The notes under the pieces are model-generated. The model saw nothing but the letters and a program-made list of their open reading frames with translations, did no database searches and was not told the origin of the DNA. Both the position numbers and the translations under genes were made by a program. Positions 1 to 52,068 of a DNA stretch of 52,068 bases are shown in pieces; position 1 is the first letter of the stretch, and every line of letters begins with the position of its first letter. This stretch comes from Sphingomonadales bacterium (GTDB lineage: Bacteria; Pseudomonadota; Alphaproteobacteria; Sphingomonadales; Sphingomonadaceae), in assembly GCA_028289885.1 (NCBI GenBank), contig JAQGKX010000020.1, positions 1 to 52,068 of the forward strand, read 5' to 3'.

Positions 1-1274
1 AGGCCAACCGATTTGCCCGACCCGGTAGTACCGGCGACGAGCAGATGCGGCATTGGCGCAAGGTCGGCGATCACAGGATCGCCAGCGATATTCTTGCCGA
101 GGATGATGGGTAGCTGCGCCGATTGATCCTCGAACGCCTGACTGGCCACCAGCTCATGCAAAACCACGGATTCGCGCCGCGCATTGGGGAGTTCGATACC
201 GATGACGCTCCGTCCGGGGATCGTCGCAACACGCGCCGACAATGCTGACATGTTACGCGCTATATCGTCGGCAAGCTGGATAACGCGGCTGGCCTTTATG
301 CCTGCGGCGGGTTCCAGTTCGTACATGGTAACGACCGGCCCCGGTCGCACCTCGACGATAGAGCCTTTGACGTGAAAATCGTCGAGAACGCTCTCCAGCA
401 AACGCGCGTTGCGTTCCAGACCCGCCTTGTCGATCCCCGGCCCGGTAGGGGGTGGTGGGGGCGTCAGGAGGTCGAGCGTCGGCAAAGTATATTTGTCGCG
501 CAATGCCAAACTCGACTGACGCTCCTTTTCGCCCTTCGCCTTTGACGTCGCTGGCGCGCGATCGGCGATGACGGGCCGTGGTCGGTCTTCGGCAGGCGTC
601 GTGATGCGGGGCGTCGATTCGGTCACCCGAGGTGCCGCGACAGGTTTCGGTTCCGCCTGCGCGCGTTCACGCCGGCGGAAGAGGAACGCGCGTTCGATTT
701 CGTCGAGGTCGAGGCTCTTTGCCCAAATGACGATGCCGAGGACCGCCAATATCGCCATCACCGTCCACGAGACGATTTCAGATATGCCTGGGTTCGGGAT
801 CAAGCCAGCAGCCATATGGATGGCCTTTCCACCCTGAAGCCCGGCAATTCCCCCGATTCCGGCGGGCAATCCGGGAACGGAACCATCCTTGAACAAAGTC
901 AGGGCAATCGAAATCAGGACTGTGCCAAGGCTCGACCACGCCAGCCGACGCCGCCAGCCGCTAACAGGCACGTCGCGCCACAATCGAATGGCTGTCACGA
1001 CCATGATCGGGACAAGCAGCATGATGGCGGGACCGGCCAGCGACAATAATATGTCCGAAACCCACGCGCCAACCGGCCCGACGAGGTTGCGCGCGGGGCC
1101 TCCAGCGGCTGTATTCCAGGCGGGATCGCTCTGGTGATACGTCAGGATCGCCATCACCATCAGCACGGCAAGGACGAGCAATGCGATCGCACCACCCAAT
1201 GCGCTGCTCCGCACGGCACCGCGCTTGACCGATTCACGCAAGGTCGGACGAATGGCGACTGCCCGGCTGCTCAC
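1..1274 (-). CDS. ftsK: DNA translocase FtsK, N-terminal part (cut by window edge)
   Basis: Septum-anchored DNA pump that moves chromosome termini during division. Reading from a GTG at 1274 (AAGGGGG lies five bases upstream), the protein opens with a short basic stretch. Several hydrophobic membrane segments follow in about the first 180 residues, then a charged, Pro/Ala-rich linker. Next comes the start of the motor module, with TLPTLDLLTPPPPP and PGPVVTMYELEPAAGIK as in FtsK/SpoIIIE alpha domains. The Walker A stretch AGTTGSGKSVGL is reached right at the window edge, so the ATPase core and gamma domain lie outside. The linker is short compared with E. coli FtsK, as is usual in alphaproteobacteria. 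It is transcribed away from the ubiH-type gene, with a 125-base shared upstream region. Confidence 0.95.
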   Translation of the reverse strand, partial: MSSRAVAIRPTLRESVKRGAVRSSALGGAIALLVLAVLMVMAILTYHQSDPAWNTAAGGPARNLVGPVGAWVSDILLSLAGPAIMLLVPIMVVTAIRLWRDVPVSGWRRRLAWSSLGTVLISIALTLFKDGSVPGLPAGIGGIAGLQGGKAIHMAAGLIPNPGISEIVSWTVMAILAVLGIVIWAKSLDLDEIERAFLFRRRERAQAEPKPVAAPRVTESTPRITTPAEDRPRPVIADRAPATSKAKGEKERQSSLALRDKYTLPTLDLLTPPPPPTGPGIDKAGLERNARLLESVLDDFHVKGSIVEVRPGPVVTMYELEPAAGIKASRVIQLADDIARNMSALSARVATIPGRSVIGIELPNARRESVVLHELVASQAFEDQSAQLPIILGKNIAGDPVIADLAPMPHLLVAGTTGSGKSVG

Positions 1275-1399
1275 GATGACCCCCTTGGCATTTGCAAATA
1301 ATTCTGTGCGCGTTTCGTTCGCATTTACCATGCGCTTCAGGGGGAGTCCGCGTCAAGAGTCTGCTGGCGCGTCACGCGCCACGGTGCGATAGACGGCTC

Positions 1400-2605
1400 A
1401 TGCAACGCGTAGATGTTCTTATCCTCGGCGGCGGCCTTGTCGGGCTGACGACAGCCCTTGCCCTTGATGCTCATGGACTGTCATCGGTCGTCATCGACCC
1501 TGCCGATCCCGCCAGGATGCTGACCACAGACTTCGATGGCCGGGCGAGTGCCATCGCCTCGGCAAGCTGGCGGATGCTTCAGGCCATAGGAGTGGCGGCG
1601 CGGCTCGAAGGGCAAGGCTGCAAGATCCGTCGCATCGAAGTGCGCGACGGACTGTCCAAAAATCCGCTCGATTTCACACCCACCGATGGCGAAGCGCTGG
1701 GCACGATGGTCGAAAACCGGCTCGTCCGCCGCGCGCTTCATGAGGCTGTGCTTGCCGCAAGGAACGTAACTCTCAGGGCACCCGATCGCGCTGTGTCGGT
1801 TAATCGCGGTCCCGGCGGCGTCACTGCCACGCTCGACGATGGCAGCACCGTTCAGGCCGACCTGCTGATCGCGGCGGAGGGCCGTAACTCGCCGACCCGC
1901 GCCGCTGCCAATATTCGGACGGCGACGTGGAAGTATGACCACACTGCGATCATTTCAGCGTTCGAACACAGCATTCCGCACGACAATGTAGCGCATGAGA
2001 TTTTCTATCCAGCTGGTCCCTTCGCGCTGTTGCCGATGCTTCCTGGCAACCGTTCGGCGCTGGTCTGGACTGTTGGGGCCAAGGATGCCCCTGGGTTACT
2101 CGCGCTCAGCGATTCTGCTTTTGTGGTCGAGGCCCATAAGCGGACTGGGGGTTTGCTCGGAACGCTTTCCGCTGCGGCGCCGCGCTCCTCCTATCCGTTG
2201 GGTTTCCACCACGCCGCGGTCATAACCGGCGAACGGCTGGCGCTGGTAGGGGACGCTGCGCACGGTATCCACCCGATTGCGGGGCAGGGGCTGAACCTCG
2301 GTTTCCGCGATGTCGCCGCCTTGGTCGAGGTTCTGGTCGAGGGGAGCCGCCTTGGTCTCGATCTCGCCGACCGGCAACTGCTTGATCGCTACCAGAACTG
2401 GCGCAGCCTCGACACGTTGATGGTGGCGACCGCGACCGACACGCTCACGCGCCTCTTTGGTATCCCCGGTCGCCCAGCGCGCGCCGTCCGCCGTCTTGGG
2501 CTTGGCGCGGTCCAGCGCATTGCCCCGCTGAAATCGATTTTTATGGCCGAAGCGCGGGGCGAAACCGGTGCGCTTCCGAAATTGCTTCAGGGCGTCACGG
2601 TCTGA
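1400..2605 (+). CDS. FAD-dependent hydroxylase of the UbiH/UbiF/Coq6 family
   Basis: Flavoprotein monooxygenase that probably hydroxylates the ring of a ubiquinone precursor at the inner membrane. The start is placed at the ATG at 1400 because the FAD-binding strand begins at once (MQRVDVLILGGGLVGLTTAL, GGGLVG at residues 10-15). An upstream in-frame extension to 1292 has no family character. A degenerate DG motif (AAEGRNSPTR) lies mid-protein, and the GD motif LVGDAAHGIHPIAGQGLNLG is near residues 280-300, where the second flavin contact is expected. At 401 residues the length is normal. Which ring position it acts on cannot be told from sequence, so no specific symbol is given. It converges on the LON-domain gene with no spacer. 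Confidence 0.9.
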   Translation: MQRVDVLILGGGLVGLTTALALDAHGLSSVVIDPADPARMLTTDFDGRASAIASASWRMLQAIGVAARLEGQGCKIRRIEVRDGLSKNPLDFTPTDGEALGTMVENRLVRRALHEAVLAARNVTLRAPDRAVSVNRGPGGVTATLDDGSTVQADLLIAAEGRNSPTRAAANIRTATWKYDHTAIISAFEHSIPHDNVAHEIFYPAGPFALLPMLPGNRSALVWTVGAKDAPGLLALSDSAFVVEAHKRTGGLLGTLSAAAPRSSYPLGFHHAAVITGERLALVGDAAHGIHPIAGQGLNLGFRDVAALVEVLVEGSRLGLDLADRQLLDRYQNWRSLDTLMVATATDTLTRLFGIPGRPARAVRRLGLGAVQRIAPLKSIFMAEARGETGALPKLLQGVTV

Positions 2606-3250
2606 CTACTGAAGCGTCACGCGCTCTTCACCGCCGTGTCGTCCGAAAAACTGCATCAACTGGACGATCAGGTCGGCGCGGTCGGCCAGCGAAGCCGCTT
2701 CCAGCAAGGCCTGTTTGGCGGCTGCATCGAACGGCGCGATCTGGGCTATGCCGTTGACGAGCGATTCATCGTCCAGTCGCGCGACGGCTTCCCAATCGAC
2801 CGCATAGCCCTGCGCCTCTGCAAAGCGGCGTGATTCATGCTCGAGGCTCGCGCGTCGTGCCAATGCCAGATTGGTGTCCTCACGGTCATCGACTTCGACC
2901 TGCGCCTCGATCTGACGGAACGGCGTCGTCACCTCCAGCTCGCGCGTCATTCGAAAGCGCGCCAGCCCCTCCAGCACGATGTTGTAGCGGCCATCGTCAA
3001 GCGCCTCGACATGCGCGATTTTGCCCAGGCATCCGATATCGAACAGCGGCGGCGTATCATTGTCGTCCTCGGCGCGAACGATGCGCGGCTGGATCAACCC
3101 GATAAGCCGGTCGCGCGCCATCGCATCGCTGATCAGCGCGCGATAACGGGGTTCGAAAATATGCAGCGGTAACTGCATGCGTGGAAACAGCAGCGCACCG
3201 CCGAGTGGAAAGATCGAAATTCGCTTCAGGCCGGTGGTTTCCTCGATCAC
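2606..3250 (-). CDS. LON N-terminal-domain (LonN, peptidase S16 substrate-binding) protein
   Basis: A 214-residue protein made only of the substrate-recognition domain of Lon protease. The family signature ISIFPLGGALLFPRMQLPLH followed by IFEPRYRALISDAM occupies about residues 10-45. No AAA+ or Ser/Lys protease domain follows, so it cannot be a protease itself. The start is the GTG at 3250, whose GTGA overlaps the TGA stop of the upstream thioredoxin gene; this implies translational coupling. An upstream in-frame extension runs into that gene and is not supported. Role is unknown: stand-alone LonN proteins are widespread, and client binding in protein quality control is a reasonable inference given the chaperone-like partner. 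Confidence 0.85.
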   Translation of the reverse strand: MIEETTGLKRISIFPLGGALLFPRMQLPLHIFEPRYRALISDAMARDRLIGLIQPRIVRAEDDNDTPPLFDIGCLGKIAHVEALDDGRYNIVLEGLARFRMTRELEVTTPFRQIEAQVEVDDREDTNLALARRASLEHESRRFAEAQGYAVDWEAVARLDDESLVNGIAQIAPFDAAAKQALLEAASLADRADLIVQLMQFFGRHGGEERVTLQ

Positions 3251-4158
3251 GTGAACAGCACCGCAGACAGTCGGCGTCGCGTCGCCGAGACCCAGGGGTC
3301 CATCACGCCAACGACGTCGAACAGCTTCAGCAGCTGGGCTTTGGCCGCGCCGTCGTTCCATTCACGGTCGGTCGCGATCATCGTCAGCAGATGGTCGGCG
3401 GCACCATCGCGGTCGCCCGCCGCCATCAACCCGCCCGCCAATTCGAATCGCTTGTCCATATTGTCCGGATCGGCGGCGACTTCGGCAGCCAATCCCGAAA
3501 GATCGTCCACCGGCTTGGCGTCACGGGCCAGCGCCAGCGCCGAATGAGCGCGCGCGATGGCCGGGTCCTTCTCTGGTTCCCCCGATATTGCGCTCAGCAG
3601 ATCGGCAGCCTCATCGACGCGTCCTCCGGCAATCAGCGAACGTGCCAATCCCGCGATTGCGACCGGATTTTCGGGAGCCATATCGACAATTTGCGCGAAA
3701 ATAGCCGCAGCACGTTCTACATTTTCTACTTGCAGTGCTTCCTCACCCATCGCGATCAGTGGCTCGATCTCAGCCTCCAGCGACTGTGTCTCGCCCTCGA
3801 TCGGCAGTTGTTTCAATATGGCATCGAGCATCTTGACCAGCGCACCCTCGGTCCGCGCCGGGGTCATGTCCGCGACGAGCTGTCCCTGGAAAACGGCATA
3901 GACAGTCGGGATGCTCTGCACGCGAAACTGCGCCGCGATGGCTTTATTGGCATCGACATCGACCTTGACGAGCATCACGCCCTTCGTCGCATAATCGGCC
4001 GCGATCTTCTCCAGCACCGGCGACAACGCCTTGCACGGTCCGCACCATTCCGCCCAGAAATCGAGGATGACGAGTTTGGTCATCGAAGGTTCGATCACAT
4101 CCTTGCGGAATGTCTCGATCTGTTCCCGGTCAGCCGCACTCAATCCCAGCGTCGCCAC
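3247..4158 (-). CDS. cnoX: CnoX/YbbN-type thioredoxin with TPR tail
   Basis: Cytoplasmic thioredoxin-fold protein followed by tetratricopeptide-like helices, the architecture of the chaperedoxin CnoX (YbbN) that hands oxidation-sensitive clients to GroEL. It starts at GTG 4158 with GGAG six bases upstream. Residues 27-118 are the thioredoxin domain, with the redox pair in WCGPCK (Cys39, Cys42) and a cis-Pro at 84 (SIPTVYAVF). Residues about 130-300 are Ala/Leu-rich repeats such as NVERAAAIFAQIVDMAPENP. Unlike E. coli YbbN, which has lost the full CxxC, this one keeps a canonical active site, as reported for the Caulobacter type. It is translationally coupled to the LON-domain gene downstream. 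Confidence 0.9.
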   Translation of the reverse strand: MATLGLSAADREQIETFRKDVIEPSMTKLVILDFWAEWCGPCKALSPVLEKIAADYATKGVMLVKVDVDANKAIAAQFRVQSIPTVYAVFQGQLVADMTPARTEGALVKMLDAILKQLPIEGETQSLEAEIEPLIAMGEEALQVENVERAAAIFAQIVDMAPENPVAIAGLARSLIAGGRVDEAADLLSAISGEPEKDPAIARAHSALALARDAKPVDDLSGLAAEVAADPDNMDKRFELAGGLMAAGDRDGAADHLLTMIATDREWNDGAAKAQLLKLFDVVGVMDPWVSATRRRLSAVLFT

Positions 4159-4337
4159 ATGATTCTCCGTTTTAATATGCTCTTATGTGGGGTTTGCGAT
4201 GCGTATGCCAAGGGTAAAGGCCTGATCTGCCACCCGGATGTCGATCTGGTCAAAGACGGGGTTGCGTGCTTTGAAACCCTCTGCTAGCTGCCCGCCCCTA
4301 CCCGACGGAGACCGTGAAGGTCGCCATCGACGCTCGA

Positions 4338-4412
<75 letters not shown>

Positions 4413-4532
4413 ACGCGTAGAGTGAGCACGATTTAGCGGCGCTAAATCGCCTGCACTCAAGCGCGGACGGCCTCGCACGGCGAGGACCGACGACACGGGC
4501 TTTGGCCGTGGCTAGCTTCCCGAAACAACGAA

Positions 4533-5501
4533 TCAATGCGCGTGGTGCCCTTCAGGCGCACAGGCTCCTTCATCGATCTCCACCTGTATCGTCGCATGCT
4601 GGATCCCGAATCGCGTCTTCAGCATCGAGCACGCTGCCCGCAAGAACGCATCGCCAGGCTGGCCCCCCGGCGTCACCAGATGCGCGGTCAATGCGCTCTC
4701 GGTCGTGCTCATCGGCCAGATATGTATGTGGTGGACCTGTGTGACGCCCGGCAGGCCTCCCAACGCGCTTTCGACGGCCGCGGGGTCGATCGAGGGTGGT
4801 ACGGCGTCCATCGCCATCGTCACCGAATCACGCAGCAGGCCCCATGTGCCGAGAACGATGACGGCGACAATCACAAGGCTGGTCGCCGGATCGAGCCATG
4901 CCCATCCGGTCCGCGCAATGATAAACCCTGATACGACGACACCTGCCGATACCGCAGCGTCCGACGCCATGTGGAGATATGCGCCCCGGATATTGATGTC
5001 CCCGGCACGACCGCGCGCAAACAGCAAAGCCGTCGCACCATTGATCAATATGCCGAGCGCCGCGACGGTCATGACGGTGTTGCTGCCCACCGCTTGTGGC
5101 TCACCGAACCGGCGGACTGCCTCCACGGCGATGGCCCCGACCGCGACCAACAAGAAAACTGCATTGAACAACGCGGCCAACACCGACGACTTCCGCCATC
5201 CGTAAGTAAACCGCTTGGAGGCGGCCCGCTTGCCCGCCGCCGCAGCGCCCCATGCCATCAGCAAGCCGAATACGTCGGACAGATTATGTCCGGCATCGGC
5301 CAGCAGCGCCATCGAGTTGGCGGCGAACCCGTAGATCGCCTCCAACACGACAAATCCGACGTTCAGCGAAATCCCGATAAGGAAGGCCGAATCGAAATTA
5401 GCAGGCGCGTGGCCATGCCGGTGCCCGCCATGCGCATGATCGTGATTTTCATGTGAATGCCCATGACCGGTCCCGTGATCATGATGGTCGTGAGCACCCA
5501 T
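4533..5501 (-). CDS. Cation diffusion facilitator (CzcD/ZitB-like) metal exporter
   Basis: Inner-membrane proton-coupled exporter of divalent cations, most likely Zn(II) and possibly Co/Cd. The 322-residue protein begins with an unusually His-rich stretch (about 14 His within residues 4-31, e.g. HDHHDHGTGHGHSHENHDHA). Six hydrophobic segments follow. The two transport-site motifs are visible: HNLSD at residues 72-76 in TM2 and HMASD near residue 180 in TM5. A soluble C-terminal domain with VHHIHIWPMS carries the usual cytosolic metal ligands. Its ATG directly follows the stop of the 6-phosphogluconolactonase gene with no spacer, so the two are co-transcribed although unrelated in function. 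The exact metal cannot be assigned from sequence. Confidence 0.92.
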   Translation of the reverse strand: MGAHDHHDHGTGHGHSHENHDHAHGGHRHGHAPANFDSAFLIGISLNVGFVVLEAIYGFAANSMALLADAGHNLSDVFGLLMAWGAAAAGKRAASKRFTYGWRKSSVLAALFNAVFLLVAVGAIAVEAVRRFGEPQAVGSNTVMTVAALGILINGATALLFARGRAGDINIRGAYLHMASDAAVSAGVVVSGFIIARTGWAWLDPATSLVIVAVIVLGTWGLLRDSVTMAMDAVPPSIDPAAVESALGGLPGVTQVHHIHIWPMSTTESALTAHLVTPGGQPGDAFLRAACSMLKTRFGIQHATIQVEIDEGACAPEGHHAH

Positions 5502-6212
5502 TCAGGCAGCCCAGTGAATGTCGATGGGGAGTTCGCAATCGGCAAGCACGCGTCCGACTGGTGCCAGCGACAGCGCGCCGTCTTCGATCGCCCGCTCCAG
5601 CAATGCTTTTTTCTCGTCTCCGATGATCGTCATCAACAGGCTTTTCGCCGAAAGGATGGCAGCCTTGCTCAATGTCACGCGCGGCACTGGCGCGTCGGCT
5701 GGCATAGGGTCGGGCATCACGCCGAGCGCCCGCCGTTCCTTGGGACCGTTCAGGGCCTCGTCGAGGTCGGGTCCTGCAAAGATCGAGGCAACATGACCGT
5801 CGTTACCCATGCCGAGCCAAACCAGGTCGATCGGCCATGGCAGGTCGCCAAGGCGCGCATCGGCGGCCTTGCCACTCATTTTATAGTCGGCTGCGGCAGC
5901 GCCTCCGGTCAACGGGATGACGCGACCGCCCTTGGGCAGGAACATCTTGGCGAGCATTGCGACGTTCGACAGGTCGCTGGTCACTTCCACGATCCGGTCG
6001 TCGGTCGGCACGATCGTTACGTGCTTCCAACTGCGCTTCTGCTGGCTCAGCAGTTCGAGCGCCGCGATCGGCGATTTGCCGCCGGGCAGCGCAATCAGCG
6101 CCGATCCGCGGGCCTCCAGTGCGGAGTCGATAATGAAGCCCACATCCCCGGCAACGGCTTCGGCAAGTTCTTCAGCAGAGTCGTAATCCCACCATTCGGC
6201 TTCGATCGTCAC
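5502..6212 (-). CDS. pgl: 6-phosphogluconolactonase
   Basis: Hydrolyses 6-phosphoglucono-delta-lactone to 6-phosphogluconate, which in sphingomonads feeds the Entner-Doudoroff route. The 236-residue protein has the NagB/RpiA-like fold signatures of the family: ALPGGKSPIAALELL near residue 41, VPTDDRIVEVTSDLSN near 78, and GMGNDGHVASIF in the middle. The start is GTG at 6212; upstream the frame loses family similarity and a 92-base gap separates it from the mitofilin-like gene. No zwf or edd is adjacent. Its stop touches the start of the CDF transporter. Confidence 0.93.
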   Translation of the reverse strand: MTIEAEWWDYDSAEELAEAVAGDVGFIIDSALEARGSALIALPGGKSPIAALELLSQQKRSWKHVTIVPTDDRIVEVTSDLSNVAMLAKMFLPKGGRVIPLTGGAAAADYKMSGKAADARLGDLPWPIDLVWLGMGNDGHVASIFAGPDLDEALNGPKERRALGVMPDPMPADAPVPRVTLSKAAILSAKSLLMTIIGDEKKALLERAIEDGALSLAPVGRVLADCELPIDIHWAA

Positions 6213-6304
6213 TTCAAAACGTCCTTCGATATTTGATCATGTTCATTGTCTGCCCATAAACCGGCACTGGAACTTGTCGAAGCCCCATTGCACGCTTCTG
6301 GCAG

Positions 6305-7246
6305 TTAAAGAGCAGGCGTACCCGGCGTCACATCAGGAATTGGCCCTGCTGTAACGGGCACAACTGCTACGGGTTGCACGGGGGGAGGCATGATCGCCGC
6401 CGCTTCGATGATGTCCAGCGCACGGTGCGCCTCGACCCATCGCCGCGCCGCCGTCATCCAGTCGGTCGCGAGTGCTTGCCTGGGAAGCCGCGCGATTTCG
6501 GCAAGCGCGCCATCCACTTGCCCGCCATCCAGCATCAAACGTGCGCGGGCAATGCGTTCGTCCGGTGCCGGAGCAGGCGTGCCCTCGCGCCGAATAATGA
6601 CAAGCGTGGACAGGGCGCGCCGGGTCGCCGTCCACCAATTCTCGTCCTTTGCTCCGCCGACAAGATTCGGTGCGACCTCATCGAGGCCCTGCTTCAAATT
6701 GGCTATCGTCGCTGGCGACTGCGCTGCGGCAATGACCGCAGCAACCGCTCTCGGCTGTGTTTGTCCGAAGCGTTCGCGCAATTGCCCTTCGACATAGCCG
6801 AGGCCGGTCCCGCGATCGATTGCGCGACGGGCGGCGAATGCGATCAGCAAGCCTTCTGCGCGGCCCGCATTTCCGGCGGCGGCGGCGGCGCGCAGATCGA
6901 CCCGTGCAATGCGTTCTTCCAGTTGTGACACCCGCAAATCGATGACCGCGCTTTGCGTCGGCGCGATCGACGGGGCGGGCGTTGCCGGAACGACGGAAGA
7001 CTGTGCAGTAGTGCCTTGAGCGTCCGGCAGCGCGACGACCGCGACCGGAGATGCCCCGATCAGCTTTCGCGCCCCATTCCAGTGTGTAAAGGCCCAGACG
7101 CTCAGGACTGAACCCGCCAGGAACGCCAGAAGCGCCACGACCAAAGCCGCACGCATCGGTCGGGCCCGCGCCGCTTCACCGTTATCATGATCGTGGGAAA
7201 TAAACTCACCCGCCTCTGCCGTCGATTTTCTATAGTCGCTCGCCAT
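6305..7246 (-). CDS. Mitofilin-like (MIC60-type) single-pass inner-membrane protein
   Basis: A 313-residue protein with a short His/Asp-containing cytoplasmic N-terminus, one membrane segment at residues 32-53 (RAALVVALLAFLAGSVLSVW) and a Pro/Ala-rich linker. A predicted coiled coil follows (VSQLEERIARVDLRAAAAA). The helical C-terminal part contains ENWWTATRRALSTLVIIRRE and TDWMTAARRWVEAHRALDII, the pattern of the bacterial mitofilin C-terminal region. Family members lie next to hemD in many alphaproteobacteria, and alphaproteobacterial mitofilins are known to shape intracytoplasmic membranes. The position 21 bases after hemD in the same direction supports the assignment. Function in a non-photosynthetic sphingomonad is unknown; cell-envelope organisation is an inference. 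Confidence 0.75.
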   Translation of the reverse strand: MASDYRKSTAEAGEFISHDHDNGEAARARPMRAALVVALLAFLAGSVLSVWAFTHWNGARKLIGASPVAVVALPDAQGTTAQSSVVPATPAPSIAPTQSAVIDLRVSQLEERIARVDLRAAAAAGNAGRAEGLLIAFAARRAIDRGTGLGYVEGQLRERFGQTQPRAVAAVIAAAQSPATIANLKQGLDEVAPNLVGGAKDENWWTATRRALSTLVIIRREGTPAPAPDERIARARLMLDGGQVDGALAEIARLPRQALATDWMTAARRWVEAHRALDIIEAAAIMPPPVQPVAVVPVTAGPIPDVTPGTPAL

Positions 7247-7267
7247 CGTCGTTTCCGGTTCTGTCGC

Positions 7268-7930
7268 CTATTCGGGAAGCGTTTCGCACAGAGTTGCGGC
7301 GAGTGCCAGCATAGCGGTGTCCTGTGGACTGCGCGCAACGGCAATCGCCCGCCAGCCCGGCCCGGCGGCTTCGGCAACGGCAGGACTGATGGCAACGATG
7401 GCAGTCGAATTCTTGTCTGCCACAATCTCACTAAATCGTTGTGCCGCTCGCGCCGAATGGACCAGCGCCACGGTATCGTCCGGGATTTCAGGTGTCGGCA
7501 GCGTGTCGCTCGCATAGACCATCACGGTCTCGATGTGGAAGGGCGCAACTGCCGGAGTCCGGTCGTGACCTGCCAGATGAAGGACGTCATGGCACCCGGC
7601 GTTGACAAGGTCGGCGACCAGCGCCGCCACATCCCGAGCACCGACGATGATAGTGGTGAACCCGGCAGCCTTGGCTGCTTCGGCGGTCGCCTCCCCAACA
7701 GCGTAAAGGCGCAGATGCCGGTAATCGGCCAGTCGATCGCCCCCCAGCCGCGCCGCATTGGCACTCGTCATCATGATCGCGTCGAAACCCGTGGCATCCG
7801 GAGCGGACCATTCGACCGCGCGCGTTTCGAACAATGGCCGGACGATGGCCGCCAACCCCATCTCCCTTGCCCGAAGCGCGGTCGCCGAAGCACCGGGTTC
7901 AGGTCGCAGGATGAGGATCGGTCGCTTCAT
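7268..7930 (-). CDS. hemD: Uroporphyrinogen-III synthase
   Basis: Closes and isomerises hydroxymethylbilane to uroporphyrinogen III in haem biosynthesis. The family is poorly conserved. Supports are the opening MKRPILILRPEPGASATALR, the internal IMMTSANAARLGGDR and LYAVGEATAEAAKAAGF stretches typical of HemD, the 220-residue length, and the 4-base ATGA overlap with the hemC stop. The overlap indicates a hemC-hemD-mitofilin transcription unit. Confidence 0.88.
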   Translation of the reverse strand: MKRPILILRPEPGASATALRAREMGLAAIVRPLFETRAVEWSAPDATGFDAIMMTSANAARLGGDRLADYRHLRLYAVGEATAEAAKAAGFTTIIVGARDVAALVADLVNAGCHDVLHLAGHDRTPAVAPFHIETVMVYASDTLPTPEIPDDTVALVHSARAAQRFSEIVADKNSTAIVAISPAVAEAAGPGWRAIAVARSPQDTAMLALAATLCETLPE

Positions 7931-8841
7931 TTTCCGAATAGCGCCCTCAGTTCGGGCGCTGCAGCAGCCAGAAGGCGTTTTGCCAGCAAGGCCGGACTGT
8001 CCGGCCCGTCCATGCTGATTTCATCCCGCACGTGCAAAGTGCCATCTTCCGACAGCAATTCAGCCGTCAGAAACAGCGCACTTCCCCGCATCGCCGCAAA
8101 CGCCCCGACCGGAGAATGACAATCCGCGTCCAACGCCGCCAGCAGGTCGCGCTCGGCGCAAACCGCAGCACGAGTGGCTTTACAATCAATCGCATCGAGC
8201 AGCGCGCGCATTGGTGTATCGTCCGTTCGACATTCCACCCCGATTGCGCCTTGCGAAGCGGCTGGCAGCAGTTCGTCGATGGAAATCGCCACGCCGACAC
8301 TGGGTTGTCCGAGACGGTCCAGCCCCGCCGCCGCCAGCAACGTGGCGTCGGCCTCGCCCGCGTCGAGCTTCGCGAGCCGCGTCGCCACGTTCCCCCGAAT
8401 CGGCAAGATGGTCAAATCGGGTCTCAGTCGCAGCAACTGTGCGGCGCGCCTTGGCGAACTTGTGCCCACTCGGGCGTTCGGTTTCAAAGCGTCGATCGAT
8501 TCGGCACCGATCAACCGATCGCGCACATCCGCACGTTCCAGCATTGCCGCAATCGTAATGGCCGTCGGTCGCAGCGTCTCGACATCCTTCAACGAATGCA
8601 CGGCGAAGTCGATTTCGCCTGCAAACAATGCCTGATCGAGCGCCTTCGTCCACAGCGCCTTGCCACCGATTTCGGCAAGTGGGCGGTCCTGTATCCGGTC
8701 CCCGGCAGTCATGACCGGGACGATTTGCACCCGATCGTGCGTCCAGCCATGCGCATGGCACAGCGCGTCGCGGGTCAGTCGTGCCTGCACGAGCGCAAGC
8801 GGGGATCCCCGGGTTCCAAGGCGCAGAGTGGCGGCGGTCAT
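7927..8841 (-). CDS. hemC: Porphobilinogen deaminase (hydroxymethylbilane synthase)
   Basis: Joins four porphobilinogen units into hydroxymethylbilane. The 304-residue protein opens with LRLGTRGSPLALVQA and contains VHSLKDVETLRP and the RVGTSSPRRAAQLL substrate/cofactor loops. The cysteine that carries the dipyrromethane cofactor is in DADCHSPVG (Cys241). It is the first gene of the hem unit. It is transcribed divergently from tsaD with only 40 bases between the two start codons, so the two promoters must overlap or lie inside the genes. Confidence 0.96.
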   Translation of the reverse strand: MTAATLRLGTRGSPLALVQARLTRDALCHAHGWTHDRVQIVPVMTAGDRIQDRPLAEIGGKALWTKALDQALFAGEIDFAVHSLKDVETLRPTAITIAAMLERADVRDRLIGAESIDALKPNARVGTSSPRRAAQLLRLRPDLTILPIRGNVATRLAKLDAGEADATLLAAAGLDRLGQPSVGVAISIDELLPAASQGAIGVECRTDDTPMRALLDAIDCKATRAAVCAERDLLAALDADCHSPVGAFAAMRGSALFLTAELLSEDGTLHVRDEISMDGPDSPALLAKRLLAAAAPELRALFGK

Positions 8842-8881
8842 TCGCGCGTGCTAGCGGCTCGGCGATGAAGGCGAAAGTGCG

Positions 8882-9913
8882 ATGACGCTGATACTCGGCA
8901 TAGAATCCAGTTGCGACGAGACCGCCGCCGCATTGGTCGACGGCAATCGCGTGATCCTGAGCCATCGGCTCGCCGGGCAGGAGGCCGCCCACGCTCCCTA
9001 TGGCGGCGTCGTCCCCGAAATCGCTGCCCGTGCGCATGTCGAGGCGTTGATCCCGTTGGTCGAAGCCGCGCTGCTCGATGCGCATGCGACGTTGGCCGAT
9101 GTCGATGCCATTGCCGCGACCGCGGGGCCGGGCCTGATCGGTGGCGTCCTGGTGGGCCTCGTCACCGCCAAGGCGCTTGCCCATGCGAGCGGTAAGCCGT
9201 TGATCGCGGTCAATCATCTAGAAGGCCATGCCTTGAGCCCGCGCCTTGCAGACCCGCAACTTCAATTTCCCTATTTGCTGCTGCTGGTCTCGGGCGGCCA
9301 TTGCCAACTGCTGTTCGTTCGCGGTGTCGGAAATTATCGGCGTCTTGCCACTACGATTGACGATGCGGCGGGCGAGGCCTTCGACAAGACGGCCAAACTC
9401 CTTGGTCTCGGCTTCGGTGGCGGTGCCGTGGAGCGCGCCGCTGCAGTCGGCGACGCGCGGGCGGTCAAGCTTCCGCGACCATTGTTCGGATCGCCCGAGC
9501 CGCACTTTTCCTTCGCCGGTCTGAAGAGCGCGGTCCTCCGCGCGCGGGATACCGGCCTGTACCGCGCTGAGGACATTGCCTCTTCTTTCCAGTCGGCAGT
9601 CGTCGATTGCCTTGTCGATCGCACGGCAAGGGCGCTGGCCTCGGCAGAAGGAGCCACCGCGCTCGTCGTCGCTGGCGGCGTTGCTGCAAACACGGCGATC
9701 CGCGCGGCACTGGATGTGCTCGCCACTTCGCATGGCCTGCCTTTCGTCGCGCCACCGCTCTGGCTGTGCACAGACAATGCGGCAATGATCGCATGGGCGG
9801 GTATCGAGCGCTATGATGCGGGCTATCGCGACGCTTTGGATACGCCCGCCTATCCGCGATGGCCGCTTGATCCATCGGCAGAAAAAGCGCGCGGAGCAGG
9901 AGTGAAAGCATGA
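8882..9913 (+). CDS. tsaD: tRNA N6-adenosine threonylcarbamoyltransferase TsaD
   Basis: Transfers the threonylcarbamoyl group to A37 of ANN-decoding tRNAs, working with TsaB/E/C (not in this window). The 343-residue ASKHA-fold protein shows [13 protein letters not shown] at residues 6-18. The metal-binding pair His112/His116 is in [10 protein letters not shown], the phosphate loop is [11 protein letters not shown], and the C-terminal [12 protein letters not shown] supplies the third metal ligand. Length and motifs are complete. Its stop overlaps the gpsA start (ATGA), so the two form an operon. Confidence 0.97.
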
Positions 9914-10887
9914 GAATAGGCGTAATTGGCGGCGGTGCATGGGGAACGGCACTGGCCCAGGTGGCAGCATCCGGCGGCGATCCCGTCCAGATATGGGCGC
10001 GCGAACATGACGTCGTGGCGTCGATCAATCGCGAGCATCAGAACCGACTGTTCCTGCCCGACATCATGCTCTCCCCGGCGATTACCGCCACCGACTCGCT
10101 CGCTGATTTGTCGAATTGCGACGCGCTGCTTATCGTTGCGCCGGCCCAGCATCTCCGCAAGGTCCTGAACGACACGCCGGTTGATGCACGCGCGCTGGTG
10201 TTATGCGCCAAGGGCATCGAAAATGGGACAGCGGCACTCATGTCGGAGATCGCGCAGTCTGTTCATCCACGTGCCTCTGTTGCCGTGCTGTCGGGTCCAT
10301 CCTTTGCGGCCGAAGTTGCGCGTGGCCTGCCAACCGCCGTTACCCTTGCCTGCGCAGACAAGAGTGTTGGTCGCGCCCTGGCCGAACGTCTCGTCCGCCC
10401 CCACTTTCGCCCTTATGTTTCGGACGATGTCGTCGGGGCCGAGATTGGCGGCGCAGTAAAGAATGTCCTGGCGATCGCTTGCGGAGTCGTGGCCGGAGCC
10501 AAGCTGGGTGAGAATGCCCGTGCCGCTCTTATCGCCCGCGGATTTGCGGAAATGGTGCGATACGGAGTTGCTCGCGGAGGCAGCGCGGAGACGCTCAGCG
10601 GGCTTTCGGGCCTGGGCGATCTCGTACTCACCTGTTCGTCGGTCGCGTCGCGCAACTTCTCGCTCGGCATGGGGTTGGGCAGGGGCGAATCAGCCGAGTC
10701 CCTGCTATCTGATCGCGCCAGCGTGGCGGAAGGTGCTTTCACCGCGCCGGTCCTCGCTATATCCGCAAAGCAACTTGGCGTCGCCATGCCCGTAGTCGAT
10801 GCCGTCTGTGCTCTCCTTTCCGGCGAATCGAAAGTCGATGCCGTTATTGCCGAGCTCATGTCACGCCCACTCACCAGCGAACGCTAA
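9910..10887 (+). CDS. gpsA: Glycerol-3-phosphate dehydrogenase [NAD(P)+]
   Basis: Reduces dihydroxyacetone phosphate to sn-glycerol-3-phosphate for phospholipid synthesis. The nucleotide-binding motif [15 protein letters not shown] is at residues 3-17, followed by [15 protein letters not shown], the catalytic-region lysine in [13 protein letters not shown], and [14 protein letters not shown]. At 325 residues it has the normal length. The ATGA overlap with tsaD gives the widespread tsaD-gpsA pairing. The stop codon overlaps the stop of the small DUF1674 gene on the other strand by three bases of a shared CTAA. Confidence 0.97.
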
Positions 10888-11054
10888 AAGTCCCAGCAAA
10901 TCCCTTTATTCTCCCAGTCGTTGTACCGCGTCGGCTCCAGCCCCTTCGGCCCGCCCGATTCATCTTGCGCGACAATTGGCTCGGGTTCGGGCACGGGCGT
11001 ATTGGGCGGCAGATCGGCAGGCGGCTTGACGTGAGCCGGACGGTTACCATTCAT
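10884..11054 (-). CDS. DUF1674 / SDHAF4-like succinate dehydrogenase assembly factor
   Basis: A 56-residue ORF that is easy to miss. The N-terminal half is Pro-rich and probably disordered (PPADLPPNTPVPEPEP). The C-terminal half ends in GGPKGLEPTRYNDWENKGIC and WDF, the invariant tail of DUF1674, the family of mitochondrial SDHAF4. Members protect the free flavoprotein subunit of succinate dehydrogenase during complex II assembly. The start is the ATG at 11054; the protein-coding start of the rRNA methyltransferase on the other strand is only 29 bases away. No sdh genes are in the window. The C-terminal match is strong enough to make this a real gene in spite of its size. Confidence 0.88.
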   Translation of the reverse strand: MNGNRPAHVKPPADLPPNTPVPEPEPIVAQDESGGPKGLEPTRYNDWENKGICWDF

Positions 11055-11083
11055 CGCAAATACGCCTCATTACAGGATATATA

Positions 11084-12361
11084 GTGGACAAGTCGGAGCC
11101 AACGCGCACCAATGCAACCCCCGAGGGCGAAATCGCAGGAGCCCGCGCCCGCGTCTCCGCGCTTCGCCTGATCGACGCCGTGCTGCGACAGGGACAGCGG
11201 CTGGACACCTCGGTCATTCATGCGACGCGCAACCTGACGCTGCCCGAGGACCGCGCGCTCGCCATCGCCATCTCCACCGAAGTCCTCCGCCACCTTCCCG
11301 ACCTCGACGCAATGATCGACTCTGCGACTGAAAAACCGCTTCCTCATGACGTAAAGGCGCGGAGCGTCCTCCGCCTCGCACTCGCACAGGCGTTGATCCT
11401 CGGCACCCCGGCCCACGCCGCCATCGCCACCGCACTTCCGCTGGTGCTCGGCGGACCAAGACGCCTCGTCCACGGCGTCTTCGGCACGCTGATGCGGCGC
11501 GGTGCGTTGCTTCCCGAAATCCCCACCCTCCCCGCCGAAGTCATGGAACGCTGGACAAAAGCATGGGGACCGGAGGCGCTGGAAAACGCAGCCAAGGCCA
11601 TCGCCGCGCCGCCGCCCCTCGACCTTGCCCTTCGCGACGAGAACGAGTCGGAAATCGAAGGCGAACAACTCGCCCCGAATCACCGCCGCCTGCCACGCGG
11701 GCTCAGCGTCACCGCGCTCCCCGGCTATGAAGATGGCCGTTTCTGGGTCCAGAACATCGCCGCGCAAATCCCCGTTACGCTTCTGGGGAAGGGTAATGGC
11801 CGCACTGTCCTCGACTTGTGTGCGGCACCGGGCGGCAAAACCATGCAGCTCGCTGCGACCGGCTGGAACGTTATCGCCGTCGAACAACATTCCGGTCGCA
11901 TCCAGCGTCTTCGCGAAAACCTTGCCCGCACTGGCCTCACCGCAGAAATTGTCGAAGCGGATGTCATGGCCTGGGAGCCAGCCGCTCCCGTCGATGCCAT
12001 CCTGCTCGACGCGCCCTGCACCGCAACCGGCATCTTCGCCCGCCACCCCGACGTTCTTCACCGCATCGGCGCAAAGGATATCGCTTCGCTGTCCGCGCTA
12101 CAGGGCCGCATGCTCGCCCGCGCGATCGGATGGCTCAAACCCGACGGACAGCTGGTTTACGCAACCTGCTCGATGGAACCCGAAGAAGGCGAACAGGTCA
12201 TTGCCGCCAGCGGCCTAACGGTCGATCCGGTGAGGGCCGACGAACTTCCGCTCGGACTTGTGCCGGCACCCGAAGGCTGGGTCCGTATTCTGCCGAAACC
12301 AGGGTTGGACGGGTTCTTCATGGCGCGCGTGAAAAGGGATCAAGCCACCGAAGTTGCGTGA
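11084..12361 (+). CDS. RsmB-type 16S rRNA (cytosine-5) methyltransferase
   Basis: SAM-dependent RNA m5C methyltransferase of the RsmB/Sun family. The start is GTG at 11084 with AGGA seven bases upstream. Residues about 20-150 form a NusB-like RNA-binding domain (ARVSALRLIDAVLRQGQRLD). The Rossmann methyltransferase core follows, with LDLCAAPGGKTMQLA (SAM motif I). The two cysteines of the m5C mechanism are in LLDAPCTATG (motif IV) and VYATCSMEPEEGE (motif VI). At 425 residues it has the family length. The last 22 bases overlap the GT87-type gene on the opposite strand. Its promoter must lie inside the DUF1674 gene or in the 29-base gap. Confidence 0.92.
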   Translation: MDKSEPTRTNATPEGEIAGARARVSALRLIDAVLRQGQRLDTSVIHATRNLTLPEDRALAIAISTEVLRHLPDLDAMIDSATEKPLPHDVKARSVLRLALAQALILGTPAHAAIATALPLVLGGPRRLVHGVFGTLMRRGALLPEIPTLPAEVMERWTKAWGPEALENAAKAIAAPPPLDLALRDENESEIEGEQLAPNHRRLPRGLSVTALPGYEDGRFWVQNIAAQIPVTLLGKGNGRTVLDLCAAPGGKTMQLAATGWNVIAVEQHSGRIQRLRENLARTGLTAEIVEADVMAWEPAAPVDAILLDAPCTATGIFARHPDVLHRIGAKDIASLSALQGRMLARAIGWLKPDGQLVYATCSMEPEEGEQVIAASGLTVDPVRADELPLGLVPAPEGWVRILPKPGLDGFFMARVKRDQATEVA

Positions 12362-13629
12362 TGGCCAAGGTTTTCGTCGTATCCGGAAGAACCTCGATCC
12401 GGAGTAACAGGGCCAGCCTTCCAGATCGCCGCTCGCGCGCAGGCAGACAGCAGCGCGATCAGCACGAGCGGACCGATCGGGATGCCAAGGTGCAACGCCA
12501 GGTCGCGCGTCACTAGCGGCAACAGATAGCCAGCAACAAGGACCGCCTTCTCCCATGACAGGAAGCCACGACGCAGGGCCTCGGAAAACAACCAGGCGAG
12601 TGGAATGGCGGTTGTGGTCAGGTCGTAGTCGAGGAAAAAAGGGCTGATCAACGCACCGGCGCAGACGCACACGGCTGCGTCGCCACCCCGCTGGATATCA
12701 CGCCGCCAGGTCACGCGAGCCAGCAAGGCTGCTGCACCAACGGCGACAGCCGCCTGCACCACATAACCGAGAGCAACGCCTCCATGAAGTATTTGAACGG
12801 CGGCGAACACGCTTACCAGCTTGCCGGGCTCGACCAGCCCATGTTCGAGGATACCGCGCCCGGTTTCGCTACCCGACAAGAATCCGTTCCATGCGCCCGT
12901 TCCAAACACAAACCACGACGCGATACACAGCAGCAACGCCATGGCGGACCCCGACAGCATGACGCGCCAGCGCGCGCTCGCGAAAATTAACACAGGAATC
13001 GCAAAAGCCATCTGCGGCTTGATGATCAAGGCCCCCAGCAAGGCACCGGCGATCAACGGTCGTCGATCGAGCAGCCACAGCCCGCCCCCCAGCAACGCCG
13101 CCGTCAGGAAGCCGTTCTGGCCATGACCAACATTCATGATCACCGCCGGATAGGCAAGAATCGTCATCGTCGCCCCGCGTACTGCCCCGGCATGATCGCC
13201 GAGCCAGCGTCGCACGACCAGCCAATAGGCCGTCCCGGTGGTCACCAGCCAGATCGTCAGCGATATGAAATAGGGTGCAAGTCCCAGTGGCAGGCAAAGC
13301 AACAGGAATGGTGGCGGATAGAGGAAGGATGACAGGCCGGGATCGACGGGCATCGACCCGCGCTCCACCGCATAAAGCTGCGTGAGGTCGTAAACCGCTG
13401 AAGCCTTCCCGCTCAACGCCAGCGTCGAGGCCGACCAGAAGGCGAGAAAGTCGGTCCCCAGGGGCTTGCCGGTCAAATCGATGCCATGGCGCGAGGACAC
13501 AATCATGACGAACACGACCAGCAGGGTCACGATCGACAATATCAACCGATACATGCGTGCACGTTCCACGTCGAACCAGCCCATCAGGCGTACCAGATCG
13601 ATCATTCTGCTGAAGGCGCTGCTTGGCAT
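12340..13629 (-). CDS. GT87-like (DUF2029) polytopic glycosyltransferase
   Basis: A 429-residue membrane protein with around ten hydrophobic segments. DUF2029/GT87 features are [20 protein letters not shown] near residue 57 (the Asp in the first large periplasmic loop of GT-C enzymes), [18 protein letters not shown], and [16 protein letters not shown] (the conserved GQ-N motif). It probably uses a polyprenyl-phosphate sugar donor on the periplasmic side, as the mycobacterial mannosyl/arabinosyl relatives do. The acceptor is unknown. It is convergent with the methyltransferase gene and divergent from rpe; there is no obvious functional partner nearby. Confidence 0.8.
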
Positions 13630-13760
13630 CTGCTGTCCATATTGGCATGCCCGCTAATTATTTGGAAATGCCCCGGTTGGTTGTCGTAAATGCGGTCCAC
13701 TTTACCGTAATAGCCGTCGTGTCTTGCCCCTCCCGAATCACCCGGCTAAGGCAAAATGCG

Positions 13761-14453
13761 ATGACTTCTCCTGTCCGTATCGCCCCCTCCATTCTTTCCG
13801 CGGACTTCGCCTGCCTCGGTGAAGAAGTTCGCGCGCTCGAAGCGGCGGGTGCGGACTGGATCCATGTCGATGTGATGGACGGGCATTTTGTCCCGAACAT
13901 CACTATCGGACCTGCTGTCGTAAAGGCACTGCGACCCCATACGAAGCTGCCGTTCGACGTTCATCTGATGATTTCGCCGGTCGATGGTTTCCTTGATGCG
14001 TTTGCCGATGCCGGTGCCGACATCATCACGGTGCATCCAGAGGCCGGGGCGCACATTCACCGAACCGTCCAGCATATCAAATCGCTGGGCAAGCTGGCGG
14101 GTGTGTCGCTTAATCCCGGTACACCGGCAAAGATGCTCGATTACCTGATCGACGATATCGATCTGGTGCTGATCATGAGCGTCAATCCGGGTTTTGGGGG
14201 CCAGAGTTTCATCGAAAGCCAGCTTCGCAAGATTGAGGCTGTGCGCAAGATGATCGACAAGACGGGGCGCGACATTAGGCTTGAGGTCGATGGTGGCATC
14301 GACAACGCCACCGCCGTTCGCGCGATCGGTGCAGGAGCCGATGTGCTGGTTGCCGGAACCGCTACATTCCGGGGTGGACCCGCCGCCTATGCCTCCAACA
14401 TCGCCGGACTGAAAAAAGCCGGGAAAAATATCGAAGGCCTGCAAAACGCGTGA
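13761..14453 (+). CDS. rpe: Ribulose-phosphate 3-epimerase
   Basis: Interconverts ribulose-5-phosphate and xylulose-5-phosphate in the pentose phosphate pathway. The ATG at 13761 is chosen because the family begins there ([19 protein letters not shown]); upstream frame sequence is non-conserved. TIM-barrel motifs present are [20 protein letters not shown] (metal-binding Asp/His), FDVHLMI, the [12 protein letters not shown] phosphate loop, and [11 protein letters not shown]. At 230 residues it is complete. The TGA stop overlaps the GTG start of the heparinase-family gene. Confidence 0.96.
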
Positions 14454-16213
14454 GCCGCAATGGCTCAGAAGGTACCGGGCCATCGGATGTCCCGGTGGAC
14501 GCCCCGGGAGCCGAAATAGAAGCCGGCAAGCGCCTCGTGCGTTTTGGCGGGGACAAGGGATTGTCGCTCGGCGAACGGCTCTCCAATCATTTCCACCGAC
14601 TAACCTGGACAACGCCGCTCCACGCTCTGCGACTGCAGGGACGCTTTCCACTGAAGCTGCTGGTCGTACCGAACGATCCGCTTCCCGGTAATCGCCATGC
14701 GGGCCAATGGCTGCTTTCAGGGACAATGCGCTGGCAAGGCGAGGCGGTTGCCGTCGACGATCTCGATATGTCGGGCGTGGGTTATTCGGTCGGCTTCAAC
14801 GATTATCTCCAGCGCTTCGAATGGTTGCGCGATCTGGCGGCAACGAGTTCGCGCGCACAGGCGGCCCCGATTGCCGAGCGGTTGATGCGCAAATGGCTGG
14901 CGGCGCATGGCGAGCATGTCAGCGACAATGCCTGGCGGCATGACCTGTGCGGGTGGCGAATCATGTTGTGGGCCGCACATGCGCCCCTGATCCTGTCATC
15001 CACGGATATTGTTTATCGATCGGCGGTTCTCAATGCGCTTGCCCGCATGGCGCGCCATCTCGATCGCGGCGCAGACCGTGCACCACAGGGCAACCAGCGC
15101 GTTGCTGCATGGGTTGGCGTCGTTGCAGCCGGTCTGACCATTCCCGGCGGTGAGCCACGTCTGGCATTCGGTGAAACTGGCCTGCAACGTGCCCTGGGCG
15201 CAGGGTTCAGCGAGGATGGAGGCACCATTGCTCGCAGTCCGCACGACCAGATCGATGCTATCGTGCTTCTGTCGATGCTCGGGCAGGTTTATGAAGCGCG
15301 CAGGCGGGACGTGCCCGAGTTCCTTGAAAACGTGAAATTACGTGCGGTCGCTGCCTTGCTTGGCATCACGATGGGCGATGGCGCATTGTCGAGTTGGCAG
15401 GGTTCGGGGCCGATCGGCGCAGACCGCATCGAACAGGTCGTCGCGGCGAGCGGTGTCCGCACCCGGCCACTTCGCCAGGCGCGCGATTGGGGATATCAAC
15501 GACTTGCGGCGGGCGGGACCGTCATGGTGATGGACGCCGCACCACCCCCGGCGAGTCGCCTCGACGGACTTGGCTGTGCTTCTACGCTCGCCTTCGAACT
15601 GTCCGACGGGATGCAGCGCCTCATCGTCAATTGTGGCGGTGCCCGCGGCAGCACGGCAATTCCGCCGCATCTTGTGCAGGGCCTGAGAACGACCGCAGCG
15701 CATTCCACCCTAACGGTCGGGGACAGCAATTCCACGGCGATCCTTGCCGATGGTGGTTTGGGGCAGGGCGTCAACACCATAGAGATTGATCGGCAGGAAT
15801 TGGAAGGCGGCAGCCGGATCGATGCGAGCCATGACGGTTATGCGCGACGCTATGGCTTCATCCACAAGCGCACGCTGGCGCTGTCCGGCAACGGGCGCGA
15901 ACTGCGCGGGGAGGATGCGTTGCTCCCTTCACCGCGCCGCCGCCGACGTTCGTCGAGTGCTGCTTTCGCGATCCGTTTCCATCTGGCACCGGGAGTCGAG
16001 GTGACGCCGACCGCCGATGGGCAAGCGGCGTTGCTGCGTATCGATCATGGGCCGCTGTGGCAGTTTCGCTGTCGGGGCGGCACCCTGAGTGTCGAGGAAA
16101 GTCTTTGGGTCGATGCGACTGGACGGCCACGCGCAACAGTCCAGTTCGTCGTGACGGGTGTAGCACCCGCAGGCGGCGCAAGCATCGGCTGGTTATTGAA
16201 AAAAGCTGGGTAA
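14450..16213 (+). CDS. Heparinase II/III-family protein
   Basis: A 587-residue protein starting at a GTG that overlaps the rpe stop (GTGA). Residues about 35-330 are an alpha-helical toroid ([39 protein letters not shown]). The C-terminal half is beta-rich with [20 protein letters not shown] and [17 protein letters not shown], the usual heparinase_II_III signature including the AHSTL motif. No secretion signal is evident at the N-terminus. In many alphaproteobacteria such a gene lies directly before purH, as here, so the location is conserved. The true substrate of this subgroup has not been established, and neither heparin lyase activity nor export should be assumed. Confidence 0.85.
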
Positions 16214-16215
16214 AA

Positions 16216-17784
16216 ATGACGAATATCAAGATCAAACGTGCGCTCCTGTCGGTTTCGGACAAGGGCGGCCTCATTCCGCTTGGACAGGCACTCGCCCGTC
16301 ACGGTGTCGAACTCGTATCGACCGGCGGGACTGCGCTGGCGTTACGCGCAGCCGGGCTTGCCGTGCGTGATATCGACGATCTGACCGGCTTTCCGGAAAT
16401 GATGGACGGTCGGGTTAAAACGCTGCACCCCGTCGTCCATGGCGGTTTGCTCGCAGTGCGTGACAATGCCGAACATGTTGCCTCGATGAAGGAGCATGGC
16501 ATTGGCGCAATCGATCTGGTCGTGGTCAATCTCTATCCGTTCGCGGCGACGGTCGCGAAGGGCGCTGCCCGCGACGAGATCATCGAGAATATCGACATTG
16601 GCGGCCCATCGATGATCCGCTCGGCAGCCAAGAACCATGCGTTCGTGGCGATCGTCACCGATCCGGGCGACTATCGTGAATTGATGGCTGCGTTGGATGA
16701 AGGCGAAGGTGTCATTTCACTCGAGTTGCGCCGGAAATATGCGGCGAAGGCCTATGCGGCAACGGCAAGCTATGATGCGATGATAGCAAACTGGTTTGCT
16801 ACAGTCGATCAGGGAGAGCAATTCCCTGAAGTCCTGACGGTCACGGCGACGCGTGCGGAAATCCTTCGTTATGGCGAGAACCCGCACCAGCAAGCTGCGC
16901 TCTATACCGCATCGGGCGCTTCGCACGCGACCCAGATTCAGGGCAAGGCACTCAGCTATAACAATTACGCCGACGCCGACGCTGCACTCGATTTACTAAG
17001 CGAGTTTCGCGATGGTCCGCCGACGGTGGTCATCGTGAAACATGCGAACCCTTGCGGCGTCGCATCTGCGCCGACGTTGAGTCAGGCCTATTTGCAAGCG
17101 CTGGCCTGCGATACCGTTTCGGCTTTCGGGGGCATCGTCTGCGTCAACAGGCCGCTCGATCGGGAAACTGCCGAACTGATCACTTTGATCTTTACCGAAG
17201 TCGTGATCGCGCCCGACGCCGATGATGCCGCCCGCGCGATATTCGCTACCAAGAAGAACCTCCGACTGCTGCTGACCGGCGACCTGCCCGATCCGGCGCG
17301 TTCCGGAATGACGTTGAAGACCATCGCGGGCGGATACCTGTTGCAATCGCGCGATGCCGGGCGTCTGGGCGAATTGCAGGTGGTCACCAAACGAGCGCCG
17401 ACCGAGAGCGAACTGGCCGATTGCCGCTTTGCCTGGACCGTCGCCAAGCACACCAAGTCCAATGCCATCGTTTATGCCAAGGACGGCAGCACCGCCGGGA
17501 TTGGGGCAGGCCAGATGAACAGACTTGAGTCCGCGCGGATCGCGGCATGGAAGGCGAAGGACGCTGCCGACAAAGCAGGGTGGACCCAGCCTCGCACCAT
17601 CGGATCTGCGGTCGCCTCCGACGCGTTCTTTCCATTCGCCGATGGTCTGCTAACGGCGGTGGAGGCGGGTGCGACGGCGGTCATACAACCGGGCGGTTCG
17701 ATCCGGGACGATGAGGTAATTGCCGCCGCTGACGCCGCAAACCTTGCGATGGTGTTTACCGGGATGCGACACTTTCGGCATTAA
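16216..17784 (+). CDS. purH: Bifunctional AICAR transformylase / IMP cyclohydrolase
   Basis: Performs the last two steps of de novo IMP synthesis. The ATG at 16216 is two bases after the heparinase-family stop; upstream in-frame sequence lies within that gene. Residues 1-150 are the cyclohydrolase domain ([42 protein letters not shown]). The remainder is the transformylase, with [28 protein letters not shown] and the terminal [20 protein letters not shown] and [10 protein letters not shown]. At 522 residues it is complete. The 3' end overlaps the convergent flippase gene by 29 bases. Confidence 0.97.
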
Positions 17785-19315
17785 GGTCGCCGACAGCGAT
17801 TTGGCTGGGTCCGCGGCGTTTCAGTCGAAAGAGTTCGCGGTCGTCGGTGCCGAACCCAAAATACCATAGCGTCGCCAGATAGCTGGCTGCGATGGCTGGG
17901 ATGCCGATGGCAAGCTCCGCCCATTCGGGCAGATATTCGGTGGCCGCCCATCCCACGACCGACCCGACAAGAGCCGCCCAGACCAGTGCCCAGCGCCATC
18001 CCGTCACGGGTGCGTCCAACAGCCGGGACAGCAGCCGCGCCTTAAGTATAGACCCCAGCCCAAGCGCGAGCAGCAAGCCCAGCGCGGGGGCGGCGGCCTG
18101 GTAATAAAGCGGCAAGCGACCATCGCCTGAGAAAAACCCGGGTAGCCTGATTTCGCGAGCACCATAAAGCAGCGCGAAGCACAGCGCCGCCTCGATCCCA
18201 ATAACGAACAGCGAAACCATCGCGTTCCGTCCCCGCGCAACATAGACCAGGGCCGATTCAGAGACCGCTGCTGTCGCCGCCATAAATTCTGCCGCCAGCA
18301 ACAGGGCCAGCGCACCTGTACCCGCGACGAAGTTCGGCCCGATTACTCCCATCACGGCTTCTCCGGGAATGCCGATCATCAAGGCGGTGCCGAGTTGCGC
18401 GCCGATAATCCAGAATCCGACCTGGCTGACCTGTTGCGCAACCGCCCTTGTGTTTCCGGCCGTCAGGTTCTGGCTAATCACCGGTGCTAAAATCGAATCG
18501 AAGCTGGTCTTGAGTTTCTGAGGGATCGACGCGATCTGTTGCGCCATCCAGTAAACGGCGACCGCAGCGGGGGGCAGGAACAGCCCCAGCATCGCGACGT
18601 CGATGCGTCGCGATGCCCATTCGATGGCGTCGGCGGCGGCGAGAGGGGTGTTCCGGCGAGCAAGCCCTACGATCAGATCGAGACGAGGTCGCCAGAGGCG
18701 GGGCCATCCGTAGCTCCGGATCAGCGGTATCATCGACGCGACAAAGGCCGCGATCATCGACAGCACATAGGAAATGATCAAGCCGTCGCGTTTCGTGACG
18801 AACGCCAGAGCAAATGCGGCAATGCCAAGCGTCCACGGTTCGACAATCGACCGGGCTCGCACCGTTGCAGCAACATTGAGCCGATAGGCCAGTGCCGACA
18901 GGGCAACATCGGCCGATGCGATCAGGATCACGACGAGCGGCAGCAGTCGATCGAGACCATTCAACGCACTGTTCGGGAACATCAGTTCCGGAACGGCAAT
19001 CAGGAACGCCCCAATGGCCAGTGAGGCGAGGACACACACGATCAGGGCATCCCAAACCTCATGCGCATGATCGCGCTTGCTGTCGGTAAGTTGTTTGGCA
19101 AGTCCGCGTTTCAGCCCCATCGTCGCGAGCTGGGCAGCAAATTCGACCACAATGATCGCATAGGCAAAACGGCCAAGCGCATCGAGGCCGTACATGCGCC
19201 CGGCGATGAATAGAAACGGGAAGCGGGCGGCGAGCCGCAACAGGAAACCCAGGAAATTCGTGCGCCCTCCCCGTGCCAATGTGGCGAGATCGCCCTCTGG
19301 CGCAGCTATGGTCAA
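17756..19315 (-). CDS. Wzx/MATE-like oligosaccharide flippase
   Basis: A 519-residue polytopic membrane protein with about 12-14 hydrophobic segments. The N-terminal pattern of polysaccharide-transporter flippases is visible ([20 protein letters not shown] then [20 protein letters not shown]). It presumably flips a lipid-linked sugar across the inner membrane. The start is uncertain: the only sensible initiator is TTG at 19315, since the next ATG codons are inside the first membrane helix region. No polymerase, ligase or glycosyltransferase is adjacent, so its substrate cannot be inferred. It is convergent with purH, overlapping 29 bases; no terminator is visible there. Confidence 0.82.
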
Positions 19316-19382
19316 CGACAGTCCCGATTGTTGCGACCCGCATGCAGAGGGCGACGACTGGCCGGGGCTTCAATCAAACGCG

Positions 19383-22148
19383 TCAATGTGCGGTGCCCCA
19401 GCTTTTCCCGGTGCCGATCTCAACGCCCAGCGGCACCGAAAGTTCGACCAGCGGCGCCGCTGCATTGGCCATGACGTCGCGGATGACGATGCTGGCTGCT
19501 TCGACGTCGCCTTCGGGCAGTTCGAAGACGAGTTCGTCATGGACTTGTAACAGCATCCGGACGTCGGGCAGCCCGGCTTTCGCAAGGGCTGGCAGCATGC
19601 GAACCATCGCGCGCTTGATGATGTCGGCACTTGTGCCCTGTATCGGCGCATTGATGGCAGCGCGTTCGCTACCCTGCCGCTCCGCCTGGTTCGAGGACTT
19701 TATGCGGGTGAAGTGCGTCTTGCGTCCGAACAATGTCGTCGTGAATCCGCACTCGCGCGTGGTTTCGAGCGTTTCTGCGATATAGCGGTTGATGCCCGGG
19801 AATCGTTCGAAATAGCGGTCGATCATCGCCTGCGCTTCGTCCGCCGTGATTCCCAATCGCCCTCCGAGCCCCCAACGCGAGATGCCATAAAGGATTGAAA
19901 AGTTGATCGTCTTGGCACGGCCTCGCGTGTCGCGATTGACCTCGCCGAACAATTCCATCGCCGTCAGGCTGTGAATATCGTCGCCATTGGCAAACGCATT
20001 CTTCAATGCGGGCACATCGGCCATATGCGCGGCCAATCGCAGTTCGATCTGGCTGTAATCGGCGCTGAGCAGGACGTTGCCCGGTTCCGCTATAAACGCC
20101 TCGCGAATGCGTCGCCCGTTCTCGGTGCGGATCGGGATGTTCTGCAGGTTAGGGTCGTTCGACGACAGCCGCCCGGTCTGGGCACCACTCAGCGAATAAC
20201 TGGTATGGACGCGACCGGTCTCCGGATTGACCTGCTGCTGCAAGGCGTCGGTATAGGTCGACTTCAGTTTCGCGATCTGGCGCCAGTCGAGGACCTTGCG
20301 CGCAATCGGCACGCCCTGTGCGGCCAGCCGTTCGAGTTCGTTGGCGTCGGTCGAATGCGCGCCTGCCTTGCCCTTGCGGCCACCTTTCAGGTCGAGTTTC
20401 TCGAACAAGACTTCGCCGAGTTGCTTGGGACTGCCGACGGCGAACTTGTGACCCGCAAGTTCATGGATTTCAGTCTCGAGCGCCGCCATCTGATAGGCAA
20501 ACTCGGACGATAGCGCGCGCAATTGCTCGGCATCGACCTTGACCCCCTCGCGCTCCATCGCGGCGATGACGGGCACGAGGGGTCGATCGACGCGCTCATA
20601 GACGGTGGTCGCGGCTTCGCGGGACAGGCGCGGCTTCAGGCGCTTCCACAGGCGGAACGTCACGTCGGCATCCTCGGCGGCATAGCGCGTCGCGTCTCGC
20701 AGCGGGACCTGGTCGAAACAAAGCTGACCCTTGCCCTTTCCACACACATCCGAAAACGCGATGGCCTTGTGACCGAAATGCTGGAGCGCGAGTTCGTCCA
20801 TGCTGTGATTGAACTGGCGACCGGCATCGAGCGCAAAGCTGATCACCAGTGTATCGTCAAACGGCGTTACCGCTATGCCGTGACGCGCCAATATGGTCAT
20901 GTCGTATTTCAGATTATGGGCGATCTTCAGCACGCTGGGGTCTGCCATTAGTGGACGCAGGCGGTCGAGCGCGACGTCCATCGGTATCTGCGACGGGATT
21001 TCCGAAAGCAGGTCCGAGCCGCCGTGCGCCAATGGGACATAACAGGCAAGGTTCGGAGCAACGCACAGGCTGAACCCGATCAGCTTTGCCTGTGTAGCGT
21101 CGAGGCCGTCGGTTTCGGTATCAATCGCAACAAAGCCGCTTGCGGTGGCGACTTCGATCCACTGGTCCAGCTTTTCCACCGTGGTCACGCATTCATAAGC
21201 GTCGAGGTCGAATGGCGTTTCGTCGATGGGTGCGGGTTCGGCTTTGGTTTGTGACGGCGACAGGACGATGGCCGCGCCGGCATCGAGCTTGGTAAGCAGC
21301 GATCGGAACCCGTGATGTTCCAGAAACGCGCGGAGCGGCGCGTCGGGAATTCCCTTGAGCAGCAAATCCTCAAGTGGTTCGGGAAGCGCGCGGTCACAGA
21401 CCAGCCGGACGAGTTCGCGCGACAGCCGCGCATTGTCGGCATGGTCGATCAGATTGTCGCGCAGCTTGCCGAGTTTCATCGTCGAAGCAGCGGCTAGAAC
21501 TGCTTCCAGTCCGCCATGCTCGATGATGAGTTTCGACGCGGTCTTCGGTCCGACACCGGGTACTCCGGGAACGTTATCGACGCTGTCGCCCATCAGCGCC
21601 AGCACATCGCCGAGCAGTTCGGGACCGACACCGAACTTTTCGACGACATAGTCAGGCCCGATGCGCCGGTTGTTCATCGTGTCGAGCAGGTCGAGACCCG
21701 GTTCGATCAGTTGCATCAAATCCTTGTCTGAGGATACGATCGTGACCGACCAGCCGGCCGCCAGCGCTGCCTTCGAATAACAGGCAATGATGTCATCCGC
21801 CTCCAGCCCCTCAGTCTCAATGCAGGGGATCGAAAATGCCCGCGTGGCGTCACGGATCATCGGGAATTGCGGGACCAGATCCTCGGGTGGCGGTGGCCGA
21901 TGTGCCTTGTACTTGTCGTACATGTCATTGCGGAATGTCTTGGACGACGCGTCGAGGATGACGGCCATGTGCGTCGGTCCATCCTCGCGGTGAAGCTGTT
22001 CGGCGAGCTTCCAGAGCATCGTCGTATAGCCATAAACCGCACCGACCGGCTCGCCACGAATGTTCGTGAGCGGCGGCAGGCGGTGATAGGCGCGGAAGAT
22101 ATAGCCTGAGCCGTCGACGAGATAGAGGTGTGGTGTGGGGGTGGACAT
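19383..22148 (-). CDS. polA: DNA polymerase I
   Basis: Gap-filling and repair polymerase. The ATG at 22148 (MSTPTPHLYLVDGSGYIF) fits the family; a 12-residue upstream extension does not. Residues 1-290 are the 5' nuclease (LEADDIIACYSK, SSDKDLMQLI, GVPGVGPKTASKLI). The proofreading exonuclease is intact, with AIDTETDGL, IAHNLKYDMTILA and YAAEDADVTFRLW. The polymerase domain has LLSADYSQIELRLAAHM (motif A), AKTINFSILYGISRWGL (motif B, O helix) and QVHDELVFE (motif C). At 921 residues it is full length with all three activities predicted. The start codon is 82 bases from that of divergent nadE. Confidence 0.97.
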   Translation of the reverse strand: MSTPTPHLYLVDGSGYIFRAYHRLPPLTNIRGEPVGAVYGYTTMLWKLAEQLHREDGPTHMAVILDASSKTFRNDMYDKYKAHRPPPPEDLVPQFPMIRDATRAFSIPCIETEGLEADDIIACYSKAALAAGWSVTIVSSDKDLMQLIEPGLDLLDTMNNRRIGPDYVVEKFGVGPELLGDVLALMGDSVDNVPGVPGVGPKTASKLIIEHGGLEAVLAAASTMKLGKLRDNLIDHADNARLSRELVRLVCDRALPEPLEDLLLKGIPDAPLRAFLEHHGFRSLLTKLDAGAAIVLSPSQTKAEPAPIDETPFDLDAYECVTTVEKLDQWIEVATASGFVAIDTETDGLDATQAKLIGFSLCVAPNLACYVPLAHGGSDLLSEIPSQIPMDVALDRLRPLMADPSVLKIAHNLKYDMTILARHGIAVTPFDDTLVISFALDAGRQFNHSMDELALQHFGHKAIAFSDVCGKGKGQLCFDQVPLRDATRYAAEDADVTFRLWKRLKPRLSREAATTVYERVDRPLVPVIAAMEREGVKVDAEQLRALSSEFAYQMAALETEIHELAGHKFAVGSPKQLGEVLFEKLDLKGGRKGKAGAHSTDANELERLAAQGVPIARKVLDWRQIAKLKSTYTDALQQQVNPETGRVHTSYSLSGAQTGRLSSNDPNLQNIPIRTENGRRIREAFIAEPGNVLLSADYSQIELRLAAHMADVPALKNAFANGDDIHSLTAMELFGEVNRDTRGRAKTINFSILYGISRWGLGGRLGITADEAQAMIDRYFERFPGINRYIAETLETTRECGFTTTLFGRKTHFTRIKSSNQAERQGSERAAINAPIQGTSADIIKRAMVRMLPALAKAGLPDVRMLLQVHDELVFELPEGDVEAASIVIRDVMANAAAPLVELSVPLGVEIGTGKSWGTAH

Positions 22149-22230
22149 ATGTCGCACGGATAGCCGTTGCGGGCGCTGTGGCAAAGCCCCCGGGGTTGCA
22201 GCAAAAGCACAGCGCTCATAGGCAAGCGAA

Positions 22231-23880
22231 ATGCAGTTGAAAATCGTTCTCGCGCAGGTGTCTCAGTCGGTCGGCGACCTGAGCGGCAATGCCGCCGGGA
22301 TGCGCGACATCCGCGCGCTTCATCCCGATGCCGACCTAATCCTGTTCCCCGAGTTGCAGCTGATCGGATATCCACCGGAAGATCTGGTGTTGAAGCCTGC
22401 GCTGATAGAGCGGGCGCGGGTCGAACTCGACAGGCTGGCGCTCGTGACCAGCGATGACGGTCCGGCAATGCTGGTGGGTACGGTCATGCAGGTCGCTGGC
22501 GCGCTCTACAACGCCGTGGCGCTGCTCGATGGCGGCAAGGTGGCAGCGGTGCGGACCAAGCACGAATTGCCGAACTATGGCACGTTCGACGAAAAGCGCC
22601 TGTTCGCGGCGGGGCCATTGCCCAAGCCAATCGAATTTCGCGGCGTCCGTATCGGAGTGCCGATCTGCGAAGACATCTGGTTCCCCGCCGTCACCGGTCA
22701 TTTGAAGGCGTCGGGAGCGGAAATTCTGCTGGTACCCAACGGCAGCCCGTACGAAATTGCGAAAGATGATTTCAGGGTCGGAGGCGTCGCGATGGAGCGG
22801 GTGCGCGAGACCGGGCTGCCGCTGGCTTATCTCAACAGGACCGGCGGACAGGACGAGCTGGTCTTCGACGGTGCCAGCTTTGTCGTCAACGGGGATGGAT
22901 CGTTGGCGCATCAGTTTCCCGAGTGGGACGAAGCGATCATCGAGACACTGTGGACCAAGGGTGCCGACGGCTGGCGGTGCAACCAGGGACCCAGGGCTGA
23001 GCTCGACCCTTACCCGGCCGATATCTATAGCGCGATGGTCGTGGGCTTGCGCGATTACGTCAATGCGAACCGCTTTCCGGGCGTCGTACTCGGGCTGTCA
23101 GGAGGCATTGATTCGGCTTTGTCGGCGGCGGTCGCGGTCGATGCGCTTGGCGCCGATCGCGTTTGGTGCGTCATGCTGCCGTCGCGGTTCACCGCCGATA
23201 TCTCGACCAGCGATGCGGCGGAATGTGCGCGGATGATGGGCTGCCGCCTCGACACCATACCCATTGCAGAGGCCATGACGGCATTCGATTCGATGCTTGG
23301 CCATGTATTCGAGGGCCGATCGCCCGATTTGGCCGAGGAAAATATTCAGTCGCGGATTCGTGGGCTGACCTTAATGGCGATCAGCAACAAGTTCGGGCCG
23401 ATGCTGCTGACCACCGGAAACAAGTCGGAAATGTCAGTGGGATATGCGACGATCTACGGCGATATGGCGGGCGGATATTCTGTGCTGAAGGACGCGTACA
23501 AAACGACGGTGTTCGCGCTGTCACGATGGCGGAACGAGCATCGTCCAAGCTTTGGACTTGGGCCGGATGGGCCGGTCATGCCCGACCGCGTGATAACGCG
23601 GCCACCATCGGCTGAATTGCGCGACGACCAGAAGGATTCGGATTCTTTGCCACCCTATGAAGTTCTCGATCCGATCCTTCACGGGCTGGTCGAACAGGAA
23701 CTGTCGGTGGCGGAAATCGTGGCAAAAGGCTTCGACCATGACGTCGTCGCGCGGATCGAGCGGCTGCTTTACGTAGCCGAGTATAAGCGGCGACAGTCCC
23801 CGCCCGGCGTCAAGCTGGGGTTGCGCAATTTTGGACGCGACCGCCGTTACCCGATCACCAACGCGTTTCGCACGATATGA
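22231..23880 (+). CDS. nadE: Glutamine-dependent NAD+ synthetase
   Basis: Makes NAD+ from nicotinate adenine dinucleotide with ammonia from glutamine. The N-terminal nitrilase-like glutaminase has the Glu41-Lys110-Cys146 triad (LILFPE; RTKHELPNYG; VPICEDIWF). The C-terminal synthetase has the ATP pyrophosphatase loop LGLSGGIDSALSAAV near residue 290, and the DLAEENIQSRIRG and TTGNKSEMSVGYAT motifs. At 549 residues it is the two-domain form and needs no separate glutaminase. The ATGA stop overlaps the gltX start, so the two are translationally coupled. Confidence 0.96.
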   Translation: MQLKIVLAQVSQSVGDLSGNAAGMRDIRALHPDADLILFPELQLIGYPPEDLVLKPALIERARVELDRLALVTSDDGPAMLVGTVMQVAGALYNAVALLDGGKVAAVRTKHELPNYGTFDEKRLFAAGPLPKPIEFRGVRIGVPICEDIWFPAVTGHLKASGAEILLVPNGSPYEIAKDDFRVGGVAMERVRETGLPLAYLNRTGGQDELVFDGASFVVNGDGSLAHQFPEWDEAIIETLWTKGADGWRCNQGPRAELDPYPADIYSAMVVGLRDYVNANRFPGVVLGLSGGIDSALSAAVAVDALGADRVWCVMLPSRFTADISTSDAAECARMMGCRLDTIPIAEAMTAFDSMLGHVFEGRSPDLAEENIQSRIRGLTLMAISNKFGPMLLTTGNKSEMSVGYATIYGDMAGGYSVLKDAYKTTVFALSRWRNEHRPSFGLGPDGPVMPDRVITRPPSAELRDDQKDSDSLPPYEVLDPILHGLVEQELSVAEIVAKGFDHDVVARIERLLYVAEYKRRQSPPGVKLGLRNFGRDRRYPITNAFRTI

Positions 23881-25184
23881 CCGTCGTCACCCGCTTTGCT
23901 CCTTCGCCGACGGGGCGACTCCATGTCGGCAACATCCGCGCGGCGCTTCACAACTGGCTTTGGGCGCGCAAGCATGGTGGGCGGTTCATCCTGCGCATTG
24001 ACGATACCGACGCCGCGCGTTCGACAGAGGCGTTCGTCGCGGCAATACGTGCCGATCTCGACTGGCTTGGATTAAGGCGAGACGGTGAGGCGCGGCAATC
24101 CGAACGGTTCGCCCTATATGAGGCCCAGTTCGAAAAGTTGCGAGCAGCGGGTCGCGTGTACCCGGCCTACGAAACGCCGCAGGAACTCGACTTGAAGCGA
24201 AAGGTCCAGCTTGGACGGGGCTTGCCGCCGGTTTACGACCGCGCTGCCTTGACCGATGCGGCACCGACGGACCGCGAGCCGCACTGGCGTTTCAAGCTCG
24301 ATCACGATGCACCAATACAATGGGACGACCTGATTCGTGGGGAGCAGCGTTTCGACCCTCACTTGTTGAGCGACCCCGTCATCCGCCGTGCCGATGGATC
24401 GTGGCTGTACCTGCTGCCGTCCGCAATCGACGACGTCGACATGGGCATCACTCACGTCGTTCGCGGCGAGGATCATGTGTCCAATACGGCATCGCAGTTG
24501 CAGATGTTCATCGCTCTTGGTGCCACGCCGCCAGCGTTTGCACATGAAGCCTTGCTGGTGGGAAGCGAGGGCAAATTGTCCAAGCGCCTTGGAGCACTCG
24601 GGTGCGACGAATTGCGGGAGGAGGGTATCGAGCCGATCGCGCTTCTCGCACTACTTGCGCGGTTGGGCACGAGTGATCCGGTCGAACCGGTTACCGATAC
24701 GCAACCCCTGATCGAAGCTATCGACTTCGGCCGGTTCGGACGTGCGCCCGCGCGGTTCGACAATGGCGAACTTGCCGGGTTGAACGCAAAGATCCTGCAT
24801 CGGACCGACTTCGAAGCCGTGGCGGATCGTCTGCCCACCGGCATGGATGCCCAGACATGGGCAACCATCCGTCCCAATCTGAAGACCGTCGCCGAAGCCG
24901 CCGACTGGTGGCAGGTGATAGAGGGGCCGATCGAAGCCGCTCCCGATACGGGGGATCGCGACTTCCTTGCCGCAGCCGTCGAAATCGCATCCGAAATCGA
25001 CTGGTTGGCGGACCCATGGCATACCCTGACCTCGGCGCTGAAGGTGCGAACCGGGCGCAGCGGCAAGGCGCTGTTCCTGCCGCTGCGGCGGGCACTGACC
25101 AATCTCGACCATGGGCCGGATATGGCGACCCTGCTCCCGTTGATCGGTCGCGACCGTGCCATCGCGAGATTGAGCCGGCTTTAA
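23877..25184 (+). CDS. gltX: Glutamyl-tRNA synthetase
   Basis: Class I synthetase charging tRNA-Glu (and possibly tRNA-Gln in organisms using GatCAB). The HIGH motif is HVGN at residues 16-19 within FAPSPTGRLHVGNIRAAL. The KMSKS-type loop reads GKLSKRLGALG near residue 235. At 435 residues it is shorter than E. coli GltX. This fits the compact GluRS2 type of alphaproteobacteria, which often carry two glutamyl synthetases, so a second copy may exist elsewhere. It overlaps nadE by 4 bases. Confidence 0.93.
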   Translation: MTVVTRFAPSPTGRLHVGNIRAALHNWLWARKHGGRFILRIDDTDAARSTEAFVAAIRADLDWLGLRRDGEARQSERFALYEAQFEKLRAAGRVYPAYETPQELDLKRKVQLGRGLPPVYDRAALTDAAPTDREPHWRFKLDHDAPIQWDDLIRGEQRFDPHLLSDPVIRRADGSWLYLLPSAIDDVDMGITHVVRGEDHVSNTASQLQMFIALGATPPAFAHEALLVGSEGKLSKRLGALGCDELREEGIEPIALLALLARLGTSDPVEPVTDTQPLIEAIDFGRFGRAPARFDNGELAGLNAKILHRTDFEAVADRLPTGMDAQTWATIRPNLKTVAEAADWWQVIEGPIEAAPDTGDRDFLAAAVEIASEIDWLADPWHTLTSALKVRTGRSGKALFLPLRRALTNLDHGPDMATLLPLIGRDRAIARLSRL

Positions 25185-25264
25185 CGTTCGCGTCGCGAAG
25201 GATGTGGCGTAGCTGATTGCGAAGGGGGCTGGCAGCGTCGCGCCAGTCGGCCTATCTTGGGCAG

Positions 25265-25618
25265 ATGTCGATCATTCCCCGCCCTTCCTCTCCACGCGTG
25301 GCCTTGCGTGATGCCGTGTCGTTCATGCGTCAGCGTCGTCCGCACCAGATCGTGTTTCTCGCACTTGCGATTGCGATTCCGATCGCGGTGTTTCTGGCAT
25401 TCATCAATGAATTCAACCGCACCCCCGAATGGCATCCGCCCGAGGTGATGTACGTCAAGCAATGGTCGGCAGAGCGCACGCGCGCCGAAATCGCAGCGCA
25501 GCAGGCGCGCGACCTTCCCGCGGAACTGGCGAAGAAAAAGCAGATCGAGGAGTGGCAGGCCGAACGTCGTGCGCAGTTCAAGCGGGCGCGGGATGCGTTG
25601 CGCAGCGTCGGCATTTGA
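25265..25618 (+). CDS. Small single-pass membrane protein, unknown
   Basis: A 117-residue protein not assigned to a named family. The ATG at 25265 is preferred over an in-frame start 48 bases upstream because of the fit to the gene pair. It shows a basic N-terminus, one membrane helix at about residues 30-47 (IVFLALAIAIPIAVFLAFIN), then a charged helical tail rich in Arg, Glu and Lys (AQQARDLPAELAKKKQIEEW). It would place the tail in the periplasm or cytoplasm depending on orientation. Its TGA overlaps the likely TTG start of ribD, suggesting co-translation. Function unknown; no link to riboflavin synthesis can be shown. Confidence 0.7.
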   Translation: MSIIPRPSSPRVALRDAVSFMRQRRPHQIVFLALAIAIPIAVFLAFINEFNRTPEWHPPEVMYVKQWSAERTRAEIAAQQARDLPAELAKKKQIEEWQAERRAQFKRARDALRSVGI

Positions 25619-26580
25619 TCATCGACGAACGGCTTATGGGGGCGGCGATCGCGCTTGGTGAGCGCGGGCGCGGGCAAACAGCCCCGAACCCCAACGTCGG
25701 CTGCGTCATCGTGAAAGATGGCTGTGTCGTCGGACGTGGCTGGACGCAGCCAGGCGGACGCCCGCACGCCGAAGCCATGGCGCTGGAACAGGCAGGTGTT
25801 CAGGCGCGAGGCAGCACCTTGTATGTAACGCTCGAACCCTGCGCCCATCGCAGCGTGCGTGGACCGGCTTGTGCCGATTCTATCATCGACAGCGGCATTG
25901 CCCGCGTGGTGGCCGCCGTCCGCGACCCCGACTCGCGAACCGATGGTCAGGGGTTCGCCCGTTTGAGCGCAGCCGGCATCGTAGTCGATGTCGGGGTTCG
26001 ATCGGTCGAGGCCGAAAGGTCAATGGCCGGTTTCCTGTTCCGACGCCGTCGCCAGCGCCCGCATATCTCTCTGAAACTCGCGCTATCGCTGGATGGCTGC
26101 ATCGCCCTTGCCGACGGCAGCAGTAAATGGATCACCGGATCCGAGGCGCGCGCGCACGGGCATCTTGAACGTGCGCGGGCCGACGTCATTCTGGTGGGAC
26201 GCGGTACGTACGACGCCGATGCGCCGCTGCTCGATGTGCGATTGCCCGGACTCGAAGGCCGCTCTCCGGTCCGGGCATTGTTGACACACGGAGATGCACC
26301 GGCTGGCTGGCGGGCGATTGCGGCTCCGGGAGCAATCGACACACTGGAGGGCGACACTCTCCTGGTCGAAGGTGGTGCGCAGACGGCCTCTGCGTTTCTG
26401 AAGGCCGATCTTGTAGACAGGCTCCTGATTTACCGTGCGCCGATACTGATCGGGGGAAAGCCCAGCCTTGCCGACATCGGGCTGGCCAACTTGGCGGATG
26501 CCCACGGACGATGGAAACTGCTGGTCACGCGTACGCTTGGCAACGACCGGCTCGACATCTACGAACGCATTCGGGAGTAA
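25615..26580 (+). CDS. ribD: Bifunctional riboflavin biosynthesis deaminase/reductase RibD
   Basis: Deaminates and then reduces the GTP-derived pyrimidine in riboflavin synthesis. The deaminase zinc site is HAEAMAL and LEPCAHRSVRGPACADSI (HAE plus PC-x8-C). The reductase domain begins at LKLALSLDGCIALADGSSKW and has DVILVGRGTYDAD and LLVEGGAQTASAF. The family's N-terminal DERLMGAAIAL lies upstream of the first ATG (25636), so I place the start at the TTG at 25615, overlapping the previous stop; the ATG remains an alternative. At 321 residues it is somewhat short for a two-domain RibD but both domains are complete. Confidence 0.93.
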   Translation: MIIDERLMGAAIALGERGRGQTAPNPNVGCVIVKDGCVVGRGWTQPGGRPHAEAMALEQAGVQARGSTLYVTLEPCAHRSVRGPACADSIIDSGIARVVAAVRDPDSRTDGQGFARLSAAGIVVDVGVRSVEAERSMAGFLFRRRRQRPHISLKLALSLDGCIALADGSSKWITGSEARAHGHLERARADVILVGRGTYDADAPLLDVRLPGLEGRSPVRALLTHGDAPAGWRAIAAPGAIDTLEGDTLLVEGGAQTASAFLKADLVDRLLIYRAPILIGGKPSLADIGLANLADAHGRWKLLVTRTLGNDRLDIYERIRE

Positions 26581-26584
26581 TCGC

Positions 26585-27199
26585 ATGTTCACTGGCATCA
26601 TCACCGATCTCGGCACGGTCCGCAGCGTCGAGGCGCGTGGAGATACGCGCATGGTCATTGCCACCAGTTATGACCTGGAGACGGTGGACATGGGCGCCTC
26701 GATCGCCTGTTCGGGCGTTTGCCTGACGGTGGTCGCAAAGGGTGCGGACAGCTTTACCGTGGATGTCTCCGCCGAAAGCGTCGATCGCACGTCGCCCGCG
26801 ATGTGGAAGCAGGGCGCGCGGCTGAACCTGGAACGAGCCGTGAAGGTCGGCGACGAACTCGGTGGGCATATCGTCACCGGTCACGTCGATGGAGTAGGAA
26901 CTGTCGTCGAGGTTCGTCCCAAAGGGGATTCGCTGCGGATCACCATTTCGGTCCATTCCGCCATTGCGCCGTACATCGCGGAAAAGGGATCGATTACCAT
27001 CGACGGTGTTTCGCTTACGGTGAACCAGGTCGAGGATCAGGCGGACGGCACTGCGCGTTTTGCCGTGAACATCATCCCGCACACCGCCGAAAAGACCACC
27101 GTCGGTTCACTCTCAGCGGGGGACACCGTCAACCTCGAGATCGACGTTCTGGCACGCTACCTCGCCCGCATGCAGCAGGCGCTCGCCCGGCGCGCCTGA
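26585..27199 (+). CDS. ribE: Riboflavin synthase alpha subunit
   Basis: Dismutates two 6,7-dimethyl-8-ribityllumazines to riboflavin. The ATG at 26585, four bases after ribD, gives the diagnostic start MFTGIITDLGTV. Two lumazine-binding repeats are visible: GASIACSGVCLTVV with SAESVDRTSP, and GHIVTGHVDGVGTV with GVSLTVNQVE. At 204 residues the length is normal. It forms a pair with ribD; ribBA and ribH, which commonly follow, are absent here, and galU comes next on the opposite strand. No FMN riboswitch is seen upstream of the pair. Confidence 0.95.
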   Translation: MFTGIITDLGTVRSVEARGDTRMVIATSYDLETVDMGASIACSGVCLTVVAKGADSFTVDVSAESVDRTSPAMWKQGARLNLERAVKVGDELGGHIVTGHVDGVGTVVEVRPKGDSLRITISVHSAIAPYIAEKGSITIDGVSLTVNQVEDQADGTARFAVNIIPHTAEKTTVGSLSAGDTVNLEIDVLARYLARMQQALARRA

Positions 27200-27201
27200 C
27201 C

Positions 27202-28068
27202 CTATCCGAGGTCGCGGGCTTTCAGGAACGCCGCAACCGTAGGCCCAACGTCCTCACGCGCCAGCGCCAGCGCGATGTTCGCGGTGATGAAGCCCGCCTT
27301 GTCGCCGCAGTCGAATCGCTGGCCATCGAAGGCCCATGCGTGAAATGGCTGTTTACCGATCATCTGGGCCATCGCGTCGGTCAACTGGATTTCGTTCCCG
27401 GCACCACGTGCCTGATTTTCAAGCACGGCCATGACTTCAGGCTGCAGGATGTAGCGTCCGGGTATCATCAGGTTTGACGGTGCGGAACCCAGATCGGGTT
27501 TTTCCACCAGACCGGTAACTTCGACCAACTGCCCGTCGATGCGCCCCGGCGTGATGATTCCGTATTTCGATGTTTCGCTCGCAGGCACCTCGTACCCGCA
27601 CACCAGATTGCCGCCGACCTTTTCATAGGCCGCAACCATCTGCGCCATGCAACCGGGCGCGCCGACCATCAGTTCGTCAGGCAGGAAAATCGCGAACGGT
27701 TCGTCCCCGATGATGTGACGCGCGCACCAGACGGCGTGGCCCAGGCCGATCGGGTCCTGCTGGCGGACGTAGATCACCTCGCCGGGCTTAAAGCGGGTAT
27801 CCTCGATCGCATCCATCGACTTGCCGCGCGTCGTCAGCAAGTTCTCGAGTTCGAACGATATGTCGAAATGGTCCTCGATTGCGGATTTTCCGCGACCGGT
27901 GACGAAAATCATCTGCTCGATCCCCGCCTCACGCGCTTCATCGACCGCGTACTGGATCAAGGGACGATCGACGACCGGCAGCATTTCCTTCGGTATGGCC
28001 TTGGTCGCCGGCAGGAAGCGTGTTCCCAATCCACCGACGGGGAACACTGCCTTGCGGATTTTCTTCAT
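27202..28068 (-). CDS. galU: UTP-glucose-1-phosphate uridylyltransferase
   Basis: Makes UDP-glucose for envelope polysaccharides and glycolipids. The 288-residue nucleotidyltransferase has AVFPVGGLGTRFLPATKAIP at residues 8-27, KEMLPVVDRPLIQYAVDEA, and VEKPDLGSAPSNLMIPGRYI. It is the bacterial GalU form. It converges on ribE with two bases between stops and is preceded by a 20-base gap and a tiny membrane protein gene. Confidence 0.96.
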   Translation of the reverse strand: MKKIRKAVFPVGGLGTRFLPATKAIPKEMLPVVDRPLIQYAVDEAREAGIEQMIFVTGRGKSAIEDHFDISFELENLLTTRGKSMDAIEDTRFKPGEVIYVRQQDPIGLGHAVWCARHIIGDEPFAIFLPDELMVGAPGCMAQMVAAYEKVGGNLVCGYEVPASETSKYGIITPGRIDGQLVEVTGLVEKPDLGSAPSNLMIPGRYILQPEVMAVLENQARGAGNEIQLTDAMAQMIGKQPFHAWAFDGQRFDCGDKAGFITANIALALAREDVGPTVAAFLKARDLG

Positions 28069-28088
28069 TGGTGTGGCCCCCGAAGTTT

Positions 28089-28301
28089 TCAGTCTGACTC
28101 GGGCTGGGGGCCATCATGTTTCACGACGGCTTCCCCCTTGCCCTTGTCGCGATTGGTATAAAGCAATGCCGCCACAAGCGCCGCCGAACCGATGCCCATC
28201 GCCGCCCCAGCGGCGACCCAACGCGTGTTGGATTTGTCCGTCTTGCCCCCGTTTTCCGGCTTGGACGTTTTGGCGGGCTTTGGTTTTTTAGGATCGGTCA
28301 T
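28089..28301 (-). CDS. Tiny Lys-rich single-pass membrane protein, unknown
   Basis: A 70-residue ORF upstream of galU on the same strand. The ATG at 28301 is preferred because an upstream start would run further towards the tRNA without adding any feature. The first 27 residues are Lys/Pro-rich (DPKKPKPAKTSKPENGGKTD), followed by a Gly/Ala-rich membrane helix (VAAGAAMGIGSAALVAALLY) and a charged tail. No family recognised. The positively charged N-terminus would stay in the cytoplasm. It is plausible as a real gene from composition and spacing, but the evidence is modest. Confidence 0.5.
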   Translation of the reverse strand: MTDPKKPKPAKTSKPENGGKTDKSNTRWVAAGAAMGIGSAALVAALLYTNRDKGKGEAVVKHDGPQPESD

Positions 28302-28375
28302 GGCGTCCGTTACAACATGGAGCAGGAAGTTAGGTTCCACCCCCGACAGCGACGGGAGTCAACTATGGAGAACCA

Positions 28376-28451
28376 TGGTGCCGCCTATAGGATTCGAACC
28401 TACGACCCCCGCATTACGAATGCGATGCTCTACCAACTGAGCTAAGGCGGC
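28376..28451 (-). tRNA. tRNA-Thr (anticodon CGU)
   Basis: A 76-base cloverleaf on the minus strand with encoded CCA. The acceptor stem GCCGCCT pairs with AGGCGGC and has discriminator A. D-arm is TAGCTCAGTTGGTAGAGCA. The anticodon stem TCGCA/TGCGG holds loop TTCGTAA (anticodon CGT), and the T-arm contains GGTTCGAATCC. It reads ACG codons. Confidence 0.96.
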
Positions 28452-28552
28452 ACGGATGGCGGGGTCGCGCTTATCAGTGGTGGGCGGGCGCGGCAAGTGT
28501 GGCGGTGCTGGAAACAGGCCTTAACGGCTTCGTAACCACATCTGGAGCATTC

Positions 28553-29926
28553 ATGCTGGGATTACAGACTTGGGACCGCCGAATGGACACGATGCGCGAC
28601 TTTCCGGAAGATAGAGACGATGCGCCGCGCCATGCGCTCGCGTCTTCGCCTGCCTATGAGCCGAGTTCCACAGGACCCACGATTGAAACGCAAATTGTCA
28701 TCGGCACCGACGAACGCCGCATGCATGTGCGCGCCTATAATCATTGGGCGTCCTTGCTCGATGGGCGCGCTTATCCATCGGTCGAGGATTTGCATCCCGA
28801 GGACGGGCAGGATTTCGCACCGCACAGCGTCCTGCTCGATTTCACTGCGGGATCGACATCGCCCTCGATTTCATGGCTTGGCCAGAAATTGCGGACCGAA
28901 TGTGATGTGCCGGGCGAAGTTGATTCGATCGCGGACGTGCCACCACGATCGCTCCTCTCGCGGCTGACCGACCATTATCTCCAGATCATCGCCAACCGTG
29001 CGCCTGTCGGTTTTGAGGCTGAGTTCGTCAATTCGCGCGGGCATAACATCATGTATCGCGGCATATTAATGCCGCTGTCGTCCGATGACGACACAATCGA
29101 TTTTATCTACGGCGTGATCAACTGGAAGGAAATCGCACAGCCATTGCAGGCCGAAGCGCTGGAGACCGAGATCGCGGCGGCATTGGCGACTCATCCTCAG
29201 CGTCCCGCCATGCCGGTCTGGGCCGATGGTCCCAGCGCGTGGGCGGAACCCGAAGTCCGCGAAAGTGCGCCCCGGCGACCGGAAATCCTGGCGCCTGATT
29301 TCGGACAGGACGACGAGGAGGATCTGCCTTCTGCTCCGGAAGATGCCGGGCTGGCTGACTGGCTGGCCGCGGCGCGCGCCAGTGCCGATGCGGTACGCCA
29401 TGCCGACAGTCGCGGGCGTGCGGCGCTCTATCATGCGCTTGGTCAGGCTTATGACTTTGCCTTGCTCGCCGACGTTCGTGGTGAGGAATATGCGGAATTG
29501 CTTCAAGATACCCAGATCGTGGTGCAGGAACGCGCGCCGATGACCCCGATCGTGAAGCTCGTTTTCGGCGTCGATTACGATAAGACGCGGCTAACCGAAT
29601 TCGCCGCCGCTTTGAGCTATGCCAAGCGTCATGCGCTTCCGGCTGGTGGGATGCGCCACTTTCTCGACCAATATCCGGGTGGGCTAAAGGCCGTCGTCGC
29701 CGCAGAACGGCGCGAGCGTCGCCCTGCGGACAAGCCCGTCAAGGTCGATCTCACGCGTGAGGCTGCCCGTGCGCTCGAGGCGCAGGCGATCCTGACACTC
29801 CCGGGCGACGACGAGTTCATCGTCCTGATCGCCCGGCGCGTCGATGGTGAACGTGTTGCCGTGATTGGCGTCGTCGATGGTGACAAACCGATGCTCGACC
29901 GCGCGTTGAAGGCGATCACGCACTAG
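28553..29926 (+). CDS. PAS-type (PAS_5-like) protein with uncharacterised C-terminal domain
   Basis: A 457-residue cytoplasmic protein. The ATG at 28553 has GGAG six bases upstream, better than an in-frame start at 28499. After an acidic lead, residues about 60-195 look like the alphaproteobacterial PAS_5 type domain (RMHVRAYNHWASLLDGRAYP; SLLSRLTDHYLQIIANRAPV; NIMYRGILMPLSSDDDTIDF). A Pro/Glu-rich linker follows. The C-terminal 170 residues are helical, unassigned, and include FALLADVRGEEYAELLQDTQ and PMTPIVKLVFGVDYDKTRLT. There is no kinase, cyclase or DNA-binding motif, so its output is unknown. It stands alone, convergent with the transporter gene. Confidence 0.7.
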   Translation: MLGLQTWDRRMDTMRDFPEDRDDAPRHALASSPAYEPSSTGPTIETQIVIGTDERRMHVRAYNHWASLLDGRAYPSVEDLHPEDGQDFAPHSVLLDFTAGSTSPSISWLGQKLRTECDVPGEVDSIADVPPRSLLSRLTDHYLQIIANRAPVGFEAEFVNSRGHNIMYRGILMPLSSDDDTIDFIYGVINWKEIAQPLQAEALETEIAAALATHPQRPAMPVWADGPSAWAEPEVRESAPRRPEILAPDFGQDDEEDLPSAPEDAGLADWLAAARASADAVRHADSRGRAALYHALGQAYDFALLADVRGEEYAELLQDTQIVVQERAPMTPIVKLVFGVDYDKTRLTEFAAALSYAKRHALPAGGMRHFLDQYPGGLKAVVAAERRERRPADKPVKVDLTREAARALEAQAILTLPGDDEFIVLIARRVDGERVAVIGVVDGDKPMLDRALKAITH

Positions 29927-29929
29927 GTA

Positions 29930-31204
29930 TCAATCCTCGACGATCAGGCTGGTCCGCCTCGTTTCGGGCAGCATCCCGATTGCCACCGTCGCAACCCCGA
30001 TCAACGCGGTGATATACCAGTAGAACCCGCTTTCGGTGCTGACGCTCTTGAACCAGAGCGCGACATATTCCGCTGTCCCCCCGAACGCCGCGTTCCCGAT
30101 GGCATAGGGCAATGCGACGCCGAGCGTCCGGATGTGTGGCGGGAACAGTTCGGCCTTCACCAGCGCACTGATCGACGTATAGGCACCCAGCAACGTCAAT
30201 GGGATCAGGGTCAGCCCGAAGGCGGCGATCGGGCTTGTCGCGGTGCCCAGAGCCGTAAAGACCGGCACCGACACGACCATGCCACCGATGCCGAACAACA
30301 GCAGTTGCGGCCTGCGTCCGAAGCGGTCGGCGATCAGGCCCCACACCGGCTGGAGCAGCATGAACACGATCAAGGCCGCCGTCATGATCTCGGTCGCGGT
30401 TTGTTTCGAAAAGCCGCTGGTGTTGACGAGGAATTTCTGAAGGTAGGTGGTATAGGCATAGAATGCGGCCGATCCACCCGCAGTGATCCCCGCGACGATC
30501 AGGAATTCGCGGCGGTGGTGGTGCCACAAATTGCTGAACGACGATTTGGGACGATCCATCGATTGCGCCTCGAACGCGGCGGTTTCCGCCAGCCCGCGCC
30601 GCAGGACGTAGACGGCGATGGCAAGGATGGACCCGATGAGAAAGGGTATCCGCCAGCCCCATGATTCGAGCTGGGCCTCGGTCAGGACTCCCTGCAGGAC
30701 AAGCAGCACCGCAAGTGCGCTTAATTGCCCACCAACAAGCGTGACATATTGGAAACTGGACCAGAAACCGCGACGTTCCCGGGTCGCCATCTCGGAAAGA
30801 TAGGTCGCGCTGGCGCCATATTCGCCGCCGACGGACAGTCCCTGCATCATCCTGGCCAGGACAAGCAGGACAGGCGCCGCGACGCCTGCGCGTGCATAGG
30901 TCGGGCACAGCGCGATGATTAACGATCCGCCGCCCATCAGCGCTACCGAAAGCGCCAGCCCTGCCTTGCGACCATGGCGATCGCCATAGACTCCCATGAT
31001 CCACGATCCGACCGGGCGCATCAGGAATCCCACCGCGAAAATAGCCGCGGCGCTCAGCAATTGTGCGGTCGGATCAGCCTTTGGAAAAAAAGACGGAGCA
31101 AAATAGATCGTCAGCACCGAATAGGTGTAGAAATCATACCATTCGACCAGATTGCCCGCCGAGCCTCCGACAATCGATTTCAGTCTTTGAGAGTTGATCG
31201 ACAT
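29930..31204 (-). CDS. MFS transporter, metabolite:H+ symporter (KgtP/ProP-like) type
   Basis: A 424-residue major-facilitator protein with 12 hydrophobic segments. Typical features of the MHS group are the N-terminal GGSAGNLVEWYDFYTYSVLT, the loop 2-3 motif GVYGDRHGRKAGLALS, and RMMQGLSVGGEYGASATYLS. In the second half, GLIADRFGRRPQLLLFG repeats the motif. Relatives import dicarboxylates (alpha-ketoglutarate, citrate), shikimate or betaine. The sequence is closest in feel to KgtP, but the substrate cannot be assigned. The start is ATG 31204; a 116-base divergent region separates it from a lipoprotein gene. Confidence 0.88.
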   Translation of the reverse strand: MSINSQRLKSIVGGSAGNLVEWYDFYTYSVLTIYFAPSFFPKADPTAQLLSAAAIFAVGFLMRPVGSWIMGVYGDRHGRKAGLALSVALMGGGSLIIALCPTYARAGVAAPVLLVLARMMQGLSVGGEYGASATYLSEMATRERRGFWSSFQYVTLVGGQLSALAVLLVLQGVLTEAQLESWGWRIPFLIGSILAIAVYVLRRGLAETAAFEAQSMDRPKSSFSNLWHHHRREFLIVAGITAGGSAAFYAYTTYLQKFLVNTSGFSKQTATEIMTAALIVFMLLQPVWGLIADRFGRRPQLLLFGIGGMVVSVPVFTALGTATSPIAAFGLTLIPLTLLGAYTSISALVKAELFPPHIRTLGVALPYAIGNAAFGGTAEYVALWFKSVSTESGFYWYITALIGVATVAIGMLPETRRTSLIVED

Positions 31205-31320
31205 CGCTTGGCCTGAATAACGCCGGTAACGGGTAACCGGTGGCTGTTATGCGACAAAGCCCCGACGCGACACAAGCGGCGGCGCTTGGCGGGCGGGAAC
31301 CGCTGGGTTAGGACCGCCCG

Positions 31321-31848
31321 ATGATAGCGTTTCGCAAAGCACTGGCACTTGCGCCGTTCATGATCGCGGGTTGCGTGGGAAAACCCGTTACCCCGCCGTC
31401 GGCCCGGCCGCCCATATACCGGCCCGCGCCGCCTGTCCCCTTGGCCCCCCCGCCAGTGGCCGAATGGGAAAATGGCCTGGTGAGTCCGGGAAGTTGGACC
31501 TATACGAAGGACGCCCGCGGCGGTCTGGCGCTGTTCGGCACGGGAGGCACCGACGCCGCGCTCAGTATCAGGTGCGACGTATCGACTCGGCGCATCTATA
31601 TCTCTCGACCCGGCACCGTTGCGGCCCGAATGACATTGCGCGCAACGACGGGTGCGCGCGCCTATGATGCAAAGCCGACCGGCGGGGCGGTGCCCTATGT
31701 CGCCGCCGAACTGGCGCCAACCGACCCGCAGCTCGATGCGCTGGCGTTCAGTCGCGGCCGGTTTCTCGTTGGAATACCGGGGACGGCCGACATTGTCGTG
31801 CCGAGCTGGCCCGAAGTGGCGCGCGTGATTGAGGATTGCCGGGGCTAA
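31321..31848 (+). CDS. Putative lipoprotein, unknown function
   Basis: A 175-residue protein with a lipoprotein signal: basic start, hydrophobic stretch and lipobox FMIAGC, giving a predicted acylated Cys18. A Pro-rich tether follows (RPPIYRPAPPVPLAPPPVAE), then a globular domain with WTYTKDARGGLALFGTGGTD, ALSIRCDVSTRRIYISRPGT, and a C-terminal VIEDCRG. It contains a few Cys residues that could pair in the periplasm. The globular part resembles small sphingomonad envelope proteins of no known role. It is likely monocistronic; a weak T-rich terminator follows. Confidence 0.75.
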   Translation: MIAFRKALALAPFMIAGCVGKPVTPPSARPPIYRPAPPVPLAPPPVAEWENGLVSPGSWTYTKDARGGLALFGTGGTDAALSIRCDVSTRRIYISRPGTVAARMTLRATTGARAYDAKPTGGAVPYVAAELAPTDPQLDALAFSRGRFLVGIPGTADIVVPSWPEVARVIEDCRG

Positions 31849-31879
31849 AACAACAGATGGGCCGCGCAAAGCCGCGAAC

Positions 31880-31907
31880 CTCGAATTATGACGAGTATTA
31901 TTTTTTT
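31880..31907 (+). terminator. Weak candidate terminator after the lipoprotein gene
   Basis: A short CTCG/CGAG stem with an 8-base loop is followed by TATTA and seven T residues. The stem is only four pairs, so this may be merely a T-rich stretch. Its position just after the lipoprotein stop is the main support. Confidence 0.3.
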
Positions 31908-31924
31908 GCACAAGACTTGATCGC

Positions 31925-31943
31925 TGACTCATGATGACTCATG
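31925..31943. promoter_or_regulatory. Tandem TGACTCATG repeats (possible operator)
   Basis: Two exact copies of TGACTCATG separated by a single A, 59 bases upstream of the small ORF at 32002. The 10-base period would put both copies on one face of the helix, as expected for a dimeric regulator or activator site. No binding protein is suggested by the sequence, and chance remains possible. Confidence 0.35.
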
Positions 31944-32001
31944 TTCCATCTGTGTCCAACGCAGGGCACGGCTTTTCAACATAGCGAAAGGAGGTGATCC
32001 G

Positions 32002-32064
32002 ATGTCTCATGGTTCAGCACAGGGGTCGGGTAGTTTCGTTCGGGGGATGCGCAGCCAGGGTTAA
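32002..32064 (+). CDS. Candidate 20-residue small protein or leader peptide
   Basis: A short ORF (MSHGSAQGSGSFVRGMRSQG) too small for ordinary gene callers. It is preceded one base upstream by AAAGGAGGTGATCC (31987-32000), complementary over 14 bases to the standard 3' end of bacterial 16S rRNA. The match reaches closer to the start codon than a normal Shine-Dalgarno, which is odd. A stable hairpin (GCAGCCAG/CTGGCTGC, 32051-32076) covers the stop codon and a strong terminator follows at 32127. The peptide is Gly/Ser/Arg rich with no membrane segment. It may be a real small protein, a regulatory leader, or part of a non-coding RNA that happens to bind ribosomes. Confidence 0.45.
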   Translation: MSHGSAQGSGSFVRGMRSQG

Positions 32065-32126
32065 TCCACTGGCTGCCCATGGTCTCCCGGGCTTGAGATA
32101 TGTCTCCGGCCGCTGACCATGTTAGG

Positions 32127-32159
32127 GGTTGCCGGGCCTGCGGGTCCGGCAACCTTTTT
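32127..32159 (+). terminator. Strong intrinsic terminator of the small transcription unit
   Basis: GGTTGCCGGGCC pairs with GGTCCGGCAACC across the four-base loop TGCG (12 pairs, one G-T), followed directly by five T residues. The T-run is only on the plus-strand 3' side, so it ends transcripts coming from the 32002 ORF, not from the convergent sugar kinase gene. The 325-base stretch between the lipoprotein stop (31848) and the kinase (32174) thus holds one short terminated transcription unit. Confidence 0.88.
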
Positions 32160-32173
32160 CATTTGTGGGCCGT

Positions 32174-33079
32174 TTACGCGCTGGCCACGGCTGGCAGTCC
32201 CAGCGCGAGCGCGATCGCGCCGAGGACGCCCGCCTGATCACCTAGCGCGGGGGCCACGACATAGTCGCTTCCGTCGAACACGGGCACGGCAACATATCCC
32301 GCAATCCACCGTTTCAGGCTCCGTTGTAATTCCTTGTGAAAGCCCGGTGCCTTTGAAACTCCGCCGCCCACAACGATACGATGCGGCGACAGCGTGAGCA
32401 GGTAATTCGCAAGCGCCTGTCCAAGCGCATCGAAAACGAACAGGCGGCGCGGATCGTCCGGGTCGATATCGCTCAGGGTCGCGCCGAGCCGGGCCTCGAT
32501 TGCGGGGCCGCTCGCCAGACCCTCCACGCAGTCGCCGTGAAAACTGCAAACACCCGCGAATTCGTCGCCCGTGCTGCGCTTTACCCGGATATGGCCGAGT
32601 TCGGTGTGGGCAAAACCATGATGCGGGCGACCATCGATGACTATCCCGCCGCCGATCCCCGTGCCGACCGTGATATAGAGGCCTGTCTGGCAACCGGCCA
32701 ACGCGCCCCATTTATGTTCCGCAAGTGCAGCCGCGTTGACATCAGTATCGAATGCCACCGGTACATTGAGCGCGGAACCGATCGGCGTCGCAACCGGAAT
32801 GTTGGCCCAACCGGCCTTGGGCGTGTCGGTCACGCTTCCCCACGCCGGATCGGCCCGATTCAGGCAAACCGGCCCGAAGGATCCGATTCCGATGGCCGAT
32901 ATTGCCGGTTGTCCGCGAAAAAAGTCGATTATGGCATGCAACGTCTGGTCGGGAGATGTCGTCGGAATTCTGGCAGTCGCATGAAGTGCACCGGGTCCGA
33001 TCCCGCCAAACCCAGTTCCAACAGCAACGTTTATTTTTGTGCCGCCCAGCTCAACCGCACCGATCAGGGGAATCGTCAT
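32174..33079 (-). CDS. ROK-family sugar kinase (fructokinase/glucokinase type)
   Basis: ATP-dependent hexose kinase of the ROK family. The 301-residue protein begins with the phosphate loop GAVELGGTKINVAVGTG at residues 7-23. It has the acidic sugar-binding FDTDVNAAALAEHKWG, the glycine-rich TVGTGIGGGIVIDG, and the ROK zinc signature spread over FAHTELGHIRVKR and CSFHGDCVEGLASGPAIEAR. This form with CxFHxxC is typical of bacterial fructokinases (ScrK/GmuE like), though glucose cannot be excluded. It stands alone, with a 215-base upstream gap to the glycosyltransferase gene in which I see only room for a promoter. Confidence 0.88.
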   Translation of the reverse strand: MTIPLIGAVELGGTKINVAVGTGFGGIGPGALHATARIPTTSPDQTLHAIIDFFRGQPAISAIGIGSFGPVCLNRADPAWGSVTDTPKAGWANIPVATPIGSALNVPVAFDTDVNAAALAEHKWGALAGCQTGLYITVGTGIGGGIVIDGRPHHGFAHTELGHIRVKRSTGDEFAGVCSFHGDCVEGLASGPAIEARLGATLSDIDPDDPRRLFVFDALGQALANYLLTLSPHRIVVGGGVSKAPGFHKELQRSLKRWIAGYVAVPVFDGSDYVVAPALGDQAGVLGAIALALGLPAVASA

Positions 33080-33294
33080 GCTTCGATGTTTGACGCCTTG
33101 CTTCCCTGCGGTCCAGTCTCAGGAGTGTCGCGTTGCCCACATCAGGAAACGCCCGGCTATGCTCGCGCATTGGCAGTGACGAGTCCCGTATTTTCGAAAC
33201 GAGAACTGTGCGGGCATTTTCCGAATGCGTTCGCCGCCGGGAACCACTTCGCGCGCCACCAATACGGTCATCCGAACCCCCGTTCAGTGAAATG

Positions 33295-34470
33295 CTATGC
33301 GACCCGCCGATTCGGGCCAACAAGTGCATCATAGTAACCGAATAGGTCGGAAAAATGACTATCCATTGTACGGACATAACCGGAATTCTCGGCAGCCTTT
33401 CGTCGAACAGCCAGCATATCCGAAGTCAGGAACGCGCCGATGGCATCTGCCGCCGACGATGAATCTCCGGACACATAAGTCCACCCGCCCGATTCCCGCG
33501 CCTGATCCGCCGCGCCGCCGCCATCGGGAGCGATGAGCGGGAGGCCGGACGCCCGGGCTTCGCTGGCGACCATGCAGAATGTCTCTGCCTCGCAACCATG
33601 GATCAGGGCGTCACCGCTCGCGAACAGGCGGGCAAGTTCCATGCGATCGCCAATCGACGAGGCAAGGTGGATATGCGGATTATCGGCGGCCGCGCGCACG
33701 ACTTTTGCCCGCTCGCGACCGTCGCCGACCAGCACCAGCCCGACAGGCGCGCTTCCTCCCGCCGCCGTCACCGCCTCGATTACCATGGGCCAGCGCTTTT
33801 CGGGCGCGTGTCGACCGGCAGCGATCAATAGCGTCGCTGTCTGGGGAAGTGCGCACCGTTCGAGCAAGCGCGCGCGCAACCCCTCGTCACGCAATGTCGG
33901 TGAAAATACGCTGTCGGCCACGCCCATCGGATTCGTGACGACATTGGTCATGCCGCCCTCCGCCAGACGATCGGACAAGCTCTGCCCAGCCGTGATCGTC
34001 GCGACGAATTGGGCGTCCAGCCGAACCAGATGCCGCCAGAACCAGCCGAATTTTCGATCGATCGTGTCGCGCGAGGCGACTTTGCCGAACCACCGATACG
34101 CATAGGCCGACAGGGGATCCGCATGCATGATCAGCACCCGGGGTGCGGCCCCTGCCCACTCACCGACCAGTCGCGCACTGCGCCATGGCGAGGATGCCTC
34201 GACGATGTCGGGATCAAGTGTGTCGAGCGTCGCGTGCAGCGCCGTTTCGTCGCGGAAATAATGGTATTTCCGGTCCAGCGGGAAACGTGGTTGCTCCAGA
34301 TACATGATCCGCGCGCCCGGCCCGCGTTCTTCCACGCGCGTGGTCTCACCCGGCGCGATGACGATGATTTCGTGCCCTGCCGCCGGCCCCGCCGCCAGCT
34401 TGCGATCGATATAGGTTTTTACGCCACCCCCGTCCGGCGAGTAAAATGCGCAGACATCGACGATGCGCAT
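33295..34470 (-). CDS. GT4-type glycosyltransferase (last gene of glycan operon)
   Basis: A 391-residue GT-B glycosyltransferase. The ATG at 34470 (MRIVDVCAFYSPDGGGVKTY) is the family start; upstream in-frame sequence lies in the DUF2141 gene. The N-terminal Rossmann half has the SPDGGGVKTYIDR acceptor loop. The C-terminal half has LIAAGRHAPEKRWPMVIEA and the EX7E motif in HGCEAETFCMVASEARASGL. It probably transfers a sugar from a nucleotide donor on the cytoplasmic face of the membrane. It is separated from the DUF2141 stop by four bases and is the promoter-distal gene of a five-gene operon. Confidence 0.88.
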   Translation of the reverse strand: MRIVDVCAFYSPDGGGVKTYIDRKLAAGPAAGHEIIVIAPGETTRVEERGPGARIMYLEQPRFPLDRKYHYFRDETALHATLDTLDPDIVEASSPWRSARLVGEWAGAAPRVLIMHADPLSAYAYRWFGKVASRDTIDRKFGWFWRHLVRLDAQFVATITAGQSLSDRLAEGGMTNVVTNPMGVADSVFSPTLRDEGLRARLLERCALPQTATLLIAAGRHAPEKRWPMVIEAVTAAGGSAPVGLVLVGDGRERAKVVRAAADNPHIHLASSIGDRMELARLFASGDALIHGCEAETFCMVASEARASGLPLIAPDGGGAADQARESGGWTYVSGDSSSAADAIGAFLTSDMLAVRRKAAENSGYVRTMDSHFSDLFGYYDALVGPNRRVA

Positions 34471-34474
34471 GGCT

Positions 34475-35005
34475 TTAGCGGATCGGACCGAACGACAGCA
34501 GCCCACGGCGATAGAGCAAGCGGATCGTGACCGGCGTCGGACCGTTGCCGACAACGGCGCGCCCCATTGCGATGCGGGGTTTGGATGGACCCAGACTTGC
34601 CGGATTACTCGGGAACCCGACTCCATCGACCGAAAGCCCCAGCTTGCGATTGCCGTCGCGGTCGTGGAGCAGCGACAATCCAAATGCGCCTGCGTGCGGC
34701 GCCCGGATGCACATCTGTACCGGTCCCGTCGGCGGTACGGGAATTTCGACACGGCGAAATGGCTTGCCCTCATTGATCAGGATCGCGTCGTCGTTGAGAA
34801 AGTCTTCGTCGGTGGCCGGGTAAAGCTCGACCTTCATCAGGCCCCTGCGATCCTTTAACCCAATGATCGTCAACAGGAACGCAGGCCCGCTTTCGTTCGG
34901 ACGGCAATGTCCCTCTGCCGTACCCAGGATCGGCGACGGCGAAACCTCTGCGTTGGCCGTCGCCGGGACGGCCAACAATAACAGGGATAGTGCGGCTATC
35001 TTCAC
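34475..35005 (-). CDS. Secreted DUF2141 protein
   Basis: A 176-residue protein with a Sec signal peptide (MKIAALSLLLLAVPATANAE, cleavage likely after ANA), so periplasmic or exported. The DUF2141 pattern is clear: LMKVELYPATDEDFLNDD, a Pro-Pro turn, and AFGLSLLHDRDGNRKLGLSV where the Asp/Asn pattern looks like a calcium-type turn. The molecular role of the family is unknown. The GTG start overlaps the upstream membrane-protein stop (GTGA), which ties it to the glycosyltransferase operon. Confidence 0.82.
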   Translation of the reverse strand: MKIAALSLLLLAVPATANAEVSPSPILGTAEGHCRPNESGPAFLLTIIGLKDRRGLMKVELYPATDEDFLNDDAILINEGKPFRRVEIPVPPTGPVQMCIRAPHAGAFGLSLLHDRDGNRKLGLSVDGVGFPSNPASLGPSKPRIAMGRAVVGNGPTPVTIRLLYRRGLLSFGPIR

Positions 35006-35952
35006 TTCTTGACCTTCATGTTCACGAAATACCCGACGCCGAGCACGCCACCGAAAAACACGTGCGCGGCAAACTGAATGGCTGCCCAGAAGGTGATCAG
35101 TGCAGCAATCTCCAGATCATGCCCGACGGTAAGAACGGCAATCCCGGCAAAAACGATATCCTTTTGCGAAACGAACGGCAGGCGAGAAATAATCAGGCGT
35201 ATTGTCGCCAATATGATCCACTCGCTGAACGCCACCTGAGGAAGCGCAAGGCTCCAGGCCAGCGCAGACAGGCCCGTTGTCGCCGCGACCCGCGTAATTT
35301 GCAGCCCGCCCACGACCGTCAATTGCATCTTGGTCAGGCTGAACAGCCGGTTGCCAACTATGATCGCCAGCGTCGGTATGCCGACCACCATGAAGATCGA
35401 CACCCACAGCATCTTTTCGGACACGCGGAGCGCTTCGCTGATGATGTGAAACTGGAGCTGCTGGACGAGGGGATAGGCAAACCCCATCATCACCAGCGTC
35501 GCGATATTACCTGCAAGCGCCGACAATATGGCCGTGTCCTTGACCGCCCCGAAGGGCGACGCGACCATCTTCATCTTCCGGCGCGCCCAGCCGTAGAAAT
35601 AAACCTCTCCGACATAGCCGAACAGCAGGTCGTTACTGACCAGTTTGCGGAGTAGCGCAACGAAGGCGGAGGCAGGAACGCCCCACAAATAGCGAAAAAT
35701 CGCCCAATCGAGCGCGACGGGGGTTAAATAATATACGCCGAACACAGCCCAGAATGCGATCGATGTAGGCACGGCGGCGCGTATATCGTGCCAGCGCAGG
35801 TCGCGCAGCGCGAACAGCACCGCGATCAGAATGGCCATGGATATGGCTGGCGTCAGCCAACGGACGACGACGTTTGCACGGGTGTTCAAAGGCGCAGGGT
35901 CGGCAGGCCAATCGGATGATGGCAGCGAAACGGGGGGATCGGAAGCGTTCAC
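35002..35952 (-). CDS. Polytopic membrane protein, possibly LPG-synthase-TM/flippase-like
   Basis: A membrane protein with about eight hydrophobic segments (SMAILIAVLFALRDLRW; AFWAVFGVYYLTPVALDWAI; ILSALAGNIATLVMMGFAYP; AALITFWAAIQFAAHVFFGG). Overall layout recalls the lysylphosphatidylglycerol-synthase transmembrane (UPF0104) group often found with glycosyltransferases, but I see no decisive motif. The start is uncertain: GTG at 35952 is the first reasonable in-frame initiator after the upstream glycosyltransferase stop at 36002, giving 316 residues; later in-frame starts would shorten the N-terminus. It is translationally coupled to the DUF2141 gene. It may flip or modify the product of the two glycosyltransferases. 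Confidence 0.65.
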   Translation of the reverse strand: MNASDPPVSLPSSDWPADPAPLNTRANVVVRWLTPAISMAILIAVLFALRDLRWHDIRAAVPTSIAFWAVFGVYYLTPVALDWAIFRYLWGVPASAFVALLRKLVSNDLLFGYVGEVYFYGWARRKMKMVASPFGAVKDTAILSALAGNIATLVMMGFAYPLVQQLQFHIISEALRVSEKMLWVSIFMVVGIPTLAIIVGNRLFSLTKMQLTVVGGLQITRVAATTGLSALAWSLALPQVAFSEWIILATIRLIISRLPFVSQKDIVFAGIAVLTVGHDLEIAALITFWAAIQFAAHVFFGGVLGVGYFVNMKVKK

Positions 35953-36001
35953 GGTCGCGAATACATATCTGCTGGTTTCGTCCGATTGGATGGGCAGCGC
36001 A

Positions 36002-37138
36002 TTAGCGACCTTTTCCGGCTGGCGTAAGCGAAGATAGCTGACCGACGCTCTCGGCGAAAATGGCGAGATAATGCGAGGCGGCCCGTTCAACGGTAAATCG
36101 TTCGGCCTGCGACCGCATCGCATCGATATCCAGCCGCATTGTCCGGCAACTATCGAGCGCCCGGGCAAAACCGTTCACATCCTTTGGGGCGCAGATCATC
36201 CCGAAACGTCCGTCTGCCAGCATGTCGCCCATGCTGACGCTTGAGTCTGTGGCAGCGATAGCCAGTCCGGCCGCAAGGGCTTCTGCGATAACGGCAGGCA
36301 CACCTTCATAGTCGGACGACAGGGCGAATATGTCGGCTTCGGCAAACCAGGGTGCGAGATCCGCGACATGCCCGGCAAAATCTACCCGATCATCGATCCC
36401 GAGGGCCTCGGCCAATCGTTCGAGTGTTCCTCGCTCCGGACCTTCGCCGAGCACGACCAGCCTGTCATCGTCGCGCGCGATCATTGCAAAAGCACGCAAC
36501 AACAGTGAAAAATTCTTCTGGGGTACGAGCCTCCCGGCGGCAACGAAGCGCGAACGCGCCCCGCCTTTGATGCGAGCCCCCGCAAATCGATCGATGTCGG
36601 TCATCGAAAGTGCCGGATCGTCCACGATCCACACTTTGCTCGGGTCGATGCCCATTGCCGCCGCGATCTCGGCACGCATTGGCGGTGCCATGCCCACGAA
36701 GCGATTGATATAACGCGCCTGAATCCGCAACCAGCGGTGATATATCCACCGTATCGGCTGTGGAAAATCATTGCGAGCGAGGTCGTTGCTGATCTTGGCC
36801 ACGATTGGTGGGCATGCGCGACCCATCATCACCCTCATCATCACCGAGACGATGGTATAGCTGTTCCCTGCGCAAAACAGCACGTCGGGGCGTTCGCGGC
36901 GAATGACGCCCGGCAGGCGCAGGATCATCCACAGTGTTTCCCAGGCCGCAGTCGGCACCCGTCCGTCGGACAACACCCGATAAGGCAAAGCATCGGCTTC
37001 GCACTTCATTGCTCCATTGAGGCGGCCGAGCACGAGGCTCACGTCGGTGCCGCTCGCAATCCATGCCTTGCAAAGTCGCAGTGCTACCCGCTCCACGCCG
37101 CCGGGTTCGAAACTGTGCAGGAACACGAGCACACGCAT
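36002..37138 (-). CDS. GT4-type glycosyltransferase (second gene of glycan operon)
   Basis: A 378-residue GT-B enzyme beginning MRVLVFLHSFEPGGVERVAL, the GGxE acceptor loop of family 4. The donor-binding half has FVAAGRLVPQKNFSLLLRAF, VVLGEGPERGTLERLA, and the EX7E motif in SSDYEGVPAVIAEALAAGLA. The ATG at 37138 follows the DUF2334 stop by two bases. Together with the other GT4 gene it implies at least two successive sugar additions. The donor sugar cannot be read from sequence. Confidence 0.9.
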   Translation of the reverse strand: MRVLVFLHSFEPGGVERVALRLCKAWIASGTDVSLVLGRLNGAMKCEADALPYRVLSDGRVPTAAWETLWMILRLPGVIRRERPDVLFCAGNSYTIVSVMMRVMMGRACPPIVAKISNDLARNDFPQPIRWIYHRWLRIQARYINRFVGMAPPMRAEIAAAMGIDPSKVWIVDDPALSMTDIDRFAGARIKGGARSRFVAAGRLVPQKNFSLLLRAFAMIARDDDRLVVLGEGPERGTLERLAEALGIDDRVDFAGHVADLAPWFAEADIFALSSDYEGVPAVIAEALAAGLAIAATDSSVSMGDMLADGRFGMICAPKDVNGFARALDSCRTMRLDIDAMRSQAERFTVERAASHYLAIFAESVGQLSSLTPAGKGR

Positions 37139-37140
37139 GT

Positions 37141-37866
37141 TCAGGCAAGAAGATCGGCGTAGCGCGAAGGCACATGCGATCGGGAAAACCGGTGTAATGT
37201 CGCATCGATACTGGCAAGCAACTCCGGCACTGAAACGTCCCCCGGATGCACCGCGACCCGTACCGTTGGCACGATACCGAGCGTAGCGCGCGCAAGGCTG
37301 GAAAACATTAGCGAGCTTTTGATGCGAGCCGGGCTTCGGCTGGCCCAGGTGATGACCGGCCCTCTCGCCAGAACGCGCGCGGTACCCGGGGCCCACACTT
37401 TCATATGATCTTCCGCCAGTGCGAAACCCGCCTCTCGGACCGCATCGACAGCCCCCGGTGAATATAGCCATGCGGGCGCGATGAACCCGGCCACCGGACG
37501 ACCGATCGCGTCCTCCACCACTTTACGGCCATCGGCGATCAGCATTGCTGCTTCGACTTTGGAAAGACCGGCAAATTCGCCTTCGCCCGCGGTCATGTGG
37601 CGTTGGGCGAACCCTTTCGTCTGGGCGTCGTCGCGGTGACGCCAGCCGTGCAGGAACATCTCCACACCGGCGTCCGCCCATCTGCGTAATCTGGCGGCAA
37701 ATGCCGGAGAGGCGGACAGCGGAGCCTCGTCCCAATGATCGGGCACGACAAGCATCGCAAAACGCGGGCCGCCGAGCGCATTTGAAAGGCGGTCGCTCAG
37801 CGCATCGACCTGCCCTTCGAATTTAGGTCCCACGTCGTGGATCGATGCGAGCAGGCGACGGGTCAT
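37141..37866 (-). CDS. DUF2334 polysaccharide-deacetylase-like protein (first gene of glycan operon)
   Basis: A 241-residue NodB-related protein of the DUF2334 group. The conserved first Asp is in LLASIHDVGPKFEGQ, followed by LVVPDHWDEAPLS, and the metal-site motif is MFLHGWRHRDD (H-x3-H type). FIAPAWLYSPGAVDAVREAG gives the R/P-A-W strand of the family, and VRVAVHPGD is the terminal His motif. It probably removes an acetyl group from a sugar or glycolipid. It lacks a signal peptide, so it would act in the cytoplasm. It starts the operon; the promoter would lie in 37867-37962, shared with the divergent glutamate-synthase-like gene. Confidence 0.8.
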   Translation of the reverse strand: MTRRLLASIHDVGPKFEGQVDALSDRLSNALGGPRFAMLVVPDHWDEAPLSASPAFAARLRRWADAGVEMFLHGWRHRDDAQTKGFAQRHMTAGEGEFAGLSKVEAAMLIADGRKVVEDAIGRPVAGFIAPAWLYSPGAVDAVREAGFALAEDHMKVWAPGTARVLARGPVITWASRSPARIKSSLMFSSLARATLGIVPTVRVAVHPGDVSVPELLASIDATLHRFSRSHVPSRYADLLA

Positions 37867-37962
37867 CGCTCGCCTCTAGAGCGTTTCGATTGCCGAAGGA
37901 ACTCTCGCCATCCCGCAGCGGCATCCTTATGGCGTGGTCCGGGAGCCGCGAGAGGGCATGAC

Positions 37963-39573
37963 ATGGTGAAATTTCGGCTGGGGCGCTACACGGTCCTGAT
38001 ATTATGCGCTGCGCTGCTCGTGCTTGAACTCGCGCTGACGCCGACTGGCCTTGGTGCGCGTACCATCTTCGCCATCACCGGGCTGCTGGTGCTGCTGGGC
38101 GTTTGGGATCTGTGCCAACCGTGGCATTCGGTACTGCGCAACTATCCCGTAATCGGCCATATCCGCTGGATGGTGGAGATGATCCGCCCGGAAATCCGCC
38201 AATATCTGCTCGAAGACGAAAATGAGGCTAATCCGTTTTCGCGCGCGCAACGCTCGCTCGTGTATCGCCGGTCAAAGGGGGTTTCGTCCGACCATCCGTT
38301 TGGTACCATGCTCGACGTCTACGCCGATGATTATGAATTCATCGCCCATTCCATGCGACCCGCCGACGACGCCGATCCGAAAACGTTCCGCATCACCATC
38401 GGCAACGACCAATGCGCCAAACCCTATTCGGCAAGCATCTTCAACATCTCTGCAATGAGCTTCGGCTCGCTTTCGGCCAACGCCATCCGTGCGCTCAACA
38501 AGGGCGCGGCTATGGGTAATTTCTACCACGATACCGGCGAAGGCAGCATCAGCCGTTATCACCGCGAGAACGGCGGCGACATCGTCTGGGAAGTCGCCAG
38601 TGGCTATTTCGGATGCCGCGATGCCGATGGCAGGTTCGACCCCGCCAAATTTGCCGAACAGGCGACGACGGATCAGGTCAAGATGATCGAAATCAAGCTG
38701 AGCCAGGGCGCAAAGCCCGGCCATGGCGGTATCTTGCCCGCAGGGAAGGTAACGAGGGAAATCGCCGACACGCGCGGCGTTCCGATGGGTATCGATTGCA
38801 TTTCACCCTCTCGCCATTCGGCATTTTCGACGCCACTCGAAATGATGGCTTTCATCCAGCAATTGCGAACGTTGTCGGGCGGCAAGCCCGTCGGTTTCAA
38901 GCTGTGCATCGGCCACCCGCACGAATTCATGGCGATCGTGAAGGCGATGCTGGCAAGTGGGGTGACGCCGGACTTCATCGTCGTCGATGGAGGCGAGGGC
39001 GGGACCGGCGCGGCGCCGGTTGAATTCAGCGATCATATCGGATCGCCGATGCGCGAAGGCTTGCTGTTCGTTCACAACACGCTGGTTGGCGCAGGCCTGC
39101 GTAACAGGGTCAAGATTGGCGCGGCAGGTCGCTTGGTGAGCGCGTTCGACATTGCGACCGTGCTGGCGATCGGTGCGGACTGGGCCAATGCGGCGCGTGG
39201 TTACATGTTCGCGCTCGGCTGCATCCAGTCGATGAGTTGCGACACCAACCGTTGTCCGACCGGTGTGGCAACGCAGGACCCGACGCGACAGCGCGCGCTC
39301 GTCGTGCCCGACAAGGCCGATCGTGTGCTGCATTTCCACGATCGTACCGTCAGCGCGCTCGCCGATATGCTGGCGGCGGCAGGCCTGACCCACCCCGACG
39401 ACCTGAAACCCCATCATCTGGTTCATCGGATCAGCACGACCGAGGTCCGCCAGTTCGATCAGGTCCACCACTTCCTGAAAGACGGCCAGCTGGTGCGCGG
39501 CGAATGTGAATTGCCGTATTTCAAGAATAATTGGGCGCGGGCGCAGGCGGAGAGTTTTGCCGAAGCGGCCTAA
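37963..39573 (+). CDS. Membrane-anchored FMN-binding glutamate-synthase-family protein
   Basis: A 536-residue protein equivalent to only the FMN/synthase domain of GltB. The ATG at 37963 opens with an Arg-rich start and two membrane helices (VLILCAALLVLELALTPTGL; IFAITGLLVLLGVWDL). Core motifs follow: NISAMSFGSLSANAIRALNK, GEGSISRYHRENGGDIVWEV, SQGAKPGHGGILPAGKV, and the iron-sulfur-type Cys cluster SMSCDTNRCPTGVATQDP. No glutaminase domain and no adjacent gltD are present. Stand-alone members are common but their reaction is unproven, so it should not be called glutamate synthase without test. Its stop overlaps the dnaE2 stop on the opposite strand. Confidence 0.85.
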   Translation: MVKFRLGRYTVLILCAALLVLELALTPTGLGARTIFAITGLLVLLGVWDLCQPWHSVLRNYPVIGHIRWMVEMIRPEIRQYLLEDENEANPFSRAQRSLVYRRSKGVSSDHPFGTMLDVYADDYEFIAHSMRPADDADPKTFRITIGNDQCAKPYSASIFNISAMSFGSLSANAIRALNKGAAMGNFYHDTGEGSISRYHRENGGDIVWEVASGYFGCRDADGRFDPAKFAEQATTDQVKMIEIKLSQGAKPGHGGILPAGKVTREIADTRGVPMGIDCISPSRHSAFSTPLEMMAFIQQLRTLSGGKPVGFKLCIGHPHEFMAIVKAMLASGVTPDFIVVDGGEGGTGAAPVEFSDHIGSPMREGLLFVHNTLVGAGLRNRVKIGAAGRLVSAFDIATVLAIGADWANAARGYMFALGCIQSMSCDTNRCPTGVATQDPTRQRALVVPDKADRVLHFHDRTVSALADMLAAAGLTHPDDLKPHHLVHRISTTEVRQFDQVHHFLKDGQLVRGECELPYFKNNWARAQAESFAEAA

Positions 39574-42500
39574 TGAAAATCACGCGACTTCGGCAAAATC
39601 CGGGCATCGCGCGGGTGAACTCCGCGTTGCACAGTATGGGGCGTATGCAGCGGATGTTCGAATATATCCGCCCGAGACAGAACCGGATTGGCATCATGCG
39701 TTTCGGATAGCCGTTTCAATTCGTCGGTCCGATCGTACACGCGGGCAGCCATCAGATGCACGACGCCCTCGGGACTGCGCTGAAGCTCGCCCTCCACCAC
39801 CATCAGCCGCGCGGCCATCACATCGCGGCGCTGGAGTTCGAACAGCCGCGCCCAGATCACGATGTTGGTGACGCCGGTTTCATCCTCGATCGTGACGAAG
39901 ATCGCATTGCCCTTGCCCGGTCGCTGGCGCACCAGAACCACGCCTGCCGTTTTTACGCGCGTGCCGTTCTTCGCAGCCGATGTCGCGGCACAGGTCAGGA
40001 TGTTTTCGGCAGCGAATGTGTCGCGCAGGAACGCCATCGGATGGCCTTTCAGCGACAAACGGATCGTCTGGTAATCGGCGGCGACATGTTCGCTCAACGG
40101 CATGACGGGCAAGTTTGCTTCAGGTTCGGCGGCCAGTTCGCGCGCTTCGGCAGCGGCAAACAGCGGGAGCGCGTCGCTATGCGTGCGACGGACTTCCCAA
40201 AGCCCCTCGCGCCGGTCCAGCGACAATGATCGGAGCGCATCGGCGTCTGCCAGCAATCGCAACGCACGACCGGGTAGCCTGGCATCGCGCGCAAGGGCCT
40301 CGACACCGATGAAGGGGCGGGCATCGGTAATCCGGTCAGCCCAATCTTCGCGAAAGCCGTCGATCTGGCGGAAGCCCAGCCGAACCGCGCCGCCCTCCAG
40401 ATCGTTATTCCACACGCTGAAATTAACATCGATCGGCAGCACCTCGACATCATGTTCCTGCGCATCGCGAACGATCTGCGCAGGCGCGTAAAACCCCATC
40501 GGCTGTGAATTGAGCAATGCCGCACAGAATACCGCCGGATGATGACATTTGATCCACGACGAAACATAGACCAGCCGCGCGAACGACAGTGCGTGACTTT
40601 CGGGGAAGCCATAGCTGCCGAACCCCTTGATCTGTTCGAAACAGCGTCGGGCGAAGTCCTCCTCATAACCGCGTCGCATCATCCCGCCGACCATCTTCTG
40701 CTCGAATTTAGGCATGCCACCGACGTGGCGAAACGTTGCCATCGCGCGGCGCAACTGATTGGCCTCGGCTGGGGTGAACTCCGCCGCGACGATGGCTAGC
40801 TTCATCGCCTGTTCCTGAAACAGCGGCACGCCTAGCGTCTTTCCCAGTATCTCGTGCAATTCGTCCTGCGGATGAGGCGCGGCAGGCGATGGAAAGCTCC
40901 ATTTCTCGACCTTTTGACGCCGCCGCAGATAGGGATGCACCATGTTACCCTGGATCGGGCCGGGGCGAACGATAGCGACCTGAATGACCAGATCGTAAAG
41001 TTCCTCTGGTCGCAGGCGTGGTAGCATGTTGATCTGCGCACGGCTTTCGACCTGAAACACGCCGATGCTGTCGCCCTTGCAGAGCATTTCATACACTTCG
41101 GGATCGTCGGCGGCGAGATCGACTTCAAGCGTATGATCGCCCAGCCCATTGGCGCGCATCATGTCGAACGCCTTGTGGATGCAGGTCAGCATCCCAAGCG
41201 CCAAAATGTCGACCTTCATCAGGCAGAGCGCGTCGATATCGTCCTTGTCCCATTCGATGAACGTGCGGTCCGCCATCGCGGCATTGTGGATCGGCACCGT
41301 TTCATCCAGCCGATCCTCGGTCAGCACGAAACCGCCGACATGCTGCGACAGATGGCGCGGAAAGTTCAGCAATTGCTGGACCAGTCCGTTCAGCCGCGCA
41401 ATCTCCGGATTGTCGATCTCAAACCCGGTCTCGTGGAACCGCTTTTCATCCATCGTCGATGCATAGCTGCCCCACACCGTCGAGGTCAGGCGATTGGTGA
41501 TATCCTCAGTCAGCCCCAGCGCTTTGCCGACCTCGCGCACGGCACTGCGCGGGCGGAAATGAGCGACGGTGGCGGCAATCCCGGCGCGATGGCGACCATA
41601 ACGCTCATAGACATATTGCATCACCTCCTCGCGCCGTTCGTGTTCGAAATCGACGTCGATGTCGGGCGGCTCCTTGCGCTCCTCCGACACGAAGCGCGAG
41701 AACAGCAAGTCATGCTTCATCGGGTCGACCGAGGTGATGCCGAGCATGAAGCACACCACTGAATTGGCCGCCGACCCGCGCCCCTGGCACAGGATGCCTT
41801 TGCTGCGCGCAAAGGCGACTACATCGTGGACGGTGAGAAAATAATAGGCGTAATTCTGTGCGCGGATCAGCTTGAACTCTTCGATGAGCAGGCCACGCAG
41901 TTTGTGGGGAAGCCGCTGCCTTTTGTAACGGTCGCGAGCAGCTCTTACAGTCAGGCGAATGAGCCACCCGTCGGGCGTCTTGCCGGGGGGAACCGGCTCA
42001 TGCGGGTATTCGTATTTCAGCTCGTCGAGGGTGAAAGCGATGCGGGCCAGCAAGCGTGTGGTCTCGGCAATCGCCTGCGGATATTTGCGAAAAAGACGCT
42101 CCATCTGGTCACAGGATTTCAGGTGACGCTCGGCATTGGCCTCCAGATTGCGACCCGCGTTCGCAATCGTCGTCCCATGCAAGATACAGGTCAGGACGTC
42201 ATGCAATGGCCGCTGTTCGGGCGTCGCATACAGCGCGTCATTGGTGGCGATCAGCGGGACGCCCGCAATCCGTGCAATGCGATGAAGGCGCGCGAGTTGG
42301 CGGGTATCGTCGCCGTTGTGCGTGATCGTCGCACCCAGCCAGACGCGATCAGGCGCATGGGTTGCAAGATTTGATAATGTGGGGCCAAGACCTTGGGGCA
42401 GCGGCGGCAGGACCAGTCTCAACAGGGCAGGTTTCACGTCCGCCCCGGCATCGAACTCAGGCGGCTTGGCTTTTGCCTTGTCCCCGGTTGCGGTGCAGGC

Positions 42501-42914
42501 TGGCATGACGATCAGCAACAAATCTTCGAGATAATTCAGCAGATCATCGAACCTGAGGATGCAGCCCCCCTTTTCCGCGCGCAGATTGCCTGTCGTTAAA
42601 AGGCGGGTCAGGCGGCCCCAGCCTTTGCGCGTCGTTGGATAGGCAATGATGTCGGGCGTTCCGTCGGCAAAGACGAGGCGCGCGCCGACGATCAGCTTGA
42701 AATCGAAATCGGGTAATCCCTTTTCGACCTGCTCTTCGATCGCGTTCTTCAAGGCGACATGCGCGCGCACGACCCCGGCCACGCTGTTGCGGTCGCCGAT
42801 GCCGATGCCGGGATGACCGAGCCTTATCGCTTCGCCGACCATATCGACCGCATCGGATGCGCCGCGCAGGAACGAATAATTGGTGGCGGCAACAAGTTCA
42901 GCAAAACCGCTCAC
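39570..42914 (-). CDS. dnaE2: Error-prone DNA polymerase DnaE2 (ImuC)
   Basis: C-family polymerase that performs damage-induced mutagenic lesion bypass with ImuA and ImuB. The 1114-residue protein has an N-terminal PHP domain (ATNYSFLRGASDAVDMVGEA). Catalytic aspartates lie in PPDIDVDFEHERREE and LCLMKVDILALGML. A C-terminal OB fold follows (RVKTAGVVLVRQRPGKGNAI; ETGVTNIVIWARLFE). Its GTG start overlaps the imuB stop (GTGA). Length and motifs match ImuC rather than the replicative DnaE1. SOS control through the box at 45212 is inferred. Confidence 0.96.
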   Translation of the reverse strand: MSGFAELVAATNYSFLRGASDAVDMVGEAIRLGHPGIGIGDRNSVAGVVRAHVALKNAIEEQVEKGLPDFDFKLIVGARLVFADGTPDIIAYPTTRKGWGRLTRLLTTGNLRAEKGGCILRFDDLLNYLEDLLLIVMPACTATGDKAKAKPPEFDAGADVKPALLRLVLPPLPQGLGPTLSNLATHAPDRVWLGATITHNGDDTRQLARLHRIARIAGVPLIATNDALYATPEQRPLHDVLTCILHGTTIANAGRNLEANAERHLKSCDQMERLFRKYPQAIAETTRLLARIAFTLDELKYEYPHEPVPPGKTPDGWLIRLTVRAARDRYKRQRLPHKLRGLLIEEFKLIRAQNYAYYFLTVHDVVAFARSKGILCQGRGSAANSVVCFMLGITSVDPMKHDLLFSRFVSEERKEPPDIDVDFEHERREEVMQYVYERYGRHRAGIAATVAHFRPRSAVREVGKALGLTEDITNRLTSTVWGSYASTMDEKRFHETGFEIDNPEIARLNGLVQQLLNFPRHLSQHVGGFVLTEDRLDETVPIHNAAMADRTFIEWDKDDIDALCLMKVDILALGMLTCIHKAFDMMRANGLGDHTLEVDLAADDPEVYEMLCKGDSIGVFQVESRAQINMLPRLRPEELYDLVIQVAIVRPGPIQGNMVHPYLRRRQKVEKWSFPSPAAPHPQDELHEILGKTLGVPLFQEQAMKLAIVAAEFTPAEANQLRRAMATFRHVGGMPKFEQKMVGGMMRRGYEEDFARRCFEQIKGFGSYGFPESHALSFARLVYVSSWIKCHHPAVFCAALLNSQPMGFYAPAQIVRDAQEHDVEVLPIDVNFSVWNNDLEGGAVRLGFRQIDGFREDWADRITDARPFIGVEALARDARLPGRALRLLADADALRSLSLDRREGLWEVRRTHSDALPLFAAAEARELAAEPEANLPVMPLSEHVAADYQTIRLSLKGHPMAFLRDTFAAENILTCAATSAAKNGTRVKTAGVVLVRQRPGKGNAIFVTIEDETGVTNIVIWARLFELQRRDVMAARLMVVEGELQRSPEGVVHLMAARVYDRTDELKRLSETHDANPVLSRADIFEHPLHTPHTVQRGVHPRDARILPKSRDFH

Positions 42915-44467
42915 GCGAATATGCCGTGAAGATACCAGCCGGGATCGCTCTTTTCGGTGTCATGAAGTCCATGACGGAACACCCAGAAACGGCGACCCCG
43001 CATATCCTCGATCCGGTAATAATCGCGGGTCAGGCCACCGCGCGCGCCATTGCCATCGCTGAAATCATGCCCGCCCCGCCGCCGCCACCATTCGGCAGCG
43101 ATCCGTTCTGGCCCTTCGTAGCGCGTGACGTCATGGCTGGTCTGTCGCCAGCGGAACCGGCGCGGCGGGCCATCGGGAAGGCCTGCGACAACCTTTATCC
43201 GGTGCGGCGGGTCGAACAGATGAATGGGGCGGAGCGGCGGTTCGCCTTCCTCGGCACGGACCCAGCCGCTGACCGGCTTCACTTCGGCAATGGGCAGTTC
43301 GAAGGCCGCCTGTTCGGGAATATGGGTGTCGGCAGGCGCAAATTTCCGCACGCGGACCTTGCCCAGACGCGTGCCGAGCCGGTCGATCAGCAGCGCCAGT
43401 TCGGTGTCGGTCAACGCACCCCCTTCCAGCCGAAGCTGTTCGGTCGCCAGCGGTTCCGCCAGCGTGATGGAGAGGCGGATCAGGTCGTATCCAAAACCCG
43501 GATCAAGCGGATCGGACAGCGTGTCGATCCGTTCGCGGACCAGGCGGTCGAGGATCTTGGGATCGCGAACCGGTCCTCCGGTCTCAATTGCCAGCCGTGC
43601 GACATGGCCGTCGCTGCGAAACAAGGCCGCTTCGAAACAACGTCCGCCGACCCCCTGTTCGGTCATTGCAATCGCGGCCTGCCGGGCAAGGTCGGTGATG
43701 GTGGACAGCATGTCTTCGGTGCGGGCGATGGGTTCGGCAAAGCGTTGTTCGACGACCACCGGAGAAGGCGCGCGGCGAGGGACTATGTGGACATCCTGCT
43801 CGCCGAGAAGGCGCGCAAGGAGATGGGGTACGGGCGTTCCGAACCGCGCGGCCAGCGGCGCGCGCGGGCGAGAGGCGAGGTCGCCGATGGTTTTCAACCC
43901 GGCGCGACGCAATGCGAGGTGGATTTCAGTATCGACGCGCAAGGCAGCCACGGGCAAATGGAGAATCTTCTTCACGCCATACTGGGCGAGGGCTGCGGCG
44001 GCGTCGGGGGTTTCAGCCAGCGCCAGATTTGCCGTAAAACCCTGTCGAACAATGCGCTTCTTCAGGTCGCGGACGATGAGCTTTTCGTCTCCGCAACCGG
44101 CAACGTCGATGATCAGGGCTTGCGGGGGATCGATGGCGACGCTGGGGCTATAGCGGTCGCAGGCGTCGGCCAGCCAGTCGAGCCATGTCGCGTCCTCGGC
44201 AGGGGCGGCGTCGAACACCTCCAACTCGGGAACACGCGCGCGGGAATCCGCCAATGTCAGCCCCGGAACCAGCCCCAAGCGCACCGCCACGGCATCGACG
44301 GCAGTGATGCGCATCGCCCCACGCATTTTCTCGACAAGGACATAGGGCGTGCCTTCAGGCGGCGCGAGACCCGCCATCCGGATGCGCTCGGATGACAGAA
44401 ACGGCAGATAGATCGCCAGATAGCGCCGCTTGCCGGTGAGTGGTTGTTCCAAATGAATTTGCGTCAC
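42911..44467 (-). CDS. imuB: ImuB, catalytically dead Y-family polymerase homologue
   Basis: Adaptor protein that links DnaE2 to the beta clamp. The 518-residue protein has the Y-family layout (RRYLAIYLPFLSSERIRMAG; ITAVDAVAVRLGLVPGLTLA; LAQYGVKKILHLPVAALRVD), but the catalytic acidic motifs are missing. The first DxD is replaced by YLPFL, and the IDEA motif by AIDPPQALIIDVAG, as in known ImuB proteins. The GTG at 44467 is used because the conserved RRYLAIYLP begins at residue 14. It overlaps the end of imuA by 113 bases in a different frame, which is unusually long. Confidence 0.93.
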   Translation of the reverse strand: MTQIHLEQPLTGKRRYLAIYLPFLSSERIRMAGLAPPEGTPYVLVEKMRGAMRITAVDAVAVRLGLVPGLTLADSRARVPELEVFDAAPAEDATWLDWLADACDRYSPSVAIDPPQALIIDVAGCGDEKLIVRDLKKRIVRQGFTANLALAETPDAAAALAQYGVKKILHLPVAALRVDTEIHLALRRAGLKTIGDLASRPRAPLAARFGTPVPHLLARLLGEQDVHIVPRRAPSPVVVEQRFAEPIARTEDMLSTITDLARQAAIAMTEQGVGGRCFEAALFRSDGHVARLAIETGGPVRDPKILDRLVRERIDTLSDPLDPGFGYDLIRLSITLAEPLATEQLRLEGGALTDTELALLIDRLGTRLGKVRVRKFAPADTHIPEQAAFELPIAEVKPVSGWVRAEEGEPPLRPIHLFDPPHRIKVVAGLPDGPPRRFRWRQTSHDVTRYEGPERIAAEWWRRRGGHDFSDGNGARGGLTRDYYRIEDMRGRRFWVFRHGLHDTEKSDPGWYLHGIFA

Positions 44468-45209
44468 GATTCCACTCCAGGCGGGCGGTAAAACTGGGTA
44501 ATCCGCCGCGATGGCGAAGCATTTCGATGTCGAAAGCGGGTGGCCCGGGAGCGAACGAGTCCATTTCCGAATCCCCTTCCTCGGGTATCCAGTCCTCGGG
44601 ATCGGTCGCTATGGCGGTCGAAGGCGCGCAGCCGATCCGCCAGCGGGTTAGGGCGGCACTCGGCTGTGGTTCCGCTCCCGATCGCAACAGCAATGTCATG
44701 ACGCCGGATTGCGCGGCGGACATCGACAGGCGGCGCGATGCGGTGAGGTCCAGTTCGGGTGCCTTGCCCCAGGGTTCGATGAACACCGCGCCAACGCCTG
44801 AACATTTGACGCTGTCAGCCGCTGCCCGGAGCAACGCCAATGTGTCGGGAGCGTGGACGATCATAAACCGATCGGGGTCCGCGCCGAGTTCGACCAACCC
44901 TTGCGCATACAGCCGTCCATTGTTGCGATCCCCCCGGTCCTCACGCACCCAGATCACCGGCTTGGCCCCCAGTTGCGCGCGAATGGCGATCATGACGGCA
45001 AAGCCTGCCAGGGCGCTCACGTCGGCGGGGCTAGCGGCAAAAAACTCGTGCAGTGCAGCCCGTGCCAATCCCCCATTCAGCCGCGTATCGACATCGGCCA
45101 CACCCATCGCAACCGGCGGCATGACGGCGCGCGCGCAAAAGAAAGCATCTTGATCGACGAGAGCAAGGCGGCTTCGCAACGTGGCGACTGAAAGATGCTG
45201 GCGACTCAT
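44355..45209 (-). CDS. imuA: ImuA, RecA-like mutasome protein
   Basis: First gene of the SOS mutagenesis cassette. The 284-residue protein has a RecA/ImuA-like core (MGVADVDTRLNGGLARAALH; KPVIWVREDRGDRNNGRLYA; DRFMIVHAPDTLALLRAAAD; SGVGAVFIEPWGKAPELDLT). The Walker A region is degenerate, as in the family. The ATG at 45209 has AGGA five bases upstream, within the LexA box, so the transcript is nearly leaderless. The last 35-40 residues run in the region that also encodes the start of ImuB and look non-conserved. Confidence 0.92.
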   Translation of the reverse strand: MSRQHLSVATLRSRLALVDQDAFFCARAVMPPVAMGVADVDTRLNGGLARAALHEFFAASPADVSALAGFAVMIAIRAQLGAKPVIWVREDRGDRNNGRLYAQGLVELGADPDRFMIVHAPDTLALLRAAADSVKCSGVGAVFIEPWGKAPELDLTASRRLSMSAAQSGVMTLLLRSGAEPQPSAALTRWRIGCAPSTAIATDPEDWIPEEGDSEMDSFAPGPPAFDIEMLRHRGGLPSFTARLEWNRDANSFGTTTHRQAALSGDLSAVSVIRAHPDGGSRAA

Positions 45210-45211
45210 AT

Positions 45212-45226
45212 GTTCCTAATTTGTTC
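45212..45226 (-). promoter_or_regulatory. LexA (SOS) operator, GTTC-N7-GTTC
   Basis: GTTCCTAATTTGTTC matches the alphaproteobacterial LexA consensus GTTC-N7-GTTC exactly. It lies between the predicted -10 and the imuA start codon, where LexA binding would block transcription. The imuA-imuB-dnaE2 operon is a standard LexA target in this class. Confidence 0.92.
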
Positions 45227-45255
45227 TATACTCCTTCTGGATCATGGAGAGTCAA
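45225..45255 (-). promoter_or_regulatory. Predicted imuA promoter
   Basis: On the minus strand TTGACT (45255-45250) and TATAGA (45230-45225) make a -35/-10 pair with a 19-base spacer, slightly longer than ideal. The -10 overlaps the first LexA half-site. Transcription would begin about ten bases before the imuA ATG. Confidence 0.55.
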
Positions 45256-45385
45256 TCGCCAACGCAAGCCGGCGTAAAACAACTAAGAGAGCAAGCATGG
45301 CCTGCACTTTTTGCTGGGGGACGAAGCCGCTCCTGCGGTCGCGCCAGAGTGTTATGATATCAAGCGGAGCAAGCTCTATCGCGTT

Positions 45386-46141
45386 CTAAAACGTCATTCC
45401 CTTGAGAAGATCGAGCACCATGCGCGCATGTTCGGGCCGTGCGATCAGGAGGTCGGGCAGGTAGACGTCCTGATTGTTGTAAACGAGCGGGCTGCCGTCG
45501 ATGCGCGAGCAATGCAGGCCGTGGGCCAGTGCCACCGCAACGGGGGCGGCGCTGTCCCATTCATATTGCCCGCCCGAGTGCAGGTAGATATCGGCCTCGC
45601 CACGCACGATCGCCATCGCCTTGGCTCCTGCCGACCCCATCGGGATCAGTTCGGCACCAAGCCTTTCGGCGACCGCAACCGCTTCCCTGGCGGGGCGGGT
45701 GCGGCTGACGACCATGCGCAGCTTTTCGGGCGCTGGCGGGACTGTTGTGACTTGGTCGGTGCGCAATACGACGCCAAGACCCGGCAGGGCAACCGCGCCG
45801 ACCTGCGCCACGCCGTCGATCGACAGGCCGATATGGACCGCCCAGTCGGAGCGTTCCTCGCTATATTCGCGCGTGCCATCGACCGGGTCGATGATCCAGA
45901 CGCGCGACTTGGCGAGGCGTTCGGGACTGTCCTTTTCCTCTTCGGACAGCAGGCCATCGTCGGGCCGCGCCTCTCGCAGCGCATGGCACAGGAACTGGTT
46001 GGCGGTCTGGTCGCCGGCCTTGCCCAGCGCCTTGGGTGAGAAGATGCCCGACGCGCGCACATCGAGCAGCAGTTTGCCCGCAGTTTCCGCCAGATGGGCG
46101 GCGAGTTCGGCGTCGCCGAAAGCGTGAGGTGTCACGCTCAT
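45386..46141 (-). CDS. cysQ: 3'(2'),5'-bisphosphate nucleotidase CysQ
   Basis: Inositol-monophosphatase-fold enzyme that removes the 3'-phosphate from PAP, the by-product of sulfate assimilation. The 251-residue protein has the metal-site motifs [27 protein letters not shown] and [12 protein letters not shown]. Its ATG overlaps the cysNC stop (ATGA), so it is the last gene of the cysD-cysNC-cysQ operon. This context supports PAP rather than inositol phosphate as substrate. The 170 bases beyond its stop hold only the imuA promoter region. Confidence 0.93.
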
Positions 46142-48081
46142 GGGATCAGCATTGCGATGATGGCATCGGCGGCCTCTTCGGCCGTCATCGTCGCAGTATC
46201 GATCCGGATTTCGGGCTGCTCGGGCGCTTCATAGGGGCTGTCGATACCGGTGAAGTTCTTCAGATCACCGGCACGCGCCTTTGCGTATAGCCCCTTGACG
46301 TCGCGCGCCTCCGCATCGGCCAGGCTCGTGTCGATATGCACTTCGACGAACTCACCCGGTGCCATCATCTGCCGCACCATCTCACGCTCGGCCCGGAACG
46401 GTGAGATGAACGCGGTGATCACGATCAACCCGGCGTCGGTCATCAGCCTGGCGACCTCCCCGACACGCCGGATATTCTCCACGCGGTCGGCATCGGTAAA
46501 GCCAAGGTCCTTGTTCAGCCCATGCCGCACATTGTCGCCATCGAGCAGGAAGGTGTGACGGTTCATCCGCGCCAGCTTCTTCTCGACGATATTGGCGATC
46601 GTCGATTTTCCCGCACCCGACAGGCCCGTCAGCCACAGCACCACAGGCTTCTGGTTCTTCAGCGCCGCATGGTTCTCGCGGGCAACATCGGTCGCCTGCC
46701 AATGCACATTGTCGGCACGTCGCAGGCTGTGGTTGATCATCCCGGCCGCCACCGTCGCATTGGTGATCTTGTCGATCAGGATGAACCCGCCAAGCGCGTG
46801 ATTGTCGGCATAGGGTTCGAACACGATCGGTCGGTCGGTCGACAAATTGGCAACCCCGATGGCGTTCAGCTCGAGCGTCTTGGCCGCCAGATGCTCCATC
46901 GTATTGACGTTGACCTGATATTTCGGGGCCTGCACGTTGGCCGACACCATCTGCGTGCCGAGCTTTAGCCAATAGGGTCGGCCGGGCAGCATTTCTTCAT
47001 CGGCCATCCACACCAGTGTCGCCTCGAACTGATCCGAAGCTTCGGGAGGATTGTCCGAGATCGCAATGACATCGCCGCGCGAACAGTCGATCTCGTCCTC
47101 AAGGCAAATCGTCACCGATTGATTGGCAACCGCCTGCTCCAGATCGCCGTCCATAGTGACGATCCGCGAGACAATGCTGGTCTTGCCCGACGGCAGCACC
47201 CGCACCTTGTCGCCCGGCGCAATCGTGCCGGTCGCGATCAACCCCGAAAACCCACGGAAGTCGAGGTTCGGACGATTGACCCACTGGACCGGCATGCGAA
47301 ACGGTTTTTGCGCGTTGATCGTCGCATCGACTTCGACCGACTCGAGGTGTTGCATCAGCGACGGCCCGGTGTACCAGGGCGTATTGTCACTCGGCAGGGT
47401 GATGTTGTCGCCCTTGAAGCCCGAGATCGGCATCGGCGTGAAAACCGTCAGCCCGATGCCTGCCGCGAACTCGGTGTAATCGGCGACAATCTGGTCATAA
47501 ACGGCCTGATCGTAACCGACGAGATCCATCTTGTTCACCGCAAGTACGATGTTCCGGATGCCGATCAGATGCGCCAGATAGCTATGCCGCCGCGTTTGCG
47601 TCAGAATACCCTTGCGCGCGTCGATCAGGATTACCGCGAGATCGGCAGTCGACGCACCCGTCACCATGTTGCGCGTATATTGTTCATGCCCCGGCGTATC
47701 GGCGACGATGAACTTGCGCTTTTCGGTCGTGAAGAACCGATAGGCGACGTCGATGGTAATGCCCTGCTCGCGCTCGGCGGCAAGCCCGTCGACCAACAAG
47801 GCGAAGTCGATCTCCTGCCCCTGCGTCCCCATGCGCTTGCTGTCGGCTTCGAGCGCCTCGAGCTGATCCTCGAAGATCATCTTGCTGTCGTAAAGCAACC
47901 GTCCGATCAGCGTTGACTTGCCGTCATCCACCGACCCGCAGGTGATGAAACGCAGCATCGTCTTGTGCTGGTGCGCATCGAGATAGGCGTCGATGTCCTC
48001 GGCGATCAAATTCTCGACCTGATAGGCGCTGTCGAGGTCCTGGGTATTTCCCTGACCCGAATTTTCAAGCGTATCGGACAT
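46138..48081 (-). CDS. cysNC: Bifunctional sulfate adenylyltransferase subunit 1 / APS kinase
   Basis: GTPase subunit of ATP sulfurylase fused to APS kinase. The N-terminal EF-Tu-like GTPase spans residues about 35-440 ([48 protein letters not shown]). The kinase is the last 200 residues ([57 protein letters not shown]). At 647 residues it is full length. It makes APS and then PAPS with CysD. The first base of its ATG is the last base of the cysD TGA. Confidence 0.96.
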
Positions 48082-48986
48082 CAGAAATACCCCTCCTGCT
48101 TCTTTTTCTCCATGCCTGCGCCGCCCGCATCCTTGTCGATCGCGCGACCCTGACGCTCCGATGTCGTGGTCAGCAGCATTTCCTGGATGACTTCGCTCAA
48201 CGTCGCAGCCTCGCTCTCGACCGCACCCGTCAGCGGATAGCAGCCGAGCGTCCGGAACCGTATCGAACGATCGACCGGAACCTCGCCGGGCTTCAGCGGA
48301 AAGCGGTCGTCATCGACCATCAGCAGCATCCCGTCGCGCTCGACGGTCGGGCGTTTGGCCGCGAAATACAGCGGTACGATCTCGATATTGTTCAGCTGGA
48401 TATATTGCCAGATGTCCAGCTCGGTCCAGTTCGAGATCGGAAACACCCGGATGCTCTCGCCCTTGGATTTCCGGGCGTTGTACAAATTCCAAAGCTCGGG
48501 CCGCTGGTTCTTCGGGTCCCAGCCGTGGCTCGCCGACCGGAACGAGAAAATCCGCTCCTTTGCGCGACTTTTCTCCTCATCCCGCCGCGCGCCACCAAAG
48601 GCCGCATCGAAGCCATATTTGTCGAGCGCCTGCTTCAGCCCCTCGGTCTTCCACATATCGGTGTGCAGCGCGCCATGGTCGAACGGATTGATGCCGCGCG
48701 CGATAGCCTCCGGGTTCTGGTACACCAGCAACTCCATGCCCGCATCGCGCGCCGCCTTCTCACGCAGTTCGTACATCGCCCTGAACTTCCACGTCGTGTC
48801 GACATGAAGCAGCGGGAATGGCGGCGGAGATGGATAAAACGCCTTGCGCGCAAGATGCAGCATCACCGCCGAATCCTTGCCGACACTGTACATCATCACC
48901 GGATTCTCAGCCTCAGCCACAACCTCCCGCAAAATGTGAATGCTCTCGGCCTCCAGCCGCTCAAGATGAGTCAGATTTTGCTGCAC
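48081..48986 (-). CDS. cysD: Sulfate adenylyltransferase subunit 2
   Basis: PP-loop subunit of ATP sulfurylase. The GTG at 48986 gives a start at [20 protein letters not shown], the normal beginning of the family at 301 residues; a TTG 78 bases upstream would add unlike sequence. Motifs are [20 protein letters not shown] (PP-loop), [33 protein letters not shown] and the terminal GYF. It heads the cysD-cysNC-cysQ operon. The 147 bases upstream contain no riboswitch that I recognise. cysH, cysI and the sulfate permease are not in the window. Confidence 0.95.
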
Positions 48987-49133
48987 TTTGTTCTCTTTGA
49001 ATGAATGGAGACCCCATGAACCTGTGGCCGGAAGGCGCAACGAACATATGCTCCGCTTATCCAAACCTCATCTTCGCATGACATTTAGAGATAAAAAGTT
49101 CAGCGTCGCGCCTGTCCGTCGATGGGGTCGCGC

Positions 49134-50027
49134 TTAGCTTGCAATCCCATCGGTGCGGTCGTTTCGGGCGATCTGCGCAGCGACCGCAATCATGCGCGTC
49201 GCCTGTCCGAGGTGGAGGAGTTCGGCCATCTTGCCATCGACCCGAATCGCGCCCTTGCCGGCATTTTCAGGAAGCGCGAATGCGGCGACCAGACCGTGCG
49301 CCCATGCCAGTTCATCGGCACTGGGGGAGAACACATCATTACACGGCGCGATCTGGTCGGGATGGATCAGCGTCTTGCCGTCGAAGCCGAACAACAGGCC
49401 CTGATCGGCCTCGGCCTTGAAAACATCGATATCGCGAAACTCGTTACAAACCCCGTCTAGGATCGCGATGTTGTGGGCGCGGGCCGCACAGACCGCCAGC
49501 GTCAGCACCGGCAGGAACGGCGTCCGCTCAGCCGTCAACCGCGCGCGCATTTCCTTGGCGAGATCGTTGACGCCCATGATGAACAGCGACAGCCGCGTGG
49601 AGTCGGCGCGCGCGGCAATGGCGTCGAGCTGGGACACGCAGGCGCAGGTCTCGATCATCGCCCATAGCGCGGTGTTTTCAGGCGCATCCTTCAACGCCGC
49701 ATTGTAAAAGTCGATGTCCGCCGGTCCCGAAACCTTCGGTACCAATATCGCATCCGCCCCCGAATGCGCGACCGCCGCGAGATCATCCGCGCCCCATGCC
49801 GTGTCCCTGCCATTAACCCGGATCACGACCTCACGATTACCGAACCCCCCTTCGCGGACGGCAGCGATCGCGGCGTCACGGGCAGAGGCTTTGACGTCGG
49901 GGGCAACCGCGTCCTCCAGATCGAGGATGATGATGTCGGCAGGGAGAGTGCGCGCCTTCGCAATCGCCTTCGGGTTGGAGGCGGGGAGGTACAGCGCGCT
50001 GCGGCGGGGGCGGTCAAAGGAGGGCAT
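49134..50027 (-). CDS. CoA-ester lyase of the CitE/HpcH-HpaI family
   Basis: A 297-residue TIM-barrel lyase. The ATG at 50027 has GGAG six bases upstream; an ATG 15 bases earlier is possible. Motifs are RRSALYLPASNPKAIAKART, ADIIILDLEDAVAPDVKASA, the strand VVIRVNGRDTAWGADDL, ALWAMIETCACVSQLDAI, and the C-terminal GFDGKTLIHPDQIAPCNDVF. These match the CitE-like group that includes malyl-CoA, citramalyl-CoA and beta-methylmalyl-CoA lyases. The substrate cannot be chosen; no citrate lyase alpha or gamma genes are nearby, which argues against citrate lyase. It is preceded by a short KTSC gene on the same strand. Confidence 0.87.
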   Translation of the reverse strand: MPSFDRPRRSALYLPASNPKAIAKARTLPADIIILDLEDAVAPDVKASARDAAIAAVREGGFGNREVVIRVNGRDTAWGADDLAAVAHSGADAILVPKVSGPADIDFYNAALKDAPENTALWAMIETCACVSQLDAIAARADSTRLSLFIMGVNDLAKEMRARLTAERTPFLPVLTLAVCAARAHNIAILDGVCNEFRDIDVFKAEADQGLLFGFDGKTLIHPDQIAPCNDVFSPSADELAWAHGLVAAFALPENAGKGAIRVDGKMAELLHLGQATRMIAVAAQIARNDRTDGIAS

Positions 50028-50055
50028 GTTAAACTCCGGCATATCAATGTTTCCC

Positions 50056-50251
50056 TCATGCCGCATACGGGCGGATGTACACATTAAAAATATGAACCAG
50101 CAGAGTTCGCGGAGAGTAGTCCTACGTAGAGCATTTCTGGCACGCTACGATAAAAGTATGGCCCTCCGCTATCGACAAACCAGACCGATAATGTGCGAGT
50201 TCCTTGATCGTAGTCGACAGCGTGGATCGCGGAAGAGGCTAGATACTGCAT
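50056..50251 (-). pseudogene. KTSC-domain protein with apparent +1 frameshift near the 3' end
   Basis: From ATG 50251 (GGAG six bases upstream) the frame gives a KTSC domain, MQYLASSAIHAVDYDQGTRT then LSVWFVDSGGPYFYRSVPEM and LLSANSAGSYF, stopping at 50084 after 55 residues. The family continues with F-N-x-x-I-R-x-x-Y. Removing one T from the TTTTT run gives exactly FNVYIRPYAA and a stop at 50056, restoring a 64-residue protein of normal length. The extra base is thus a recent mutation, a slippage site, or a sequencing error. KTSC domains are small, of unclear function, and frequent in phages and islands. Confidence 0.75.
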
Positions 50252-50261
50252 GACAATCTCC

Positions 50262-50292
50262 AAAAAAACGGGGAGCGCCAGGCGCTCCCCGT
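50262..50292 (-). terminator. Strong intrinsic terminator, minus strand
   Basis: ACGGGGAGCGCC and GGCGCTCCCCGT are a perfect inverted repeat with a single-base centre (50268-50292). On the minus strand it is followed by a run of seven T residues counting the last stem base. It ends transcripts from the small gene whose stop is at 50296, and separates it from the KTSC gene. Confidence 0.92.
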
Positions 50293-50295
50293 CAA

Positions 50296-50514
50296 TCAAG
50301 CGTAGCGCAGCAGTTTCCAAATAACCGCAACGCCATGGTAAGGAGGCATCACGTTCCGCTCCGCGATTGGAGCAGTACCGTATGGCGAGCGTTGCGCCTG
50401 CCATACACCGCTTTCGGGGCAGTGATGGCGGTAGTAACGGTCGTTCCGATTGGCTTGCGAGTACGGCTTAACATTTATTCTACTCCAGCAGCTGTTTGCA
50501 ATTATGCAAATCAA
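50296..50514 (-). CDS. Small ORF with CPESGVW motif, unknown
   Basis: A 72-codon frame whose stop is four bases before a strong terminator, which argues for a real gene end. The C-terminal 50 residues are conserved-looking: DRYYRHHCPESGVWQAQ then APIAERNVMPPYHGVAVIWK. The CPESG-W and MPP patterns recall short accessory proteins of proteobacteria, but I cannot name a family. The start is doubtful: the only upstream initiator is TTG at 50514 without a good ribosome site. The best site (GGAG, eight bases before ATG 50474) leads into another frame of 41 codons. A second frameshift, as in the KTSC gene, would explain this. Confidence 0.4.
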   Translation of the reverse strand: MICIIANSCWSRINVKPYSQANRNDRYYRHHCPESGVWQAQRSPYGTAPIAERNVMPPYHGVAVIWKLLRYA

Positions 50515-50564
50515 GGAATAGAGCCGCCATCTGCTGGGACAGGGGATCTAATCCTCTACCAAGT

Positions 50565-50603
50565 AGGAGCAGGACGGCTGCAAAGCCCATGCTCCGACAA
50601 GGA
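50565..50603 (+). ncRNA. Hairpin element of a candidate small RNA
   Basis: GGAGCA and TGCTCC enclose an inner stem GGCT/AGCC capped by GCAA, a GNRA tetraloop, directly upstream of an intrinsic terminator. No convincing ORF accompanies it on the plus strand. Its 5' end and promoter are not defined, and the interval given covers only the visible structured part. No known RNA family is recognised. Confidence 0.4.
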
Positions 50604-50633
50604 GGCGAGGTCGTTAGCGCGATCTCGCCTTTT
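50604..50633 (+). terminator. Intrinsic terminator, plus strand
   Basis: GGCGAGGTCG pairs with CGATCTCGCC (10 pairs, one G-T) around a six-base loop, followed by TTTT. It implies a plus-strand transcript ending here, although no protein gene reads into it. Confidence 0.75.
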
Positions 50634-50766
50634 GCATTTTCGGCTCATATCATGATTAACCTGCGACGCAAACACATATTTCGCGTAATGCATCGATTAG
50701 AACGCGAAAAGCTGCGTCCGTAGCGTCCGTTATCTCTCGCTAAGCGAATTAATCCCCTCAATTCCG

Positions 50767-50782
50767 TGTTTCACGTGAAACT
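50767..50782. promoter_or_regulatory. parS-like ParB-binding site
   Basis: TGTTTCACGTGAAACT contains the 14-base perfect palindrome GTTTCACGTGAAAC and differs from the chromosomal parS consensus TGTTTCACGTGAAACA only at the last base. It lies 47 bases upstream of the winged-helix-like gene. It may be a true centromere site or, less likely, an operator of identical sequence. parA and parB are not in the window. The rest of the 314-base gap (50515-50828) holds the candidate small RNA and nothing else I can support. Confidence 0.75.
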
Positions 50783-50828
50783 CAGGTGTGTTATTATGCC
50801 CAGTGTTAGAACTCAACAGGAGGCGTTC

Positions 50829-51566
50829 ATGGCAGCCAATGCTGAAGTCCTTAAAGCCCGGAGTCCACGATATCCAAGAATCTCCCTGCTAACTGCAGTA
50901 GGTTATGCCAATCAGCTCTACCGAGGTGTGCATCGTAACAGTGTCGATTCGGACACCGCTTATCGAGTTATGGGCTTCAGCGGGAAAAATGGAGCCAGCG
51001 CGACAGCATTAGGCGCGCTACGTCAGTTTGGCCTCGTTGCTGGATTGCGCGGCAAATTAAAAGTTAGTGACTTAGCTCTACGGATTTTTGAGCCGAGCGA
51101 TCGTTCTGAATATCTAGAGGCGATTCAAGAGGCAGCGAAACTGCCTGATATTTTCGCAGATATACACGCCCATTTCCCGGATGGGGTGCCACCTTCAGAT
51201 GACCCGGTGAGATCGTTCCTGATTAGGACTCGAAACTTTTCGCGCTCCGGCGCAGATGACTGCATTAATTCCCTTCGCGCCAGTTTCTTGGAGTTAGAGC
51301 ATGAAAATGGAGGGAATTCTTCCTTATCGACCGGCGCCACGTCAGTAGCCGGTCCCGTTTCTCCCTCACTTATACAAACCATCGAGTCGCCCGAAGTACA
51401 AAAGGCCACCTTAGAGCTTCAATCTTCGAGTCCTTCCGAGTTCGTAAGAATTCCGCTTACCAAAGATTGCACTGCGGAGTTAAGGTTCAGTGGGCCTATT
51501 TCCGATCAAGCAGTCATTCGGCTGCTAAAATATATTGAGCTTATGAAGGACGTATGGGCAGAATAA
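50829..51566 (+). CDS. Winged-helix-like protein of unknown function (accessory)
   Basis: A 245-residue protein with lower G+C and different codon use than its neighbours. The ATG at 50829 has AGGAGG five bases upstream, clearly better than in-frame starts at 50766 and 50796. The first 100 residues look like a winged-helix pair (KARSPRYPRISLLTAVGYAN; AYRVMGFSGKNGASATALGA; LRQFGLVAGLRGKLKVSDLA). The middle has DDPVRSFLIRTRNFSRSGAD and the C-terminus RIPLTKDCTAELRFSGPISD. Similar proteins occur sporadically in islands; no function is known to me. It may bind DNA. The stop is two bases from the nrdB stop on the other strand. Confidence 0.75.
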   Translation: MAANAEVLKARSPRYPRISLLTAVGYANQLYRGVHRNSVDSDTAYRVMGFSGKNGASATALGALRQFGLVAGLRGKLKVSDLALRIFEPSDRSEYLEAIQEAAKLPDIFADIHAHFPDGVPPSDDPVRSFLIRTRNFSRSGADDCINSLRASFLELEHENGGNSSLSTGATSVAGPVSPSLIQTIESPEVQKATLELQSSSPSEFVRIPLTKDCTAELRFSGPISDQAVIRLLKYIELMKDVWAE

Positions 51567-51568
51567 CG

Positions 51569-52068
51569 TCATTCTGCCGCCACACTCTGCCCGAACATAT
51601 CCATAACCCGCGCACCCACATCCTCGTTGGCCGCTTCGCCAGCAGCTTTCGCGCCCTTGCGGCGGTCGAAGCTGTCCCAGACGTCGCCCCAGTCGCCGCG
51701 TGTTGCTGCCTTTGAATATTCGGTCGCGCGGGTTTCGAAGAAGTTGGCGTGTTCGACACCGTTCAACAGCGGGGCGAGCCATGGCAGCGGGTGTTCCTCG
51801 ATCATGTAGATCGGCTTGAACCCGAGCTGCCCCAGCCGCCAGTCGGCGATGAAGCGGATGTACTGCTTGATGTCCTCGGGCGTCATGCCCTGGACCTCGC
51901 CGGCCTCGAAGGCCAGGTCGATGAACTTGTCCTCCATCTCGACCACCGTCTTGCAGCACTCGACGATGTCGGCCGCCACGGACGGCGTCACCGCCCCGGT
52001 CTCCTTGTTGAAGGCGTGGTAGAGCTTGATGATGCCGTCGCAGTGCAGGCTCTCATCGCGCACCGACC
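51569..52068 (-). CDS. nrdB: Ribonucleoside-diphosphate reductase beta subunit, C-terminal part (cut by window edge)
   Basis: Class I small subunit that supplies the radical for making deoxyribonucleotides. Only the last 166 codons are in the window; the frame stays open past 52068. Visible are RDESLHCDGIIKLYHAFNKE with the iron ligand Glu and His, VVEMEDKFIDLAFEAGE, IRFIADWRLGQLGFKPIYMI and ANFFETRATEYSKAATRGDW, all typical of the NrdB fold. The C-terminal tail MDMFGQSVAAE would contact NrdA. A GTG at 52063 is internal and not the start. Confidence 0.95.
   Translation of the reverse strand, partial: SVRDESLHCDGIIKLYHAFNKETGAVTPSVAADIVECCKTVVEMEDKFIDLAFEAGEVQGMTPEDIKQYIRFIADWRLGQLGFKPIYMIEEHPLPWLAPLLNGVEHANFFETRATEYSKAATRGDWGDVWDSFDRRKGAKAAGEAANEDVGARVMDMFGQSVAAE

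Follow-up and report, generated by a model that had tools for sequence, protein, structure and literature searches.

A predicted small RNA of Sphingomonadaceae related to CC2171, with an extended Shine-Dalgarno sequence and a short reading frame of fixed length

CC2171 is said to be a Caulobacter small RNA, reported by Landt et al. 2008. Dual-function small RNAs that carry short open reading frames (ORFs) also exist, such as those of the SgrS type. As far as the available text of each source goes, CC2171 (RF01867) stands in the table of improved structures of the Rfam 15 paper and also appears in a Mesorhizobium small-RNA prediction. No function for CC2171 was found in the literature searched; the original 2008 paper lay outside that search. 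The string CC2171 does not occur in the accessible parts of three papers on Caulobacter small RNAs (PMC12559287, PMC11005374, PMC5988900). A coding map of Caulobacter reports that two earlier predicted noncoding RNAs are translated, and the text available does not name them (PMC4117421). Translation of CC2171 therefore cannot be called unreported on the basis of that text. A literature search with the letters of the element described here returned nothing relevant by title.

Another related system is the extended Shine-Dalgarno (SD) initiation of Staphylococcus aureus. In this system, according to the portion of the paper available, the tail of the 16S rRNA pairs past the core SD (PMC13009471).

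The RNA considered here lies in a window of 52,068 nucleotides, the whole stretch of DNA that was analysed, from a Sphingomonadales bacterium. Its features are collected in Table 1. The initial annotation could not name a family for it. On the evidence of covariance searches, this RNA is a divergent homologue, or branch, of the alphaproteobacterial CC2171 RNA (RF01867). The match covers the whole model, with an E-value of 6.8e-7 in a search of 281 nt and of 1.8e-6 in the genome, which points to homology over the full length. Its 38.3 bits do not reach the Rfam gathering score of 75, and the window type and the canonical type occur together in at least seven genomes. It is therefore treated as a divergent branch and not as a member by Rfam’s own cut-off.

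Table 1. Positions in the window of the promoter elements, helices and other features of the RNA gene.
Feature	Position	Strand	Remarks
CAAGACTTG, palindrome CAAGnCTTG	31911..31919	+	overlaps the -35; TGANTCA starts 15 nt further on
Predicted -35, TTGATC	31917..31922	+	17-nt spacer to the -10; sequence reading
Two GANTC sites (CcrM methylation sequence)	31926-31930, 31936-31940	+	second site abuts the -10
Predicted -10, CATGTT	31940..31945	+	placed by spacing and conservation; predicted start near 31952
5' hairpin, GTGTCC-AACGCA-GGGCAC	31952..31969	+	predicted 5' end; 13 leaders compared
Full-length RF01867 (CC2171) match	31978..32155	+	38.3 bits, model 1-159
Extended Shine-Dalgarno	31986..32000	+	complementary over 15 nt to the 3' tail of 16S
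20-codon ORF, MSHGSAQGSGSFVRGMRSQG	32002..32064	+	TAA stop; 18 codons in most of 90 loci
P1 5' strand, CATGGTTCAGC	32008..32018	+	codons 3-6; pairs with 32112-32121
P2 5' strand, GGTCGG	32024..32029	+	pairs with 32106-32111
P3 5' strand	32038..32048	+	within the ORF; pairs with 32082-32092
Apical 8-bp hairpin over the stop codon	32051..32076	+	GCAGCCAG 32051-32058 / CTGGCTGC 32069-32076
P3 3' strand	32082..32092	+	alignment
P2 3' strand, CCGGCC	32106..32111	+	alignment, pairing counts
P1 3' strand, GCTGACCATG	32112..32121	+	family and cross-lineage pairing
Intrinsic terminator	32127..32159	+	12-bp stem 32127-32138/32143-32154, one G-U, then TTTTT

Scores against RF01867 vary widely. Five of 18 loci tested against the model reach the gathering score. 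At E <= 0.001 it matches 181 of the 199 genomes of the family, four of them over the cut-off. In a class sample it matches 22 of 115 genomes, five of which exceed the cut-off; Caulobacter vibrioides was the only one of 14 control genomes to give a match. Eight family genomes (G010, G011, G084, G091, G110, G144, G156 and G171) have, in addition to the window type, an extra match scoring 63-78 bits. This extra copy was read as the canonical MSHC-type in seven of the eight; the one in G010 was not located by the script.

The two types share the full-length covariance match, the register of helix P1, the terminator and the character of a standalone small gene, and in most copies read the SD is followed by [AG]TGTCTCAT. 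They differ in several respects. Helix P1 is CATGGT/ACCATG in the window type and CATTGTCA/TGACAATG in canonical CC2171. The start codon is ATG, at the same position, in all 90 window-type loci read, whereas canonical CC2171 uses GTG or ATG (GTG in 21 and ATG in 19 of 41 RF01867 loci, with one not located by the script). The ORF has 18-20 codons in the window type, compared with 21-25 in 49 of 58 canonical ORFs; 57 of these 58 have 19-26, in a set prefiltered for 15-40 codons and for ORFs beginning with both [AG]TG and TCTCAT[TC]G. Finally, the window type has a promoter with GANTC sites and a subgroup with a long leader. A CC2171-like copy closely precedes the SRP RNA in each of three genomes that belong to a single genus (L106, L107, L111), and another copy (L113) lies near tmRNA.

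The window type is widespread in its family. By BLAST, 31900-32165 has matches in 175 of the 199 genomes of the family, from 86 of its 96 genera, and most of these genomes hold a single match. Another genome of the same genus (G154) holds a locus that is 95% identical. At least ten of the 175 (G020, G038, G040, G044, G101, G106, G124, G134, G167 and G190) have only a canonical MSHC/MSHR-type RF01867 copy, so the window type is present in about 165 genomes at most. From the 175 genomes, 90 loci were read: 30 from BLAST, including the window’s own, and 60 taken mainly one per genus. Alignments A1 and A2 hold 66 and 63 of the 90; the loci omitted were similar to others, carried long inserts or, as with L052, gave no hit for the 3' motif.

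A covariance model, R1, built from 63 sequences, was used for more distant searches. In 20 of the 24 BLAST-negative family genomes, it gained a match in six, and the four readable ones are canonical. In a sample of the order, R1 matches 32 of 118 genomes, all 32 within the window’s family. Of 385 genomes sampled from the class, 43 have an R1 match: five belong to the family, and the other 38, from outside it, score about 25-35 bits. Many of the fetched matches have the same layout with other letters in P1, and some (L108, L117) have only the SD and the start. Conservation in relatives, on which the initial annotation let its reading stand or fall, is found for the ORF, the SD and the hairpins.

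The ribosome-binding site is nearly perfect. By direct reading of the letters, AAAGGAGGTGATCC occupies 31987-32000 (+) and is followed by one G and by ATG at 32002. The exact 14-mer occurs once in the window, where shuffled sequences average 0.21 occurrences even with two mismatches, and once in the whole assembly of 3,078,751 bases. It had been described as a 14-base anti-SD complement ending one base before an ATG, which is correct, and the pairing in fact extends to 15 nt (GAAAGGAGGTGATCC), since the sequence of the 16S tail in two related genomes is GCGGCTGGATCACCTCCTTTCTAAGGAT. The tail was not found in the window’s own assembly, and pairing was checked against these two genomes instead; the search for the tail with a short pattern (the region of GGATCACC) matched three of 16 genomes.

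The 18 nt preceding the ATG are identical in 80 of the 90 loci. Nine loci vary within the stretch complementary to 16S, and five of these retain pairing through G-U while four break it. The computed duplex with the 16S tail has about -28 kcal/mol, against -10 for AAGGAGG. The computed cost of opening the RNA from the SD to +15 is 10.0 kcal/mol in the window and has a median of 14.3 in 89 loci; in the computed ensemble the SD core is partly paired, with a median unpaired value of 0.22. The initial annotation held the site to be closer to the start than a productive one needs to be. This is true only of the extended pairing, in which the extra letters TGATCC reach the start codon. GGAGG is separated from ATG by a normal 7 nt, and the idea of an SD too near the start to be productive was rejected on this ground. 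A 16S remnant or antisense was rejected as well, the match being only 14-15 nt long, on a single strand, with a conserved ORF behind it. The likeness to the S. aureus system lies in 16S-tail pairing beyond the core SD, as described in the available text (PMC13009471); the window RNA differs in that 15 nt pair, up to one base before the start, in one RNA.

The same SD and start pattern is found in at least 119 stretches in genomes of 84,980 species. Among the 80 matches listed, the titles that name a group say Alphaproteobacteria (a few say Proteobacteria), with the exception of L266, from SAR92. There are also 11 viral stretches of mixed types. A single superfamily for all genes with SD and TGTCT was not adopted, the Rhodobacteraceae (MSRVILERGVGTVRG...) and Bradyrhizobium (MSYLKRCHLAGIAR) types having no clear P1. 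Loci of the Rhodobacteraceae type (L193, L198, L213, L224, L227, L238, L243, L259) have the same SD, a GTGTCT start and an 18-residue ORF resembling MSRVILERGVGTVRG, and possibly represent another RNA or peptide family. In Bradyrhizobium and similar bacteria (L142, L226, L239, L242, L260), the same SD precedes a 14-residue ORF like MSYLKRCHLAGIAR, which by eye is strongly conserved as a peptide. Two loci (L122, and L253, which is from Azospirillum) have the same SD and an MSHGA start with a protein of 56-59 residues.

Behind the SD, the ORF and the 3' arm of the RNA are predicted to form a long rod. The fold of 31960-32160 has a z-score of -5.55 against 200 shuffles, none of which was as good. 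The 8-bp hairpin first noticed over the stop codon is real as a prediction, and forms the tip of the longer rod P1-P2-P3; this apical part is variable among relatives. The 12-bp terminator noted alongside it was likewise recovered both by reading the sequence and by prediction, and in the family alignment its stem is kept with changes on both sides. A further hairpin at the predicted 5' end has six pairs, four of them with changes on both sides, in 13 of 20 leaders of one subgroup. The other seven leaders, mostly longer, were dropped by eye since the hairpin was not evident in them, a choice which favours the hairpin.

Within the family, P1 and P2 are paired in 98.3% of cells, against 18-42% in slid registers. 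Covariation of P1 within the family is not beyond shuffles (64 of 500 reach the observed value), and P1 hardly varies there. Evidence across lineages comes from 176 loci, in which the 3' strand was picked by its ATG, the following hairpin and T’s, blind to the tested pair; a further four of the 180 had no such 3' site. The pair after CAT is G-C in 115, T-A in 38, T-G in nine, C-G in seven and unpaired in seven. This suggests that P1, which joins codons 3-6 to the 3' arm, is changing compensatorily between lineages. A permutation on distinct P1 combinations is weak: complete pairing is seen in seven of the 25, where shuffles average 4.1 and 107 of 2000 reach the observed value. In a cross-lineage swap test, nine of 75 5' octamers lie at or below 0.05, and many of the fetched loci with SD and TGTCT have no P1. 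A P1 helix from the start region to the 3' arm before the terminator, as in members of RF01867, is thus found, with the weak permutation results noted. An alternative 3' hairpin (GCGGC/GCCGC) acting as an attenuator switch was considered and dropped; its register differs between clades and its support was by eye.

The promoter of the window type has a composite structure. In promoters aligned on TGANTCA, CTTG occupies the fixed -35 place in 53 of 54. The predicted -35 was absent from a stricter consensus scan, which gave one site only, on the minus strand. The full arrangement CAAGnCTTG-15-TGANTCA occurs in 46 of 90 loci and CTTG-15-TGANTCA in 53; in a control window further upstream, neither CAAGnCTTG alone nor CTTG-15-TGANTCA was found in any of the 90. 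Of the 90 loci, 75 have GANTC between -115 and -25 of the SD; three windows lying farther upstream yield 7, 13 and 14. For TGANTCA the corresponding counts are 53 against 0, 0 and 2. Control words in the same windows give 10 against 20, 15 and 22 (GTNAC) and 9 against 13, 10 and 4 (CTNAG). With a spacer of 14-16, the composite motif occurs exactly once per genome in eight of 30 genomes, always 60-122 nt upstream of the SD of this RNA; the other 22 have no exact match, and the exact motif was found at no other gene of the 30 genomes. In one clade (a subset of L033-L087) the 5' leader is longer, and GANTC lies about 80 instead of 50 nt before the SD. The composite promoter (31911-31945 in the window; L323-L330) may have a regulator of its own, to judge by the palindrome that lies over the -35.

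In Caulobacter, GANTC sites are found at 96 cell-cycle-regulated start sites, according to the available text of PMC4287350. The GcrA family was detected in 14 of 16 genomes, including the window’s own, by a search whose control also gave a signal in Sulfolobus acidocaldarius. GANTC is conserved within the core promoter here, as in promoters under CcrM and GcrA, by which synthesis of the RNA is probably timed.

The comparison of loci therefore supports the borders of the gene, the promoter, the 5' hairpin of a subgroup, the SD, the start and stop of the ORF, the rod between ORF and 3' arm, and the terminator. The 20-codon ORF announced behind the SD is present (32002-32064, TAA). Among 87 distinct ORFs, the in-frame stop follows after 18 codons in 71, 19 in 12, 20 in three and 15 in one. 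Thus 86 of the 87 stop at 18-20 codons, with TAA, TAG and TGA all in use, and stops in the two other frames are scattered. Conserved start codons and in-frame stops of this kind are what a small-protein gene would have.

The residues in between behave differently. Codons 2-5 are near-invariant as nucleotides where P1 is formed, and the residues change when P1 changes. For codons 7-17 of the window type, the fraction of synonymous changes amounts to 0.123 in frame 0 and to 0.19 and 0.26 in the other frames; in the canonical set it is 0.078 against 0.124 and 0.094. The synonymous excess over the other frames that purifying selection on amino acids would leave in frame 0 was not found. Synonymous change is below column shuffles in all three frames (z -5.7, -4.7 and -8.9), and therefore this control does not single out frame 0. 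Length and stops are conserved and residues are not preserved; hence the ORF appears to be fixed in its length and little or not at all in the peptide that it encodes.

Since the SD and the short ORF are conserved and the peptide is not, the pattern suggests ribosomes acting on the RNA itself. The most likely mechanism is that of a regulatory RNA engaged by ribosomes, in which initiation or translation would open the rod. As a whole, the reading of the locus as a standalone small-RNA gene of the CC2171 branch whose rod is opened in cis by translation is the favoured one, held with a confidence slightly short of even. In this model, a 30S subunit would be able to load, by virtue of the strong SD, while codons 3-6 of the RNA are shut in P1. 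The 30S initiation complex covers a region that includes +7. As P1 starts at nucleotide +7, within this footprint, initiation and P1 should exclude each other. Initiation and a short run of translation would then melt the 5' arm and release the 3' arm, while without a ribosome the rod would stay closed. The product of consequence would be the ribosome-bound or opened RNA, serving as a switch or as a sink for free 30S, rather than the peptide. RNAs of the SgrS type resemble this one in being structured small RNAs with a ribosome-binding site and a short ORF. The window RNA differs from them in two ways: the amino acids that it encodes are not preserved, and one arm of the rod is formed by the ORF itself.

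A small-protein gene is an alternative, in which the peptide of 18-26 residues (MSHGSA..., MSHC...TWIVAS...) is the product and the fold only tunes translation. The strong SD at normal spacing and the conserved start and stop fit this model, and no other product is known for the locus. Canonical peptides, viewed by eye, have a loose TWIVAS-like stretch, whose varying distance from the start implies indels that keep the frame. With stops penalised, the mean BLOSUM62 score of nonsynonymous changes is better in frame 0 (-0.89 against -1.49 and -1.38; in the canonical set, -1.06 against -1.84 and -1.7). Without stops, the values are -1.22 against -1.41 and -1.26, and frame 0 lies near its shuffles (z 1.5, compared with -7.1 in frame 1 and 2.2 in frame 2). 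Frame 0 has fewer stop codons than its shuffles (z -3.0), and so has frame 2 (z -3.9). Against a peptide product stand the lack of synonymous excess in codons 7-17, which have fewer such changes than the other frames, and codons 2-5, whose residues follow P1. The third-codon-position test suggested by the initial annotation thus had a negative outcome, so that a functional peptide is unlikely in the window branch, even though start, length and stop are conserved. Overall, a small protein is an improbable explanation.

A second alternative is a trans-acting, base-pairing small RNA of the Hfq type, for which the SD and ORF would be secondary or a decoy for CCUCC-type RNAs. CC2171 is filed by Rfam as a small RNA, and a conserved ACTTCC in the 3' arm is largely unpaired in the consensus. 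Small RNAs with CCUCCUCCC loops are described for Rhizobiales in the available text of PMC3927594. This model leaves unexplained the alternation of GTG and ATG at the start and three kinds of in-frame stop at one place, and is likewise unlikely.

The gene neighbourhood bears on a third alternative, a leader peptide with an attenuator for a downstream gene. A short ORF, pairing and a terminator are present as this model requires, and many loci of one clade have next to the RNA a same-strand downstream gene (community 2, 36 of 90 loci), which we take from its sequence to be a branched-chain aminotransferase. Across the family, no conserved downstream gene on the same strand was found, and in the window the next gene, of the ROK family (PF00480), is on the opposite strand. 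For these two reasons the leader reading is not supported; the ORF is also free of runs of a regulatory amino acid. A leader is accordingly very unlikely, and the observation that no larger gene follows the terminator on the strand of the RNA is borne out. Upstream on the same strand lies a lipoprotein-like gene of 175 residues (31321-31848), which has no Pfam match; a community of ORFs related to it spans 59 of the 90 loci. Chance or an assembly artefact has next to no probability: the assembly is broken into 211 contigs, with a completeness of 83.99%, but conservation across the family refutes this explanation, with BLAST matches in 175 of 199 genomes, among them the 95% identical locus of G154.

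Of the initial annotation, which offered a small protein, a leader or an RNA that titrates ribosomes, the conserved ORF, SD and hairpins stand, while the leader reading is not supported and a functional peptide is unlikely. Both of these readings are weaker than that of an RNA engaged by ribosomes, which is compatible with all observations.

With this analysis, RNAs of the CC2171 type are known from almost all of a bacterial family, mostly at scores that Rfam would not accept. A ribosome-binding site is common to the canonical and the divergent members, as is an ORF that is kept in length and not in sequence, and the divergent branch is tied to a GANTC promoter. An orphan RNA thereby becomes a testable case of translation serving as a signal on an RNA. 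In its broadest form, which is rather unlikely, the proposal is that of an RNA found throughout the Alphaproteobacteria that would be bound and opened by the ribosome. It would act as a 30S trap or a switch sensing ribosome availability, with an SD close to the maximum, a gated rod, an ORF that works independently of its peptide and, in the window’s family, a promoter under CcrM methylation.
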